From an uncultured SAR116 cluster alpha proteobacterium (GTDB lineage: Bacteria > Pseudomonadota > Alphaproteobacteria > Puniceispirillales > Marisalimonadaceae): 64,000 bases of DNA. The translations under genes and the position numbers were made by a program. Positions 1 to 64,000 of the stretch are shown here, piece after piece (positions within the stretch are counted from its first letter, which is position 1; every line of letters starts with the position of its first letter). The DNA is taken from positions 1-64,000 of the forward strand of contig CACBDG010000004.1 in NCBI GenBank assembly GCA_902537945.1. The letters are read 5' to 3'. Under the pieces are notes generated by a model. That model saw only the letters and a program-made list of their open reading frames with translations, was not told where the DNA came from and did no database searches.

Positions 1-510
1 ATTGCTGCCATTCAAATTGGTAAAATAATGGGTGCAAAAGTAATTGCTGTCGCTTCAAATGCTGAAAAACAAAACATAGCAAAAGAGAATGGAGCAGATC
101 TTGCAATTGGATATGATAATTTAAAAGAAAATTTAAAAGAAATTTCAAATGGTAATGGAATTGATGTTATTTTTGATCCCGTTGGTGGAGATACTTTTGA
201 CACAATTGCAAGGACAATGGCCAGAAAAGGTAGATTATTAGTGATCGGATTTGCTTCCGGATCAATACCAAAATTAGCTGTAAACTTAGCCTTAGTAAAA
301 GAGTTCAGTGTAGTAGGTGTTTTTTGGGGTGCATTTACTAGAGCTGAACCAGACGAGTATAAGTTAAATATGATTGAATTATATGATTGGTATCAAAAAG
401 GACTTTTAAAACCTCTAATAGAAGAAAGTCATCCTCTATCTCAAGCAGCTTCAGTCCTAGAAAAAATTCTTGATAGAGGTTCAAAAGGAAAAATTACTTT
501 AAATCCATGA
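1..510 (+). CDS. Zinc-binding dehydrogenase / NADPH:quinone oxidoreductase family, C-terminal part (5' truncated by window edge)
   Basis: Frame 1 is open from base 1 (IAAIQIGKIMGAKVIAV...); GNGIDVIFDPVGGDTFD and GRLLVIGFASG motifs of MDR oxidoreductases. Confidence 0.85.
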   Translation: MAAIQIGKIMGAKVIAVASNAEKQNIAKENGADLAIGYDNLKENLKEISNGNGIDVIFDPVGGDTFDTIARTMARKGRLLVIGFASGSIPKLAVNLALVKEFSVVGVFWGAFTRAEPDEYKLNMIELYDWYQKGLLKPLIEESHPLSQAASVLEKILDRGSKGKITLNP

Positions 511-513
511 TTT

Positions 514-1359
514 TTACTCTTTTTTTAAAAATATACCAAACATATGTGAGAAGAAAAATAATATTGAACCAACTACTACAATGGATGGACCAGAGGGCAA
601 ATCCATTTCTACAGATAAATAAATCCCAAATATTACAGAAAAAATTCCAATTACAGTTGAAACAATAACCATCGCTTCAGGTGAGTTTACCAACCTTCTT
701 GCTGTTGCTGCAGGTATTATCAACATTGCTGTAATTAACAATAATCCTATAATTTGAAGAGATAAAGCAACAACAATAGTCATAATTGTTGTTAAAAGCA
801 CATTGACATATAATGGGTTTATTCCTTCAGATTTTGCTAAATCTTCATCAAGGGTAACTAAAACTAATGATGACCAATTGGATAAAATTAATATAATTGC
901 TATTACTACCCCAATATACATTCCCAATATATCTGCTGAACTGACCGTAAGTATATCACCAAATAAAAAAGCATGTAGGTCAATTTTAATTTTATTAAAA
1001 GAAATAACTATAATTCCAATTGCTAACGCAAAATGAGCTATCACACCTAGAAGAGTATCTGATGACAGAGATTTACTTTGTTGTAACCACAAAAATAAAA
1101 TGCCAAAAATTAAACAAACAAAAACAACACCAAAGTTAATGCCAATTCCTAACAAAATTCCAATGCCAGCACCTAGTAAGGAGCTATGAGCAATAGATTC
1201 ACCATAATATGACAATCTTCTCCAAACAACAAAACATCCAACAAGACCAGAGACTAATGCTACTGCAATACCAGCTATTATACCCCTAATTATAAACGGA
1301 TCAGTAATGATTTTCTCCAAGTGAATTGTTATTGTTTTTAGAATTTTCTTTGTTGGCAT
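514..1359 (-). CDS. znuB: Zinc/manganese ABC transporter permease (ZnuB-like)
   Basis: 281 aa hydrophobic; VGCFVVWRRLSYYGESIAHSSLLG motif typical of ZnuB; adjacent to ZnuC and ZnuA. True start may be internal, since the ORF overlaps znuC by 59 bp. Confidence 0.9.
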   Translation of the reverse strand: MPTKKILKTITIHLEKIITDPFIIRGIIAGIAVALVSGLVGCFVVWRRLSYYGESIAHSSLLGAGIGILLGIGINFGVVFVCLIFGILFLWLQQSKSLSSDTLLGVIAHFALAIGIIVISFNKIKIDLHAFLFGDILTVSSADILGMYIGVVIAIILILSNWSSLVLVTLDEDLAKSEGINPLYVNVLLTTIMTIVVALSLQIIGLLLITAMLIIPAATARRLVNSPEAMVIVSTVIGIFSVIFGIYLSVEMDLPSGPSIVVVGSILFFFSHMFGIFLKKE

Positions 1360-2047
1360 GTTGATATACTGCCATAACTTCGGCCATATCTTTTCCGAAC
1401 ATTGTTAAAAATTCAGGATCATTTGCTATTTGTTGTGGTTGACCACAACAGCATATATGATTTGAGAGACATATAACTTGTTTTGTTGACACCATTACTA
1501 AATGCAAATCATGAGATACCATTAATATGCTTAACTCTCTTTTTGAATAAATTTTTTGTAAAAGTTTATAAAAATGCATTTGACCAGAAATGTCTAAATT
1601 TTGAGCTGGCTCATCCAATATCAATACATCAGGGTTGTTTAATAAACTTCTTGCAAGAAGAACTCTTTGCATTTCACCACTAGATAAAATCGTTAATTGC
1701 TTATCTAAAATGTTTTCAATTTGAGTTTCTAAAATTACTTTTTGTAAAGAAATTTTATCAAATTTTTTCTTTAAGGTAATGAATTTCTGTACTTTTATTG
1801 GAATAGTTTTGATTATATCTAAGTTTTGAGGCATGTAACCTAACTTAAGATTAGGTTTTCTTTTTATAATTCCTGAATTTGGTTGATAGAATCCCATTAT
1901 ACATTTTAAAAGCATAGACTTTCCTGCACCATTAGGGCCTATTATGGTAATGAAATCATTTTTGTTAATTTGAATGCTAACGTCTTTCAAAATTGTTTTT
2001 CCAGATTTTGAAACGTTAACGTCAGTGGCTGAGATTAATGAATTCAT
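1301..2047 (-). CDS. znuC: Zinc ABC transporter ATP-binding protein (ZnuC-like)
   Basis: Walker A GPNGAGKS, signature LSSGEMQRVLLARSL, Walker B VLILDEPAQNLD; adjacent to permease. Confidence 0.9.
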   Translation of the reverse strand: MNSLISATDVNVSKSGKTILKDVSIQINKNDFITIIGPNGAGKSMLLKCIMGFYQPNSGIIKRKPNLKLGYMPQNLDIIKTIPIKVQKFITLKKKFDKISLQKVILETQIENILDKQLTILSSGEMQRVLLARSLLNNPDVLILDEPAQNLDISGQMHFYKLLQKIYSKRELSILMVSHDLHLVMVSTKQVICLSNHICCCGQPQQIANDPEFLTMFGKDMAEVMAVYQHANKENSKNNNNSLGENHY

Positions 2048-2160
2048 TCACAACTTTCAAAAATTAAAATAGTTAATTGAATATGCATTTTAATAAATTA
2101 AACAATCTATACAATATTATTCTTGACACTAATAGTTTAGATTAATAAAAAGTAGATGTT

Positions 2161-2177
2161 ATGTTATATCATTACAT
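2161..2177. promoter_or_regulatory. Candidate Zur box (imperfect palindrome ATGTTATATCATTACAT)
   Basis: 12 of 16 non-central positions symmetric; lies in the 159-bp divergent intergenic region between znuC and znuA; resembles Zur-type AT-rich palindromes. Confidence 0.5.
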
Positions 2178-2206
2178 TAATGCAACATTTTTTTTAGAGG
2201 TTCAGT

Positions 2207-3337
2207 ATGGCTAAACTATTAATAATATTAACAACAATTTTATTTGTACAATTCAAGGCCATTGCCTCTGAAACCAAAGGAGTAATAACAACCATACAAC
2301 CTATAAACTCTCTTGTAAGTGCAGTCATTGGAAATACTGGAAAAACTATTTCATTAATACCTGCTGAAATATCACCTCATGAATTTAAGCTTAAGCCATC
2401 AGACATTAAAAAAATGCAAGATGGCAATATCATATTTTACATATCAAGCCATCTTGAGAGTAATGTTGTAAAAGTTTTCGACAATCTTCCCAAAAATATA
2501 AAAATCATTAACCTTATGGAAGAAACTGGAATCAAACATCTTACTATAAGAGATAATGAAGCATGGGAAAGACATGATCACCACCATGGTCATGGTGAAC
2601 ATGATGATCATGATAAACACGACAAAAAGCATGACGACCATGATAAGCATGGTAAAAAACATGATGATCACGGTCATGATAAACACGACAAAAAGCATGA
2701 CGACCATGACAAGCATAGTAAAAAACATGATGATCACGATCATGATAAACACGACAAAAAACATGACGACCATGACCATGATAAACATGCAAAAAAACAC
2801 GATGATCATGATGACCACGAAATGAAGGATGATGTTCACATTTGGTTAAGTCCTGAAAATGCCGTCAAAATTATAAATAAAGTTAATAAAGAGTTGAGTT
2901 TGTATTATCCCCAAAATGCAAAAATCTATGATGAAAACTCAAAGATAATGATCGACAAGATTAAAAAGTTAAAGATGGAACTTGATAAGGAATTAGCTCC
3001 TATAAAAGACAAACCGTATGTTGTATTTCATGATGCATATCAGTATTTTGAGAAGGCATTTGGACTTAACGCGGTTGGATCTGTAGCATTAGAAGGTGAT
3101 ATTGCTTCATCACCAAAACAAGTTTCATACATCAAAGAAAAAATTGTTAAACTAAAAGCTTCATGTGTCTTTCAGGAACCTCAATTTGATAGTAAATTAG
3201 TTAAAATTGTAGTTGAAGGTACAAATGCACAAATAGGAACCCTTGATCCTCTGGGTGTTGGCATCAAAGATGAAAAAGATTTTTATTTACAATTATTAAG
3301 AAACATGGCTAAAAGTCTTAAGGATTGCTTAGGATAA
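2207..3337 (+). CDS. znuA: Zinc ABC transporter substrate-binding protein (ZnuA-like) with long His/Asp/Lys-rich metal loop
   Basis: Signal peptide; QPINSLVSAVIGNTG, EISPHEFKLKPSD, DVHIWLSPENAVKI, LDPLGVG motifs; about 29 His in one low-complexity segment. Confidence 0.92.
   Translation: MAKLLIILTTILFVQFKAIASETKGVITTIQPINSLVSAVIGNTGKTISLIPAEISPHEFKLKPSDIKKMQDGNIIFYISSHLESNVVKVFDNLPKNIKIINLMEETGIKHLTIRDNEAWERHDHHHGHGEHDDHDKHDKKHDDHDKHGKKHDDHGHDKHDKKHDDHDKHSKKHDDHDHDKHDKKHDDHDHDKHAKKHDDHDDHEMKDDVHIWLSPENAVKIINKVNKELSLYYPQNAKIYDENSKIMIDKIKKLKMELDKELAPIKDKPYVVFHDAYQYFEKAFGLNAVGSVALEGDIASSPKQVSYIKEKIVKLKASCVFQEPQFDSKLVKIVVEGTNAQIGTLDPLGVGIKDEKDFYLQLLRNMAKSLKDCLG
2570..2822. repeat. In-frame degenerate tandem repeats encoding (H)D(H)DKHxKKHDDH units within znuA
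   Basis: Repeated DNA units such as catgatgatcacg.tcatgataaacacgacaaaaa.catgacgaccatga seen several times. Confidence 0.85.
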
Positions 3338-3346
3338 TAGTTATTA

Positions 3347-3988
3347 ATGCTAACATGTGAAAATATTTCGTTTGATATTGACGGACAAAAATTATTTTCA
3401 AACATAAATTTAAATCTAAAATCTCAGAAGGACCTTTTGATAACTGGTCCTTCTGGAGTTGGTAAGACAACCTTACTTAGCATTTTATGTGGAATACAAA
3501 AACCAATAACTGGGAAAGTAATCTATAACAAAATTGACCTTTATAGTTTGACTGAAAGTAATGTAGATGAATTTAGAGGTAAAAATCTTGGTGTTGTTTT
3601 TCAAAATTTTAACTTAATAAATGCTTTCACTGTTAAACAAAATCTAGAAATAGCTGCAAACGCTATTGGAAAGAGTAGTTCAAATCTATATTTCGAACTT
3701 CTTGATAGAGTTGGATTAGCAGACAAGTCACATATTAAAGTTACAAATTTAAGCATTGGTGAAAAACAAAGACTTGCGGTGGCGCGTGCATTTGTCGGAG
3801 ATCCAAAATGGGTTTTTTGTGATGAACCAACTTCATCATTAGACGATAAAAATGCTGATATTATTGCTAATTTGATAAAAGATGAAAGCTTGCGTTGTAA
3901 AGCTTCACTGGTGCTTATAACACATGATAGTCGTATACAATCCTTAATAAAATTCTCTAAAATTTTAAAATTAGGAGATGAGTTATAA
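3347..3988 (+). CDS. ABC transporter ATP-binding protein, LolD/MacB type
   Basis: GPSGVGKTTLLSILCG Walker A, LSIGEKQRLAVARAFVGDPKWVFCDEPTSSLD. Confidence 0.88.
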   Translation: MLTCENISFDIDGQKLFSNINLNLKSQKDLLITGPSGVGKTTLLSILCGIQKPITGKVIYNKIDLYSLTESNVDEFRGKNLGVVFQNFNLINAFTVKQNLEIAANAIGKSSSNLYFELLDRVGLADKSHIKVTNLSIGEKQRLAVARAFVGDPKWVFCDEPTSSLDDKNADIIANLIKDESLRCKASLVLITHDSRIQSLIKFSKILKLGDEL

Positions 3989-4008
3989 ATATTTTTTATA
4001 TATCTATT

Positions 4009-5157
4009 TTGTATCTAAAATCTAAACCTTTAAACTTTTTGCTAAGTGTGTTTCTAATGATTGTAGGAATTACAATCATAACTGTATCTATACTGGTAAA
4101 TCAAGTTACCAAAGAAACTTTCAGTAAAAATAATCCAGGTTTTGATGCTGTAGTTGGTGCAAAAGGAAGCCCCCTTCAATTGATATTATCTTCTATTCAT
4201 CATATTGATATTCCTACTGGAAATATAAGCTATCAAAACGCTAGAAAAATTATTAAACACCCAGCCATTAAAAGTGCAACACCAATTTCATTGGGCGATA
4301 ATTTCCAAAATTTTAGAATAGTTGGAACTAACAAAAGTTTTTTAAAGTTATATAAAGCAAATCTAATCTCAGGTACCACCTGGTCACAACCAATGCAAGC
4401 TGTAATTGGTTATAATGTATCTAAAATCACAAAATTAAAAATTAACAAGTTTTTTGTTGGTTCACACGGCTTAATTGACACAGGGGATGTTCATGCAGAA
4501 CAACCTTATAAAGTTGTCGGTGTTTTAAAAAAAACCGGAACTATATTAGACAATTTAATTTTAACAAGTTTAGATAGTGTCTGGAACTTACATTCTGTTA
4601 CAAATAAAGATAAATTAGAGATTACTTCATTGTTATTAAAATACAAAAATAAGACTTCATCTTTCTCTTTTCCACGTTTAATTAACAAAGGTACAAACAT
4701 GCAAGCTGCGAGTCCTAGTTTTGAAATTTCAAAACTACTTAAGCTTACTGGTAATGCTCATAGAATTGTTGATTACTTGAGTATACTAATAATAATATTA
4801 TCTTTCTTGGGAATCTTGTTCACTTTATTAAATAACATAAATGAACGGAAATATGACTTAGCAGTTTTAAGAACACTTGGATTTTCAAGATGGAAATTAT
4901 TTTCCATTATTTTATCAGAAGGAATGATTATTTCTATTTTAGGTAGCACTATTGGTCTAATATTTGGATATATAGTATATGAAAGCATGTACTATTTTTC
5001 TATTGTAGCTAGAAGCTTAGAACTGGGGCAGCTAAATTTTTTAAATGACTTATTTTTAATTTGGATAATCGTAAACATAATTGCCTTTATAACTTGCCTA
5101 GTTCCATGTATAAAAGTTTATAAGCAGAATATAAGATCTACTTTATTAAATAGTTAA
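4009..5157 (+). CDS. ABC transporter permease, FtsX/MacB type
   Basis: 382 aa, N-terminal TM, large periplasmic region (NPGFDAVVGAKGSPLQLILSSIHHID), C-terminal FtsX-like TM domain with LAVLRTLGFSRWKLFSIILSEG; TTG start. Confidence 0.85.
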   Translation: MYLKSKPLNFLLSVFLMIVGITIITVSILVNQVTKETFSKNNPGFDAVVGAKGSPLQLILSSIHHIDIPTGNISYQNARKIIKHPAIKSATPISLGDNFQNFRIVGTNKSFLKLYKANLISGTTWSQPMQAVIGYNVSKITKLKINKFFVGSHGLIDTGDVHAEQPYKVVGVLKKTGTILDNLILTSLDSVWNLHSVTNKDKLEITSLLLKYKNKTSSFSFPRLINKGTNMQAASPSFEISKLLKLTGNAHRIVDYLSILIIILSFLGILFTLLNNINERKYDLAVLRTLGFSRWKLFSIILSEGMIISILGSTIGLIFGYIVYESMYYFSIVARSLELGQLNFLNDLFLIWIIVNIIAFITCLVPCIKVYKQNIRSTLLNS

Positions 5158-5200
5158 TATTTATATATTTATGACGTAGATTTTATTGAAGGAGAAATTT

Positions 5201-5719
5201 TTGAATTTGAGATTTCTATTTATAATTGTTTTTACTTTTTTTTATAATAAAGCATTTGGGTTTGAAAAATTTAACCTTAATGATATTGACCCTTATGAAA
5301 ATATTATTGTAGAGGATATGTTTGAACCATTAAAAGTCACTGGAGATGCTTTGCCATGGCAATTATTTGGTAAGACTAAGGAAGTAGAAGATTGTACCAT
5401 TGATAAAGATGGTTTTGATTACTGTCTTATCAAGCCAATTTATGACGATAAAATTAAAAAGTATAATGGGGAAACTGTAACTATAATGGGATATATGTTT
5501 CCTTTAGAAGAATCTGAAAAACAAAGAAAGTTTTTAATAGGGCCGTACCCTTTAAGTTGTCCTTTTCACTACCACGTTGGGCCTTCTCAAGTGATTGAGA
5601 TAAAATCAGATAATCCAGTTGATTTTTCATTTGATCCAATAACTATTAAGGGCAAACTCAAGATAAAATTCAACGAGGAGACTGGTTCATTCTTTTACCT
5701 AGAAACTATTAAGTCTTGA
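5201..5719 (+). CDS. DUF3299-like periplasmic/lipoprotein-type protein, probably zinc-associated
   Basis: Signal peptide; GETVTIMGYMFPLEE...FLIGPYPLSCPFHYHVGPSQVIEI motif; AAGGAG at 5189-5194 supports TTG start at 5201 rather than the tracked 5186. Confidence 0.65.
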   Translation: MNLRFLFIIVFTFFYNKAFGFEKFNLNDIDPYENIIVEDMFEPLKVTGDALPWQLFGKTKEVEDCTIDKDGFDYCLIKPIYDDKIKKYNGETVTIMGYMFPLEESEKQRKFLIGPYPLSCPFHYHVGPSQVIEIKSDNPVDFSFDPITIKGKLKIKFNEETGSFFYLETIKS

Positions 5720-5720
5720 T

Positions 5721-6911
5721 TTATAAAGTATCAGAAACGCCCCATATATTCGTTACCTGACTTGATAAAACTCCACCATTGCCATGAGCAACAGATAATT
5801 TAGCATTATCAATCCAACCACCATTTAGTCGTTGACCAACATCATCTCCTGAAGCATTTCTTAACTGCCTTAAAGCTTCTAAAGTTACAAAAAGACCGTA
5901 CATTCCAGGATGGACACAGGATAATCCACCACCATTAGTGTTTACCTTTAAGTTTCCAGCAGGTCCTATATTATTATTTTTTACAAGTTCTTTAGCTTCT
6001 CCTTTTTTACAAAAGCCTAGGTCCTCTAGGAACAAAAGAGTATTTATTGTAAATGCATCATATAATTGAATAGTACTCATATCATTCGGTTTATAACCAG
6101 ACATGCTAAATGCTCTTTTTCCACTTTCAATAGCTGATGTTTTTACCAAATCAGGCATTTCAGAAATCATACGATGGTGATGTTCCATTGCTGCACCAAG
6201 AAGATAAATAGGAGTGTTTTTGGTATCTTTGGCCCTATCTGATCTAGTCATTACAACAGCTGCACCTCCGTCTGTTACAAGACAACAATCTAATTTTCCG
6301 AGAGGATCAACAATAGGCCTTGCAGACAAAACATCATTTACCGTTAATGGACCATCTTGATGAGTATAAGCCCTAGGATTTAATAAAGCCCAATCTCTTG
6401 CTGAAACTGCCACATTAGCAAGATCTTCTCGAGTTGCACCAAACTCATTCATGTAACGTTTAGCTGATAAGGCATACGCAGTTACAGGCATTCTTGGCTG
6501 ATATTGAGCCTCATACGGCATAGCCTCGGAGATTGTTTTAAACCCACCTGCACTTTTTTGATTAGAACCGTACGCAACAACAGCTACATTGATCAAACCT
6601 GCATCAAGAGCCATTGCAGCGGTTAGAATGTGAGATAAAAAACTTGACCCACCTATTTGCGACCCATCTGCAAATTTTGGTTTTACACCCAAATACTCAG
6701 ATAATGACATTGCAGCCATAGAATGAAAAGCAGTTGCAGCAAAAACTCCATCAACTTCTTTTAATTTTATTCCTGCATCGTCTAAAGCATCATGAACAGC
6801 GCTTGCCATTATTTCCATAGCACTCCAACCAGATGCTAAACCACATCCACTCTCTGCTAAACCTACAACAGCAGTTTTACCTCTTAATCTATTTATGTCA
6901 TTTTGATCCAT
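5721..6911 (-). CDS. Thiolase family protein (SCP-x-like lipid-transfer/acetyl-CoA acetyltransferase family)
   Basis: VDGVFAATAFHSMAAMSLSEYLG, NTNGGGLSCVHPGMYGLF motifs; paired with DUF35 protein. Confidence 0.85.
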   Translation of the reverse strand: MDQNDINRLRGKTAVVGLAESGCGLASGWSAMEIMASAVHDALDDAGIKLKEVDGVFAATAFHSMAAMSLSEYLGVKPKFADGSQIGGSSFLSHILTAAMALDAGLINVAVVAYGSNQKSAGGFKTISEAMPYEAQYQPRMPVTAYALSAKRYMNEFGATREDLANVAVSARDWALLNPRAYTHQDGPLTVNDVLSARPIVDPLGKLDCCLVTDGGAAVVMTRSDRAKDTKNTPIYLLGAAMEHHHRMISEMPDLVKTSAIESGKRAFSMSGYKPNDMSTIQLYDAFTINTLLFLEDLGFCKKGEAKELVKNNNIGPAGNLKVNTNGGGLSCVHPGMYGLFVTLEALRQLRNASGDDVGQRLNGGWIDNAKLSVAHGNGGVLSSQVTNIWGVSDTL

Positions 6912-6922
6912 TAATTTTATCC

Positions 6923-7306
6923 TTATACAATATCAAAAATTACTGCTGGTTCTCCATTTAACGAAGAAATTCTAGCTTTAACCTTTTGACCAATTTCAAC
7001 TTTATCTGGATCTATACCCTCAACTCTTGCCATCATCCTTGGACCTTCTTCTAGTGTAATCAAGGATAAGTTAAAGTCTCCACCCTTTTCAGGTAATCTT
7101 CTATTACAAGAAGAACTATACACTTCTCCATTTCCAGAGGCTTCAACCCACTCAAGATCACGCTCACCACTTCCAGGAAATGCTACACGAGGATGAAAGA
7201 AAAATTTATTAAGACTTTTACATCTTTGAATCATAAATTTACCTTCTGATAAAAAATTCTTAAATTGCTGTTCTGGTCCTACTGTACCTGATAAGTTTTC
7301 TGCCAT
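6923..7306 (-). CDS. Zn-ribbon/OB-fold (DUF35) protein, thiolase partner
   Basis: 127 aa; RCKSLNKFFFHPRVAFPGSGERDLEWVEASGNGEVYSSS and OB-fold LSLITLEEGPRMMARVEG. Confidence 0.85.
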   Translation of the reverse strand: MAENLSGTVGPEQQFKNFLSEGKFMIQRCKSLNKFFFHPRVAFPGSGERDLEWVEASGNGEVYSSSCNRRLPEKGGDFNLSLITLEEGPRMMARVEGIDPDKVEIGQKVKARISSLNGEPAVIFDIV

Positions 7307-7319
7307 TTTATCCTCCGTT

Positions 7320-9404
7320 TTATTTTTTTATAATTAGCGCATCAAGGGCTATTACTTCAGCTTTACTTACTAAAATTGGATTCATTTCTACTTGATCAAC
7401 TTTATCTGAATTAGCTGCAATAAAATTTGATAAATTTATAATTGCATTTAACAATGAATTAATTTCGATAGGTGGCTTTCCCCTTGCGCCATAAAAAATA
7501 TCTTTGCTTTTTAATGATAAAATCATTTGCTCTGCCTTTTGTTTACTAACAGGAGCTTCTGCAAACACAATATCTTTCATTACTTCTGCATAAATTCCAC
7601 CAAGTCCAAACATTACAATTGGTCCAAAAACTGGATCAATTTTAGCGCCTAAAATACATTCAATATCACCATTTTTCATTGGTGAAATCATTATTCCATC
7701 TATATGCGCATTCGGTGCTTTATTTTTAACATTTTTGAAAATTTCTTGGTAAGATTTTTGTGCTAAATCTAAGTTATCTATGTTCAAAACCACACCACCA
7801 ATATCTGTCTTATGTTGAATATCCGAAGACACTATTTTCATGACATATTTATCTTTGCCTTCTTTAAAGTAAGAGGATAAGTCTTCAATATCTTTTATAA
7901 AAATTGGTTTTAATATTGGCAAACCAGCAGATAAAAGCACTTCACTACAGTCAATTTCGTTTAAATTCTTGTTTGGTATATCAACTTTGTAATTGTCTAA
8001 ATTAATTTGGTTACTCTTATGTTTTTCATTAAATTTTTCACCAAAAAACATAAGTGCGGACATTGCGACAATTGCCCTCGTAGGATCTTCAATGCAGGGA
8101 AATCCTTCTTTTTCATACATTTTTATATATTCTTCAGATGCTACCATACAGTTTATGAACAGTTTATCTTCATATCCCTTCATAGCTTGTTTTAACGCTG
8201 AAAGTAACGGTTTGGACAAAACAGGAGAACCCGCAACTGAAGTCCAAAAACCTATCAATGCATCGTAACCACCTTTGGAGAGCATTAAATCTGTGAATTT
8301 AGGTATTAATGTTAAATCATTAAAAAACTGGGCTGTTACATCAACAGGATTCATTGGAGACGCGAAGGGAACAAGTTCTTTTAATTCATCTTGTGCGTCT
8401 TTTGGCATTGGGCCTACAACTAGGTCTTCATCTTCAGCTGCATCTGCCATGATTACTCCACCACCCCCAGAAATAGTAACTAATCCTAAATTTTTTCCAG
8501 CTGGGAATATTCTGGGCATTGTTGAATACGCTACATCTAACATTTCTTCTGTGCTTCTTACTCTATATGCACCATGCGCTCTCAATACTTCGTCGTAAAC
8601 TTTGTCTTCACCTGCTAAAGAGGCTGTATGAGAATTAGCAGCTGCCGCTCCCACTTCAGATCTTCCTACCTTCATAAAAATTACCGGTTTTTTTTCAGAT
8701 CTTGCAGTGTCTAGCGCATCAGTAAACTGTTTACCGTCTTTAACACTTTCTGCATATGCCATGATTGTGTGTACATCTGGATCTTCTGCCATAAGCTTAA
8801 TGGTCTCTCCAACAGATAGATCAACCTCATTACCAGTTGTCATCCAATATCTAATTCCAAGTCCTCTTTGATGAGATACCATATAAATGTGGCTTCCATA
8901 AGCTCCTGATTGACTCGCAATAGAAATACCACCTGGTTTAGGAGTTGCTCTATCTATAGTGGAAGTAAATGTAGGATAGAAGTTTTTGGCTGAATTAAAT
9001 AGACCTAAACAATTTGGTCCAATAACTCTGAGACCACTCTCTTTGCTAATTTTTTTTATTTGATTTTGAAGAATCTCACCTTGACCTCCAATTTCTGCAA
9101 ACCCAGAGGAGAAAATTAATGCTGTTTTAGCCTTTTTAACTACTGCTTCTTGTAAAACTGATACGACAATATTGGAAGGCACTGCAACTAAAATAAAATC
9201 TAAATCATCTTTTACATCTAATAAACTTGGATACGCTTTTATACCTTGTACTGTGTCCCTATTAGGATTAATTGGGAAAATACCTCCAGAAAATTTTTGT
9301 TCTATCATATGAGCAAGTGGACGCCCTCCAATCCTCGCTTTGTTGTCTGAAGCGCCAACAATAGCAATAGACTTAGGAGACATAATTTCTTGCAATGTAA
9401 TCAT
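7320..9404 (-). CDS. Acetate--CoA ligase (ADP-forming)-family / acyl-CoA synthetase, fused alpha-beta
   Basis: MSPKSIAIVGASDNKARIGGRPL CoA-binding domain, GPNCLGLFN, SHTASLAG, C-terminal ATP-grasp IQHKTDIGGVVLNI; start likely internal Met (tracked ORF begins at 9437). Confidence 0.88.
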   Translation of the reverse strand: MITLQEIMSPKSIAIVGASDNKARIGGRPLAHMIEQKFSGGIFPINPNRDTVQGIKAYPSLLDVKDDLDFILVAVPSNIVVSVLQEAVVKKAKTALIFSSGFAEIGGQGEILQNQIKKISKESGLRVIGPNCLGLFNSAKNFYPTFTSTIDRATPKPGGISIASQSGAYGSHIYMVSHQRGLGIRYWMTTGNEVDLSVGETIKLMAEDPDVHTIMAYAESVKDGKQFTDALDTARSEKKPVIFMKVGRSEVGAAAANSHTASLAGEDKVYDEVLRAHGAYRVRSTEEMLDVAYSTMPRIFPAGKNLGLVTISGGGGVIMADAAEDEDLVVGPMPKDAQDELKELVPFASPMNPVDVTAQFFNDLTLIPKFTDLMLSKGGYDALIGFWTSVAGSPVLSKPLLSALKQAMKGYEDKLFINCMVASEEYIKMYEKEGFPCIEDPTRAIVAMSALMFFGEKFNEKHKSNQINLDNYKVDIPNKNLNEIDCSEVLLSAGLPILKPIFIKDIEDLSSYFKEGKDKYVMKIVSSDIQHKTDIGGVVLNIDNLDLAQKSYQEIFKNVKNKAPNAHIDGIMISPMKNGDIECILGAKIDPVFGPIVMFGLGGIYAEVMKDIVFAEAPVSKQKAEQMILSLKSKDIFYGARGKPPIEINSLLNAIINLSNFIAANSDKVDQVEMNPILVSKAEVIALDALIIKK

Positions 9405-9494
9405 ATTGACCTTCTTTAAACTTTTATACTTAAACATATTTACAAAATACAGAATAAATAATTTACTTCTTAAATCAAACTTTATAATTTTAGT

Positions 9495-10727
9495 TTGATG
9501 TTTATTTATAAGTTACCAAAAATTTTAATACTAACATGTTTTATTCAGATGATTTCTATGGTTGGGTTTGCTATTTGGCCAATATACTTAATAGACCTTC
9601 AAGCTGAGTGGGCGTTATCTAATAGTGAAGCTGGTTGGATTAGTGGTTCATTTTACATAGGTTATGTAATCGCCACTCCATTTTTAGTCAGTTTAACTGA
9701 TACTTTTGATTCAAGGAAACTTTATGCTATTTCATGTTTAATAGGATCAGCAGGACTATTCTTTTTTTCTATTTTTTCAACGAATGCAATTAATGCCTCA
9801 ATTTTCTGGTCACTTGTGGGAGTTGGGCTTGCAGGGACTTATATGCCAGGTTTACAAATACTAAATTCTAGACTAAATCAAATTTCTAGAGAAAAATACG
9901 TTGCTGTGTATACTTCATTTTTTGGACTAGGAACTGCTTTTTCTTTTTCTCTTTTTGGAATTTTAAAAAACTATAATGTTAGTTGGGAAAATGCTTTTCT
10001 TTTAGCTTCAGTTATACTCTTCTTATGTTCTTTTCCTCTTTTATATTTTTCTGGTGATGAAATCGAAGAGCGTCAGAAAAAGAAATATCAGGGAATCATC
10101 AAAGTTATTGTTCCTATTTTAAAAACTTTCAAAAATAAAAAAGCATCTCCTTTTATATTAGGATATGGAGGCCATACATACGAATTATTTGGATTTAGGA
10201 GTTGGACATTTCCTTGCATTGTCTTTCTTTCAAGTCACTTCAAAGTTTCTGTAAGTGACGCTTTCATTGCGAACAGTATTGCTTTAATGGGTTTTATAGG
10301 AATTTTTGCTTCAATATTCGGAGCAAAATATTGTATTGGCAAAGATAGAGCAAGAATAGTTTCCAATATGGGAGTTCTCTGTTTTTTTTGCTCGATATTT
10401 ACAGCAATCTCTTTTCTATTTAGCTTTTGGTTGGCTCTTTTTATGCTTTTTTTATATAATAGCTTAATAATTTTAGATTCTGGCTCATTAACAACAGGTA
10501 CAGTTGTAAATGGAGAACCTCATGACAGAGGTGTGAGACTGGCACTGCACTCAATGGTTGGTTTTTTGGGAGGAGCTATAGGTGGACCAGTTGTGGGTTT
10601 TGTTTTAGACAATTTTGGTGGACAGGCAAGTCATTTGGCTTGGTTCATGTCTTTTTTGTGCTTAGGTTTAGGTTCGCTTCTTTCAGCCTTGACATTTAGA
10701 TATTACTTTTTCAAATATAAGATATAG
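9495..10727 (+). CDS. MFS transporter
   Basis: about 12 hydrophobic helices; GLGTAFSFSLFG, GGAIGGPVVGFVLDNFGG. Confidence 0.85.
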   Translation: MMFIYKLPKILILTCFIQMISMVGFAIWPIYLIDLQAEWALSNSEAGWISGSFYIGYVIATPFLVSLTDTFDSRKLYAISCLIGSAGLFFFSIFSTNAINASIFWSLVGVGLAGTYMPGLQILNSRLNQISREKYVAVYTSFFGLGTAFSFSLFGILKNYNVSWENAFLLASVILFLCSFPLLYFSGDEIEERQKKKYQGIIKVIVPILKTFKNKKASPFILGYGGHTYELFGFRSWTFPCIVFLSSHFKVSVSDAFIANSIALMGFIGIFASIFGAKYCIGKDRARIVSNMGVLCFFCSIFTAISFLFSFWLALFMLFLYNSLIILDSGSLTTGTVVNGEPHDRGVRLALHSMVGFLGGAIGGPVVGFVLDNFGGQASHLAWFMSFLCLGLGSLLSALTFRYYFFKYKI

Positions 10728-10757
10728 TATAAACTTGTTACAACTGAGGAGATATGT

Positions 10758-11783
10758 ATGAATACTAAAATTTTACTTAATGAAAGACCTGTTGGAGAAC
10801 CAACATTAGGTAATTTTAGAACAGTTAAAGAAGACATTGTCTCTCCTGAAGATGGAGAAGTCCTTTTAAAAACAATTTATATGTCCTTAGATCCCTATAT
10901 GCGAGGCCGAATGAATGATGCTAAGAGTTACGCAAAACCAGTAGGTATAGGTGAAGTAATGGAGGCTGGCGCTTTAAGTCAAGTTGTGGAAAGTAAATCT
11001 AAATTATTTAAATCTGGTGATTTTGTAGAAGGCAGAACGGGCTGGCAAGACAATCCTACTGTAAATGAAAAAAAATTAAGATTAATTGATCCAAAAATGG
11101 CACCCCTATCAACTTCTATTGGTGTTTTGGGCATGCCAGGTACAACAGCTTACGTTGGTATGCATAATTTTGCCAAACCACAAAATGGAGAAACTTTAGT
11201 TGTTTCAGCAGCAAGTGGCGCGGTAGGAGCGACCGTTGGTCAAATTGGTAAAATTTATGGATGTAGAGTTGTAGGAGTTGCAGGTACCGAAGATAAATGT
11301 GAGTTTACTAAAACTGAACTTGGTTTTGATGAATGTGTAAATTATAAGGATCCAAATTTTAAAGAAAAACTAAAATCTGCTTGTCCTGATGGTGTGGATA
11401 TCTATTGGGAGAACGTAGGTGGTATTACTTTCGATACTGTTATGCCTCTCTTAAATGATTATGCCAGAATACCAGTTTGTGGCCTTATTAGTTTGTATAA
11501 TGCTACAAGTCTAAAAGGTGGAGAAAAAGATAGATTGCCCTTATTATTTAGGCAAATACTTACAAAAAGAATGATGATAAAAGGTTTTATTGTTTTTAAT
11601 CATTATGATCAAAGAGAAGAGTCAATCATAGCTCTTTCAAAATGGATAAATGAAGGCAAAATTAAATATAAAGAAGATTTTGTTGAGGGCTTAGAAAATG
11701 CTCCTAATGCTTTCATAGGATTATTAAATGGTAAAAATTTTGGAAAGTTAGTAGTTAAAGTTAATCCCGACCCAACCATGTAG
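10758..11783 (+). CDS. NADP-dependent oxidoreductase (MDR; CurA/leukotriene B4 12-hydroxydehydrogenase-like)
   Basis: MSLDPYMRGRM, GMPGTTAYVGMHNFAKPQNGETLVVSAASGAVGATVGQI, DIYWENVGG. Confidence 0.92.
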   Translation: MNTKILLNERPVGEPTLGNFRTVKEDIVSPEDGEVLLKTIYMSLDPYMRGRMNDAKSYAKPVGIGEVMEAGALSQVVESKSKLFKSGDFVEGRTGWQDNPTVNEKKLRLIDPKMAPLSTSIGVLGMPGTTAYVGMHNFAKPQNGETLVVSAASGAVGATVGQIGKIYGCRVVGVAGTEDKCEFTKTELGFDECVNYKDPNFKEKLKSACPDGVDIYWENVGGITFDTVMPLLNDYARIPVCGLISLYNATSLKGGEKDRLPLLFRQILTKRMMIKGFIVFNHYDQREESIIALSKWINEGKIKYKEDFVEGLENAPNAFIGLLNGKNFGKLVVKVNPDPTM

Positions 11784-11800
11784 TTATAAATAATTAAATT

Positions 11801-13897
11801 TCAATTTAAACTGTCAAAATTTTTGTTTTGTTTAACTAAATCTTCTAATAGCTTCGGAGGAGACCAAAATCTTGGGTCTTCTTCTGAATATTTTTGAATA
11901 TTTTTCAATATTTTGTCTAATCCAATCATATCTGCATATTTCATTGGACCTCCTCTCCATTTAGGAAATCCATAACCATTAGTAAAAACAACATCGATAT
12001 CTGAAGGCTTTAGTGCTATTTGTTCACTTAGAATTTTAGTTCCTTCATATACCATTGCAGCAATATATTTATCTAATATCTCCTTATCATCAAATTTTTT
12101 CGGAGTTATTCCGGCTCTTTTTCTTTCTTGTTCACAAATTACTTCTATTTCTGGATTAGGCGTAAGAAAATCTACATTTTCTCCATATAAATAATATCCT
12201 TTAGAAGTTTTTTGACCAAACCAACCTCTTTCACATACTCTATCAGGTATCTGCACATATCTATCATCTTTATGTCTGAATGGTGCTTTTCTTTTTCTTG
12301 TTGCCCAACCTATATCTCCACCAGCTAAATCAATTACCTGGAAAATTCCCATTGCACAGCCAAAATCTCTTATCACTTTATCAACATGAAATGGGCTTGC
12401 TCCATCCTCAACCATATGATACGTACCAACTAAATATTTTGAGAGAATTCTGTTACCTATAAAGCCATCACAAACTCCTGATCTTACTGGTACCTTTCTC
12501 ATTTTTTTTGCTAAGTTAAAGGCAGTAGAAACAGTATCTTTAGATGTTTTTTCTGCCACTACGACTTCTAAAAGTTTCATAATGTTAGCTGGAGAAAAGA
12601 AATGCAAACCAATAACCCTACTTGGATTATCTACAACTGAAGCAATTTCATTTACATTTAAATAACTAGTATTTGATGCTAAAATACAGTCTTGACTACA
12701 AATGTGATTTAATTTCACAAAGACTTCTTTTTTAACGTTCATGTTTTCAAATACAGCTTCTATTATCAAATCTCTATCTTTGAGCTCTGAGAAATTTGTT
12801 GTCGCAGAAAACATATCCATAGTTTTATTTTTTTGTTCAGATGTAATTCTATTTAATTTAACGCTTCTATCATAAGTTGAAGTAATTTTTGCCATGGCTT
12901 TTTGGATGGCTTCATCATTTTGTTCAATCATAATCACATTGAAACCTGCATTCATAGCAGCCATAGAAATTCCAGTACCCATTGTGCCACCACCAATTAT
13001 GCCAATTTTATTTAGTTCTAGTGGTTTGCCTTCTTTTAATTCTGGTATTTTTGTATTAGCTCTTTCAGCAAAAAAAGAATGTATTAAACCTTTTCTTTGG
13101 GGACTTTCAATACATTCTTCAAATAATTTTCTTTCATTTGAAATAGCTTCAGCAAAATCTAATTTAAGACCCTCTTCAACAGATCTAATAATTGCATAAG
13201 GTGAAAATAAATTTTTGTATTTTTTGGATGCAGTATCTTTAAATTTTAAAATAAGTTCACTTATTTTTTTTATATCACTAATTTTATTTTGTATTTGAGA
13301 AGTAGGTCTTGGTTTAAATCCATCTTTAATTAATTTTTTAGCATATTCAATACCGTTATCTATAGTATTATTGTTTTCAGCAATCTCATCAATGATGCCT
13401 AATGATAAAGCTTCTTTAGCTGGAACATGTTTGCCAGTAAGCATCATATCTAAAGCCATATCAACACCACATAATCTCGGAAGTCTTTGTGTTCCCCCAG
13501 CACCAGGAAGAATTCCAAGTAAAACTTCTGGCAATCCAACTTTAGTGTTAGGGGCTGCAATTCTGTAATGTGCTGATATTGCAACTTCTAAACCACCACC
13601 AAGTGGAGTTCCATGTAATGATGCAACAACTATTTTGTTAAGACTTTCAATTTTATCACAAATCTTTCCTAAAATTGGAGCATCTATTTTTTTACCAAAC
13701 TCTTTTATATCAGCGCCAGCAAGAAACGTTCTTTCTGGAGCTGTAATAACAATTGCTTTAATTTTTTCATTTAAAGACAAGTTATCGATAGCCTCTAATA
13801 GTCCAATCCTAACTGCAGCGCTTATTGCGTTAACTGGTGGATTAGAAATTTCTATAAGCGCTATTTCTTCTATAATTTTGTGTTTAACTACTGACAT
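11801..13897 (-). CDS. Bifunctional enoyl-CoA hydratase / 3-hydroxyacyl-CoA dehydrogenase (FadJ/FadB-like)
   Basis: N-terminal crotonase (FLAGADIKEFG, LGILPGAGGTQRLPRL) plus HAD NAD-binding GIIGGGTMGTGISMA and C-terminal domains. Confidence 0.93.
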   Translation of the reverse strand: MSVVKHKIIEEIALIEISNPPVNAISAAVRIGLLEAIDNLSLNEKIKAIVITAPERTFLAGADIKEFGKKIDAPILGKICDKIESLNKIVVASLHGTPLGGGLEVAISAHYRIAAPNTKVGLPEVLLGILPGAGGTQRLPRLCGVDMALDMMLTGKHVPAKEALSLGIIDEIAENNNTIDNGIEYAKKLIKDGFKPRPTSQIQNKISDIKKISELILKFKDTASKKYKNLFSPYAIIRSVEEGLKLDFAEAISNERKLFEECIESPQRKGLIHSFFAERANTKIPELKEGKPLELNKIGIIGGGTMGTGISMAAMNAGFNVIMIEQNDEAIQKAMAKITSTYDRSVKLNRITSEQKNKTMDMFSATTNFSELKDRDLIIEAVFENMNVKKEVFVKLNHICSQDCILASNTSYLNVNEIASVVDNPSRVIGLHFFSPANIMKLLEVVVAEKTSKDTVSTAFNLAKKMRKVPVRSGVCDGFIGNRILSKYLVGTYHMVEDGASPFHVDKVIRDFGCAMGIFQVIDLAGGDIGWATRKRKAPFRHKDDRYVQIPDRVCERGWFGQKTSKGYYLYGENVDFLTPNPEIEVICEQERKRAGITPKKFDDKEILDKYIAAMVYEGTKILSEQIALKPSDIDVVFTNGYGFPKWRGGPMKYADMIGLDKILKNIQKYSEEDPRFWSPPKLLEDLVKQNKNFDSLN

Positions 13898-13905
13898 CTT
13901 TTCCC

Positions 13906-14871
13906 CTAAATAAGTTTATTTTTTGCCTCAATATACTCGTTATTAATTCTCTTCACCAACTCACCTGCAGGCATAATACTTTTCACAGCAGAAATACCCT
14001 GACCAGAGCCCCAAATTTCTTTCCAACTTTTTGGTTTTGAAGTTCCAGAGCTAAAATTCATTTTACTCGAATCACTTACTTCAAGATTATCAGGATCAAG
14101 GCCCTGAGCTACGATAGAACCTTTTAAATAATTTCCATGCACTCCAGTAAACAAGTTTGTATAAACGATATCATCTGCAGATGACTCGGTAATCATTTCT
14201 TTATATCTTTGATCTGCATTAGCCTCATTAGTGGCAATGAATGCAGAGCCAATATACGCTAAGTCAGCACCCATTGCCTGAGCAGCGAGAACTGCTCCTC
14301 CATTAGCAATTGAACCTGATAGTAAAAGAGGTCCAGAAAACCATTCACGAATTTCTTGAATCAATGCAAATGGTGAAAGCGTACCAGCGTGGCCTCCTGC
14401 TCCTGCAGCCACTGCCACTAATCCATCAGCTCCTTTGTCGATTGCTTTTTTTGCAAAAAAATTATTAATAATATCATGCAAGACAATACCTTTAGCCTGG
14501 TGTGCAACTTCATTAACTTCAGGCCTTGCTCCTAGCGAAGTTATCCAAACAGGCGCCCCCCATTTTGCGCAAATATCAATATCTTTTTCTAACCTAAGAT
14601 TTGATTTATGAACTATGTGATTTACAGCATAGGGAGCGGCCGGGCTGTCAGGATTTTCTTGATTATACTTATCTAATTCTTCATTTATTTTTTTTAACCA
14701 TACCTCAAGCATATTAGGCTCACCCTCACCTTCTCTGGCATTTAAACAAGGAAAAGAACCAATTATGCCCGCTTTACATTGAGCTATAACTAAATCTGGA
14801 TTAGATATTATAAATAATGGAGATCCTATTACTGGTATTTTTAATTTATCTAAGGGTGAAATCAATGACAA
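13906..14871 (-). CDS. Nitronate monooxygenase / 2-nitropropane dioxygenase family
   Basis: GADGLVAVAAGAGGHAGTLSPFALIQEIR, LLLSGSIANGGAVLAAQAMGADLAYIGSAFIAT. Confidence 0.9.
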   Translation of the reverse strand: MSLISPLDKLKIPVIGSPLFIISNPDLVIAQCKAGIIGSFPCLNAREGEGEPNMLEVWLKKINEELDKYNQENPDSPAAPYAVNHIVHKSNLRLEKDIDICAKWGAPVWITSLGARPEVNEVAHQAKGIVLHDIINNFFAKKAIDKGADGLVAVAAGAGGHAGTLSPFALIQEIREWFSGPLLLSGSIANGGAVLAAQAMGADLAYIGSAFIATNEANADQRYKEMITESSADDIVYTNLFTGVHGNYLKGSIVAQGLDPDNLEVSDSSKMNFSSGTSKPKSWKEIWGSGQGISAVKSIMPAGELVKRINNEYIEAKNKLI

Positions 14872-14892
14872 ACCTGTCTCCTTTTTAACATT

Positions 14893-14933
14893 ATTACTCT
14901 TGAGTAATCATTTAACACGCTAACAATGATTAC
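14893..14933. promoter_or_regulatory. Two overlapping palindromes in a divergent promoter: ATTACTC-TT-GAGTAAT and GTAATCATT-N12-AATGATTAC
   Basis: Perfect 7-bp arms (14893-14899/14902-14908) and perfect 9-bp arms (14904-14912/14925-14933) between divergent 13906-14871(-) and 15008-15808(+). Confidence 0.5.
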
Positions 14934-15007
14934 ATCAATTATTTTAATTACATAATTATAAATTTTTATATAATGTTATTATATTAATTTTAATTTGGAG
15001 CGATTGA

Positions 15008-15808
15008 ATGTTTTTAAATGAAACTGATTTAGAAAAATTTGATAAAGATGGTTATTTATTCTTTCCTAAACTATTTAATTCTGATGAAGCCGCATTGTTA
15101 AAAGAAGAAGCTGACAAAGTATATTTAGAAAATAGAAAAGAAGTTTGGAAAGAAAGTACAGGAGTTGCTAGAACAGCTTTTGCTGCACACACTTATAACG
15201 AGGCTTTTAGAAGGTTAGCTGCTCATCCAAGGCTGATTGATCCAGTATCCCAAATATTAGATGGTGATGTTTATATGCATCAATTCAAATTAAATGCTAA
15301 GGCTGCGTTTGACGGAGCTGTGTGGCAATGGCATCAAGATTATGGAACTTGGAAAAGAGATGACGGAATGCCAGAACCAAGAGCTATGAATATTGCTGTA
15401 TTTCTTGATGATGTAACTGCAGCGAATGGACCATTACTTTTTATACCAGGAAGTCACAAAACAGGAGTAATTGACGCAGGTCACGATTTAGAGACAACAA
15501 GTTATCCACTATGGACATTAGATAATGAAAAAGTTTTAGAGTTAGCTGAAAGAGGTGGATGTGTAGCTCCTACAGGACCAGCCGGAAGTATGTTAATGTT
15601 TTCGTCCTTACTTGTTCATGCTAGTCCACCAAATATTTCTCCATTTGGGCGAAGTATTGTCTACCTATCTTTGTGTCACGTAGATAATCATATCCAAAAC
15701 TTTAATCGTGAAGAATGGATTGCTCATAGAGATTTTACACCTATTACAAAACTTGATGATAGTTGTCTTAATGAGTTAGTAAATATTGGTGTTACTGCAG
15801 CAGAATAA
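15008..15808 (+). CDS. Phytanoyl-CoA dioxygenase (PhyH) family protein
   Basis: Fe/2OG motifs WHQDYGTWKRDDGMP...PLLFIPGSHKTG...VHASPPN; ectoine hydroxylase-like PhyH fold. Confidence 0.9.
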   Translation: MFLNETDLEKFDKDGYLFFPKLFNSDEAALLKEEADKVYLENRKEVWKESTGVARTAFAAHTYNEAFRRLAAHPRLIDPVSQILDGDVYMHQFKLNAKAAFDGAVWQWHQDYGTWKRDDGMPEPRAMNIAVFLDDVTAANGPLLFIPGSHKTGVIDAGHDLETTSYPLWTLDNEKVLELAERGGCVAPTGPAGSMLMFSSLLVHASPPNISPFGRSIVYLSLCHVDNHIQNFNREEWIAHRDFTPITKLDDSCLNELVNIGVTAAE

Positions 15809-15837
15809 TAAATTTTTTTCTAACAAGGGATATTTTT

Positions 15838-16584
15838 TTGATTTCAATTGAGTCAGTGTCAAATTTTAGAGATGTGTCTATTAGCTCTAAAATGAAAAAA
15901 AATTTGTTATTTAGATGTGCTAAACTTAGTACATTAAATAAAAAAGATATTAAAATTTTAGAAAATTTAAATCCTTATGCCATAATTGATTTTCGTGATC
16001 CTAAAGAAGTGAAAATGGCACCAGATAATCTATCTTCTAAACTTTTAGAGAGATATATTAACCTTTCAATTTCAGCCAGCACTCTTAGTAGAATGGTTTC
16101 TAAAAAGCAAATTAATGGAGACAATATTAAATCTTATGAAGAAGTGATGGAAGAAAGTTACCGGATGTATATTAATGACCATAAAAAAGTTTGGGCAAAA
16201 TTTTTTGAAATTCTGCTTAGATCAAATAATCGTCCAATTATTTTTCATTGCTCAGCTGGCAAGGATAGAACTGGCATAGCTAGTTTTATGATACAGAGTA
16301 TTTTCAATAATCATATTGATAAGATTTTTGAAAATTATCTTATTTCAAATGATTTATTAACTATTAAAGCTGCCACAGCGGAACAAAAGACTAACTCTTC
16401 AAAACAGGACACTCAAGTTACAAAAAATATGTTGAGCACTTTAGGTAAGGTTCAGATATCTTATTTAAATGCGGCGATAGATGAAATAGAAAAAAAATAT
16501 AGTTCATTGGAAGATTATTTTATTTCACAGCTAGGACTTAAAAATAATGACATCCAGAAAATACTACAATTATTTGGGAATTAA
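15838..16584 (+). CDS. Tyrosine-protein phosphatase (Tyr phosphatase 3 family)
   Basis: NFRDVS start, catalytic loop HCSAGKDRTG. Confidence 0.9.
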   Translation: MISIESVSNFRDVSISSKMKKNLLFRCAKLSTLNKKDIKILENLNPYAIIDFRDPKEVKMAPDNLSSKLLERYINLSISASTLSRMVSKKQINGDNIKSYEEVMEESYRMYINDHKKVWAKFFEILLRSNNRPIIFHCSAGKDRTGIASFMIQSIFNNHIDKIFENYLISNDLLTIKAATAEQKTNSSKQDTQVTKNMLSTLGKVQISYLNAAIDEIEKKYSSLEDYFISQLGLKNNDIQKILQLFGN

Positions 16585-16591
16585 TTAAGAT

Positions 16592-17908
16592 ATGTTTTTG
16601 CAAAATTTGATTTCACAAAGAATTGATAATAATAGACCCATTAAAGTTGCCCTAATTGGAGCTGGAAAGTTTGGCTCTATGTTTTTAAGTCAAGTACCAA
16701 CTACCCCTGGTTTAGAAGTTGTAATAATTGCTGATTTAATTCCAGATAATGCTAAAAAAGCTTGTAAAAATGTTGGTTGGAATGATGACCTTATTTCTAA
16801 TGCCGAATTTGTTGAATCAGGAATTAAAGCAATAACAAAACCCGAAGTAGAAGTCGTTGTTGAAGCGACTGGACATCCTTCAGCTGGACTTTTACATGCT
16901 CGAGAAGCATTTAGAAAAGGCAAACATATTGTAATGGTTAATGTTGAAGCAGATGTTTTAGCTGGTGCGTCCTTATCAAAAGAAGCTAAATCAGCTGGTG
17001 TTGTATATTCTATGGCTTATGGAGACCAGCCTGCTCTTACAGCTGAAATTGTTGACTGGGCTAGGTCTAGTGGCTTTTATGTAACTGCTGCTGGCAAAGG
17101 TACTAAATATCTTCCTGAATATCATAAATCAACCCCAGAAACAGTTTGGAATTATTATGGATTTACAGAAAAAGATGCAATTGAAGCTGGAATGAACCCT
17201 AAAATGTTTAACTCATTTCTTGATGGAACAAAATCAAGCCTTGAAATGGCAGCTATTGCTAACGCTTGCAACCTAAGAGTACCTTCTAATGGATTACTTT
17301 TTCCTCCTTGTGGAATGGATGATCTAGCAGAGGTTCTTAAACCAAAAAACAATGGTGGTGTTTTAGAACATGATGGACAAGTTGAGGTAGTATCATCTCT
17401 TGATAGAGATGGTAAAGATGTATTTAAAGATTTAAGATGGGGAGTTTACGCCGTGCTTAAGGCACCAAATGATTATGCAGCCTCATGTTTTAAACAATAT
17501 GGCATGAACACTGATACCACTGGACAATTTTCTGCTATGTACAAACCATTTCATTTAATTGGTATGGAACTTAATATTTCAATCTTTAGTGCAGCTTTAT
17601 TAAATCAATCCACTGGGCAAACACAAAATTTTTCAGGTGATGTAGTTGCCACATCAAAAAGATCACTCAAAAAAGGTGAAATTTTAGATGGAGAGGGTGG
17701 AGCTACTGTATGGGGCAAATTGATACCAGCAAGAGATTCTCTTTTAAATGAAACTCTGCCAATAGGTCTTGCTCATGGGATAAAACTTAATAAAGATATA
17801 AAAGAAGATCACTTTATAACTTGGAAAGATGTAGATTATAATCCAGATGATCCTACTATTTCATATAGAAGATCAATGGAAAAAAACTTTAGATCTTCAC
17901 TGGGCTAG
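16592..17908 (+). CDS. NAD(P)-dependent dehydrogenase with C-terminal SAF domain (homoserine-dehydrogenase-like N-terminus)
   Basis: KVALIGAGKFGSMFLSQ Rossmann motif; C-terminal ATSKRSLKKGEILDGEGGATVWGKLIPA (SAF). Confidence 0.82.
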   Translation: MFLQNLISQRIDNNRPIKVALIGAGKFGSMFLSQVPTTPGLEVVIIADLIPDNAKKACKNVGWNDDLISNAEFVESGIKAITKPEVEVVVEATGHPSAGLLHAREAFRKGKHIVMVNVEADVLAGASLSKEAKSAGVVYSMAYGDQPALTAEIVDWARSSGFYVTAAGKGTKYLPEYHKSTPETVWNYYGFTEKDAIEAGMNPKMFNSFLDGTKSSLEMAAIANACNLRVPSNGLLFPPCGMDDLAEVLKPKNNGGVLEHDGQVEVVSSLDRDGKDVFKDLRWGVYAVLKAPNDYAASCFKQYGMNTDTTGQFSAMYKPFHLIGMELNISIFSAALLNQSTGQTQNFSGDVVATSKRSLKKGEILDGEGGATVWGKLIPARDSLLNETLPIGLAHGIKLNKDIKEDHFITWKDVDYNPDDPTISYRRSMEKNFRSSLG

Positions 17909-18704
17909 TCGGTCCTTTATCTAATCTCCAAACAAAACCTGATGTTCCTTCTTTGGGAAAAAAGTTTTTAACTAAAGGATCATGTCCTGGGATTACCATA
18001 TCATTATTGGTTGCTAGACTTTTAATTAACTTAAAGCCATTAAGCATGTCTTCCAAATCAACAACAATAGGGAATGGTTTACCCATAAGAAAGTTTTCAT
18101 AGAAATGTGTGGCATCTGATGCCAAACATAAATAACCATTTTCTGTTTTTACTCTAACAGACTGCAAGCCTCTAGAATGACCTCCTATTAAATGAACAGT
18201 AACTCCAGCTTTGATTGATCCAAAACCATTATAAAAGACAACCCTGCCAGAGTATAAATTTTTAACCATCTCACATATATGTTCGCCCGTAAAAGGCATT
18301 TTAATAGTTTCATGACACATACAGGGACCAGTCGCGTATGCCATCTCAGTTTCTTGAAGATGAAATTTTGCATTCGGAAAATCGTTTAATCCTCCTGCAT
18401 GATCATAATGAAGATGAGTTATAATTACATCAGTAACATCACTGGCTTCAACGTTAATAGCTTTTAAAGCTTCAGACGGAGCTCTTTGTATAGGCCTATC
18501 TCTTCTTTTAGCTTCGTCGTAATCATATCCTGTGTCTACAACAATAATATCTTTATCTGATTTCAATACCCAAATAAAATAATCAATGGTGTGAGCTTGA
18601 TTAGAATGATCGTCAAAAATGAAGCTGTCACCACGAGTTCTATCTGCTCTTTCTGCATATTTTAAAGCATAAACTTGCCAATTTTTTTCTATTGCAGTAT
18701 CCAA
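17889..18704 (-). CDS. MBL-fold hydrolase, N-acyl homoserine lactonase-like
   Basis: ITHLHYDHAGGLNDFPNAKFHLQETEMAYATG and GGHSRGLQSVRV; substrate not predictable. Confidence 0.82.
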   Translation of the reverse strand: MDTAIEKNWQVYALKYAERADRTRGDSFIFDDHSNQAHTIDYFIWVLKSDKDIIVVDTGYDYDEAKRRDRPIQRAPSEALKAINVEASDVTDVIITHLHYDHAGGLNDFPNAKFHLQETEMAYATGPCMCHETIKMPFTGEHICEMVKNLYSGRVVFYNGFGSIKAGVTVHLIGGHSRGLQSVRVKTENGYLCLASDATHFYENFLMGKPFPIVVDLEDMLNGFKLIKSLATNNDMVIPGHDPLVKNFFPKEGTSGFVWRLDKGPTSPVKI

Positions 18705-18717
18705 GAGATTTCCTTAT

Positions 18718-19689
18718 TTAATTGTCACTGACTTCTTCTAATCTATCAGTTGCAGGAGCAGGAGTAGGACTGATATTAGATATTAATTTGTAAGTTTCAT
18801 TATCTAATGAAATATTAACTGAATCTATAGAAGGTTTTAATTGTTTTAGATTTCTAGCACTTATTATTGGGGCAGTTACTGCATCATTATTTAAAACCCA
18901 AGCAACTGCTAAAGAAATAGGATCATAATTTAACTCCTTAGCTAAATTTTTTAAAGAATGTGCTGCTTTATACATCCATTCTTGTCCATATCTAATTTTA
19001 TATTTTTCATTTTCATGCAGTCTTCCAGAAGTATTTTTACTTGATGTAATTGATGAATTATATTTGCCAGTAAGAAGCCCTCCTCCTAAAGGACTATAAC
19101 TGATAACACCAATATCTTCTGCTTTTGCCATAGGAAGAATTTCTACTTCGGCTTGTCTTTTTACAATATTATACATAGGTTGTAGGATATCTACTGATGG
19201 AAAATTGTGTTTTTGAGCAGTCAATTTAGCTTTCATAACCTGCCAAGCCGCAAAATTAGAAACACCTAATTGAAAAAACTTTTTTTCTTCTTTAAGTTTT
19301 TGAAGTGTTTCAAATGTTTCTTCTAAGGGCACATTATCGTCCCAATGATGTAAGAAAAAAATATCTACATAATCCTGATTTAATCTTTTAAGACTCTGCT
19401 CTAACTGTGATCTGATATTATCACCACTTGATCCTCCAACTGAGCCTGCTTTCGTAATTAGTATAATTTTTTCACGTTCTTCTCTAATTAAATTTCCAAG
19501 AATTATTTCAGATTTGCCTCCAGTATAAACAAATGCAGTATCAAAAAAATTAATTCCATTTTCACGACATGCCTCATACATTTCCTGGCTGTCACGTTCA
19601 TCTGCTCCATCTCCAAACTGCATTGTTCCAAAACACAATGATGAGTTTTCTATTTTATTCGGGCCATATTGTCTGATTATTTTCATCAA
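18718..19689 (-). CDS. Aldo/keto reductase
   Basis: INFFDTAFVYTGGKSEIILGN, YVDIFFLHHWDDNVPLEET, GVISYSPLGGGLLTGKY. Confidence 0.93.
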   Translation of the reverse strand: MMKIIRQYGPNKIENSSLCFGTMQFGDGADERDSQEMYEACRENGINFFDTAFVYTGGKSEIILGNLIREEREKIILITKAGSVGGSSGDNIRSQLEQSLKRLNQDYVDIFFLHHWDDNVPLEETFETLQKLKEEKKFFQLGVSNFAAWQVMKAKLTAQKHNFPSVDILQPMYNIVKRQAEVEILPMAKAEDIGVISYSPLGGGLLTGKYNSSITSSKNTSGRLHENEKYKIRYGQEWMYKAAHSLKNLAKELNYDPISLAVAWVLNNDAVTAPIISARNLKQLKPSIDSVNISLDNETYKLISNISPTPAPATDRLEEVSDN

Positions 19690-19709
19690 AAAAAATCCTC
19701 TAAATATTT

Positions 19710-20477
19710 TTATTTAAAATTATCCATCCAGGCAATTCCTTCATCAGTCGTGGTTCTTGGCCTATATTCAGCTCCAACCATGCCCTTATAACCTAATTTA
19801 TATATTTCTGGAATAATGTAAGAAAAATCTAATTCGCCCTTATCAGGTTCACATCTACCTTTTACTGAGGCTATCTGAACATGACCAATGTAAGGTAAAT
19901 TATCTGCAAATCTATTAATGACATCACCTTGATTGATTTGAACGTGATAAAAATCAAACATAATTTTTATACTATCAGAGCCTACAAGCTCACAAATCTC
20001 CTTTGCCTGCTCAACTCTCGTCAAAAAATATCCTGGATTATCATTTAAATTTAATGGTTCAATGATCAAGCCAATGTTACTATCTTTTACTAATTCTTTT
20101 GCAAACTTTAAATTATCTATAAACGTCACGAGAGATTTTGTTGATAAATCTGTGACACCTGCCATTGCATGAATGTTTTTGGATTTAATTACCTTTGCAT
20201 ACTCGAATGCTTGTAGTAATGCATCTCTGGCTTCAGACACCCTTGAAGGGACAGCTAATAAACCATTATCACCTTTATCAACATCCCCTTTAATTGTATT
20301 AATACCTATAACAGGCAAATTAACTTCATCAAGAGCTTTTTTTATTTCTTTACAATCATATTGATAAGGAAACTGAAACTCTACTGCATCAAAACCATTT
20401 TCTTTTGCTTTATGAATAGCATCAATTTGAGACATTTCTGTCCATAAAAGACCTAAATTAGCTGAAAACTTATACAT
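19710..20477 (-). CDS. Hydroxypyruvate isomerase-family TIM-barrel (OtnI/Hyi-like)
   Basis: FDAVEFQFPYQYD, IEPLNLNDNPGYFLTRVEQA, IMFDFYHVQINQGDVI, GHVQIASVKGRCEPDKGE. Confidence 0.88.
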   Translation of the reverse strand: MYKFSANLGLLWTEMSQIDAIHKAKENGFDAVEFQFPYQYDCKEIKKALDEVNLPVIGINTIKGDVDKGDNGLLAVPSRVSEARDALLQAFEYAKVIKSKNIHAMAGVTDLSTKSLVTFIDNLKFAKELVKDSNIGLIIEPLNLNDNPGYFLTRVEQAKEICELVGSDSIKIMFDFYHVQINQGDVINRFADNLPYIGHVQIASVKGRCEPDKGELDFSYIIPEIYKLGYKGMVGAEYRPRTTTDEGIAWMDNFK

Positions 20478-20481
20478 TACA

Positions 20482-21129
20482 TTAGTCCCATTCTATATTA
20501 AATTTAGTTACAATCTTTTCTATTTGTGAGGCTTTTAGCTCTATTGCATCTGTACCTCTTAAAATTAGAGCTAGTTTAGCAGTGGCCTCTAATTCTTCAA
20601 CAGCATTTACAGCAGATTCTAAATCTTTAGCTGAAACAACAGGACCGTGATTAGCAAGGAGGACAGCAGATCTCTTACCAGCCAGCCCTTTAATTGCATC
20701 ACCCATAGCTGGGTCTCCTGGCACAAAAAAAGGAAGTAATTTTACCTTTCCTAATAACCTAACGGAGTAAGGAGTATATGAGGGCAACACATTATCTTCA
20801 TTTATTTCAGGTATCATTGATAATGCTACTGAATAAGTTGAATGAAGATGCACAACTGCACCAGATTTCATACCTCTTGTTTCATAAAAAGCTTGGTGTA
20901 GTGGTAACTCTTTTGTTGGAGTAGTCGAACCAATAATTTCACCAGATTTAGTAACCTTGACTATTTGGTTTGGGTCAAGTCTACCAAAAGAAGATCCAGA
21001 AGGGGTAACCAAAATGTTATTATCATCCAAACGTACTGAAATATTTCCGGTTGAACCATGTGTTAAGCCTCTATCAAAAATAGAAGTAGCTAAAACACAT
21101 ATTTGCTCTCTTAATTTATTTTCATTCAT
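20482..21129 (-). CDS. Class II aldolase/adducin family (OtnC-like 3-oxo-tetronate 4-phosphate decarboxylase candidate)
   Basis: GLTHGSTGNISVRL, HLHSTYSVALS, LLANHGPVVSAKDL; directly upstream of OtnI-like gene. Confidence 0.85.
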   Translation of the reverse strand: MNENKLREQICVLATSIFDRGLTHGSTGNISVRLDDNNILVTPSGSSFGRLDPNQIVKVTKSGEIIGSTTPTKELPLHQAFYETRGMKSGAVVHLHSTYSVALSMIPEINEDNVLPSYTPYSVRLLGKVKLLPFFVPGDPAMGDAIKGLAGKRSAVLLANHGPVVSAKDLESAVNAVEELEATAKLALILRGTDAIELKASQIEKIVTKFNIEWD

Positions 21130-21157
21130 TTTTTATACTCAATACGTATATTTTAAT

Positions 21158-21637
21158 TTAGTAACCAAATATCTGATAAAACCCACCGATAGGTGCACCT
21201 ATAGCAATATGACTTCCAACTGCTAAAGAACAAGCCATAAGTGGTGACGGTGTCTTTGTTCCTAATAAACCTTTACCTAAAGCTGGCATAAAAAAAAACC
21301 AAGGAACAATTACACTTATCAAACCAAAAATAATGCCATTCATAAGAGATGCACTACATATTTCATATTCTAATAAAATAAAAAAAAATACTGAATAAAT
21401 AATTGCAACGGAATAATGAACCATCCAGCCAATTATTAATTCATTTTTAATTGGATCTTCTTCATCGATAGTAGGATTATAAATTTTTCCTCTAAACATT
21501 ACTAATAAAAACCATCTTCCAACCACACCCCAATCAGAAGGATTTATGTCATATAATAATTTAAGTAGCCTCTGCCACATATCCATTGCAAGACAAGATA
21601 CAATTCCAATAATGACTATGTGAAATATTTCCATCAA
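21158..21637 (-). CDS. DUF2938-like integral membrane protein
   Basis: 159 aa; GIVSCLAMDMWQRLL, DWGVVGRWFLLVMFRG, WFFFMPALGKGLLGTKTP. Confidence 0.72.
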   Translation of the reverse strand: MMEIFHIVIIGIVSCLAMDMWQRLLKLLYDINPSDWGVVGRWFLLVMFRGKIYNPTIDEEDPIKNELIIGWMVHYSVAIIYSVFFFILLEYEICSASLMNGIIFGLISVIVPWFFFMPALGKGLLGTKTPSPLMACSLAVGSHIAIGAPIGGFYQIFGY

Positions 21638-21687
21638 ACTTCCTCTATTTTAAAAATTTTTCTAGCATTGGATAGTTGAACGATATA

Positions 21688-21704
21688 AAACACTATAAGT
21701 GTTT
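21688..21704. promoter_or_regulatory. Perfect palindrome AAACACT-ATA-AGTGTTT in divergent intergenic region
   Basis: 7-bp perfect arms, 3-nt centre, between DUF2938 gene(-) and SDR gene(+). Confidence 0.4.
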
Positions 21705-21763
21705 ATATGAAATATATCTATTGTTAATATATTCTTATAATTCAACCAAATCAAATACAGGGG

Positions 21764-22504
21764 GTGTTTATGGCTAATTTTAATGGACAAACTGCAGTTA
21801 TTACTGGTGGAGCTCAAGGGATTGGACTAGCAACTGCAAAAAGATTTATTAATGATGGCTGTGAAGTTATGATTTGGGATATTGATAAAAAGTTGGGTAT
21901 GGACGCTGCAAAAGAACTTAATTGCCATTTTTTAGAAGTTGATCAAACTGATAATAAAGTTGTAGAACAAGCTACGGCTGAAACTATTAACCAGCTAAAA
22001 AAAATTGACATATTAGTTTGTAGTGCAGGTATAGCAGGTCCGACCTTTTCAACATGGGATTATCCAGTTGAAGAGTGGTCAAAAGTTTTCAACGTAAATG
22101 TAAATGGTGTGTTTTATTGCAACAAATATGTTGTTAAGACTATGCGAGAAAACGGATATGGTAGAATTATTAATATAGCATCTATTGCCGGAAAAGAAGG
22201 TAACCCTAATGCTCCTGCTTACTCAGCATCAAAGGCTGCTGTTATTGGATTAACTAAATCTCTTGGAAAAGAAACGGCTGATCAAGATATTGCAGTTAAT
22301 TGTATTACTCCCGCAACGGCAAAAACAAGAATACTTGATCAAGTATCACAAGAATTTATTGATTATATGCTGTCTAAAATACCAAGAAAAAGATTCGTAA
22401 CCGTTGATGAGATTGCTTCTTTAATTACTTACTTAGGAAGTAGCGAGAATAGTTTTACTACAGCTGGTGTTTTTGATATTTCAGGAGGTAGAGCTACATA
22501 TTAA
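21764..22504 (+). CDS. SDR family oxidoreductase
   Basis: TGGAQGIG, NVNGVF, SIAGKEGNPNAPAYSASKAAV (YxxxK), DISGGRATY. Confidence 0.93.
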   Translation: MFMANFNGQTAVITGGAQGIGLATAKRFINDGCEVMIWDIDKKLGMDAAKELNCHFLEVDQTDNKVVEQATAETINQLKKIDILVCSAGIAGPTFSTWDYPVEEWSKVFNVNVNGVFYCNKYVVKTMRENGYGRIINIASIAGKEGNPNAPAYSASKAAVIGLTKSLGKETADQDIAVNCITPATAKTRILDQVSQEFIDYMLSKIPRKRFVTVDEIASLITYLGSSENSFTTAGVFDISGGRATY

Positions 22505-22660
22505 TGGTGAGGATTTTAAGGAGATCCTCTGCACCTATTAAACTAATCACTAGGGAGGAATGTATTAGTTTTGAGTACAATTAAACGGGGGAGTTTAATC
22601 AACACTTTGATTATGTGTCGAATCGTAGAATTAGTCATTATATGTTTCATTAATCAAAAA
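22503..22660. other. Intergenic region with several strong inverted repeats (candidate structured RNA / 3' UTR)
   Basis: GGTGAGGAT..ATCCTCTGCACC; AAACTAAT(22540-22547)..ATTAGTTT(22564-22571); ATTAAAC(22580-22586)-GGGGGA-GTTTAAT(22593-22599); TTTGATTA(22606-22613)..TAATCAAA(22651-22658). Confidence 0.45.
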
Positions 22661-22734
22661 ACAAAGAATATATTTGCCAAAAATTTGAGCATAAAAAATT
22701 AGCCAAATTAGTAGGTGATTAATATTTGATCATT

Positions 22735-23337
22735 TTATATCTCTGAATTTAATTCCATTAAAGCGGAAAGGACAACAACTGCGAACAAAGCCAGGCCCAT
22801 TCCTCTATTTACCCAAATTTGTTTATTAACACCTAATGACCATTTCTTTAAACTTATTCCTAACCAAAGCCATAATAAATGTATTGGTATCCAAATAGAA
22901 TTAACAATAATAAATTTTACAATAATTTCAGTATTAAATGATGCCAGTCCAAGAGACAAAACTACAAACAAATGACCTTGCACAACATAAGCTTTAGGAT
23001 TAACAAATTGTAAAAAAATACCTTCATACAATCTAGGTGCTTTCAAATTCTGCTTAAAGCCAGTTTTGTTGTCAGACGTAGCTATTCGCCAAGATAGAAA
23101 AGATAAATAAGATAAAGAAAGAAGCAAGAAAGTAATTTCAACACCATCAATATCAAATAAAAATTGTTTGAAGCCTAAAACTACTAATAGTGCAACTCCA
23201 TTAGTTCCAAAAAATAAACCAATGAGATACATCATACCAACTTTCCAACCAAAGCCTGCACCAACACCAGCTAATGATAATACACCTGGGCCAGGAGTAA
23301 CCATCATTAAAAAACTAATAATTATATATGTAATCAT
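22735..23337 (-). CDS. LysE/RhtB family translocator
   Basis: MMVTPGPGVLSLAGVGAGFGWKVGMMYLIGLFFG; about 6 TM, 200 aa. Confidence 0.85.
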   Translation of the reverse strand: MITYIIISFLMMVTPGPGVLSLAGVGAGFGWKVGMMYLIGLFFGTNGVALLVVLGFKQFLFDIDGVEITFLLLSLSYLSFLSWRIATSDNKTGFKQNLKAPRLYEGIFLQFVNPKAYVVQGHLFVVLSLGLASFNTEIIVKFIIVNSIWIPIHLLWLWLGISLKKWSLGVNKQIWVNRGMGLALFAVVVLSALMELNSEI

Positions 23338-23420
23338 CTGAACTTGTAGAAGATTCTCTACACCTTGAACTTAATGAAAAATAACCTGTTAACCATACTA
23401 TGAATTATGTTAATGCAATA

Positions 23421-24833
23421 TTATAGGAAAAGTTTTCCTGGGTTCATTATTTTAAGAGGATCAAAAGCTTCTTTTACACTTTTCATAACATTTACAGCAT
23501 TACCTAACTCTTTAAGCATATATTTTCTTTTACCTTGGCCAACCCCATGTTCACCTGTGCATGTGCCATCCATTCTTATAGCTCTCTCAGATATTCTTAC
23601 TAAAAATTCATCTAACTTATCTAACTCAGTTTTGTTATTTTTATCAATTAAGAGTGCAACGTGAAAATTTCCATCTCCTGCGTGACTTACTATTGGACCT
23701 ATTAATTCATTTTGTTCCATATCCTCAATAGTTTCTGTAATACATTCCGATAATTTTGAAATAGGCACGCAGACATCCGTAGAATAAAGTTCTGCCTCTG
23801 GCCTTACAGCTCTACATGACCAATACGCATCATGCCTTGCTTTCCATAATTTATTTCTGTCCTCATTGTTAGAAGTCCATTCAAAATCTTTACCTCCAAA
23901 ATCAGATGATATCTCTCCAAATAATTCCGACTGTTCATCTACAGATGATTGACTTCCATGAAATTCTACCAATAATAATGGAGCTTCAGGAAGATTTGTT
24001 TTGGAATAATTATTAACAGCCTTTACCTGTGCTGTATCCATAAATTCTATTCTAGCAACCGGGATACCAGCTTGAATAGTCATTATAACCGCGTCAGTTG
24101 CATTTTTTACTGTTGGGAAACTTACTCTTCCGCCAGCTACAACTTCTGGAATACCATAGAGTTTGAGAGTAATTTCTGTCGTTATGCCCAAAGTCCCTTC
24201 AGAACCAACCATTAGCCTTGTTAAGTCATATCCAGCGGAACTTTTCCTTGCCTTATTTGCTGTTTTAATTATCTGACCGTCTGGAGTAACAACTTCCAAA
24301 GCTATGACATTGTCTTTCATTGTACCATAACGAACCGCATTTGTTCCTGAGGCTCGTGTAGCAGTCATTCCACCTATTGAGGCATTTGCCCCAGGATCAA
24401 TTGGAAAAAATAAACCTGTGTCTCTCAGGTATGTATTAAGCTGCTCTCTCGTTACACCTGGTTGAACAACAACTAGAAGGTCATCTTGATATACTTTCAA
24501 TATTTTGTTCATATTATTCATATCAATTGATATTCCACCAAAAGGTGCATTGAGATGCCCTTCGAAGGAAGAACCAACACCAAATGGTATAATTGGGCAC
24601 TTATATTCTTTACAAATATTTACAACTTTTTGAACATCCTCTTTTGTTTCAACAAATACAACACCATTTGGTAATTCAGATTCGTGTATTGTCATTGTAT
24701 GAGTGTGTTGTTCTAAAATACTCTGACTATCTGAAAATTGCTGTCCAAATTCTTCTTTTAACTTTTTTACACATAACTTGATACTTACAGGATCATAATT
24801 ATCTGAAGACCAAATTGAAGTATTACCATCCAT
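23421..24833 (-). CDS. FAD-binding oxidase (GlcD / D-lactate dehydrogenase-like), copy 1
   Basis: PIIPFGVGSSFEGHLNAPFGGISIDMNNMNKIL, VGSEGTLGITTEITLKLYGIPE, CTGEHGVGQGKRKYM. Confidence 0.92.
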   Translation of the reverse strand: MDGNTSIWSSDNYDPVSIKLCVKKLKEEFGQQFSDSQSILEQHTHTMTIHESELPNGVVFVETKEDVQKVVNICKEYKCPIIPFGVGSSFEGHLNAPFGGISIDMNNMNKILKVYQDDLLVVVQPGVTREQLNTYLRDTGLFFPIDPGANASIGGMTATRASGTNAVRYGTMKDNVIALEVVTPDGQIIKTANKARKSSAGYDLTRLMVGSEGTLGITTEITLKLYGIPEVVAGGRVSFPTVKNATDAVIMTIQAGIPVARIEFMDTAQVKAVNNYSKTNLPEAPLLLVEFHGSQSSVDEQSELFGEISSDFGGKDFEWTSNNEDRNKLWKARHDAYWSCRAVRPEAELYSTDVCVPISKLSECITETIEDMEQNELIGPIVSHAGDGNFHVALLIDKNNKTELDKLDEFLVRISERAIRMDGTCTGEHGVGQGKRKYMLKELGNAVNVMKSVKEAFDPLKIMNPGKLFL

Positions 24834-24865
24834 ATTTAATGCCTCTAAAATATTCGATTTTATTT

Positions 24866-26281
24866 CTACAAAATTTTTCCAGGATTCATAATACCTTTGG
24901 GGTCTAATTCTTCCTTAATTAATTTCATAAAATTTACCGCAGAACCTAACTCCTCAATTAAATACTGTTTTTTACCTTGCCCTACTCCATGTTCACCTGT
25001 ACATGTGCCATCCATACTAATTGCTCTATGAGCTAATCTTTCTAAGAAACCGTTCGCAACATCAATTTCATTCTGGTCTTTGGGATCAATCATAAGTTGA
25101 ACATGAAAATTGCCGTCTCCAACATGACCAACAATAGGACCAAATAATTTATTTTGCTCCATATCTTCAATGGTTTCTGTAATGCATTCCGAGAGTCTTG
25201 AAATAGGTACACACACGTCTGTTGCAATGTAATCAGCCTCTGGTCTACATGCTTTTACAGCATAATAAACATCATGCCTAGCTTTCCATAATTTATTTCT
25301 TTCTTTAATATTAGCGTTCCACTCAAAATTATTCCCTCCAAAATCTTTAGAAATCTCGTTAAATAATTCTGACTGCTCTTTAACAGAAGATTTGCTTCCA
25401 TGAAACTCTAAAAGCAACAAAGGTGATTCTGGTAAACTCAATTTAGAATAATTATTAACTGCTTTAACTTGTGCAATGTCTAATAGTTCAATTCTAGCTA
25501 CTGGTATACCAGCTTGTATCGTCATGATAACTGCATCAGTTGCATCTTTAACAGAAGGGAACGTGCACCTGCCAGCTCCAATTTCCTCAGGTATGCCATA
25601 AAGTTTAAGAGTAATTTCAGTAATTACACCCAAAGTTCCTTCAGAACCAACAATTAATCTTGTTAAATCATATCCAGCTGAACTTTTTCTTGCTCTACTG
25701 GCAGTTTTTATTATCTCACCATTTGGCATAACAACTTCAAGAGATAAAACATTGTCTTTCATTGTACCATAACGAACTGCATTTGTTCCAGAGGCTCTAG
25801 TAGACGTCATTCCACCAATTGAAGCATTCGCGCCAGGATCAATAGGAAAAAATAAACCTGTATCTCTTAGATATGTATTAAGTTGTTCTCTTGTTACACC
25901 AGGTTGTACTACAACAGTAGAATCTTCAGGGTGAACTTCTATAATATTATTGAGATTGTTCATATCTATTGAAATCCCACCAAAATTGGCATTTAGGTGC
26001 CCCTCCAGAGAAGAACCTGCACCAAAGGGGATAATTGGGCAACCATGTTCGTGACAAATTTTTACAGTTTTTTGAACATCTTCTTTACTATATGCAAAAA
26101 CAACACCATCAGGCAATTCGGGTGTATGAACTGTAGTTGTGCTAGTATGTTGTTCACGAACTGATTTAGATATTGAAAATTGTTGACCAAATTCTTTTTT
26201 CAATGCCTCTATAGCTTTTTCAACATTATAATCAAATTTATTATAAAATGAGTTGTTCTTTATATCTAAGATTGTCACCAA
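24866..26281 (-). CDS. FAD-binding oxidase (GlcD / D-lactate dehydrogenase-like), copy 2, tandem paralog
   Basis: Near-collinear protein with 23421-24833 (shared LVVVQPGVTREQLNTYLRDTGLFFPIDPGANASIGGMT-like segment). Confidence 0.92.
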   Translation of the reverse strand: MVTILDIKNNSFYNKFDYNVEKAIEALKKEFGQQFSISKSVREQHTSTTTVHTPELPDGVVFAYSKEDVQKTVKICHEHGCPIIPFGAGSSLEGHLNANFGGISIDMNNLNNIIEVHPEDSTVVVQPGVTREQLNTYLRDTGLFFPIDPGANASIGGMTSTRASGTNAVRYGTMKDNVLSLEVVMPNGEIIKTASRARKSSAGYDLTRLIVGSEGTLGVITEITLKLYGIPEEIGAGRCTFPSVKDATDAVIMTIQAGIPVARIELLDIAQVKAVNNYSKLSLPESPLLLLEFHGSKSSVKEQSELFNEISKDFGGNNFEWNANIKERNKLWKARHDVYYAVKACRPEADYIATDVCVPISRLSECITETIEDMEQNKLFGPIVGHVGDGNFHVQLMIDPKDQNEIDVANGFLERLAHRAISMDGTCTGEHGVGQGKKQYLIEELGSAVNFMKLIKEELDPKGIMNPGKIL

Positions 26282-26403
26282 TAAACCTCATATTTTCTTA
26301 AGTTACTCTACAATATATATATTTTAAAATAAAGATTGAGTAAATTATTACATTTTAATAATTATAGTAACCATAAAATTTATATCTTAAGGATTCTTAT
26401 GAA

Positions 26404-27339
26404 ATGCAGAAAAAAGCTATTTTTTTAGGGGAATGCATGATTGAGCTAAACGGTGATATATCCTCTTTAGGAAATTCAAATTCACTGATGGAGGTTAATT
26501 TTGGAGGTGATACTTATAATTCTGCAGTTTATTTTTCACGATTAACAAATAAGGAAACCAATACTTTTTACTGCACAGCTCTTTCAAAAGATAGTTTTTC
26601 TAAGAAAATGATGGAGAGATTCAAAATTGAAAAACTTAATTGTGATCTTATTAGGACAGATGGAAAAAATCCGCCAGGATTATATTCTATTGAAATCAAT
26701 GAAAAAGGAGAACGAAGCTTTTCCTATTGGAGAGATCAATCACCATCTAAAAATATTTTTTTAGGATTAAAAGGAAAGCATCTCTTAGATAATATAAGCA
26801 ACTCAAATATTTTTTATTACTCCGGTATTTCTGCTGGCATACTTGATGAAAATCAAAAACAAAAACTAATTAAGGTTGGAGCTACAGCTGATGTTTGTGC
26901 TTTTGATTTTAATTTTAGACATCAACTACATTATGACAAAAATAGATCGCAATCACTATTTATAGAAATTAATAATTATGTAAATATTAATTTTGTCTCT
27001 TATGATGATGTTAAAGATCTATTTAAGATTAAAAAACCAAATGAAATCTTTAATATATTTAGTAATAATAAAAACCTGATTTTATTGAGATATAAAAATT
27101 CAATCATATTTAAAAACCTTGATCAAGATATAAAAACCATTACTGTTCCGCATGGTGAGGTTGTAGATACAACTGCTGCAGGAGACGCTTTCAACGGCTC
27201 ATTCTTGGCATTGATGAACAATGGTAAAAATACTAGTATTGAAGAAATTATATTAAAATCTCATGCTGTCACCAGAGAAGTCATTAAATATAAAGGGGCG
27301 ATTATCAAAAAAAATCAGATGCCTAAATTAAGTATATAA
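26404..27339 (+). CDS. kdgK: PfkB-family sugar kinase (2-dehydro-3-deoxygluconokinase-like)
   Basis: LGECMIELNG, VNFGGDTYNSAVYFSRL, VVDTTAAGDAFNGSFLALM. Confidence 0.8.
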   Translation: MQKKAIFLGECMIELNGDISSLGNSNSLMEVNFGGDTYNSAVYFSRLTNKETNTFYCTALSKDSFSKKMMERFKIEKLNCDLIRTDGKNPPGLYSIEINEKGERSFSYWRDQSPSKNIFLGLKGKHLLDNISNSNIFYYSGISAGILDENQKQKLIKVGATADVCAFDFNFRHQLHYDKNRSQSLFIEINNYVNINFVSYDDVKDLFKIKKPNEIFNIFSNNKNLILLRYKNSIIFKNLDQDIKTITVPHGEVVDTTAAGDAFNGSFLALMNNGKNTSIEEIILKSHAVTREVIKYKGAIIKKNQMPKLSI

Positions 27340-27352
27340 AGGGATATTTTGA

Positions 27353-28288
27353 ATGAAAAAAAACTTACTAATAATGACCGAAATGCCAGAATATTTTGTT
27401 TCACTTGCTGATCAAAACTTTAACACACATAAGTTATGGAAACAAAAAGATGAAGATAATTATTTATTTGAAGTTAGAGAAGATATTGACGCAATAGCAG
27501 TCATGGGAGGTTATAAAATTACCCCTGATTTAATGAAAAGTATGACTAATCTAAAAATTATAGCGTGTTATGGTGTAGGGTATGATGCTATTGATGTTAA
27601 TTTTGCTAAAAGTTTAGCAATAAAAGTCACCAATACACCAGAAGTTCTTAATGATGAAGTAGCTGATACAGCTATCGCATTAATGCTATGTGTTTACAAA
27701 AAAATCGTTGAAGCTGACAGTTTTGCAAGAAACAACAAATGGATTGAGGGTGATTTTCCACTAACTAAAAAGTTTACAGGAACCAAGCTAGGAATAGTTG
27801 GAATGGGAAGAATTGGTAAAGCTATAGCTAAAAGGGCAGAAGCGTTTAATTGTGAAATTTCGTATCATTCAAGAAATAAAAAAGATGTTAAGTATACATT
27901 CTACAGCGATTTGAACGAATTAGCAAAAGAAGTTGATACACTTTGCATAATTACACCTGGTGGAAAAGAAACAGAAAAGTTAATTAATAAAGATGTTCTA
28001 AATAATCTTGGAGAAAATGGCGTACTTATCAATGTAGCTAGGGGTTCGGTTATCGATCAAGATGAATTAATACATTGTCTAGAAAATAATTTGATATTGG
28101 CTGCCGGATTAGACGTTTATACAAACGAACCAAATATCCCTGAAAAATTAATGAAACTGAAAAATACAGTTTTGTTACCTCATATTGCGTCTGGCACAGT
28201 TGAGACAAGAAATGCAATGGGTCAGCTTGTATTTGATAACATTATAAATTACTTCGAAGGAAAATCTCTAATTTCAGAAGTAAATTAG
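27353..28288 (+). CDS. D-isomer-specific 2-hydroxyacid dehydrogenase (NAD-dependent)
   Basis: TKLGIVGMGRIGKAIAKRAEAF, INVARGSVIDQDEL, LLPHIASGTVETR. Confidence 0.93.
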   Translation: MKKNLLIMTEMPEYFVSLADQNFNTHKLWKQKDEDNYLFEVREDIDAIAVMGGYKITPDLMKSMTNLKIIACYGVGYDAIDVNFAKSLAIKVTNTPEVLNDEVADTAIALMLCVYKKIVEADSFARNNKWIEGDFPLTKKFTGTKLGIVGMGRIGKAIAKRAEAFNCEISYHSRNKKDVKYTFYSDLNELAKEVDTLCIITPGGKETEKLINKDVLNNLGENGVLINVARGSVIDQDELIHCLENNLILAAGLDVYTNEPNIPEKLMKLKNTVLLPHIASGTVETRNAMGQLVFDNIINYFEGKSLISEVN

Positions 28289-28296
28289 GGAGGTGT

Positions 28297-29190
28297 TTAA
28301 TACTTAGTTAATTCGATTCCTGCATTACGAGCATAAATTTTAGCTACAGCAGCATCATCTTCGTGCCCCAAACCAATACCAGCAGCTGCAAGAAATTGTT
28401 GCATTGCTGTTGCAGTTAAAGGTGCAGAAAAATTTGATTTTTTTGCTATATCCAGAACAATCCCTAAATCTTTTGGCCATATATTTATCGATGATTTTGG
28501 TGAATAATCATCATTTATAATATGTGGAGCTCTATTCTCAAGCATCCAGGATGTTCCGGCACATTCAGAGATAACCTCTAAAAATTTCTTAGGGTCTATG
28601 CCTTGAGTTATTCCAAATGTTATTGCTTCTGCCATTGCTGAAATATGAATACCTGCGAGCATTTGATTAACTGCCTTCATTGCAGACCCAGCTCCAACAG
28701 ATTGGCCAAATTTAAAAACCTTTTCAGAGGTTGAATCCAAGAGTGGCTTGGCTTTTTGCAGAGCTTTTTGACTTCCAGAAATCATATAAGACAATTTGCC
28801 TTCTAATGATTTTTTTGATCCACCAGAGATAGGTGCATCTAGATATAAAAGTCCTTCTTTGGCACACTTGTTATCCATTTCTTTTGCAAAATCTGGAGAA
28901 ACAGTAGTGCATACCATTATCAATGTGTTATTTTTTAATTTATTGGAAATTCCCTCCTTACCAAAAATAATCTCTCGAGTTTGCTTTTCATTTAAGACAA
29001 CTATTACTACTGCTTCTAATTGGTCGTATGGAACCTTACCTTCAAAACCTCCATCTTGAAAAAATTTTTTTTGTTGGTCTGGGTTTTTATCTTGACCATA
29101 AACTTTATACCCTGCGCGCAAGAGCGATTTTGCTATCCCATAACCCATTGAGCCTAGACCAATTACTAGAATATTTTTATTTTGTGTCAT
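28297..29190 (-). CDS. 3-hydroxyisobutyrate dehydrogenase-family oxidoreductase (beta-HAD; LtnD/GarR-like)
   Basis: VIGLGSMGYGIAKSLLRAG, LDAPISGGSKKSLEGKLSYMISG, GAGSAMKAVNQMLAG. Confidence 0.92.
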   Translation of the reverse strand: MTQNKNILVIGLGSMGYGIAKSLLRAGYKVYGQDKNPDQQKKFFQDGGFEGKVPYDQLEAVVIVVLNEKQTREIIFGKEGISNKLKNNTLIMVCTTVSPDFAKEMDNKCAKEGLLYLDAPISGGSKKSLEGKLSYMISGSQKALQKAKPLLDSTSEKVFKFGQSVGAGSAMKAVNQMLAGIHISAMAEAITFGITQGIDPKKFLEVISECAGTSWMLENRAPHIINDDYSPKSSINIWPKDLGIVLDIAKKSNFSAPLTATAMQQFLAAAGIGLGHEDDAAVAKIYARNAGIELTKY

Positions 29191-29194
29191 TATT

Positions 29195-30976
29195 TTAATG
29201 ATTATCCCTTGGTAATTTTTTTCTTACCTTCTGAAATTTGACAGCATTCTCTAGTACAGCTCCGTCAGAAAGTTCACCTACTAAATTTCTTTGAATTTCT
29301 TGCCAAGGAGTTTGACTTTCAGGATAAGGCGGAACACCATCTTTTTTCCTAAGCTTAATCTCTTCATCACTTACAAGCATGTTAGCTGTATAATTATTCA
29401 AATCAATTACGACAGTGTCACCTGTCCTCAACCAAGCTAATCCGCCTCCAGTCGCACTCTCAGGTGAAGCATTAAGTATTGATGGACTTCCTGAGGTTCC
29501 TGATTGTCTTCCATCACCTATGCATGGTAATTCTGTTATTCCTTGCTTAATTAATTCATCTGATGGTTGCATATTAACGACTTCAGCTGATCCAGGCCAG
29601 CCAACAGGTCCTGCTCCTCTAATAACTAATATAGAATTTTCATCCATATTTAAACTTTTGTCATTAAGCCTGTCATGATAATCTTCAGATCCTTCAAAGA
29701 CAATAACTCTACCTTCTAGAACACCTTCTTTTCCTGGGCGTGATAAAAATTTATCTTTGAATTCTTTTGAAATAACTGAGGTTTTCATTATTGCAGAGTC
29801 AAATAGATTACCTTTAAGTACTATAAAGCCTGCTTTTTGTTTCATAGGTTTTTTAAAAGGGGTAATGACTTTTTCGTCCTTAATCTTGATTCCTTTCAAA
29901 TTTTCAGACATTTTTTTTCCTGTGACCGTCATTACATCCCCATGAAGCTTTGAATTTTCAAGGAGCTCTGACATTATAGCAGCTGTCCCGCCTGCTCTGT
30001 GATAGCTTTCACATAGGTACTCGCCTGCCGGTTGTATATTAGCCATCAAAGGAATGTCATAACCAACATTTTGCCATGCAGCAGTTTCTAATTCTACACC
30101 AACATGCCTTGCTATTGCAGTAATATGCCATTGAGCGTTAGTTGATCCACCAATAGCAGAATTTACAATTATTGCATTCTCAAAAGACTCTCTAGTCATA
30201 ATCATAGAAGGAGTTAAATCATCCTTAACCATATCTACAATTCTTAAACCTGTCTTATATGCCATTTGCCCTCTTTCTCTGTAAGGTGCTGGAATATTAG
30301 CATTTCCAGTTAAGCTCATTCCAAGAGCTTCAGCTAATGAATTCATTGTTGATGCAGTTCCCATAGTGTTACAATGACCGTCAGAAGGAGCTGAGCTAGT
30401 AACAATATCAATGAATTGTTCATAATCTATTCTGCCAGCTGCTAACTCAACTCTACTGTCCCAAACAGCTGTTCCCGAACCAGCAAGCTTTCCATTATGC
30501 CATCCATCCAACATTGGACCTCCGTTTAGTACAATAGCTGGCAGATCTACAGTAGCAGCTGCCATTAAACAAGCTGGGGTTGTTTTGTCACAACCAGTCA
30601 TTAGGACAACACCATCAATAGGATAACCATGAAGAATTTCAACTAATCCTAAATATGCTAAATTTCTGTCAACAGCAGCGGTAGGTCTCTTTAATGTTTC
30701 TTGAATGGGATGAACAGGAAACTCAAAAGCAATACCACCTGCTGTTCTAATTCCTTCTCTTACTCTTTCTGCCAGTTTAAGATGAACCCTATTACATGGG
30801 GATATATCCGATCCAGTTTGTGCTATTCCAATAATTGGTTTTCCAGATCTTAATTCGTCTGGTGTCAGCCCAAAATTCATAGATCTCTCTAAATACAATG
30901 CCGTCATGCCAGGGTTAGTTGGATTATCAAACCACTGTTGACTTCTGTATTTTGGATTAAAATTTTTATCTGACAT
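29195..30976 (-). CDS. IlvD/Edd family dehydratase, xylonate-dehydratase type
   Basis: [10 protein letters not shown]-like start, [75 protein letters not shown]-terminus; start moved to ATG at 30976 with upstream GGGAG (tracked ORF starts 31009). Confidence 0.88.
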
Positions 30977-31151
30977 GATTTTCTCCCAAGTAAAATTTAA
31001 AAATAACAAATAGAGTTTATAAATTATTTTAAAAATAGTATGAATAGAACTTAATATATTTTAAGATCAATTTAACAATCATACTTGATTTAAAAAAAAT
31101 CAAAAGATAATTTCAGTTTTTTTGCTTTTTATTAGTTGGGAGATAATAAAA

Positions 31152-32675
31152 ATGAATAATGTTGAAAACTTAACAGTTAAACTTAATGAAAATGACAATG
31201 TTGCTACAGCATTAAGAGAAATAAATGCTGGTGAAATAACTCAAGATCTTGCGAGTAAAAACATTATTCCTAAAGGTCATAAAATAGCCTTAAGAAAAAT
31301 AGTAAAAGGTGAGAAAATAATTAAGTATGACCAATTGATAGGTATTGCTAGCAAAGATATTTTACCAGGTGAACATGTACATGTTGAAAATACAAATTTT
31401 CAATCAACAGATCATGATTATGAGTTTTCAACATCTGTTAAATTACCCAACATGATTGAACCTGAAAAAAGAGCTACTTTCAAAGGATATAAAAGACAAA
31501 ACGGAAAGGTTGGAACAAGAAATTATATTGGCATACTTACTTCTGTAAATTGTTCTGCAACAGCTGCAAAAAATATTGCAGAAGCGTTTAATGAAGAAAA
31601 ATTATCTAAGTTCCCAAATGTTGACGGAGTAGTTTCATTTACTCATGGCACAGGGTGTGGAATGGCAGATTCAGGAGACGGTTTTGACGCTCTTCAAAGA
31701 GTCCTTTTAGGGTATATTCAACATCCAAATTTAGCTGGTATATTACTAATTGGATTAGGATGTGAGGCAAATCAAATCAAGTTTTTAATGGATGCTTTCA
31801 ACTTAAACGAAAATCCATTTTTTAAAACTATGACCTTACAAGACATGGGAGGTCTTAGAAAAACAATTAAAGCTGGGATAAAATGCATTGATGATATGCT
31901 ACCTGAAGTTAATTCCATTGAGCGATCTGATCAATCTGTAGAACATTTAAGTGTTGCTCTTCAATGTGGTGGATCCGATGCATGGTCTGGTATAACCTCA
32001 AACCCTTCACTTGGTCATGCTGCAGATTTAATTGTAAAAAATGGTGGCACTGCAATTTTGGCAGAAACACCAGAAATTTATGGTGCAGAACACATGCTAA
32101 CAAGAAGAGCCATTTCTCCTGAAGTAGGCAAAAAACTTGTTGATAGAATTCTATGGTGGGAAGATTATGTAACAAGAAATAAGGGAAGTTTAAATAATAA
32201 CCCTTCCCCAGGTAACAAAGCAGGTGGATTAACTACAATATTAGAAAAATCTCTAGGTGCTGCTGCTAAAGGTGGAACCACACCTTTAAATGATGTTCTC
32301 CTATATGCGCAGCAAGCAGAGAAAAAAGGTTTTTTATTTATGGATAGCCCTGGATATGATCCAGCATCAGTAACGGGTCAAATTGCTTGTGGTTGTAATG
32401 TCGTAACTTTTACTACCGGAAGAGGTTCATGTTTTGGATGTAAACCCTCACCTTCAATTAAAATAGCGACCAATACTGAAATGTATAATAATATGGTTGA
32501 GGATATGGATGTAAATGCTGGAAAAGTGATTACAGACAATAAAAGCATTGAAGATGTTGGACAAGAAATATTTGATTTGATTGTACGTGTGGCATCTGGT
32601 GAAAAATCTAAATCTGAAATTCAAGGTCTTGGTGACTTGGAGTTTGTTCCTTGGCAAATTGGAGCAACTATGTAA
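31152..32675 (+). CDS. UxaA family hydrolase/altronate dehydratase (full-length, SAF + catalytic domains)
   Basis: RQNGKVGTRNYIGILTSVNCSATAAKNIA, THGTGCGM, LQCGGSDAWSGITSNPSLGHAADL; ATG 31152 preceded by GGGAG (tracked ORF starts 31122). Confidence 0.9.
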   Translation: MNNVENLTVKLNENDNVATALREINAGEITQDLASKNIIPKGHKIALRKIVKGEKIIKYDQLIGIASKDILPGEHVHVENTNFQSTDHDYEFSTSVKLPNMIEPEKRATFKGYKRQNGKVGTRNYIGILTSVNCSATAAKNIAEAFNEEKLSKFPNVDGVVSFTHGTGCGMADSGDGFDALQRVLLGYIQHPNLAGILLIGLGCEANQIKFLMDAFNLNENPFFKTMTLQDMGGLRKTIKAGIKCIDDMLPEVNSIERSDQSVEHLSVALQCGGSDAWSGITSNPSLGHAADLIVKNGGTAILAETPEIYGAEHMLTRRAISPEVGKKLVDRILWWEDYVTRNKGSLNNNPSPGNKAGGLTTILEKSLGAAAKGGTTPLNDVLLYAQQAEKKGFLFMDSPGYDPASVTGQIACGCNVVTFTTGRGSCFGCKPSPSIKIATNTEMYNNMVEDMDVNAGKVITDNKSIEDVGQEIFDLIVRVASGEKSKSEIQGLGDLEFVPWQIGATM

Positions 32676-32684
32676 GGAGTTATT

Positions 32685-33419
32685 ATGATTAATCTAAAAG
32701 ATAAGACCGCACTTTTAACTGCTTCTGGCCAGGGCATTGGTAAAGCAACTGCTGAAGCTTTCGCAGAAGCAGGAGCATATGTAATTGCCACAGACATTAA
32801 TCACGAAAGTTTGTCTTTGTTAAAGGATGTAGTTAACGAAACTTATATTCTTGATGTAACAGATTATAATGAAATAAAAAAATTAGTTAGCTCGATAAAA
32901 GCTCCAGATATTCTTTTTAACTGTGCAGGTATAGTTCATAATGGAACAATTTTAGAATCTACAGATGATGATTGGGATTCAGCGTTCAACCTAAATAGTA
33001 AATCTATGTATCATATGATAAAGGAGATACTTCCTGTTATGATTAATAAAGGTGGTGGATCAATAATTAATATTGCATCAGTATCATCTTCAACAAAAGG
33101 AATACCAAATAGATTTATATATTCAGCGTCTAAAGCTGCAGTATTGGGAATAACTAAATCGATAGCAGCTGATTATATCAACCATGGGATTAGATGTAAT
33201 GCCATTTGTCCAGGAACAATTCAAAGTCCATCATTAGAGCAAAGACTTTTAGATATGGGAGATTATGAATTAGCCAAGAAACAATTTGTTGCAAGGCAAC
33301 CAATGGGAAGATTTGGTGAGGCAGAAGAAGTCGCTAATCTTGCAGTTTATCTGGCTAGTGATGCATCAGCTTTTACTACAGGTCAATTCCATATAATTGA
33401 TGGTGGAATATGTATGTAA
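32685..33419 (+). CDS. SDR family oxidoreductase (2-keto-3-deoxy-L-fuconate dehydrogenase-like candidate)
   Basis: TASGQGIGKATAEAFAEAG, NCAGIVHNGTI, YSASKAAVLGITKSIAADY, GQFHIIDGGICM; between UxaA and FAH genes. Confidence 0.88.
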   Translation: MINLKDKTALLTASGQGIGKATAEAFAEAGAYVIATDINHESLSLLKDVVNETYILDVTDYNEIKKLVSSIKAPDILFNCAGIVHNGTILESTDDDWDSAFNLNSKSMYHMIKEILPVMINKGGGSIINIASVSSSTKGIPNRFIYSASKAAVLGITKSIAADYINHGIRCNAICPGTIQSPSLEQRLLDMGDYELAKKQFVARQPMGRFGEAEEVANLAVYLASDASAFTTGQFHIIDGGICM

Positions 33420-33469
33420 TAAATCAATAATAAAATTTTTAATTATTTTAATTAAAGAAAGGAAGTAAA

Positions 33470-34312
33470 ATGAAATTATTACGCTACGGAGAAATTGGAA
33501 AAGAAAAGCCTGGTATTCTTAGCCAGGATGGTAAAATAAGAGATTTATCTAATCATATTACGGATATCAATGGTGACAATATTAGTGAAGAGGGCTTGAA
33601 TAAAATTTCTATGATTGATGTTTCATCTTTACCAATTATTCCTGAAAATACAAGATTGGGAGCATGTGTTGGTAATATTGGAAAATTTCTTTGTATTGGA
33701 TTAAATTATTCAGATCACGCTGCAGAAACTGGAATGCCTGTACCAAGTGAACCAATATTATTTTCAAAGGCAACATCTGCTGTAGTAGGTCCAAATGATA
33801 ATGTTGAAATACCAAGAAATTCTAATGAAACTGACTGGGAAGTTGAACTTGGCATCATAATTGGAAAAAAAGCTAAATATATTAATGAAGAAGATGCAGA
33901 GGAACATATCGCTGGATATTGCGTAGTTAATGATGTTTCAGAAAGAGAATTTCAACTAAAAAAAGAAGGACAGTGGACTAAAGGGAAATCTTGTGACACT
34001 TTTGGGCCAACTGGACCATATTTAGTTACTAAAGATGAAGTGTCTGACGTTCAGAACCTAAAAATGTATCTAGATGTTAATGGTAAAAGAATGCAAGATG
34101 GTTCTACAAAAACCATGATATTCTCTGCAAAATACATTGTATATTATTTATCACAATTTATGAGTTTAAATCCTGGCGATATTATTGCTACGGGTACTCC
34201 ACCTGGAGTTGGTGGTGGAATGAAACCACCTGTTTTTTTAAAGGCGGGCGATAAAATGAAGTTGGGTATAGAAGGTTTGGGTGAACAAAATCAAACATGT
34301 TTCCAAGGTTAA
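33470..34312 (+). CDS. Fumarylacetoacetate hydrolase (FAH) family protein (diketo-deoxy-sugar acid hydrolase candidate)
   Basis: CIGLNYSDHAAETGMPVPSEPILFSKATSAVVGPNDNVEIPR, NDVSEREFQLKKEGQWTKGKSCDTFGPTGPYLV, TGTPPGVGGG. Confidence 0.92.
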   Translation: MKLLRYGEIGKEKPGILSQDGKIRDLSNHITDINGDNISEEGLNKISMIDVSSLPIIPENTRLGACVGNIGKFLCIGLNYSDHAAETGMPVPSEPILFSKATSAVVGPNDNVEIPRNSNETDWEVELGIIIGKKAKYINEEDAEEHIAGYCVVNDVSEREFQLKKEGQWTKGKSCDTFGPTGPYLVTKDEVSDVQNLKMYLDVNGKRMQDGSTKTMIFSAKYIVYYLSQFMSLNPGDIIATGTPPGVGGGMKPPVFLKAGDKMKLGIEGLGEQNQTCFQG

Positions 34313-34349
34313 TTGGATTTTAAGTTAGAACTTTTCGTATAAAACTTAA

Positions 34350-34922
34350 TTAATTTTGAACCTTAACTATGCAGGGAGTTTCAGTTTTTTGATTAATGTC
34401 AAAAATTGACCTTCCTGTATGATTGAGGTGTTTTCCATATGTATGTATAGAAAGAGCTATCTCACGACCATTATTCCATACACTATGTATGTCTTCAGGC
34501 AAACAACAAGTAGCATCTCCTGCGTATATAGTCTCTTCATTTGTTTTTACTAAATCCGCAAAACCGTCTGTAGTTCCATCATCTATTCTTTTGTAAGTAG
34601 TTTCATGTTCTTGTCCTTGAATACCAGCAACAACAGCCCATGTTTTGTGATTATGTGGCGCAAGTCCCTCTCCAGGAGCCCACGCAATTGCAAAAACAGC
34701 TAAACTATGATCTTTTTCTTCGTGCAGTAAATGCAATCCAAATCCTTGTTCTTTATCTACATTAAAATATTCTGGCTTAACCCAACTTTTGTTTGCTGCT
34801 ATTTTTTTTGATAATGGTTTTATTCTATCGATTATCTTTCCCTCGTCAGTCTCTTCTTTTACAACTAAACGAATATCAGTTACATAATCCTCAATTGAAT
34901 ATTCAGTCATTGCTTCCCCCAA
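34350..34922 (-). CDS. Cysteine-dioxygenase-like cupin metalloenzyme
   Basis: WAPGEGLAPHNHKTWAVVAGIQGQEHETTYKR, GDATCCLPEDIHSVWNNG cupin histidines. Confidence 0.8.
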   Translation of the reverse strand: MGEAMTEYSIEDYVTDIRLVVKEETDEGKIIDRIKPLSKKIAANKSWVKPEYFNVDKEQGFGLHLLHEEKDHSLAVFAIAWAPGEGLAPHNHKTWAVVAGIQGQEHETTYKRIDDGTTDGFADLVKTNEETIYAGDATCCLPEDIHSVWNNGREIALSIHTYGKHLNHTGRSIFDINQKTETPCIVKVQN

Positions 34923-35023
34923 GTTTTTAAAAAAACATAAAACTAATTCTTAAGCATAATGATAGACAAATCGAAATATTTTACAAAAAATTTATTTATT
35001 ATTGATTAAGAACAAACAGGAAA

Positions 35024-35647
35024 TTATTTTGACAAACTACTTGCTAATAAAGCTCTTTTAGTAATTTTTTTGTAATCTCTGCTTCCAGGTGGAATTATCC
35101 AACTACCGCCTACACATATTACATTCTTTTGACTAAGCCATTCATGAGCATTATTTTGGTTAATACCACCTGTTGGGCAAAACAAAATTTCAGGAAATGG
35201 CCCACTTAAAGATTTAAGATATTCAAGACCACCTGCGGCTTGTGCTGGAAAAAATTTGAAAAATTTATAATCTAAATTCATTAAATTCATAATATCACTA
35301 GAATTTGAAACTCCCGGCAGGAATGGAAATTTTTTTTCTAGGGCATGTGTTGCAAGGGAAATTGTAGAGCCAGGACTAACAGCAAATTTCGCTCCAGCAT
35401 CTTTTACGGAATTTAAATCTTCATTGCTTAAAACTGTACCTGCTCCAATTTTCAAAGAAGGAAATTTTTTAGACACAATCTCTATTGCTTTTAGGGCACA
35501 ATCCGTTCTTAAAGTGATTTCAACTACCTTAAGATTTCCGTTTATTAGAGCCTCAAATAAATATTCAACATTATCAATATTGTTGATTGTCAATACAGGC
35601 AGAACAGGAGACATTGAAAGAGTAGATTTAATATAATTATGCATCAA
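35024..35647 (-). CDS. eda: 2-dehydro-3-deoxy-phosphogluconate (KDPG) aldolase
   Basis: LKVVEITLRTDCALKAIE, IGAGTVLSNEDL, FKFFPAQAAGGLEYLKSLSGPFPEILFCPTGGI. Confidence 0.92.
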   Translation of the reverse strand: MMHNYIKSTLSMSPVLPVLTINNIDNVEYLFEALINGNLKVVEITLRTDCALKAIEIVSKKFPSLKIGAGTVLSNEDLNSVKDAGAKFAVSPGSTISLATHALEKKFPFLPGVSNSSDIMNLMNLDYKFFKFFPAQAAGGLEYLKSLSGPFPEILFCPTGGINQNNAHEWLSQKNVICVGGSWIIPPGSRDYKKITKRALLASSLSK

Positions 35648-35738
35648 TTTATCAAATATTTATTTTTTATTTTTGCTTTCTATTTTAATATGTTGTTATT
35701 CAAAATTCTTCAATCAATAAATTAATAAAGAGGGTTTT

Positions 35739-36710
35739 ATGAAAATATTAATAATGGGTGGTGCTGGGATGATTGGGCAAAAACTGCTTAATCTCTTATT
35801 AAAAAAAGAAAAATTAAATAATCAAAAAATCAGTGAAATCACATTGTTTGATATCATAGAAGCCCCCTATCCTAATAATACTAATATTCCAATACAATCA
35901 AAGTCAGGTGATATTTCAGATATAGATGTCAGTAAAAATCTTATTTTATCTAAGCCAGATATAATTTTTCATTTGGCTGCTATAGTTTCAGGACAAGCTG
36001 AACAGGAATTTGATTTAGGTTGGGATATAAATGCAAAAGGAAGCTGGGGTTTATTTGAAGCAATAAGACATCAAGGAGAAAATTATTGCCCAAGATTAGT
36101 TTTTACAAGCTCAATAGCAGTTTTTGGCGCCCCATTCCCAGATAAGATACCCGATGATTTTTTTACAACTCCTCTAACATCTTATGGAGCCCAAAAAGCT
36201 ATATCTGAGTTATTGTTAGCAGATTACTCAAGAAAGAAAATGATTGATGGTGTATCAATAAGATTACCAACTATTTGTGTAAGACCTGGCAAACCTAATC
36301 TTGCAGCTTCAGGTTTCTTTTCTGGAATTATACGTGAGCCTTTAAATGGTCAAGAAGCAATTCTCCCCGTTAATCCTAATGTTAGACATTGGCATGCAAC
36401 ACCAAGAGCTGCTGCAGGTTTTCTAGTTCATGCTACAGAAATTGATACATCAAAATTAAATGATAGAATAACATTAAACATGCCTGGTTTATCTGTAACC
36501 GTTCAAGAACAAATAGACGCATTAGAGAGAGTTGCTGGCAGTGATGTTGTAAAACTTATTAAACATCAACCTGACCCAACAATACAAAAAATAGTAAGTG
36601 GATGGGCAAGAAATTTTGATACAAAAAGATCCATTGAACTGGGTTTCAAAGCAGAAACAAATTTTGATGAAATTATCAAAACTTATATTGAAGACGATTT
36701 AAAAAAATAA
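35739..36710 (+). CDS. denD: NAD-dependent epimerase/dehydratase, D-erythronate dehydrogenase (DenD)-like
   Basis: MGGAGMIGQKLLNLLL, FTSSIAVFGAPFPDKIPDDFFTTPLTSYGAQKAISELLLADYSRK, RLPTICVRPGKPNLAASGFFSGIIREPL. Confidence 0.82.
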   Translation: MKILIMGGAGMIGQKLLNLLLKKEKLNNQKISEITLFDIIEAPYPNNTNIPIQSKSGDISDIDVSKNLILSKPDIIFHLAAIVSGQAEQEFDLGWDINAKGSWGLFEAIRHQGENYCPRLVFTSSIAVFGAPFPDKIPDDFFTTPLTSYGAQKAISELLLADYSRKKMIDGVSIRLPTICVRPGKPNLAASGFFSGIIREPLNGQEAILPVNPNVRHWHATPRAAAGFLVHATEIDTSKLNDRITLNMPGLSVTVQEQIDALERVAGSDVVKLIKHQPDPTIQKIVSGWARNFDTKRSIELGFKAETNFDEIIKTYIEDDLKK

Positions 36711-36737
36711 TCTTATTTATATAAATAATACTGGTAA

Positions 36738-39700
36738 ATGAATATGTGGCAATTTTGGATAGATAGAGGTGGTACATTCACCGATATAGTAGCAAAAAAA
36801 CCTGATGGACAAATAATAATTGATAAGCTTTTATCTGAGAACTCTGACGCTTACAAAGATGCTGCAGTTGAAGGTATAAGAAGAATTCTTGAGCTCAAAA
36901 AAGATGACAAAATTCCTACAGATATTATTTCTTCAGTAAAAATGGGTACAACCGTTGCAACTAATGCCCTACTTGAAAGAAAAGGTGACAGAACTCTTCT
37001 ACTTATTACAAAAGGCTTTGGAGACTTATTAAGAATTGGTTATCAAAATAGACCTCTTTTGTTTGATCTAAATATTAAATTACCAGAATTGTTATACGAA
37101 AGAGTAGTAGAAGTATCAGAAAGATTAAATCAGAAAGGTGAAGTAGTTACTAAATTAAATGAGGAAGAAGTACGTAATTCACTAATCAAAGCAAAATCAG
37201 ATGGTATAAATAGTGTAGCTATTGCTTTTATGCATTCATATATAAATCCCGATCATGAAAATAAAATTGAACAAATTGCAAAAGAAGAAAATTTTAATCA
37301 AATTTCAGTAAGTCATAAAGTATCTCCACTAATTAAATTAGTTGGTAGAGGTGATACCACCGTAGTTGATGCTTATTTATCTCCAATTCTGAGACGGTAC
37401 GTAAATCAAGTTTCACAAGAACTTAAAGACACTAAATCTACTCAATTAATGTTTATGCAATCCAATGGAGGCCTCACAGACGCCAATCTTTTCCAAGGTA
37501 AAGATGCTTTATTATCTGGCCCAGCTGGAGGGGTTGTGAGTATGACACAAACCGGAAAGCAAGCGGGATTTAATAAATTAATTGGATTTGATATGGGCGG
37601 AACCTCCACAGATGTATGCCATTTTGCTGGTGAGTTTGAAAGATCGTTTGAAACTGAATTAGCAGGTGTAAGAATTAGAGCTCCTATGATGCAGATTAAC
37701 ACTGTGGCAGCAGGTGGTGGCTCAATTCTTTCTTATAAAGATGGTAGATTTCAAGTTGGTCCAGAGAGCGCTGGAGCAATTCCTGGTCCAGCATCATATG
37801 GTAGAGGTGGACCTTTAACTGTAACTGATTGCAATGTCTTATTAGGTAAATTAAATCCAGATTTTTTCCCAAAAGTTTTTGGGAAAACTGGTGATCAACC
37901 TTTAAATTTTGAAATTGTAAAGAAAAAGTTTTTGGAATTTTCAGATATAATTTCCAAAGAAAAAAATGAACCTATGATGGATATTTTTAAAATGGCTGAA
38001 GGTTTTTTAAAAATAGCTGTCGAAAATATGGCTAATGCAATTAAAAAAATATCAATTCAAAAAGGTTATGATGTAACAAATTATATGTTGAATTGCTTTG
38101 GAGGTGCAGGCGGGCAACATGCATGTAATGTTGCTGATTCTCTTGGCATTTCAAATGTTATGATACATCCATATGCTGGGGTTTTATCTGCTTACGGAAT
38201 GGGCCTTGCTGAAATTAGAAGTATTAGGGAAGGTCATTTTGAAAAAAATATCACAAATATTTTAGACGCTGATAACTTAATTGAAATCTTATCTTTACAA
38301 GCAAAAAAAGATCTAAATGATCAAGATATCTCTGATGCTTCAATTATTCTCTTAAAAAATGCTTTTTTGCATTATAAAGGTTCACATCAAAATTTAGAAA
38401 TCAAATTTGATACACCTGATAATATGAGAAAATCTTTTGAACAAGAACATAAAAAACGCTTTGGTTTTTTTGTTGAAGATAGAGAAATATTTATTGAAAT
38501 GCTAACTGTTGAAGCAGTAGGTAAAAAAACAGAAAACTATGATTTTTTAAATCCTAACACATCAACTACAAAGGCAAATCCCATTGCATTCAAAAAAATG
38601 TATGTAAATGGCTCAGAAATTAATACACCAATCTATAAAAGGGATGAATTAATAATTGGCCAGAATATTTCAGGTCCAGCTATTATTGTAGAAGCAACAG
38701 GTACTAACATAATTGATGATGGTTGGTCTGGAACTTTAGACAAGCATTATAATTTGATTTTATCTAGAGTAGAAGAAAAGAAACTTCAAAAAGGAATAGG
38801 AACATCCGTAGATGTTGTAATGCTTGAAGTATTTAACAATCTTTTTATGAATATTGCAGAACAAATGGGTGCAACGTTAGCAAACACTGCTTATTCAGTG
38901 AATATAAAAGAAAGATTAGATTTTTCATGTGCTCTTTTTAATAATGAAGGATCTTTAGTTGCTAATGCCCCTCATGTTCCAGTTCATTTAGGATCTATGT
39001 CAGAGGCAATAAAAACAGTAGTTAGGTTAAACAAAGATAATATTTATCCAGAGGATGTTTTTGTACTCAACGCCCCATTTAATGGTGGAACACATCTTCC
39101 AGATGTAACGGTGATAACTCCAGTTTTTGATAAAAATGGAAAAGAAATTATATTTTTTGTTGCCTCTCGTGGTCATCATGCCGACATAGGAGGTAAAACA
39201 CCAGGTTCTGGTCCACCAGACTCAAAGCATATTGAAGAAGAAGGTGTATTGATTGATAATTTTAAGTTGTTTGACAAAGGTATATTTCGTGAGCAAGAAA
39301 TGAGAAAAATCTTATCATCAGGTAAGTATCCATGTCGAAATATTGAGCATAATATGGCAGATCTTGCAGCTCAAGTTGCAGCAAACAAAACAGGTATTCA
39401 TGAAATTAATTCAATGATTGACCAATTTGGCATTGAAACTGTGCATGCCTACATGAACCATGTACAAGATAATGCAGAAGAAAGTATACGTAATGCCATA
39501 GTTAATTTAAAACCAGGTGAATATGAGTATGAGCTTGATAATGGTGAGTTCATAAGAGTTAATGTTAAAATTGATAAAAAAAATCGTGAGGCTATAATTG
39601 ATTTTACAGGCACAGCTCCCAAAAATCCTTTCAATTATAATGCCCCAATGGCAGTATGTTATGCTGTAATTTTATATGTATTTAGAACATTAGTTGGAAA

Positions 39701-40337
39701 TAATATTCCACTTAATGAAGGATGTTTTAAACCAATCAAAATCATTATACCAAATAATTCAATGATAAATGCAAAGTACCCATCTGCAGTGATAGCCGGC
39801 AATACAGAAGTAAGTCAATTGACATGCAACGCATTATTTGGAGCACTAGGAGTGATTGCTGGTAGTCAAGCAACCATGAATAATTTTATCTGGGGAAATG
39901 ACACAATACAAAATTATGAAACCATTTGTGGAGGAACTGGTGCTGGTCCTAACTTTCATGGAACGTCAGCTATTCAAACTCATATGACTAATACTAGAAG
40001 CACTGATCCTGAGGTATTAGAAACTCGTTTTCCAGTAAGACTTGAAGAATTTTCAATAAGAAAAAATTCTGGTGGAAAAGGTAAATTTAATGGAGGAGAT
40101 GGAGTAACCAGAAAACTTAGATTTTTAGAGCCAATGATAGTAACAACATTATGTTCACATAGGAGAGTGAAACCATTTGGTTTGAATGGAGGTAGTCCAG
40201 GGGATTGCGGTAAAGAATGGCTTGAAAGAACTGACGGTAGTATTTTAAAATTGAATGGTAACGATAGTTGTGAAGTTGAACCGAATGACTTATTTGTAAT
40301 GCAAACACCTGGTGGTGGTGGTTTTGGTGAAAAATAA
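36738..40337 (+). CDS. Hydantoinase/5-oxoprolinase, fused HyuA-HyuB
   Basis: 1199 aa; [18 protein letters not shown] start, [12 protein letters not shown], then HyuB part [30 protein letters not shown] end. Confidence 0.93.
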
Positions 40338-40347
40338 TTTATAAATA

Positions 40348-40857
40348 CTAAAAACTTTTATTCGCGTGAATAATACCATTTTGAATATGTTCTTCTAATA
40401 CCATTTGTGCCTTTTTAAAATTTCTTTCAAGACTATAATCCAATAGTTTTTTATGTTCCTTAACCGAACCACTCCCTCTAAAAGTTAATACCAATAATTG
40501 ATATCTCAAATATTTATCAAAAATTAATTTGTGAAGTTCAATTAAGTTCTTTGAATTACAATTTCTTACTAATGTTTGATGAAATTCACTATCATATCTT
40601 TTCCAATTGCTTCTTTCTTCAGTTTTGTTTTTTAATAATTTATTTTCATAAAGTTTTAATTTATGGTGTGCTGCAAGTAAAGATCCTTCCCAATCGGGAT
40701 TTGAGTTTTCTAAGGAATATTTTAATGCGTGACTTTCAATTAAAATTCTTAGATTTGCTATTTCTTTTAAATCAGACTCAGAAACTGGTGAAACATAAAA
40801 TCCCTTTTGTTCTTCATAAACAACAAAGCCATCACTAGACAATCTACTTAAAATTTC
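40348..40857 (-). pseudogene. GntR-family (FCD domain) regulator remnant lacking the N-terminal wHTH
   Basis: Translation (stop)-F-L-EILSRLSSDGFVVYEEQKGFYVSPVSESDLKEIANLRILIE...: enters at the end of the GntR recognition region and continues into a complete-looking FCD domain; upstream in-frame stop at 40864-40866. Confidence 0.82.
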
Positions 40858-41101
40858 TAAAAATTATTATGATGATATTGAAGCAAGATTTGGTTTGGAT
40901 TATGAATTTTGTAAAGAGCTTGAAGGGCTCAACATTTTATATGATGAAGATGATAGTGGATCTTTTCTACAAATTTATAGTCCAGTATTTAATGATAATT
41001 TTTTCTTTGAGTTTGTGCAGAGAATAAATGATTATAAAGGATATGGTGCAATTAACGCTTTATTTAGAATTGCAGCACAAAAATATGCAAATAATAATTA
41101 A
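40847..41101 (+). pseudogene. C-terminal remnant of a QuiC/HPPD-like protein (3-dehydroshikimate dehydratase / 4-hydroxyphenylpyruvate dioxygenase-like domain)
   Basis: Frame through 40862 reads NYYDDIEARFGLDYEFCKELEGLNILYDEDDSGSFLQIYSPVFNDNFFFEFVQRINDYKGYGAINALFRIAAQKYANNN, matching the recalled C-terminal pattern NYYDDL.ARF..LN(I)LYD.D..G.F..(Y)...F....FFFE.VQR..GY.GYGA.NA..R.AAQ. Confidence 0.78.
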
Positions 41102-42840
41102 ATTTTTTTAATGAAACTTAATAACTTACTCTTAATAACCTCATCTTGAATATGGAATCTATCTACAGCTTGGTCCCAATCAGTTTTTTCAAACTCACTT
41201 TTTAAAACTTTATATTCTTTACTCATTTCTAAATCTTGTTTTAATTGCGACCTTGAATATAGTATTAAAGCAATAGATCTTGGGTCCATCACACTTATAT
41301 CAAAACTTAATTCAACTACTTTATTATAATCCTCTGCAAAAAAATAACCAAGAACTAAGTCTTTTACTCTGTTATCAGATGACGACTGACCTTGAGGAAT
41401 TGGGTCAAGCTCATATGCTTTATTAAGTAATTCTAAACCTTTATCAACCTTTCCTGTTCTTACTAAAACTTCACCATATCCAGATAGCACTCTTGGATCG
41501 TTTGGAACCATATTAAATGCTTTTTTTCCATGATCTTCCGCTAAAACATAATCATGATTACTTAAATAAACTGCAGATAACATTCTATGACATTCAAAAT
41601 CATTCTCATTTAATTCTAGAGCTTTATCTATATTTTGTTTAGCTTCTGCAAAAATTTCTTCAGGATTCTGATCTGAAAAACCCCTAAACATTGCTTGGCC
41701 CAGAGTACAACATTTCCAAGCATATGCCTGAGCATTATTAGCATCTGCTTCAATGGCCTTGTCGAAGTTTTTTAATGCCTCCTGACATGCTTCTTTTGTA
41801 AATTTATGATGATTTTCTTTCCCTCTTAATAAATATTCATATGAACTTATATTCTCAGTAGGCTTTCTTTTTGATCTTTGCAACGAACTAATTTCAATCT
41901 CTCCTAGTAGAGCGATTGAAATTTTTCTAACTATTTCGTCCTGTAAATCAAAAATATCTTCAAGAACCCTGTCATATTTGTTACTCCAGATAATACTATC
42001 ATCTTTCGCATCACTTAATTCGATAATTATTCTTACTCTTTTACCAGAAGCACGGATGCCTCCTGTCACAATAAAATCTAAATCGAATTTCTTTGAAAAT
42101 TCTTTTATGTCTTGATTTTTATCTTTGAAATTAACGGTTGTTTGTCTTGAAAGGATTTCGAATTCACGCATCATAGAAAATTCTGTAATTAAATCCTCAA
42201 CAATGCCATCTACCAAGAAACCACTATCCTCATCTTTACTGGTATTCACAAAAGGTAAAATTGCAAATTTTGGTTTTTTATTAAGATTTTTATTTGAGAT
42301 ATTTTTTATTTTATTTTTTCCATCACCAAGTAAAGAAAAAACTTCGAAATTATTTGAAATATTTTTCAACTCAATTTTACCTAGAGGATGAATAGTCTCT
42401 TCAATTTTATTATAAATTTGCTGCCTTACTACATCTGAAATTAAAATTTCTCCAACTGGTGATTGACTCTCAAGACGAGCAGCTATATTTACACCATTTC
42501 CATAAATGTTATCACCTTCAATTATGATATCGTCTAAATGGATCCCTACTCTCCAAGATAATTTAGGATTTTTATCCTCTTTTAAATTCCTATCTCTAAT
42601 AGATTTTTGAAATTCAACACCTGCTTTTGTGGCTCCCACTGGACTATCAAATTCAGCTATTATTGAGTCACCAGCAGTATGGAAAATTCTACCAGAAAAT
42701 TTATTTATTATTGGATCAATGATATCTCTACATTCTTTTAAACTGTTTAGTGTTTTTTCTTCTTGGGATTCCATATGCTTACTGAAATCAACACAGTCAG
42801 TTGCTAATATAGTTGCTAATCTTCTTTTAACTTCAGACAT
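41098..42840 (-). CDS. Class III adenylate/guanylate cyclase domain protein with TolB-like and TPR C-terminal region
   Basis: RRLATILATDCVDFSKHMES, IFHTAGDSIIAEFDSPVGATKAGVEFQ, RVGIHLDDIIIEGDNIYGNGVNIAARLES; then FAILPFVNTSKDEDSGFLVDGIVEDL and TPR-like repeats. Confidence 0.9.
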   Translation of the reverse strand: MSEVKRRLATILATDCVDFSKHMESQEEKTLNSLKECRDIIDPIINKFSGRIFHTAGDSIIAEFDSPVGATKAGVEFQKSIRDRNLKEDKNPKLSWRVGIHLDDIIIEGDNIYGNGVNIAARLESQSPVGEILISDVVRQQIYNKIEETIHPLGKIELKNISNNFEVFSLLGDGKNKIKNISNKNLNKKPKFAILPFVNTSKDEDSGFLVDGIVEDLITEFSMMREFEILSRQTTVNFKDKNQDIKEFSKKFDLDFIVTGGIRASGKRVRIIIELSDAKDDSIIWSNKYDRVLEDIFDLQDEIVRKISIALLGEIEISSLQRSKRKPTENISSYEYLLRGKENHHKFTKEACQEALKNFDKAIEADANNAQAYAWKCCTLGQAMFRGFSDQNPEEIFAEAKQNIDKALELNENDFECHRMLSAVYLSNHDYVLAEDHGKKAFNMVPNDPRVLSGYGEVLVRTGKVDKGLELLNKAYELDPIPQGQSSSDNRVKDLVLGYFFAEDYNKVVELSFDISVMDPRSIALILYSRSQLKQDLEMSKEYKVLKSEFEKTDWDQAVDRFHIQDEVIKSKLLSFIKKI

Positions 42841-42944
42841 AAAACTCTACTAAATTATAATTTAATCTCATTTCGTGAATCATAATTAATATGACATTTA
42901 ATTACTATGTTACGATTTTTTTTTAACAATTGAAGTAAAACATT

Positions 42945-43145
42945 ATGAGTAATGATAATAAAATTTATAGTCCATTAATCTGCTTAAAAACTGGATCAAA
43001 TGCAAAAATAATTAGTTTTTTTGATAAAGATGAAGTTCCTCATGTTAAAATAAGTATGGAAATAGAATTCGAAGACACGAAATTTCACGTACTAAAAACA
43101 ATTCCAATAGACGATTTTGAAGATCAATTTAGTTATAATAACTAA
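42945..43145 (+). CDS. Small acidic hypothetical protein (66 aa)
   Basis: ATG ORF filling the gap between two genes on the opposite strand; no family recognised, weak RBS. Confidence 0.45.
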   Translation: MSNDNKIYSPLICLKTGSNAKIISFFDKDEVPHVKISMEIEFEDTKFHVLKTIPIDDFEDQFSYNN

Positions 43146-43154
43146 TACCTGTAT

Positions 43155-44396
43155 TTAAAAAAACGCTTGAATACCGGTTTGCGCTCGACCAAGGATTAAT
43201 GCGTGAACATCATGAGTACCTTCATAGGTGTTAACAGTTTCCAAATTCATCAAATGTCGCATTACCTGATATTCAGCATGAATACCGTTTCCACCGTGCA
43301 TATCTCTTGAAAGTCTTGCAATTTCAAGAGCTTTTCCACAATTATTTCGCTTAATGAGTGAAATGGCTTCAGGTGCTAAATTACCTTGATCAAATAACCT
43401 ACCAACTTGAAGTGCAGCACCTAAACCCAATGTAATTTCAGTTTGCATATCAGCTAGTTTTTTTTGAATTAACTGCGTGGCAGCCAATGGTTTACCAAAT
43501 TGTTTTCTATCTAATGTGTATTGACGAGCTCTATGCCAACAGTCCTCAGCAGCTCCCATCACTCCCCAAGCTATACCATATCTTGCTCTATTTAAACAAC
43601 CAAATGGTCCTTTTAAACCAGTTATATTTGGTAATAGATTTTCATCTGGAACAAAAACATTGTCCATAACTATCTCTCCAGTTATAGACGCTCTTAATGA
43701 TAATTTCCCTTTTATTTTTGGTGCACTTAAGCCATTCATGCCTTTTTCAAGTATAAATCCTTTAATGGCATCACCATGTTCTTTAGACTTAGACCAAACA
43801 ACAAAAACATCAGCTATTGGAGAATTAGAAATCCACATTTTTGAACCAGTTAAAGAATACCCACCCTTAACTTTTGTTGCTGTAGTTTTCATAGAGCTGG
43901 GATCTGATCCAGCATCAGGTTCAGTCAATCCAAAACAACCAATAAGATCACCTGAAGCCAAACCAGGTAAATACTTTTGTCTTTGTTCTTCGCTACCGTA
44001 AGAGTAAATTGGATGCATCACTAAAGAAGATTGAACAGACATCATTGATCTATAACCTGAGTCAACTCTTTCTACCTCTTTAGCTACTAATCCATAGGAT
44101 ACGTATGAAGCACCAGCACAACCATACTTTTCTGGAATAGTAATTCCCAACAAACCAAGTTCACCCATTTCCTTAAAGATTTTTTTATCAGTTTTTTCTT
44201 CTAAAAATGCTTCCTCTACTCTTGGTAAAAGTTTGGCTTGAGCGTATTCGTGAGCAGTTGATTTAATTAGAGCTTCTTCTTCAGAAATCAAAGAATCTAA
44301 TAAAAGAGGATCTTCCCAATTGAAATTGGGTTTAACCTTTGACTTTAATTTTAGATCAACTACATTTTTTTGATCTATATCAATACTTGTATCCAT
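43155..44396 (-). CDS. gcdH: Acyl-CoA dehydrogenase, glutaryl-CoA dehydrogenase-like
   Basis: [81 protein letters not shown]. Confidence 0.92.
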
Positions 44397-44458
44397 GTCA
44401 TATCCTTAATTTTTTTGCATATTACTCAAATAATTTTTTAAAAACAATACTTATTAGT

Positions 44459-45061
44459 TCAATTTAGACTTAATAAATGTCTTTCAACAAAATCTAACCT
44501 ATCTTGTCCCCAATAAATTTGATCATTTATAATATATGTTGGAGCTCCGAAAACATTTTTTTTAATCGCTAGTTGAGTATATTCTTCAAAAATTTTTTTA
44601 CATTCTTCACTTTTAGCAAACGAAATAATTTTTTTTGAATTTAAATTCATAAGGTTTAATATGTTTATAAGCACATCTTCATTGTCTACATCTTGATTTC
44701 TTACCCACAAACTATTCATAATATTATCGGCAAGCTCAAAATAATTTTCTACTTTTTGAATTTTTCCAGCTATAATTATTAATGACGGAAGAACAGATTT
44801 TGATGGGAAAAATTTTGGTTTTGGATTTAATTTTATATTTAAAAATTTAGACCATCTATTCAATTCTTGTAATCTCAAATTTTGTCTTTGAGGTGGTCTT
44901 TTTGAAACAGGAAGACCTCCTGAAATTGGGAAAATCTCACCATAGTTTACTGGATACATATTTAAATTAACATTGAATTTTTTTATTAATTCCCCTAAAC
45001 GACCATGTCCAAGAAATGTCCAAGGACTTCCATGACTCATAAAATAATCAATTGAAATCAT
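44459..45061 (-). CDS. DsbA-family protein, 2-hydroxychromene-2-carboxylate isomerase-like
   Basis: IDYFMSHGSPWTFLGHGRLGELIKKF, VFGAPTYIINDQIYWGQDRLDFVERHL. Confidence 0.85.
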   Translation of the reverse strand: MISIDYFMSHGSPWTFLGHGRLGELIKKFNVNLNMYPVNYGEIFPISGGLPVSKRPPQRQNLRLQELNRWSKFLNIKLNPKPKFFPSKSVLPSLIIIAGKIQKVENYFELADNIMNSLWVRNQDVDNEDVLINILNLMNLNSKKIISFAKSEECKKIFEEYTQLAIKKNVFGAPTYIINDQIYWGQDRLDFVERHLLSLN

Positions 45062-45429
45062 TATGAACCGAATCCAGAACCAGCAGATTTGTAATTTTCT
45101 CTAGGAGGGCTAAAAACATCAAGGATTTTTGCTCCTCCTGGACCAGCTATAATACCATGTTCAACCCCGCCAGGCGTCTGCCAAAAGTCACCCTTTTTAA
45201 TTTCTATTTCTTCGCCACCTTGAATTCTAATTCCAGAACCTTCAATCAAAAATCCCCATTGCTCTTCTGGATGTGAGTGAATTTTACCTTTAGCATTTGG
45301 CTCAATGTCAACCAGAGATAGCATAGCTTGTTCACCACAAAAAATTCTTGTAGAAACTCCTTCTGCAAGTTTTCTTTTTACTCCTGAATCTAAGTCATTT
45401 ATGTTATTAAAATATTTTTTTTGCGACAT
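45061..45429 (-). CDS. Cupin domain protein
   Basis: KGKIHSHPEEQWGFLIEGSGIRIQGGEEIEIKKGDFWQTPGGVEHGIIAG; probable start at internal Met of tracked ORF (45441). Confidence 0.85.
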   Translation of the reverse strand: MSQKKYFNNINDLDSGVKRKLAEGVSTRIFCGEQAMLSLVDIEPNAKGKIHSHPEEQWGFLIEGSGIRIQGGEEIEIKKGDFWQTPGGVEHGIIAGPGGAKILDVFSPPRENYKSAGSGFGS

Positions 45430-45450
45430 CTTTTTCTCCACTTTTTTTTC

Positions 45451-46314
45451 TTATGACGGTTTGTCTCCTGCAAAAGTAATTCTGTGCATTAATCGTCTTT
45501 GTCCATGGTAATCATTTATAGGATTATGCATTGTACATCTATTATCCCAAATTGCTACAGACCCTGGTTTCCATTGAAATCTACAAGTAAATTCTGATTT
45601 GATTTGATGCTTGTATAAGTACTCTAATATTGGTATACTTTCTTCCTCCGTCATGCCAACAAAATTGGTCGTATGAGCTTCATTAACATATAATGATTTT
45701 CTTTTAGTTTCTGGGTGTGTTCTTACTACTGGATGAATAGCTTTTAATTCATCTCCTTTTAGACCAACTGATGCATGTTTCATAATATCCGATCTGGTTT
45801 TAGCAACACGTGATTTGCCTGAAATATTTACTGCTTCAAGAGTATCTAAAAAATTTTTCATACCCTCAGATAAACTTTCATAAGCCATATATTGATTGGA
45901 CCACTCTGTATCTCCGCCATAATCAGGTGTTTCAATACCATACAGCATTGTTCCCATAGGAGGTTCTTCTTGATAGGTAGTATCACTATGCCAAATTCCA
46001 CCAAAATTGTTTGTGTCAGTTTCCTTTTTCAAAATTGGTGTTATCTCAGGAAAATTTTCTAAACTTTTTACAAAAGGATAAACTATTGGCTTTCCAATTC
46101 TTTCTGCGAATGCTTTTTGAGTGTCTGGACTGAACTTTTGGTCTCTAAAAAATATCACTTGATAAGCTAACAGTGCATCATAAATTTCAGATATAATTTC
46201 ATCAGGCAGATTTTCAGATAAATCAATATTATCTATCTGAGCTCCAAGCGCACCTGCAATAGGATTTACTTTAATTGTCTTAAAATTAATATTCTGATTA
46301 TTATTAATTTTCAT
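45451..46314 (-). CDS. TauD/TfdA family Fe(II)/2-oxoglutarate dioxygenase
   Basis: VIFFRDQKFSPDTQKAFAERIG, WHSDTTYQEEPPMGTMLYGIETPDYGGDTEWSN, WKPGSVAIWDNRCTMHNPINDYHGQRRLMHRIT. Confidence 0.92.
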   Translation of the reverse strand: MKINNNQNINFKTIKVNPIAGALGAQIDNIDLSENLPDEIISEIYDALLAYQVIFFRDQKFSPDTQKAFAERIGKPIVYPFVKSLENFPEITPILKKETDTNNFGGIWHSDTTYQEEPPMGTMLYGIETPDYGGDTEWSNQYMAYESLSEGMKNFLDTLEAVNISGKSRVAKTRSDIMKHASVGLKGDELKAIHPVVRTHPETKRKSLYVNEAHTTNFVGMTEEESIPILEYLYKHQIKSEFTCRFQWKPGSVAIWDNRCTMHNPINDYHGQRRLMHRITFAGDKPS

Positions 46315-46445
46315 AATTTATTTAGGCTCCTTAAGGTAGAACTAGGAAAACATTCAAATTTTATTTGCACTTATTAAGTTAGTGTTAAATAATTTAAATT
46401 ATAAATAAAAAATAAATTATTTTCAATTTCTACAGAGAAATTTAG

Positions 46446-47489
46446 ATGAAAAAAATCAAATCACCTCACCTTGATGTGAGACCAAACTGGTTAAATAAAT
46501 TAAAAGAACAACCTTTACTTCCTGATCTGAATATTATTGATCCACATCATCATCTTTGGGATGTTGGATTTGGAAAATATTATGTAGAAGAATTGTTGGA
46601 GGACATTGAGACTTCAGGTCATAATATAAAGGCAACTGTTTATATTATGAGTTCATCTAACACAAAGATATATTTACAAGATGGACTTGAAGAATTCAGA
46701 ACTCTCAGTGAAATTGAATTTGCTACAAATGAAGGCAAAAGAGCTGATCTAATACCGGATAATAAAGTTAAGGTAAATGCATCTATAGTTGGATCTCTTG
46801 ATCTAACTTTTGGAAATAAATTGAAACCAGTTATACAAAAAGGTTTAGAAATTAGTGAAGGTCGACTAAAAGGCATAAGAATGCTTTTAGCAGCACATCC
46901 AGACCCTAGAATTAAATCTGGTGCTGTAAATTCTGATTTATCCCTAATGTCACATCCAAAATTTGTTGAAGGTGCAAGATGCTTGCAAGACACAGGACTT
47001 TCACTTGATTTTTGGATATATCACACACAACTAAGTGAAATGGAAAAAATAGCCAGGACACTACCAGAACTTAACATTATTCTTAATCATATTGGAGGAC
47101 CTATTCATCTTGGTGAATATGAGGGAAAGCAAGCCTTAACTCATAGAGAGTGGCGTACGGCTATGATGAGATTATCAAGATTACCAAACATCAAAGTAAA
47201 ATTAGGTGGATTAGGTATGGAAGTTAATGGTGCAAAATTCCATTTAAATCAAAATCCACCAAACTCTTCTCAATTAGCTGATATATGGAAGTCATGGATT
47301 TATGAAACAATTGATATGTTTGGCGTTGAAAGGTGTATGTTTGAAAGTAACTTTCCAGTTGATAAAGGCTCTTGCAGTTATGGTTCGTTATGGAATGCGT
47401 TCAAAATAATTTCAGTAAACATGTCAGATAATGAAAAAAATAAATTGTTTTATGAAAATGCTGCAAAAACATATAAGATAAAATTATGA
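46446..47489 (+). CDS. Amidohydrolase family protein (COG3618 lactonase-like)
   Basis: NIIDPHHHLWDVGFGKYYVEELLEDI, NIILNHIGGPIHLG, RCMFESNFPVDKGSCSYGSLWNAFK. Confidence 0.88.
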   Translation: MKKIKSPHLDVRPNWLNKLKEQPLLPDLNIIDPHHHLWDVGFGKYYVEELLEDIETSGHNIKATVYIMSSSNTKIYLQDGLEEFRTLSEIEFATNEGKRADLIPDNKVKVNASIVGSLDLTFGNKLKPVIQKGLEISEGRLKGIRMLLAAHPDPRIKSGAVNSDLSLMSHPKFVEGARCLQDTGLSLDFWIYHTQLSEMEKIARTLPELNIILNHIGGPIHLGEYEGKQALTHREWRTAMMRLSRLPNIKVKLGGLGMEVNGAKFHLNQNPPNSSQLADIWKSWIYETIDMFGVERCMFESNFPVDKGSCSYGSLWNAFKIISVNMSDNEKNKLFYENAAKTYKIKL

Positions 47490-47511
47490 TAATTAATTTT
47501 AGGCAAATTTT

Positions 47512-48546
47512 ATGAAAGTTTCAATTCTTGAACAATCGGTTTCAGTTGAAGGAAAGCCACAGTCAGTAACAATAAAAGATAGCATAAATTTAGCAAAAAA
47601 AGCCGAAAAACTTGGTTACAAAAGATTTTGGGTTTCAGAACACCATAACCATCCTACAATTATTGGGACTGCACCTGAAATATTGATGGCAGCCATAGCA
47701 TGTAACACATCTTCAATAAGGATTGGAAGCGCAGGCATAATGTTACCTCATTATTCACCACTTAAAGTTGCAGAACAATTTAGAGTTTTAGAAGCAATAG
47801 CCCCTAACAGAATTGATTTAGGTTTGGGAAGAGCACCAGGTTCTGATGGAAGAACTGCATTAGCATTAAATCCAAACAGCAGGAGTGATAGTGAACATTT
47901 TCCAAGTCATGTAAGGGATCTAATAGCATGGGTTTCAAACGAAAAGTTAATCGAAGGTCATCCATTTAGACATTTAATCGCTCAGCCTATTTCAGATACT
48001 ATTCCAGAAATTTGGATGCTTGGAACATCTAATTACGGTGCTCAGTTAGCAGCTTACTTGGGTATTCCATATTGTTTTGCACATTTCATTACAGATGGAC
48101 AAGGACTGAAAGAAGCTTTGGAAATTTATAGATCTGAATTTCGTCCGTCAAAAAAATTCTCTAACCCTTTAATTAATGTATGTATGTGGGCCTTAACTGC
48201 AAATACAAATGAAGAGGCAAAATATTTATTTGCATCTAGAGCTGCATGGAAGATTGGAAGAAATTATGGTCAACTTGGATCTATTACTGATCCTGATAAT
48301 GCCTTGAGTATTATCAATGATAATGGTTGGACTGAACAATATCAAAATATGTATCAAAACTCATTGGTGGGTGACGCAAATATAACAAAGGATAAAATTT
48401 CTAAACTAGTAGAAGAAAATAATATTGATGAGATTGCTATTTTAACTTGGTGTCACAACGAAAATCATCGTATTAAATCTTACGAAATTTTTGCAAATGC
48501 TTTTGAATTATCTGAAAAAAAAGAGTCTGAAAAATCTGTCGTATAA
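47512..48546 (+). CDS. LLM-class flavin-dependent oxidoreductase (luciferase-like)
   Basis: GYKRFWVSEHHNHPTIIGTAPEILMAAIACNTSSIRIGSAGIMLPHYSPLKVAEQFRVLEAIAPNRIDLGLGRAPGSD. Confidence 0.95.
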   Translation: MKVSILEQSVSVEGKPQSVTIKDSINLAKKAEKLGYKRFWVSEHHNHPTIIGTAPEILMAAIACNTSSIRIGSAGIMLPHYSPLKVAEQFRVLEAIAPNRIDLGLGRAPGSDGRTALALNPNSRSDSEHFPSHVRDLIAWVSNEKLIEGHPFRHLIAQPISDTIPEIWMLGTSNYGAQLAAYLGIPYCFAHFITDGQGLKEALEIYRSEFRPSKKFSNPLINVCMWALTANTNEEAKYLFASRAAWKIGRNYGQLGSITDPDNALSIINDNGWTEQYQNMYQNSLVGDANITKDKISKLVEENNIDEIAILTWCHNENHRIKSYEIFANAFELSEKKESEKSVV

Positions 48547-48599
48547 ATTGAATTTAGAAAAAAAACTCTTATATAAATAACAAAATCGTGGAGTAAAAA

Positions 48600-49202
48600 T
48601 TGTTTTCTATTAGTGAACCTGTATACAAATTAAAAGTTTTTTTTATATTTATATTTATATTATTCCTAAGTGCTTGTAGTAAAATTGATATGAAACAATT
48701 TGAAAATAATACTCCTAAACTAGATTTATTTTCTTTTTTTGAAGGTAAAACTATAGCTTATGGCATTTTTGAAGATAGATTTGGGAATTTAAAAAGACAG
48801 TTTAGAGTTAACATTACTGGGAAGATAGAGAATAATACCTTAACTCTTGACGAAGATTTTTTATATGATGATGGTGAACAAGCAAATCGTATTTGGAAAA
48901 TTAAAAAAATCACTGATAAAAATAAAGTCATATATCAAGGACAAGCTGATGATATTGAAGGTGAAGCCTCTGGATCTATTTCGGGTAATACACTTAATTG
49001 GTCTTATGATATTTATCTAAATATCAAAGGTTCAAATATTAAAGTTCACTTTAACGATTGGATCTATAAACAAAGTGAAGATTTAGCAATTAATAGAGCT
49101 TACGTAAGTAAATTGGGTATTAATATTGGATCAGTTACATTAGTTTTTTTAAGAGGTAAAACTGCAACTCAAATAGGACCCTTAAATCTCAAAAACTGGT
49201 AA
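48600..49202 (+). CDS. DUF3833 family lipoprotein
   Basis: Lipobox-like FLSACSKI; FFEGKTIAYGIFEDRFGNLKRQFRVNITG...TLTLDEDFLYDDGEQANRIWKIKK; TTG start after GGAG. Confidence 0.8.
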   Translation: MFSISEPVYKLKVFFIFIFILFLSACSKIDMKQFENNTPKLDLFSFFEGKTIAYGIFEDRFGNLKRQFRVNITGKIENNTLTLDEDFLYDDGEQANRIWKIKKITDKNKVIYQGQADDIEGEASGSISGNTLNWSYDIYLNIKGSNIKVHFNDWIYKQSEDLAINRAYVSKLGINIGSVTLVFLRGKTATQIGPLNLKNW

Positions 49203-49205
49203 TAT

Positions 49206-49766
49206 TTGATGTTTAATAAATTTTGTTTAATTTTCACACTAATTATTCTTTCATATTCTAACTTAGTATACTCAAATCCCAAAAACACAATTGGGGAAGA
49301 TCAAAAAACTATAAATATATTGAATAATTATTTTTCAAAACAAACTATTGTAGGAAAAGCTAATTTTCAATTTCTTTTTTGGAATATGTATGATGCAAAA
49401 CTTGTAAGTGAAAGTGGCAGCTATCCCTCAGATAAGTTTGCTTTAATTTTAAAATATAATAAAAATTTTTCCAAAAAAAGTGTTGTTGACGAAACCATCA
49501 ATCAACTAAAAAAGCAAAAAACATTCAATGAAAAAGAATTAAAAGAAATTAATGCTTTATTAAATAAAGCATTCAGAGAGATAAAGAAAAATAATAAATT
49601 CATAGGTATCAAAAATAACGATGAAGCAATATTTTATTTCCAAAATGAAAAAGTATTAGAAACTGACAACTCTGAGTTTATAAAGATTTTTTTTGATATT
49701 TGGTTAAGAGAAAATAGTCAAAACCCAAAATTCACTCAAGAATTGTTGGGAAAAACTAGAGGATAG
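49206..49766 (+). CDS. Chalcone isomerase-like domain protein (secreted)
   Basis: Signal peptide; GKANFQFLFWNMYDAKLVSESGSYPSDKFALILKYNKNFSKKSVVDETINQLKKQ. Confidence 0.75.
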   Translation: MMFNKFCLIFTLIILSYSNLVYSNPKNTIGEDQKTINILNNYFSKQTIVGKANFQFLFWNMYDAKLVSESGSYPSDKFALILKYNKNFSKKSVVDETINQLKKQKTFNEKELKEINALLNKAFREIKKNNKFIGIKNNDEAIFYFQNEKVLETDNSEFIKIFFDIWLRENSQNPKFTQELLGKTRG

Positions 49767-49770
49767 TTAC

Positions 49771-50310
49771 GTGCGATTAAGTGCATTTTTTTTTGAAATT
49801 GTACCTTTATCAGGTTTTTTTTTAGGAGCGCAATATTACACTTTAATTGTTGCTGCTATCATATCACTAATTCTTGGTCTTATGGTTATGCTAGTGTTCT
49901 ATGTCATAGAAAAACGCATATCCAAATTTCAAATATTTGGAATTTGCATGTCTGCTCTTTTTACTTTTTTTGCATATTCTTTTAATGACGATGAGTTTGT
50001 AAAAATTCAACCAACAATTTTTAATGGCTTTTTTAGTGCTGTTTTACTTTTTGGCATATTTTATAAGAAGGCAATGATGAAACAATTTTTTGGATCTCAA
50101 TTTTCTCTTAATGATGAAACCTGGTATAAACTTAGTTTGAGATGGGGTTTGTTTTTTTTATTTCTTACAATTATAAATGAAATATCTTGGAGGTTTCTTG
50201 AAACTGAGGATTGGGTTTTTATCAAAGTTTTTGTATTATCGCCTTTAGTTGGAATTTTTATGTTGTGCCAGTTGCCAATTACATTAAAAGGAAGAATTAA
50301 AACCAAATAA
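49771..50310 (+). CDS. Septation protein IspZ/YciB-like membrane protein
   Basis: KIQPTIFNGFFSAVLLFGIFYKKAMMKQFFGSQFSLNDETWYKLSLRWGLFFLFLTIINEISWRFLETEDWVFIKVF; GTG start. Confidence 0.85.
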   Translation: MRLSAFFFEIVPLSGFFLGAQYYTLIVAAIISLILGLMVMLVFYVIEKRISKFQIFGICMSALFTFFAYSFNDDEFVKIQPTIFNGFFSAVLLFGIFYKKAMMKQFFGSQFSLNDETWYKLSLRWGLFFLFLTIINEISWRFLETEDWVFIKVFVLSPLVGIFMLCQLPITLKGRIKTK

Positions 50311-50344
50311 AGCAAATTAAAAACAAGTATCATGGAGGCATTAA

Positions 50345-51499
50345 ATGAAAATAAAGATAATTGATGTTAAAGTCCATGTTATTAAATCATCATTAGAAAT
50401 ACCTTTTGCATTTTCTCAAGGATGGGTAAATGTAAGGTCTGCGACACTTGTAGAAATACAAACAAACTCTGGTTTAGTTGGCTGGGGGGAAGCATTTTGT
50501 CAAGGATTAGAACCACCCGAAATCTCAGCAGCTGTAATTGAAAATGCTCTAAAGCCTATTTTATTAGATCAGTCCCCATTAAATATAGAAGTCCTGTGGC
50601 ACAAAATGTACAATTCTACAAGAGATTATGGAAGAAAAGGATCTGTAGTATCTGGCATAAGTGCAGTGGATATAGCATTATGGGATATTGCAGGCAAATA
50701 TTACGACCAACCCGTATATCAATTATTAGGAGGTGCATTTAGAAAAAAAATTAAACCTTATGCAACTGGTTTTTACAGAATAAAAGGTAAAGGTGAAGCA
50801 AGCAGATTAGCAGAAGAAGCTTTATCTCACTACGAAAATGGTTTTGATCATATGAAGGTTAAACTTGGTTTTGGAATAGACGACGACCTGAAGTGTATGG
50901 AAAGCATCGGTCATGCTCTGAAAAATAAAAATGTTACTCTTATGATTGATACTAATCACGCTTATGGAAGATCTGAGGCACTGACATTAGGAAAAAACTT
51001 ACAGAGTTATAAATTACGCTGGTATGAAGAACCAGTTGTTCCTGAGGATATTAAAGGTTATGCAGAATTGAGATCTAAGTTAGACATTCCTATTGCAGGA
51101 GGTGAGAATGAGCATACTCTATTTGGATTTAAATCACTTTTCGAAAATAATGCAATTGACATTGCACAACCTGATATTGGGTCATGTGGCGGTATTACAG
51201 GAGCAAAACATATTATTAATTTAGCACATAGTTTTGGTGTAGAGGTTAATCCTCATGTATGGGGTTCAGCAATTGCTCAAGCTGCATCTATTCAAGTTAT
51301 TGCCTCAATTCCAGCAACCCATTTCTCAATTTTTGCTAGAGAGCCTATTTTAGAATATGATCAATCAAGTCATCCCTTTAGAAGAGAATTACTTTCAGAA
51401 CCCTTTGAGCTTGTGAGTGGCATGATAAATATTCCAGATAATAAAGGTTTAGGAATTGAGGTTAATCTAGAAACTATTAAAAAATTCAAAACTAATTGA
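50345..51499 (+). CDS. Mandelate racemase/muconate lactonizing enzyme (enolase superfamily)
   Basis: ISAVDIALWDIAGKYYDQPVYQLLGG, HMKVKLGFGIDDDL, LMIDTNHAYG, RWYEEPVVPEDI, PIAGGENEHT, DIAQPDIGSCGGIT. Confidence 0.93.
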   Translation: MKIKIIDVKVHVIKSSLEIPFAFSQGWVNVRSATLVEIQTNSGLVGWGEAFCQGLEPPEISAAVIENALKPILLDQSPLNIEVLWHKMYNSTRDYGRKGSVVSGISAVDIALWDIAGKYYDQPVYQLLGGAFRKKIKPYATGFYRIKGKGEASRLAEEALSHYENGFDHMKVKLGFGIDDDLKCMESIGHALKNKNVTLMIDTNHAYGRSEALTLGKNLQSYKLRWYEEPVVPEDIKGYAELRSKLDIPIAGGENEHTLFGFKSLFENNAIDIAQPDIGSCGGITGAKHIINLAHSFGVEVNPHVWGSAIAQAASIQVIASIPATHFSIFAREPILEYDQSSHPFRRELLSEPFELVSGMINIPDNKGLGIEVNLETIKKFKTN

Positions 51500-51507
51500 A
51501 ACAAATC

Positions 51508-52620
51508 ATGATTGAACTTTTAGACCCAATAATCAAATCACATAATGTAGAAATCTCAAATGGTCTCAATGTTCATTATTTAGAGGCAAATTCAAACAAA
51601 TCTCAAAAACCAACGGCTCTTCTTCTGCATGGGTTTCCCGAATTAAGTTTTAGTTGGAGAAAAATTATACCTTTTTTAGCTGCTGAAGGTTTTAGGGTTA
51701 TTGCACCTGATATGAGGGGATATGGCCAAACCTTAGGTGGGGGAAAAGAATTTCATGCCGACATATCTGAATATCGATTATTAAACTTAAGCACAGATAT
51801 AATAAGTCTTATGAGTTCTTTAAATCTTGATAAAATTGATTTATTGGTTGGACATGATGCAGGTTCATCAGTTGCTGCAGTGTCAGCTATAATCAGACCA
51901 GACATCTTTAAATCTTTAGTTATGATGAGTGCTCCATACGCTGGAACTCCAAATATAAATAGTAGTTTGACATATGAAGATCCTATTCACAAAGAATTAA
52001 AAAAATTAGACCCTCCTAGAAAACACTACCAATGGTATTATTCTACAATTGAAGCCAACAAAGATATGCACTTAGAAAAAAAAGAACTACATAAATTTTT
52101 AAGAGCTTACTATCATATGAAAAGTGCAAACTGGAAAAAGAACATTCCTTACAATTTGAATTCTTGGAATGCGGAAAACTTAGCTAAAATGCCAGAGTAT
52201 TACATTATGCACCTTAACGATGATATGGTCCAAAGTGTAATGCCGCACTATCCACAGTCAAATTGTTATGAAAATTGGTTAAATGATCAAGAATTAGAAG
52301 TTTACACCAACAGCTTTTTAAAAAATAGTTTTCAACCTGCATTAAACTGGTATAGGTGCATGACCTCAAATGTTCTTAATAGTGATTTAAGAATTTTTTC
52401 TGGCAAAAAGATTGAAGTTCCATCTTGTTTTATTGCAGGTGAAAAAGATTGGGGTATTTACCAAAAACCTGGAGCATTAGAAATAATGGAAAATAATTTG
52501 TGTTTGCATTATAAGGGCAGACATATTATCCAGAATGCTGGACATTGGGTTCAACAAGAAAATCATGTCGATGTAGCAAAAACTTTAATAGATTTTTTTA
52601 AAAATAATAATTTATTTTAG
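51508..52620 (+). CDS. Alpha/beta hydrolase (epoxide hydrolase-like)
   Basis: LLLHGFPELSFSWRKIIPFLAAEGFRVIAPDMRGYGQT, LLVGHDAGSSVAA; tracked TTG start at 51496 overlaps upstream gene, ATG at 51508 also possible. Confidence 0.9.
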   Translation: MIELLDPIIKSHNVEISNGLNVHYLEANSNKSQKPTALLLHGFPELSFSWRKIIPFLAAEGFRVIAPDMRGYGQTLGGGKEFHADISEYRLLNLSTDIISLMSSLNLDKIDLLVGHDAGSSVAAVSAIIRPDIFKSLVMMSAPYAGTPNINSSLTYEDPIHKELKKLDPPRKHYQWYYSTIEANKDMHLEKKELHKFLRAYYHMKSANWKKNIPYNLNSWNAENLAKMPEYYIMHLNDDMVQSVMPHYPQSNCYENWLNDQELEVYTNSFLKNSFQPALNWYRCMTSNVLNSDLRIFSGKKIEVPSCFIAGEKDWGIYQKPGALEIMENNLCLHYKGRHIIQNAGHWVQQENHVDVAKTLIDFFKNNNLF

Positions 52621-52628
52621 GAACTATT

Positions 52629-53522
52629 TTGAACTTCTCTTTATCTGGAAATCTTTTTAAGGGAATTGGAATAGCCACTATTGGTGCATTAGTTTTATCT
52701 CCAGACACCTTGTTTATGAGATGGTCTGGAATGGACGCATGGTCAATGCTGACGTGGCGAGGCTTTGAAATGGGATTAATGCTTATCTTATTTTCTAGCT
52801 GTTTTGGAATTTATAGAAAAAATTTTAAAAAAGTTTTTTCAAGAGTTGGTATCTGGATAATGTTATCTCAGATATTAAGCTCTATATTTTTCACGTATGG
52901 TGTTGCTGAAACTTCAGTATCTTTAATTTTATTTTGTCTAGCAACCTCTCCAATATTTGCCTCTATATTTTCAATTTTTATTCTTAAAGAAAAAACAACA
53001 TCTTCGACATGGATAACTGCATTTTTTGCATTGATCGGAGTTGGGATTTCTGTGGCAAATGGTGAAAATGTATTAAACGCTCCTCAAGGTAGTGTTTTAA
53101 TTGGTACAATATGTGGCATTAGTGCTTCAGCTACATTAGGCTTGAGTTTAGTTTTTTTAAGAAGCAAACCAGAGATACCAGCTATGACAGTTACTGGAAT
53201 AAGTTCATTTGGTTATGGTATTATTGGATTATTTATTGTTTCGCCAGATCTTCTTTTTAAAGGTGATATAATTGCAATTTCTTTATCTGGATTAATAATC
53301 CTTCCAATATCTTTTGCATGCTTAACTTTTGCAACTAGGTACACTCAAGCTTCAAATATCGGACTTTTAATGCTTTTAGAAACTTCTCTGGGTCCATTTT
53401 GGGTATGGCTTGGCACAAATGAAACTCCAAATATCTATATGATAGTTGGTGGAGTCATAGTTATTTTTAGTCTTGCTTGGTATATTTTAGTAGATCAAAT
53501 AAAAATTTCTTTTTCAAAATAA
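52629..53522 (+). CDS. DMT family (EamA) transporter
   Basis: about 10 TM helices; two EamA-like halves (SPIFASIFSIFILKEKTTSSTWI; LMLLETSLGPFWVWLGTNETP). Confidence 0.88.
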   Translation: MNFSLSGNLFKGIGIATIGALVLSPDTLFMRWSGMDAWSMLTWRGFEMGLMLILFSSCFGIYRKNFKKVFSRVGIWIMLSQILSSIFFTYGVAETSVSLILFCLATSPIFASIFSIFILKEKTTSSTWITAFFALIGVGISVANGENVLNAPQGSVLIGTICGISASATLGLSLVFLRSKPEIPAMTVTGISSFGYGIIGLFIVSPDLLFKGDIIAISLSGLIILPISFACLTFATRYTQASNIGLLMLLETSLGPFWVWLGTNETPNIYMIVGGVIVIFSLAWYILVDQIKISFSK

Positions 53523-53548
53523 ATTGATTTATATAAAATTTGGAAAAA

Positions 53549-53950
53549 TTATTTTGAAAATTGGAGTATTAACTTATATCTATTTGATTTAGATTTTTCA
53601 TCAAGTTTGTTTTTAAAATTGTATCCCCAAACAGGACCAGGCCAAGCTGGGTCACTTTTTTTTCTTAAAACCAAATGTAAATGAAGCTGAGATACTACAT
53701 TTCCTAACATACCAATATTTGTCTTATAGTATCTTCCTTTAGATTTAAGATAGTCACCTAGTTCTATTGCAAAATTTAATAAATAATTTCTATCTTTTAT
53801 CTCTAATTCATATAACTCTGTTAAGTTTGATTTTTTTGGAATTAGGATCACCCAAAAAACTTCACTTATGTCCATTAATCTTATTTGAAAATCATTATTT
53901 TCCTTAACTAGAAAACTATCCTGTTCTATTCTATTGTCTAATTTAAACAT
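53549..53950 (-). CDS. HIT family protein
   Basis: VVSQLHLHLVLRKKSDPAWPGPVWG. Confidence 0.88.
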   Translation of the reverse strand: MFKLDNRIEQDSFLVKENNDFQIRLMDISEVFWVILIPKKSNLTELYELEIKDRNYLLNFAIELGDYLKSKGRYYKTNIGMLGNVVSQLHLHLVLRKKSDPAWPGPVWGYNFKNKLDEKSKSNRYKLILQFSK

Positions 53951-54033
53951 TTCTATTTCCTAATAAATTGATTAATTTTTATATTATTACGATTTATTAA
54001 GTTAATAAAGATTTCAAATTAAGGGAAAATCCA

Positions 54034-55272
54034 ATGGTTAAAGAAACAAATATTTCAATTAATGAGAATAGGTTATGGGATAGTTTGATGGAAATGGCAA
54101 AAATTGGTCCCGGCATAGCAGGAGGAAATAATAGACAAACTGTTACTTTCGAAGATGGTGAAGCTAGAAAACTTTTACAGAAATGGACTTTGGAAGCAGG
54201 AATGTCAATGAAAGTTGATGAACTTGGTTCAATGTTTTTTAAAAGAGACGGAACAGATAAAAATGCTCTTCCTGTAGTAATAGGCAGCCACTTAGACACT
54301 CAACCAACAGGTGGAAAGTATGATGGTGTTCTAGGTGTTTTAGCTGGCCTAGAAGTTATCAGAACACTTAATGATTTAAATATACAAACAAAAAGACCTA
54401 TTTTAGTCGTTAATTGGACTAATGAAGAAGGATCACGTTTTCCTCCTGCGATGATGGCTTCAGCTGGATATGCAGGTATTTATGATGTTAAGACTTTACT
54501 TGCAGCAACTGATTATGAAGGAAATATTTTTGGAGAAGAACTTGAAAAAATTGGATGGAAAGGATCTGAACCAGTTGGTAAAGAAAAATTTCATTGTTAT
54601 TATGAACTTCACATTGAACAGGGTCCAATACTTGAAAGTGAAAATATTGATATTGGGGTAGTTACTCATGGTCAAGGATTAAAATGGTTAGAAGTAAAAC
54701 TTACCGGAGTTGAACAACATACTGGCACAACTCCAATGAACATAAGGAAAGATACGGCATTAGCATTATCAGAAATTGTTTTGAACGTTAATAAAGTAGC
54801 AAATAAAAACCAACCTAATGCACTTGGTAGTGTAGGGCACATTGAAGTCTCACCTAATTCAAGAAACGTGATTGCTGGTCAAACAATATTTACAATAGAC
54901 ATAAGATCTCCTGAAATAAAAAAACTTAATGATATGGAAAAAGAAATAAAGTCATCTGCAAAGAAAATTTGTAAAAAATATAAAGTAAATCTTCAAATGG
55001 AACAAATTGGTGGGTTTGATCCCGTAGCCTTTGACAAACTTTGTCTTGAAAACATTAGAGATAGTGCCAAAAAATTTGGATATTCTTACAAAGATATTGT
55101 TTCAGGTGCCGGCCATGATGCATGTTGGATTAATACTGTCGTACCGTCAGCTATGATAATGTGTCCCTGCATAGATGGCTTAAGTCATAATGAAGCTGAG
55201 GAGATAAAACCTGAATGGGCATACTCAAGTACAAACGTTTTACTTCATTCTGCTATTGCATCTGCTTCGTAA
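54034..55272 (+). CDS. M20-family Zn-dependent hydrolase/carbamoylase (N-carbamoyl-L-amino acid hydrolase / allantoate amidohydrolase-like)
   Basis: VIGSHLDTQPTGGKYDGVLGVLAGLEVI, NWTNEEGSRFPPAMMASAGYAG, HIEQGPILE, GAGHDACWI. Confidence 0.93.
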   Translation: MVKETNISINENRLWDSLMEMAKIGPGIAGGNNRQTVTFEDGEARKLLQKWTLEAGMSMKVDELGSMFFKRDGTDKNALPVVIGSHLDTQPTGGKYDGVLGVLAGLEVIRTLNDLNIQTKRPILVVNWTNEEGSRFPPAMMASAGYAGIYDVKTLLAATDYEGNIFGEELEKIGWKGSEPVGKEKFHCYYELHIEQGPILESENIDIGVVTHGQGLKWLEVKLTGVEQHTGTTPMNIRKDTALALSEIVLNVNKVANKNQPNALGSVGHIEVSPNSRNVIAGQTIFTIDIRSPEIKKLNDMEKEIKSSAKKICKKYKVNLQMEQIGGFDPVAFDKLCLENIRDSAKKFGYSYKDIVSGAGHDACWINTVVPSAMIMCPCIDGLSHNEAEEIKPEWAYSSTNVLLHSAIASAS

Positions 55273-55281
55273 AATTCAAAA

Positions 55282-57099
55282 TCAATCATTAATTAAATTT
55301 AAGCCTGCCCCATTTTCTGCTCCAGTAGCATTAGTTCTTAACAAAGAAAAGAGATTTCTACCAAAATTTAAATGTGTATTCTTTTCTGAAGTTATCATTT
55401 GTCTTTTTGAAATATCTTCGTTAACATTAATTTTTCCATTACTTGCATCAATTTCTATTTCATCTCCATCTTGAATTTTAGCTATTATACCACCATCTAT
55501 TGCTTCAGGTGTAATATGGATTGCAGACGGAACTTTTCCTGAAGCACCAGACATTCTGCCATCAGTAATCAGAGCCACTTTAAAACCCATATCTTGTATA
55601 TTAGAAAGAATAGGTGTTAGTGCGTGTAATTCAGGCATACCGTTAGCTTTTGGTCCTTGAAATTTTACTACAACTATTACATCCCGGTTTAGAATACCTT
55701 TATTATAGGCTATTTTAACGTCTTCTTGATTATCAAATACCATAGCAGGTGCAGTAATATTATGATGCTCAGGTTTTACAGCAGATATTTTAATAACTCC
55801 TTTACCTAGATTACCTTTCAATATTTTTAATCCACCATTTTTTTGATGTGGATCTTTAACAGTTTTCAAAATGTTATCATCATATGATTTTGATTTTTCT
55901 TTATTCCAAACTAATTTAGCACCTTTTAAAGTTGCCTCTGAAATATAATCAAATAAACTTTCGCCCCAAATTGTTTTAGCAGATCCATCCAATAAACCTT
56001 CATCTAATAGCTCTCCAATTATGAAACTCATACCTCCAGCTGCATGAAATTGATTTATATCTGCACTACCATTTGGATATACCTTTGCCAATAAGGGGGT
56101 AATTTCTGATAAATCTTCAAAATCTTCCCACAACAACTTTATTCCTGCAGCTGCGGCCATAGCTGGAAGATGCAACGTATGATTAGTTGATCCGCCAGTT
56201 GCAAGCAAACCAATTATAGCATTTACAAAGCTTCTCTCATCTATAATTTTTCCAATGGGTCTTATATCTTGGCCCTTTCTTGAAATAAGAATTGCTTGTT
56301 GTGTTGCAGCAACATTGTATGCGTTTCTTAAATCACTATGAGGATGAATAAAAGCAGCACCAGGTAAATGCAAACCCATGATTTCCATTAACATCTGATT
56401 GGAGTTAGCTGTCCCATAAAAAGTACAAGTGCCCTCTCCATGATATGCTGAAGTTTCTGCTTTTAGTAATTCTGCTCTAGATACCTCACCTTTAGCAAAA
56501 GCTTTTCTAACTTTAGCTTTTTCTTCATTAGTTATTCCAGATGACATTGGTCCAGCTGGAATGAAAATAATTGGCAAATGTCCAAAAGAAAGAGCTCCAA
56601 TAAAAAGTCCAGGTACAATTTTATCACAAACACCTAAACATAATGCTGCATCATAAACCCCATGACTTAGTGAAACTGCTGTTGACATTGCAATTACGTC
56701 TCTCGACATAAGAGATAGTTCCATCGCAGGTCTTCCCTGGGTAATTCCATCACACATTGCAGGAACTCCACCTGCCATTTGGGCTGTTGCACCTAATTGA
56801 TTTGCAGCAGCTTTAATTATTTTTGGAAAATTTTCTAACGGTTTATGAGCAGAAAGCATATCATTATAAGCTGATACAATGCCAATATTTGGTTTAGTAT
56901 TTAGTAAAATAGTGTCTTTTTCTGTTGAAGGTGAGCCAGCTACCACATGCGCCATGTTAGAACATGCAATTGAACCCCTATCGTTATCATTATCATCTTC
57001 CATAGCAACGACATTATCCAAATATCGTTTTCTATAATATTTACTTCTATCTATTATTCTGTTGGTCACTTCAATGATTTTACTATTTAATTTAGTCAT
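55282..57099 (-). CDS. edd: Phosphogluconate dehydratase
   Basis: [80 protein letters not shown]. Confidence 0.95.
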
Positions 57100-57712
57100 C
57101 TACTTTCTCTATAAAAAAATCTCTATTTCTATTTTTAATTAAATGATGAATTGGTAATTTCTTTTCTTTTTGAGCTTTCTCAAAAATATTTTGCTTAGCT
57201 TTTCCTTTAACTAATAAAATTATATTTAAACTTTCCATTATCAAAGATAAATTCATGGTAATTCTTGGTATAAAGGGATTACCTTGAGGTGGTGTTATTA
57301 AAATTTTTGGACTTGCATTTAGATCAAAAGCTTCATTTTGGTTTATCATATCAGGAAACAAAGAAGCAAAATGTCCATCTTCACCCATACCAAGTAGAGT
57401 TACATCAAAAGGTTTTTTGAATTTTGTATTTGATAAAAAGTTTTCTGTAAGAGGAAAGAAATTAATATTTTTAGCTTTATTTTTTATGAAATGATTATGT
57501 AATAATTTTTGGTTACTGTCTCTATGATCAGGGTCAACTAATCTATCATCTACTAATGTTAGAAAAACTTTCGACCAGGATATATCAATATTTGATAATT
57601 CTTCATAAATACTAATTGGGCTAGTACCACCACATACGACCAAACTGCCAGAACCCATATTCTTTATAGAAGAATTTAATCTATCAGAAATTAATTTAAC
57701 AATACTCATCAT
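57092..57712 (-). CDS. pgl: 6-phosphogluconolactonase
   Basis: VVCGGTSPISIYEELS, LVDDRLVDPDHRDSNQKLLHNHF, DVTLLGMGEDGHFASLFPD. Confidence 0.93.
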   Translation of the reverse strand: MMSIVKLISDRLNSSIKNMGSGSLVVCGGTSPISIYEELSNIDISWSKVFLTLVDDRLVDPDHRDSNQKLLHNHFIKNKAKNINFFPLTENFLSNTKFKKPFDVTLLGMGEDGHFASLFPDMINQNEAFDLNASPKILITPPQGNPFIPRITMNLSLIMESLNIILLVKGKAKQNIFEKAQKEKKLPIHHLIKNRNRDFFIEKVDD

Positions 57713-59148
57713 TATTCATCTTTTGGATCAAGCCATTGATGCCCTTCCAAAACCAAAATTTTATCCTCTGGTCCCATAGTACCAGTTCTATAGAGTTGAG
57801 TTTCTTGATTTTTTGCTATTTCTACAATTGGATCAATAAAATCCCAAGCAGCCAGCACTTCATCAGATCTCATAAAAAGTGTTTGATTACCTCTAACAAC
57901 ATCCATTAAAAGCCTCTCGTAAGCATCGGGTAGTCTATCAGCAAAAGTGTCACCAAAGGACAAATTGAGTTCTGAAGGGAAAAAGCGCATGCCACCTGGG
58001 CCAGGTGCTTTTGAAGTTAATTTTAGTTTAAGGCCTTCTTCGGGCTGTACTCTTATTATAAGTCTATTGGGTTCGTCATGAGCATCTGTTGTAAATTTAG
58101 AAAAAATATCATGTGGTTTATTTTTAAAGGTAATAATTATTTCACTTGCTCTAGTAGATAATTTTTTACCAGTTCTGATGTAAAATGGAACTCCAGCCCA
58201 TCTCCAATTATTTATTACAACTTTTAAAGATACAAAAGTTTCTGTATTTGAGTTTTCTCCTAATTCATCTGAAAAACTTCTATATTGGCCTGTCTGAATT
58301 TCTTCTTCTGTAATTGGTTTGAGAGCTTTTAAAACTCTTAATTTCTCGTCTCTAAGTTGGTCTGCTTCATAAAATGAAGGCGGTTCCATAGCTATCAAAC
58401 ATACAAGTTGTAAGAGATGATTTTGTAACATATCTCTTATTGCACCATATTCATTATAATAAGAAATTCTATCTTCAACACCAACTGTCTCAGAAACTGT
58501 AATTTGAACATTGTCTACATTTTTATTGTTCCATTGATTTTCGAAAAATGTATTAGCAAACCTTAAAGCCATCAAATTTTGAACTGTTTCTTTACCTAAA
58601 TAATGATCTATTCTATAGATTTGACTTTCTTTAAAAACACTTGATATTTCATTGTTAATTTGTATGGCTGTTGATTTATTTTTGCCAATTGGTTTTTCAA
58701 TTACAAGCCTACTTTGAGGAACATTTAAACCAGAGTCCCTAATGAACCTACAACTATTACCAAATAAGCTAGACGCTATTGCTAAGTAAAATATTATGGG
58801 TCTATTTGGGTCAAATTTTTCTTTTAAAATTTTAACTAATTCAAGATGACCATTACCAGAAACAACATCTAGCTCAACAAATTTTATAATATTTAGAAAA
58901 TAATCCCAGATTTTTTCATTATCAATAACTTTTTTTATAGCTTCATCACATTTAAATTTTAATCCCGAAAAAAAATCATCCTTGGATTTTATTTCTTTAT
59001 CGCACAAAATTATATTTGAGTTTTCATCAATCTGCTTATCTAAAAATCTCCAAAATAAAGCTGGTAATATTTTATTTTTAGAGAGATTTCCTGTCCCACC
59101 AACGATTATGAATTCACTTGGAACGATGTTAGATTTATCTGATGCCAT
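57712..59148 (-). CDS. zwf: Glucose-6-phosphate dehydrogenase
   Basis: IVGGTGNLSKNKILPALF, RIDHYLGKETVQNLMALRFAN, PFYIRTGKKL, RLLMDVVRGNQTLFMRSDEV. Confidence 0.96.
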   Translation of the reverse strand: MASDKSNIVPSEFIIVGGTGNLSKNKILPALFWRFLDKQIDENSNIILCDKEIKSKDDFFSGLKFKCDEAIKKVIDNEKIWDYFLNIIKFVELDVVSGNGHLELVKILKEKFDPNRPIIFYLAIASSLFGNSCRFIRDSGLNVPQSRLVIEKPIGKNKSTAIQINNEISSVFKESQIYRIDHYLGKETVQNLMALRFANTFFENQWNNKNVDNVQITVSETVGVEDRISYYNEYGAIRDMLQNHLLQLVCLIAMEPPSFYEADQLRDEKLRVLKALKPITEEEIQTGQYRSFSDELGENSNTETFVSLKVVINNWRWAGVPFYIRTGKKLSTRASEIIITFKNKPHDIFSKFTTDAHDEPNRLIIRVQPEEGLKLKLTSKAPGPGGMRFFPSELNLSFGDTFADRLPDAYERLLMDVVRGNQTLFMRSDEVLAAWDFIDPIVEIAKNQETQLYRTGTMGPEDKILVLEGHQWLDPKDE

Positions 59149-59274
59149 AATACAACTTTTATTTACTCTAAAATAATTAATAAATACCTTAAATATTATA
59201 AATAATTGTAAATTAATATTATTTAAGTTTAATGTTGATTAAATAATTAGCAATAAGTTAGGGAGAAGTATTTT

Positions 59275-60183
59275 ATGAGTGAACCGATAGCGTTTATTGG
59301 TCTTGGCGCAATGGGAGGACCAATGGCTCTAAATATTATAAAAAAGGGAACGAATTTATCTGTTTATGACATAGAAAAAGAAAAGATGCAGCCCCACATC
59401 AAGTCAGGAGCTGTTCCAGGAAATAGTATTAAAGATACTGTTGAGGATGCAGAAATTATTGTAACAATGTTGCCATCTACAGAAAATGTTAAATCCGTAA
59501 TAACCGACCCTGATGGTGTTTTATCATACATAAAGCCTGGATCGATTATATTAGATATGAGTACAATTGCACCAACAGGTACAGATGAAATATATGAAAT
59601 ATGCAAACAAAAAGATATTGATTTTATAGATGCTCCAGTTGGCAGGTTAGTAAGTCACGCAATCTCTGGTGATTCTCTTTTTATGGTAGGATGTGATAAC
59701 GAGGGAGCTTTTAAAAAAATTGAACCATTACTTAATGCAATGGGAACCACTATTATAAGATGTGGGAAAGTTGGGTCAGGAATAAGAGCAAAAGTTGTAA
59801 ATAATTTTCAAATACTAAGTATTGCTCAAATAACTGCTGAAGCCCTTACACTTGCTCAAAAAATTGGTTTAGATTTAAATACATTTAAAGAAGTGAATGC
59901 TGGAACAACTGCTAATAATGGACAGTTCCATATTAATTTTTTATCAAAAGTACTTAAAAATGATATTGAACCAGGGTTTACAATTGATCTTGCTCACAAA
60001 GACATGGGGTTAGCAATTGAGACGGCAAATAGTTTTAGAGTTGGTTTACCAGTTGGTTCATCTGTACAAGCAGTTTATGGTCAAGCAAGATCTGGTAAAT
60101 TTGCTAAAAAAGATTTTAGCGCGTTACTAGATTATGCTTGTGAACTTGCTGAAGTTAATCCACCAAGAATTAAAAAAAGTTAA
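59275..60183 (+). CDS. 3-hydroxyisobutyrate dehydrogenase-family oxidoreductase (beta-HAD)
   Basis: IAFIGLGAMGGPMALNIIKKG, DAPVGRLVSHAISGDSLFMVG, GSGIRAKVVNNFQILS. Confidence 0.92.
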   Translation: MSEPIAFIGLGAMGGPMALNIIKKGTNLSVYDIEKEKMQPHIKSGAVPGNSIKDTVEDAEIIVTMLPSTENVKSVITDPDGVLSYIKPGSIILDMSTIAPTGTDEIYEICKQKDIDFIDAPVGRLVSHAISGDSLFMVGCDNEGAFKKIEPLLNAMGTTIIRCGKVGSGIRAKVVNNFQILSIAQITAEALTLAQKIGLDLNTFKEVNAGTTANNGQFHINFLSKVLKNDIEPGFTIDLAHKDMGLAIETANSFRVGLPVGSSVQAVYGQARSGKFAKKDFSALLDYACELAEVNPPRIKKS

Positions 60184-60200
60184 TTGTCTGTCTTTTAAAT

Positions 60201-60986
60201 CTATACTACAGGACACAAACCACCATCTAAATTTATAGCAGTTCCTGTAATATATGAACTTCTTTTAGAAGATAGAAATGCAACTAGGTTGGCGTAGTCA
60301 ATTTCCTCACCAACCATACCCATAGGAACTTTTTTTGATAGTTCATTATAAAAGTCCTCAATACTTCCTGATCCAGCTCTACGTTCCCATTGAGCACTTT
60401 TAATTAGTCCAATACATATTGTGTTAACTCTTATTTGATCTTTTGCATATTGATTAGCAAGAGATTTTGTCAAGTTTATACCAGCAGCTCTAGTTACAGT
60501 TGTTGGTAAAGACCCTGCGTTAGGGGCTTTACCTCCACCAATTGTAGCATTAATTATAATCCCTCCATTATTTGACTTCATATATGGGATTGTTAAACGA
60601 CACATTCTTATAGTAGACATTAGTTTTAAATTTATATCATCTTCCCAGTTTTTATCAGTTACATCCTCAAAGAGTGTAGCTGCAGATGCTCCAGCATTAT
60701 TAACTAATACGTCAATTTTCTTGTACCTAGCTATAGTTTCCTCAACTAGTTTTTTACAATCGTCTGCTATGCTTACGTCTGATTTAATTGGCAAAACCTC
60801 ATTGCCTGTTTTTTCTGTAATTATTTTGGCTTTTTCGTGTAAATAATCCCCTCTTCTTCCACAAATAACGACTTGTGCTCCCTCAGATGATAATAATTCA
60901 GCTGATGCGTAACCTAAACCATCACTACCACCAGTGATCAAAATTACTTTATCCTTTAGACCTAAATCATACATGTATGTCTCCAA
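60201..60986 (-). CDS. SDR family oxidoreductase
   Basis: ITGGSDGLGYASAELLSSEGAQVVICGR, VLVNNAGAS, YITGTAINLDGGL. Confidence 0.9.
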   Translation of the reverse strand: METYMYDLGLKDKVILITGGSDGLGYASAELLSSEGAQVVICGRRGDYLHEKAKIITEKTGNEVLPIKSDVSIADDCKKLVEETIARYKKIDVLVNNAGASAATLFEDVTDKNWEDDINLKLMSTIRMCRLTIPYMKSNNGGIIINATIGGGKAPNAGSLPTTVTRAAGINLTKSLANQYAKDQIRVNTICIGLIKSAQWERRAGSGSIEDFYNELSKKVPMGMVGEEIDYANLVAFLSSKRSSYITGTAINLDGGLCPVV

Positions 60987-60989
60987 ATT

Positions 60990-62039
60990 TTATGATTGTA
61001 TTTTTATTATACTATTTAATTTAGCTGACTCAAGAATTGCAAGTGCCACCTTAAGTGTTCTTTTTGCATCTAAAGCATTTGTAATGGGGTCAACTTTTTT
61101 ATTAATCACGTCAATGAAATGGTTAATCTGAGAGATATAGGGATCAACTTCTTCAAAACTATAATTAATACTTTCCAATTCGTTCTTCCAATTATCTCCT
61201 TCATTTTTGTAACTCCAGAGTTTAAGGTTTGGAAATTCTAATGAGCCTTTTGTGCCAACTATTCTAAGATTATTTTCTTTTAGATGAGGTAAATGTATAT
61301 TTTCGCCAGTTCCAGTCTCCCAAGACCAAGGAGAGGTACCACTATCACTAATCAAAAAATTACCTATTAAGCCTCGTTCAAACTTAAAATTTGTACAAAT
61401 AATATCTTCTTTTTCAAAATTATTTATATTATTTGACGAGAATGCTGAAACTTCCGTGATTTCTCCAAATATAAATCTTAGATAATCTATATCATGAATA
61501 AGATTAGTTATCACAGGACCAGCGCTAACTTTTTTTCTCCATCCTGGTAAAAAATAATCTTGATCTTTTCGAAGCGCCCAAATTCCAGAGAGTCCAATAA
61601 CTTTTCCAATTTTTTTTTTTCTAATAATTTCTTTTGTTTTTAATATTATTGGATTAAATCGTCTTTGATGACCAACTAAAACTGAACAATTATTTAGTTG
61701 TGCAATATTCTCAATTTGCTCAGCTTCATGTGATGTGGCTGAAATAGGTTTTTCAATCAAAACATCTAATCCTAAATTCAGTGCTGATATTGCATTTTCA
61801 TGGTGCATAATAGTAGGTGTAGAAATAATCACACCATCAACTTTAGTAGATTTTTTTAATTCATTAAGATCATCAAATAATGATATTTTATTATCATAAC
61901 AAAATGATCTTGCTTCTTCAGTATAATCAACTATCCCACATAGGTTTAAATTTTCTATTGTATTGATAGCCATTAAATGGCGTTTACCAATATTTCCTAT
62001 GCCCATAATGGCAAGATTAGTCATTTGATTATTTTGCAT
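60990..62039 (-). CDS. Gfo/Idh/MocA family oxidoreductase
   Basis: LAIMGIGNIGKRHLMAINTI, DGVIISTPTIMHHENAISALNLGLDVLIEKPIS, VLVGHQRRFNPI. Confidence 0.93.
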   Translation of the reverse strand: MQNNQMTNLAIMGIGNIGKRHLMAINTIENLNLCGIVDYTEEARSFCYDNKISLFDDLNELKKSTKVDGVIISTPTIMHHENAISALNLGLDVLIEKPISATSHEAEQIENIAQLNNCSVLVGHQRRFNPIILKTKEIIRKKKIGKVIGLSGIWALRKDQDYFLPGWRKKVSAGPVITNLIHDIDYLRFIFGEITEVSAFSSNNINNFEKEDIICTNFKFERGLIGNFLISDSGTSPWSWETGTGENIHLPHLKENNLRIVGTKGSLEFPNLKLWSYKNEGDNWKNELESINYSFEEVDPYISQINHFIDVINKKVDPITNALDAKRTLKVALAILESAKLNSIIKIQS

Positions 62040-62608
62040 TATGATTTAAGAGTGCTCATAAATCTATTTATTGAAACCGATCCATCAAATGAATATGGGA
62101 AAACCAAAGGTGTTGCCTTTGCTTTACATTTTGCTACAACAAGTGAAGGACCTTCTTCTTCATAAATTGTTTTTATTATCCTATCGTAATCTTTTTCACT
62201 ATTTATTGTATAAGAGTTAGCAATTCCAGATCCTTTAGCTACAATTTCAAGATCTGTTTTTCCAGCGGTTGCGGTAGGTTGACTTCCTGTTTCAACATAA
62301 GATTCATTATCCATAACCATAATAGTAAGGTTAGTAACTGGATGATTTGCTACTGTAGCAATTGAGCCAAGGCTCATTAACGCATCTCCATCTCCAGTGA
62401 ACAAGAGAATTCGTAGATCCGGTTGAGACATAGCTAAACCTAGTGAAAAAGGTATTGCCTGCCCCATTGCTCCAATAAAACCAAAATTCGCTTTATCATC
62501 GCCACCAGACATTACATCCCATGTTGAAGTTCCAAGGCCACTTACAACTCTAAGGTTTGTTTGTCTGTTTTTTAAAATTTTTTGAACAAAAGGTCTTCTT
62601 TCAATCAT
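62039..62608 (-). CDS. TPP-dependent decarboxylase subunit beta, sulfopyruvate decarboxylase (ComE)-like
   Basis: FGFIGAMGQAIPFSLGLAMSQPDLRILLFTGDGDALMSLGSIATVANHPVTNLTIMVMDN (TPP motif). Confidence 0.82.
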   Translation of the reverse strand: MIERRPFVQKILKNRQTNLRVVSGLGTSTWDVMSGGDDKANFGFIGAMGQAIPFSLGLAMSQPDLRILLFTGDGDALMSLGSIATVANHPVTNLTIMVMDNESYVETGSQPTATAGKTDLEIVAKGSGIANSYTINSEKDYDRIIKTIYEEEGPSLVVAKCKAKATPLVFPYSFDGSVSINRFMSTLKS

Positions 62609-62613
62609 AATAT

Positions 62614-63141
62614 TTATCCATTTTTAAATTGTTTTGCACCAATCATTTTTTGAGACAACAAAACTGCTGCAGAACGATTGGTATTAAAAGCAAATCTTGC
62701 TGCAGCATCTACTGTTGAACCGACTTCTTCTTTATAATCAGCTCTAAAAACTTTAACGTCCATTGCTTCCAAAACTTTTGGGGTTCCTAAACCCATGGGA
62801 ACTTGCCATGGAACAAATTCTCCCCATTCACCTCTCATAGAAACTAAAGTTAAGAACGGGATTCTACAAATATTTGGTAAAGCAAGAGCATTTATACAAT
62901 TTCCTACACCACTTGACTGCATTAGTAATGCACTTTTTCTACCTCCAGCAAATGCACCACAAGATAAACCAACTCCATCTTGTTCAGTTGTAAGCGTTAC
63001 AACATCAATTTCATTATCTTTTTCACAGAGATTAATGAGAGGTGTATGTCCAGCATCAGGAACATGGGAAACCATTGTAATATCTAATTCTTTGAAAACT
63101 TTGTAAATATCATTACGCCAGTCTTTAATCGCAACCTCCAA
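62614..63141 (-). CDS. TPP-dependent decarboxylase subunit alpha, sulfopyruvate decarboxylase (ComD)-like
   Basis: VSHVPDAGHTPLINLCE, TTEQDGVGLSCGAFAGGRKSALLMQSSGVGNCINAL. Confidence 0.82.
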   Translation of the reverse strand: MEVAIKDWRNDIYKVFKELDITMVSHVPDAGHTPLINLCEKDNEIDVVTLTTEQDGVGLSCGAFAGGRKSALLMQSSGVGNCINALALPNICRIPFLTLVSMRGEWGEFVPWQVPMGLGTPKVLEAMDVKVFRADYKEEVGSTVDAAARFAFNTNRSAAVLLSQKMIGAKQFKNG

Positions 63142-63298
63142 ATTTTAATCCGTTTTTTTGTAATGAGAATAATGTTAAATTGTAATTAAAAAAATTCAAG
63201 TTTATACATTAATGTAGTAAGTAAAATAATGTAACTATTTTTTCGTAGAATTTTTAGAAATCGTTTTAAAAGATTTGCTTATATGGGAATAATTTTAA

Positions 63299-64000
63299 AT
63301 GACAGTGAATAAAGGAAAAGTTGCTATAGTCACTGGAGCTGCCAAAAATATTGGAAGAGCAACTTGTGATAGTCTTTCGAAGTTAGGCTTTAATGTTTTA
63401 GTCCACGCAAACTCTGACAAAGAGGGTGCTATGGAAACACTAGAAATTGTTAAAAAAAATGGAGTAAGTGCTGATATTTTCATTGGTGACTTAACGAAAG
63501 AAGATACATCAGATCATCTTGTTGATGCTGGATCAAAATTAGGTAATATTTCAATTTTAGTAAATAATGCATCACAAAGGGAGTTTAATAAATTTGATGA
63601 TATGTCATTTGATCAATGGAGATTTGTATTGTCTATTAATCTAGATACATTATTTCATACTTGTAAAGCAGTAATCCCAGAAATGAAAAAAAATAATTGG
63701 GGAAGAATTGTTAATCTTGGAGGATTGTCAGCACATATAAGTGCAATAGGAAGAGCTCATGTCATAACTTCAAAGTCAGCGGTAGTTGGTTTTTCTAGAG
63801 CTTTGGCAATGGAATATGCTGAGGCGGGTATTACTGTTAACACAGTTGTGCCAGGATTGATTGATACCATTAGAGGTGCTTCTGCAGGAAGAAGTCTTGT
63901 CCATCCATCTCATTTAAATCCTCCTATTGGAAGAAAAGGTTATCCTGTTGAAGTAGCTACTATGATTTCTAATTTATGTGGTCCTAATTCTGATTTTATA
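63299..64000 (+). CDS. SDR family oxidoreductase, 3' truncated by window edge (not in supplied ORF track)
   Basis: ATG at 63299: MTVNKGKVAIVTGAAKNIGRATCDSL..., ISILVNNASQREFNKFDDMS, open to the window end. Confidence 0.92.
   Translation, partial: MTVNKGKVAIVTGAAKNIGRATCDSLSKLGFNVLVHANSDKEGAMETLEIVKKNGVSADIFIGDLTKEDTSDHLVDAGSKLGNISILVNNASQREFNKFDDMSFDQWRFVLSINLDTLFHTCKAVIPEMKKNNWGRIVNLGGLSAHISAIGRAHVITSKSAVVGFSRALAMEYAEAGITVNTVVPGLIDTIRGASAGRSLVHPSHLNPPIGRKGYPVEVATMISNLCGPNSDFI

Follow-up and report, generated by a model that had tools for sequence, protein, structure and literature searches.

A probable 1,804-bp deletion between 12-bp direct repeats truncates a divergent gntR/quiC-like gene pair in a SAR116 alphaproteobacterium

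QuiC1 and QsuB are two-domain 3-dehydroshikimate dehydratases. According to PMC7442255, an N-terminal xylose-isomerase-like barrel is joined to a C-terminal HPPD-like domain, and in the characterised QuiC relatives it is the N-terminal domain that provides the dehydratase. Regulators of the FCD (FadR) subfamily of the GntR family combine a GntR wHTH with an FCD domain. Close relatives of the SAR116 genome studied here encode intact proteins of both kinds. Their QuiC-like protein has 605 aa, with AP_endonuc_2 at aa 20-261 followed by HPPD-like glyoxalase domains. Their GntR/FCD regulator has 217 aa, for which a domain search placed PF00392 at aa 10-70 and FCD at aa 80-207. In contrast, the window (the whole 64,000-nucleotide stretch that was analysed) retains just the last 83-84 aa of the former and a copy of the latter that has lost its first 48 aa and no longer matches the GntR domain. 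The nearest NCBIfam model of the regulator is CsiR, yet identity as CsiR itself was ruled out, all NCBIfam matches being below cut-off. The label quiC-like is an assignment from homology: even the intact relative, at 561 bits, stays below the NCBIfam QuiC cut-off of 1200.

Protein searches for both pieces covered 101 genomes, 100 of them relatives and one the window's own, and the congeneric comparison comprised 40 genomes including the window's own, with one genome per species. An intact divergent gntR/quiC pair, sought at the position of the remnants, was found in five close congeners (G011, G014, G017, G018 and G019). The gene order in these five is hydantoinase A/B > < GntR QuiC > < cyclase/TPR, and the window has the same order (Table 1). 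In the more distant congeners G013, G022, G036 and G028 quiC and the same gntR are also neighbours or near neighbours, and some other Alphaproteobacteria, including other SAR116 genomes, keep both genes linked as well. Since the intact pair occurs in close and more distant relatives, it represents the ancestral arrangement and the truncated state of the window the derived one. Within the gntR-quiC intergenic region of intact relatives a doubled ATATCATATATT-like motif is conserved across nine genomes, approximately 15-55 bp upstream of the quiC start (e.g. L059). It is a possible operator, which is gone from the window.

Table 1. Positions in the window of the junction, the two remnants and their intact neighbours
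Feature	Position	Strand	Description
hydantoinase/5-oxoprolinase A+B fusion, intact neighbour	36738..40337	+	1199 aa, syntenic in relatives
gntR remnant	40351..40857	-	aa 49-217 of GntR/FCD regulator: FCD ligand domain and end of wHTH; stop codon 40348-40350
deletion junction	40847..40858	.	one remaining copy of 12-bp direct repeat CTTAAAATTTCT; copies 1,804 bp apart in intact relatives
quiC remnant	40847..41101	+	C-terminal HPPD-like domain (last 83-84 aa) from 605-aa two-domain QuiC-like protein; native stop kept
adenylate/guanylate-cyclase-domain plus TPR protein, intact neighbour	41098..42840	-	580 aa, syntenic in relatives

Several further features were noted away from this locus. Just past the window (G000:C4:69342-86262) collinearity with G017 stops at C4 69342, and the order of the segments C4 74609-76229 and 77341-80367 is swapped relative to this genome. 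A genomic island is one possible explanation for the region C4 69342-86262, a misjoin in one of the two assemblies another. In the window, positions 23428-24761 and 24870-26203 are adjacent paralogous stretches of about 75% DNA identity, both kept in relatives, with the second lying within a 471-aa FAD-linked-oxidase-like gene. A repetitive CATGACGACCATGA-type tract at 2620-2650 varies in length (27-67 bp) between relatives. The stretch 1976-2262 is diverged or replaced when compared with G011 and G018, though not with G019, which suggests recombination among sister lineages. At 49206-50310 two genes have many private changes in the relative G014 (27 synonymous/73 non-synonymous and 33/23), which suggests that its counterpart is an allele imported into G014.

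Reading leftward, the minus strand from 40857 to 40351 translates to EILSRLSSDGFVVYEEQKGFYVSPVS... An in-frame stop precedes it by a few codons, at 40864-40866. The translation matches Pfam FCD (PF07729) at 9.5e-14, while a domain search of the remnant for the GntR DNA-binding domain (wHTH, PF00392) gave no match. The missing first 48 aa make up most of the helix-turn-helix domain. Translation and domain search thus bear out the sequence-only reading of a truncated leftward GntR gene that keeps FCD, lacks the wHTH and is preceded by an in-frame stop. DNA binding by the remnant cannot be expected.

On the plus strand the frame from 40847/40850 reads LKISKNYYDDIEARFGL...AAQKYANNN-stop, with the stop codon at 41099-41101. 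This piece aligns only to 547-627 of the 635 positions in the QuiC model and to the C-terminus of the HPPD model, in agreement with the earlier assignment to the C-terminal ~80 aa of a QuiC/HPPD-like protein without its N-terminal part. What is lost are the N-terminal ~520 aa including the whole AP_endonuc_2 dehydratase domain. A stand-alone conserved gene of 80 aa was rejected: in the 101 genomes searched, homologues of the 83-aa piece lie inside long frames, mostly of 603-701 aa, in 25 other genomes. Shorter homologue frames are few and are located at contig ends or broken otherwise.

DNA alignment of the window with the five relatives is collinear up to 40858 and restarts at 40847, such that the two parts overlap by 12 bases. 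In all five relatives the distance between the boundary points exceeds that in the window by exactly 1,804 bp. Perfect copies of CTTAAAATTTCT stand at both ends in G011, G014, G018 and G019, and G017 has one mismatch per copy. The short homology at the junction that had been proposed from the window is therefore confirmed by the ancestral-type sequences, with a corrected extent of 12 bp (one base more than had been given). When breakpoint pairs 1-3 kb apart are drawn at random from the G011 sequence, they share at least 12 bp at a frequency of only 5e-6; it is therefore very probable that the deletion mechanism made use of the homology. We put the probability that a single 1,804-bp genomic deletion between 12-bp direct repeats truncated both genes in this lineage at roughly three in four. 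That one deletion lies behind both remnants, as the sequence-only reading held, is supported by the five relatives, whose intact pair is converted to the window state by a single loss of this length.

The deletion would have started from a divergent pair of a leftward gntR/FCD gene and a rightward quiC-like 3-dehydroshikimate dehydratase gene, each with a copy of CTTAAAATTTCT inside. Loss of one copy and everything between would remove the 48 N-terminal aa of GntR, both 5' ends, the shared promoter/operator region and ~520 N-terminal aa of QuiC. The route was likely misalignment or annealing of the short direct repeats in replication or repair, presumably of the RecA-independent type. Neither remnant would keep a promoter, its native start codon or its key domain, and we take both to be fresh pseudogenes.

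Direct repeats of this size are frequent: at 0.5-5 kb spacing we counted 217 pairs of at least 12 bp in 69 kb of a relative (32% GC DNA). A deletion hotspot is not supported, as equally long repeats are common in this AT-rich DNA. The same count bears on an assembly collapse over the 12-bp repeat that would involve no chimeric molecule. Such a collapse draws on the repeat being perfect and direct in relatives, but it would then occur everywhere, and 12 bp is shorter than the k-mers of SPAdes-type assemblers. We consider it very improbable. Assembly collapse had been named beforehand as the main alternative to a deletion; an artefact is indeed worth considering, but in its simple form collapse is unlikely. 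With a repeat shorter than the usual k-mers, the artefact to consider is a physical chimeric molecule from single-cell amplification.

Such a chimera would arise while phi29 amplifies the DNA of a single cell: a displaced 3' end with CTTAAAATTTCT would have primed anew at the other copy, 1.8 kb off; the chimeric molecule, locally dominant, would then have been assembled, while the cell's own genome was intact. Several observations point indirectly to a single-cell source. Those relatives that carry names are SAR116 isolates of single-cell type, for example AG-896-N20, AG-897-B18 and AG-390-M08, and SCGC AAA536-G10 itself; the closest of them are 'AG-' isolates. In a SAR116 survey the subclade with family AAA536-G10 consists nearly entirely of SAGs (86, and 4 MAGs; PMC8547437). 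The last two contigs of the window's own assembly, 2,194 and 2,334 bp long, fit the >2,000-bp length filter of SCGC (PMC5519541), which would drop a 1.8-kb orphan piece too. The relatives, the SAG-dominated family and the last contigs just above 2 kb together make a single amplified genome the probable source of the window. With its genus in a group known almost solely from such genomes, amplification is not negligible as a source of the junction. The 12-nt homology lies within the 2-21 nt on which MDA chimeras prime (PMC1855051), and SCGC assemblies of benchmark strains contained 1.5 misassemblies per 100 kb (PMC11247762).

The geometry of the join speaks against amplification. MDA chimeras were inverted in 85% of cases, with 337 inverted ones under 10 kb, while direct joins under 10 kb, the class of the window's join, amounted to just 11/475, i.e. 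2.3% (PMC1855051). A comparison of the window with G019 over 64 kb revealed neither inverted joins, the dominant MDA class, nor other gross rearrangements; this point is weakened as assemblers may remove inverted chimeras more readily. Furthermore, the deleted DNA is on no contig of the own assembly. The missing 1.8 kb was not found there by DNA search, nor were the first 521 aa of QuiC by protein search, in which all five control genomes were positive. Translocation in place of deletion was rejected on the same grounds. It also counts against a chimera that we infer the SAG origin of the source. Overall, we regard an amplification chimera as unlikely, though a serious candidate, and prefer the genomic deletion.

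The junction is private to this genome. Among the 40 congeneric genomes the 301-bp junction region had a full-length match only in the window's own; the other 39 gave separate pieces, weak matches or no match in place of the continuous junction. An older deletion common to the genus was rejected accordingly. The remnants themselves contain no stops, frameshifts or clear decay. Private codon changes on the window's branch were 7 synonymous and 5 non-synonymous in the remnants, against 227 and 78 in the compared flanking genes; in a binomial test the remnants' excess of amino-acid changes falls short of significance (P = 0.17). A fully neutral history fits poorly (P = 0.014, for an assumed non-synonymous share of 0.75, which is an approximation). 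The four private residues in GntR are all ones that homologues also have. An old pseudogene pair is unsupported, with neither stops or frameshifts nor a significant excess of amino-acid changes. The missing decay argues that the event was recent relative to the branch, or else not biological: the pattern fits a very young deletion and is equally compatible with an artefact such as a chimera.

Both frames are open and conserved, as they would be if the remnants were functional stand-alone genes, one for a sensor made of FCD alone and one for a small peptide of HPPD-like type. Yet homologues are full length and no other congeneric genome compared shares the deletion. A search for new promoters found promoter-like sites at the junction to be no more frequent than in shuffled sequence. 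We hardly give functional stand-alone genes any credit.

A genomic deletion predicts the loss of the step from 3-dehydroshikimate to protocatechuate, while downstream ring cleavage would still be encoded. Intradiol dioxygenase genes (PF00775, two adjacent matches, protocatechuate dioxygenase-like) are present elsewhere in the own genome and likewise in relatives. Protocatechuate that does not stem from this step could thus still be put to use. In a speculative and improbable extension, the junction would mark true presence/absence variation at the population level: streamlined low-GC SAR116 would have lost the entry step from dehydroshikimate to protocatechuate locally, through selection, and kept the downstream ring-cleavage genes.

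The locus offers a clean case in which one small deletion disables a regulator together with its divergent neighbour, and close relatives still show both repeats and the sequence of ancestral type. Recent gene loss and amplification chimeras are hard to separate where nearly all genomes of a group come from single cells, and pseudogene catalogues of such genomes need a read-level check. The event itself would be of an ordinary kind, a gene-loss scar or possibly a single-cell DNA amplification artefact. With phi29/MDA chimeras in SAGs (Lasken and Stockwell 2007, PMC1855051) it shares the 12-nt homology, segments <10 kb apart and a probable single-cell source, but its join is direct and not inverted, inversion being typical of these chimeras (85%) though not obligatory. 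With bacterial deletions between short direct repeats, attributed to slipped misalignment or single-strand annealing, we found no difference: two copies in the intact relatives, one at the junction and an interval precisely lost make the locus an ordinary case of this class.
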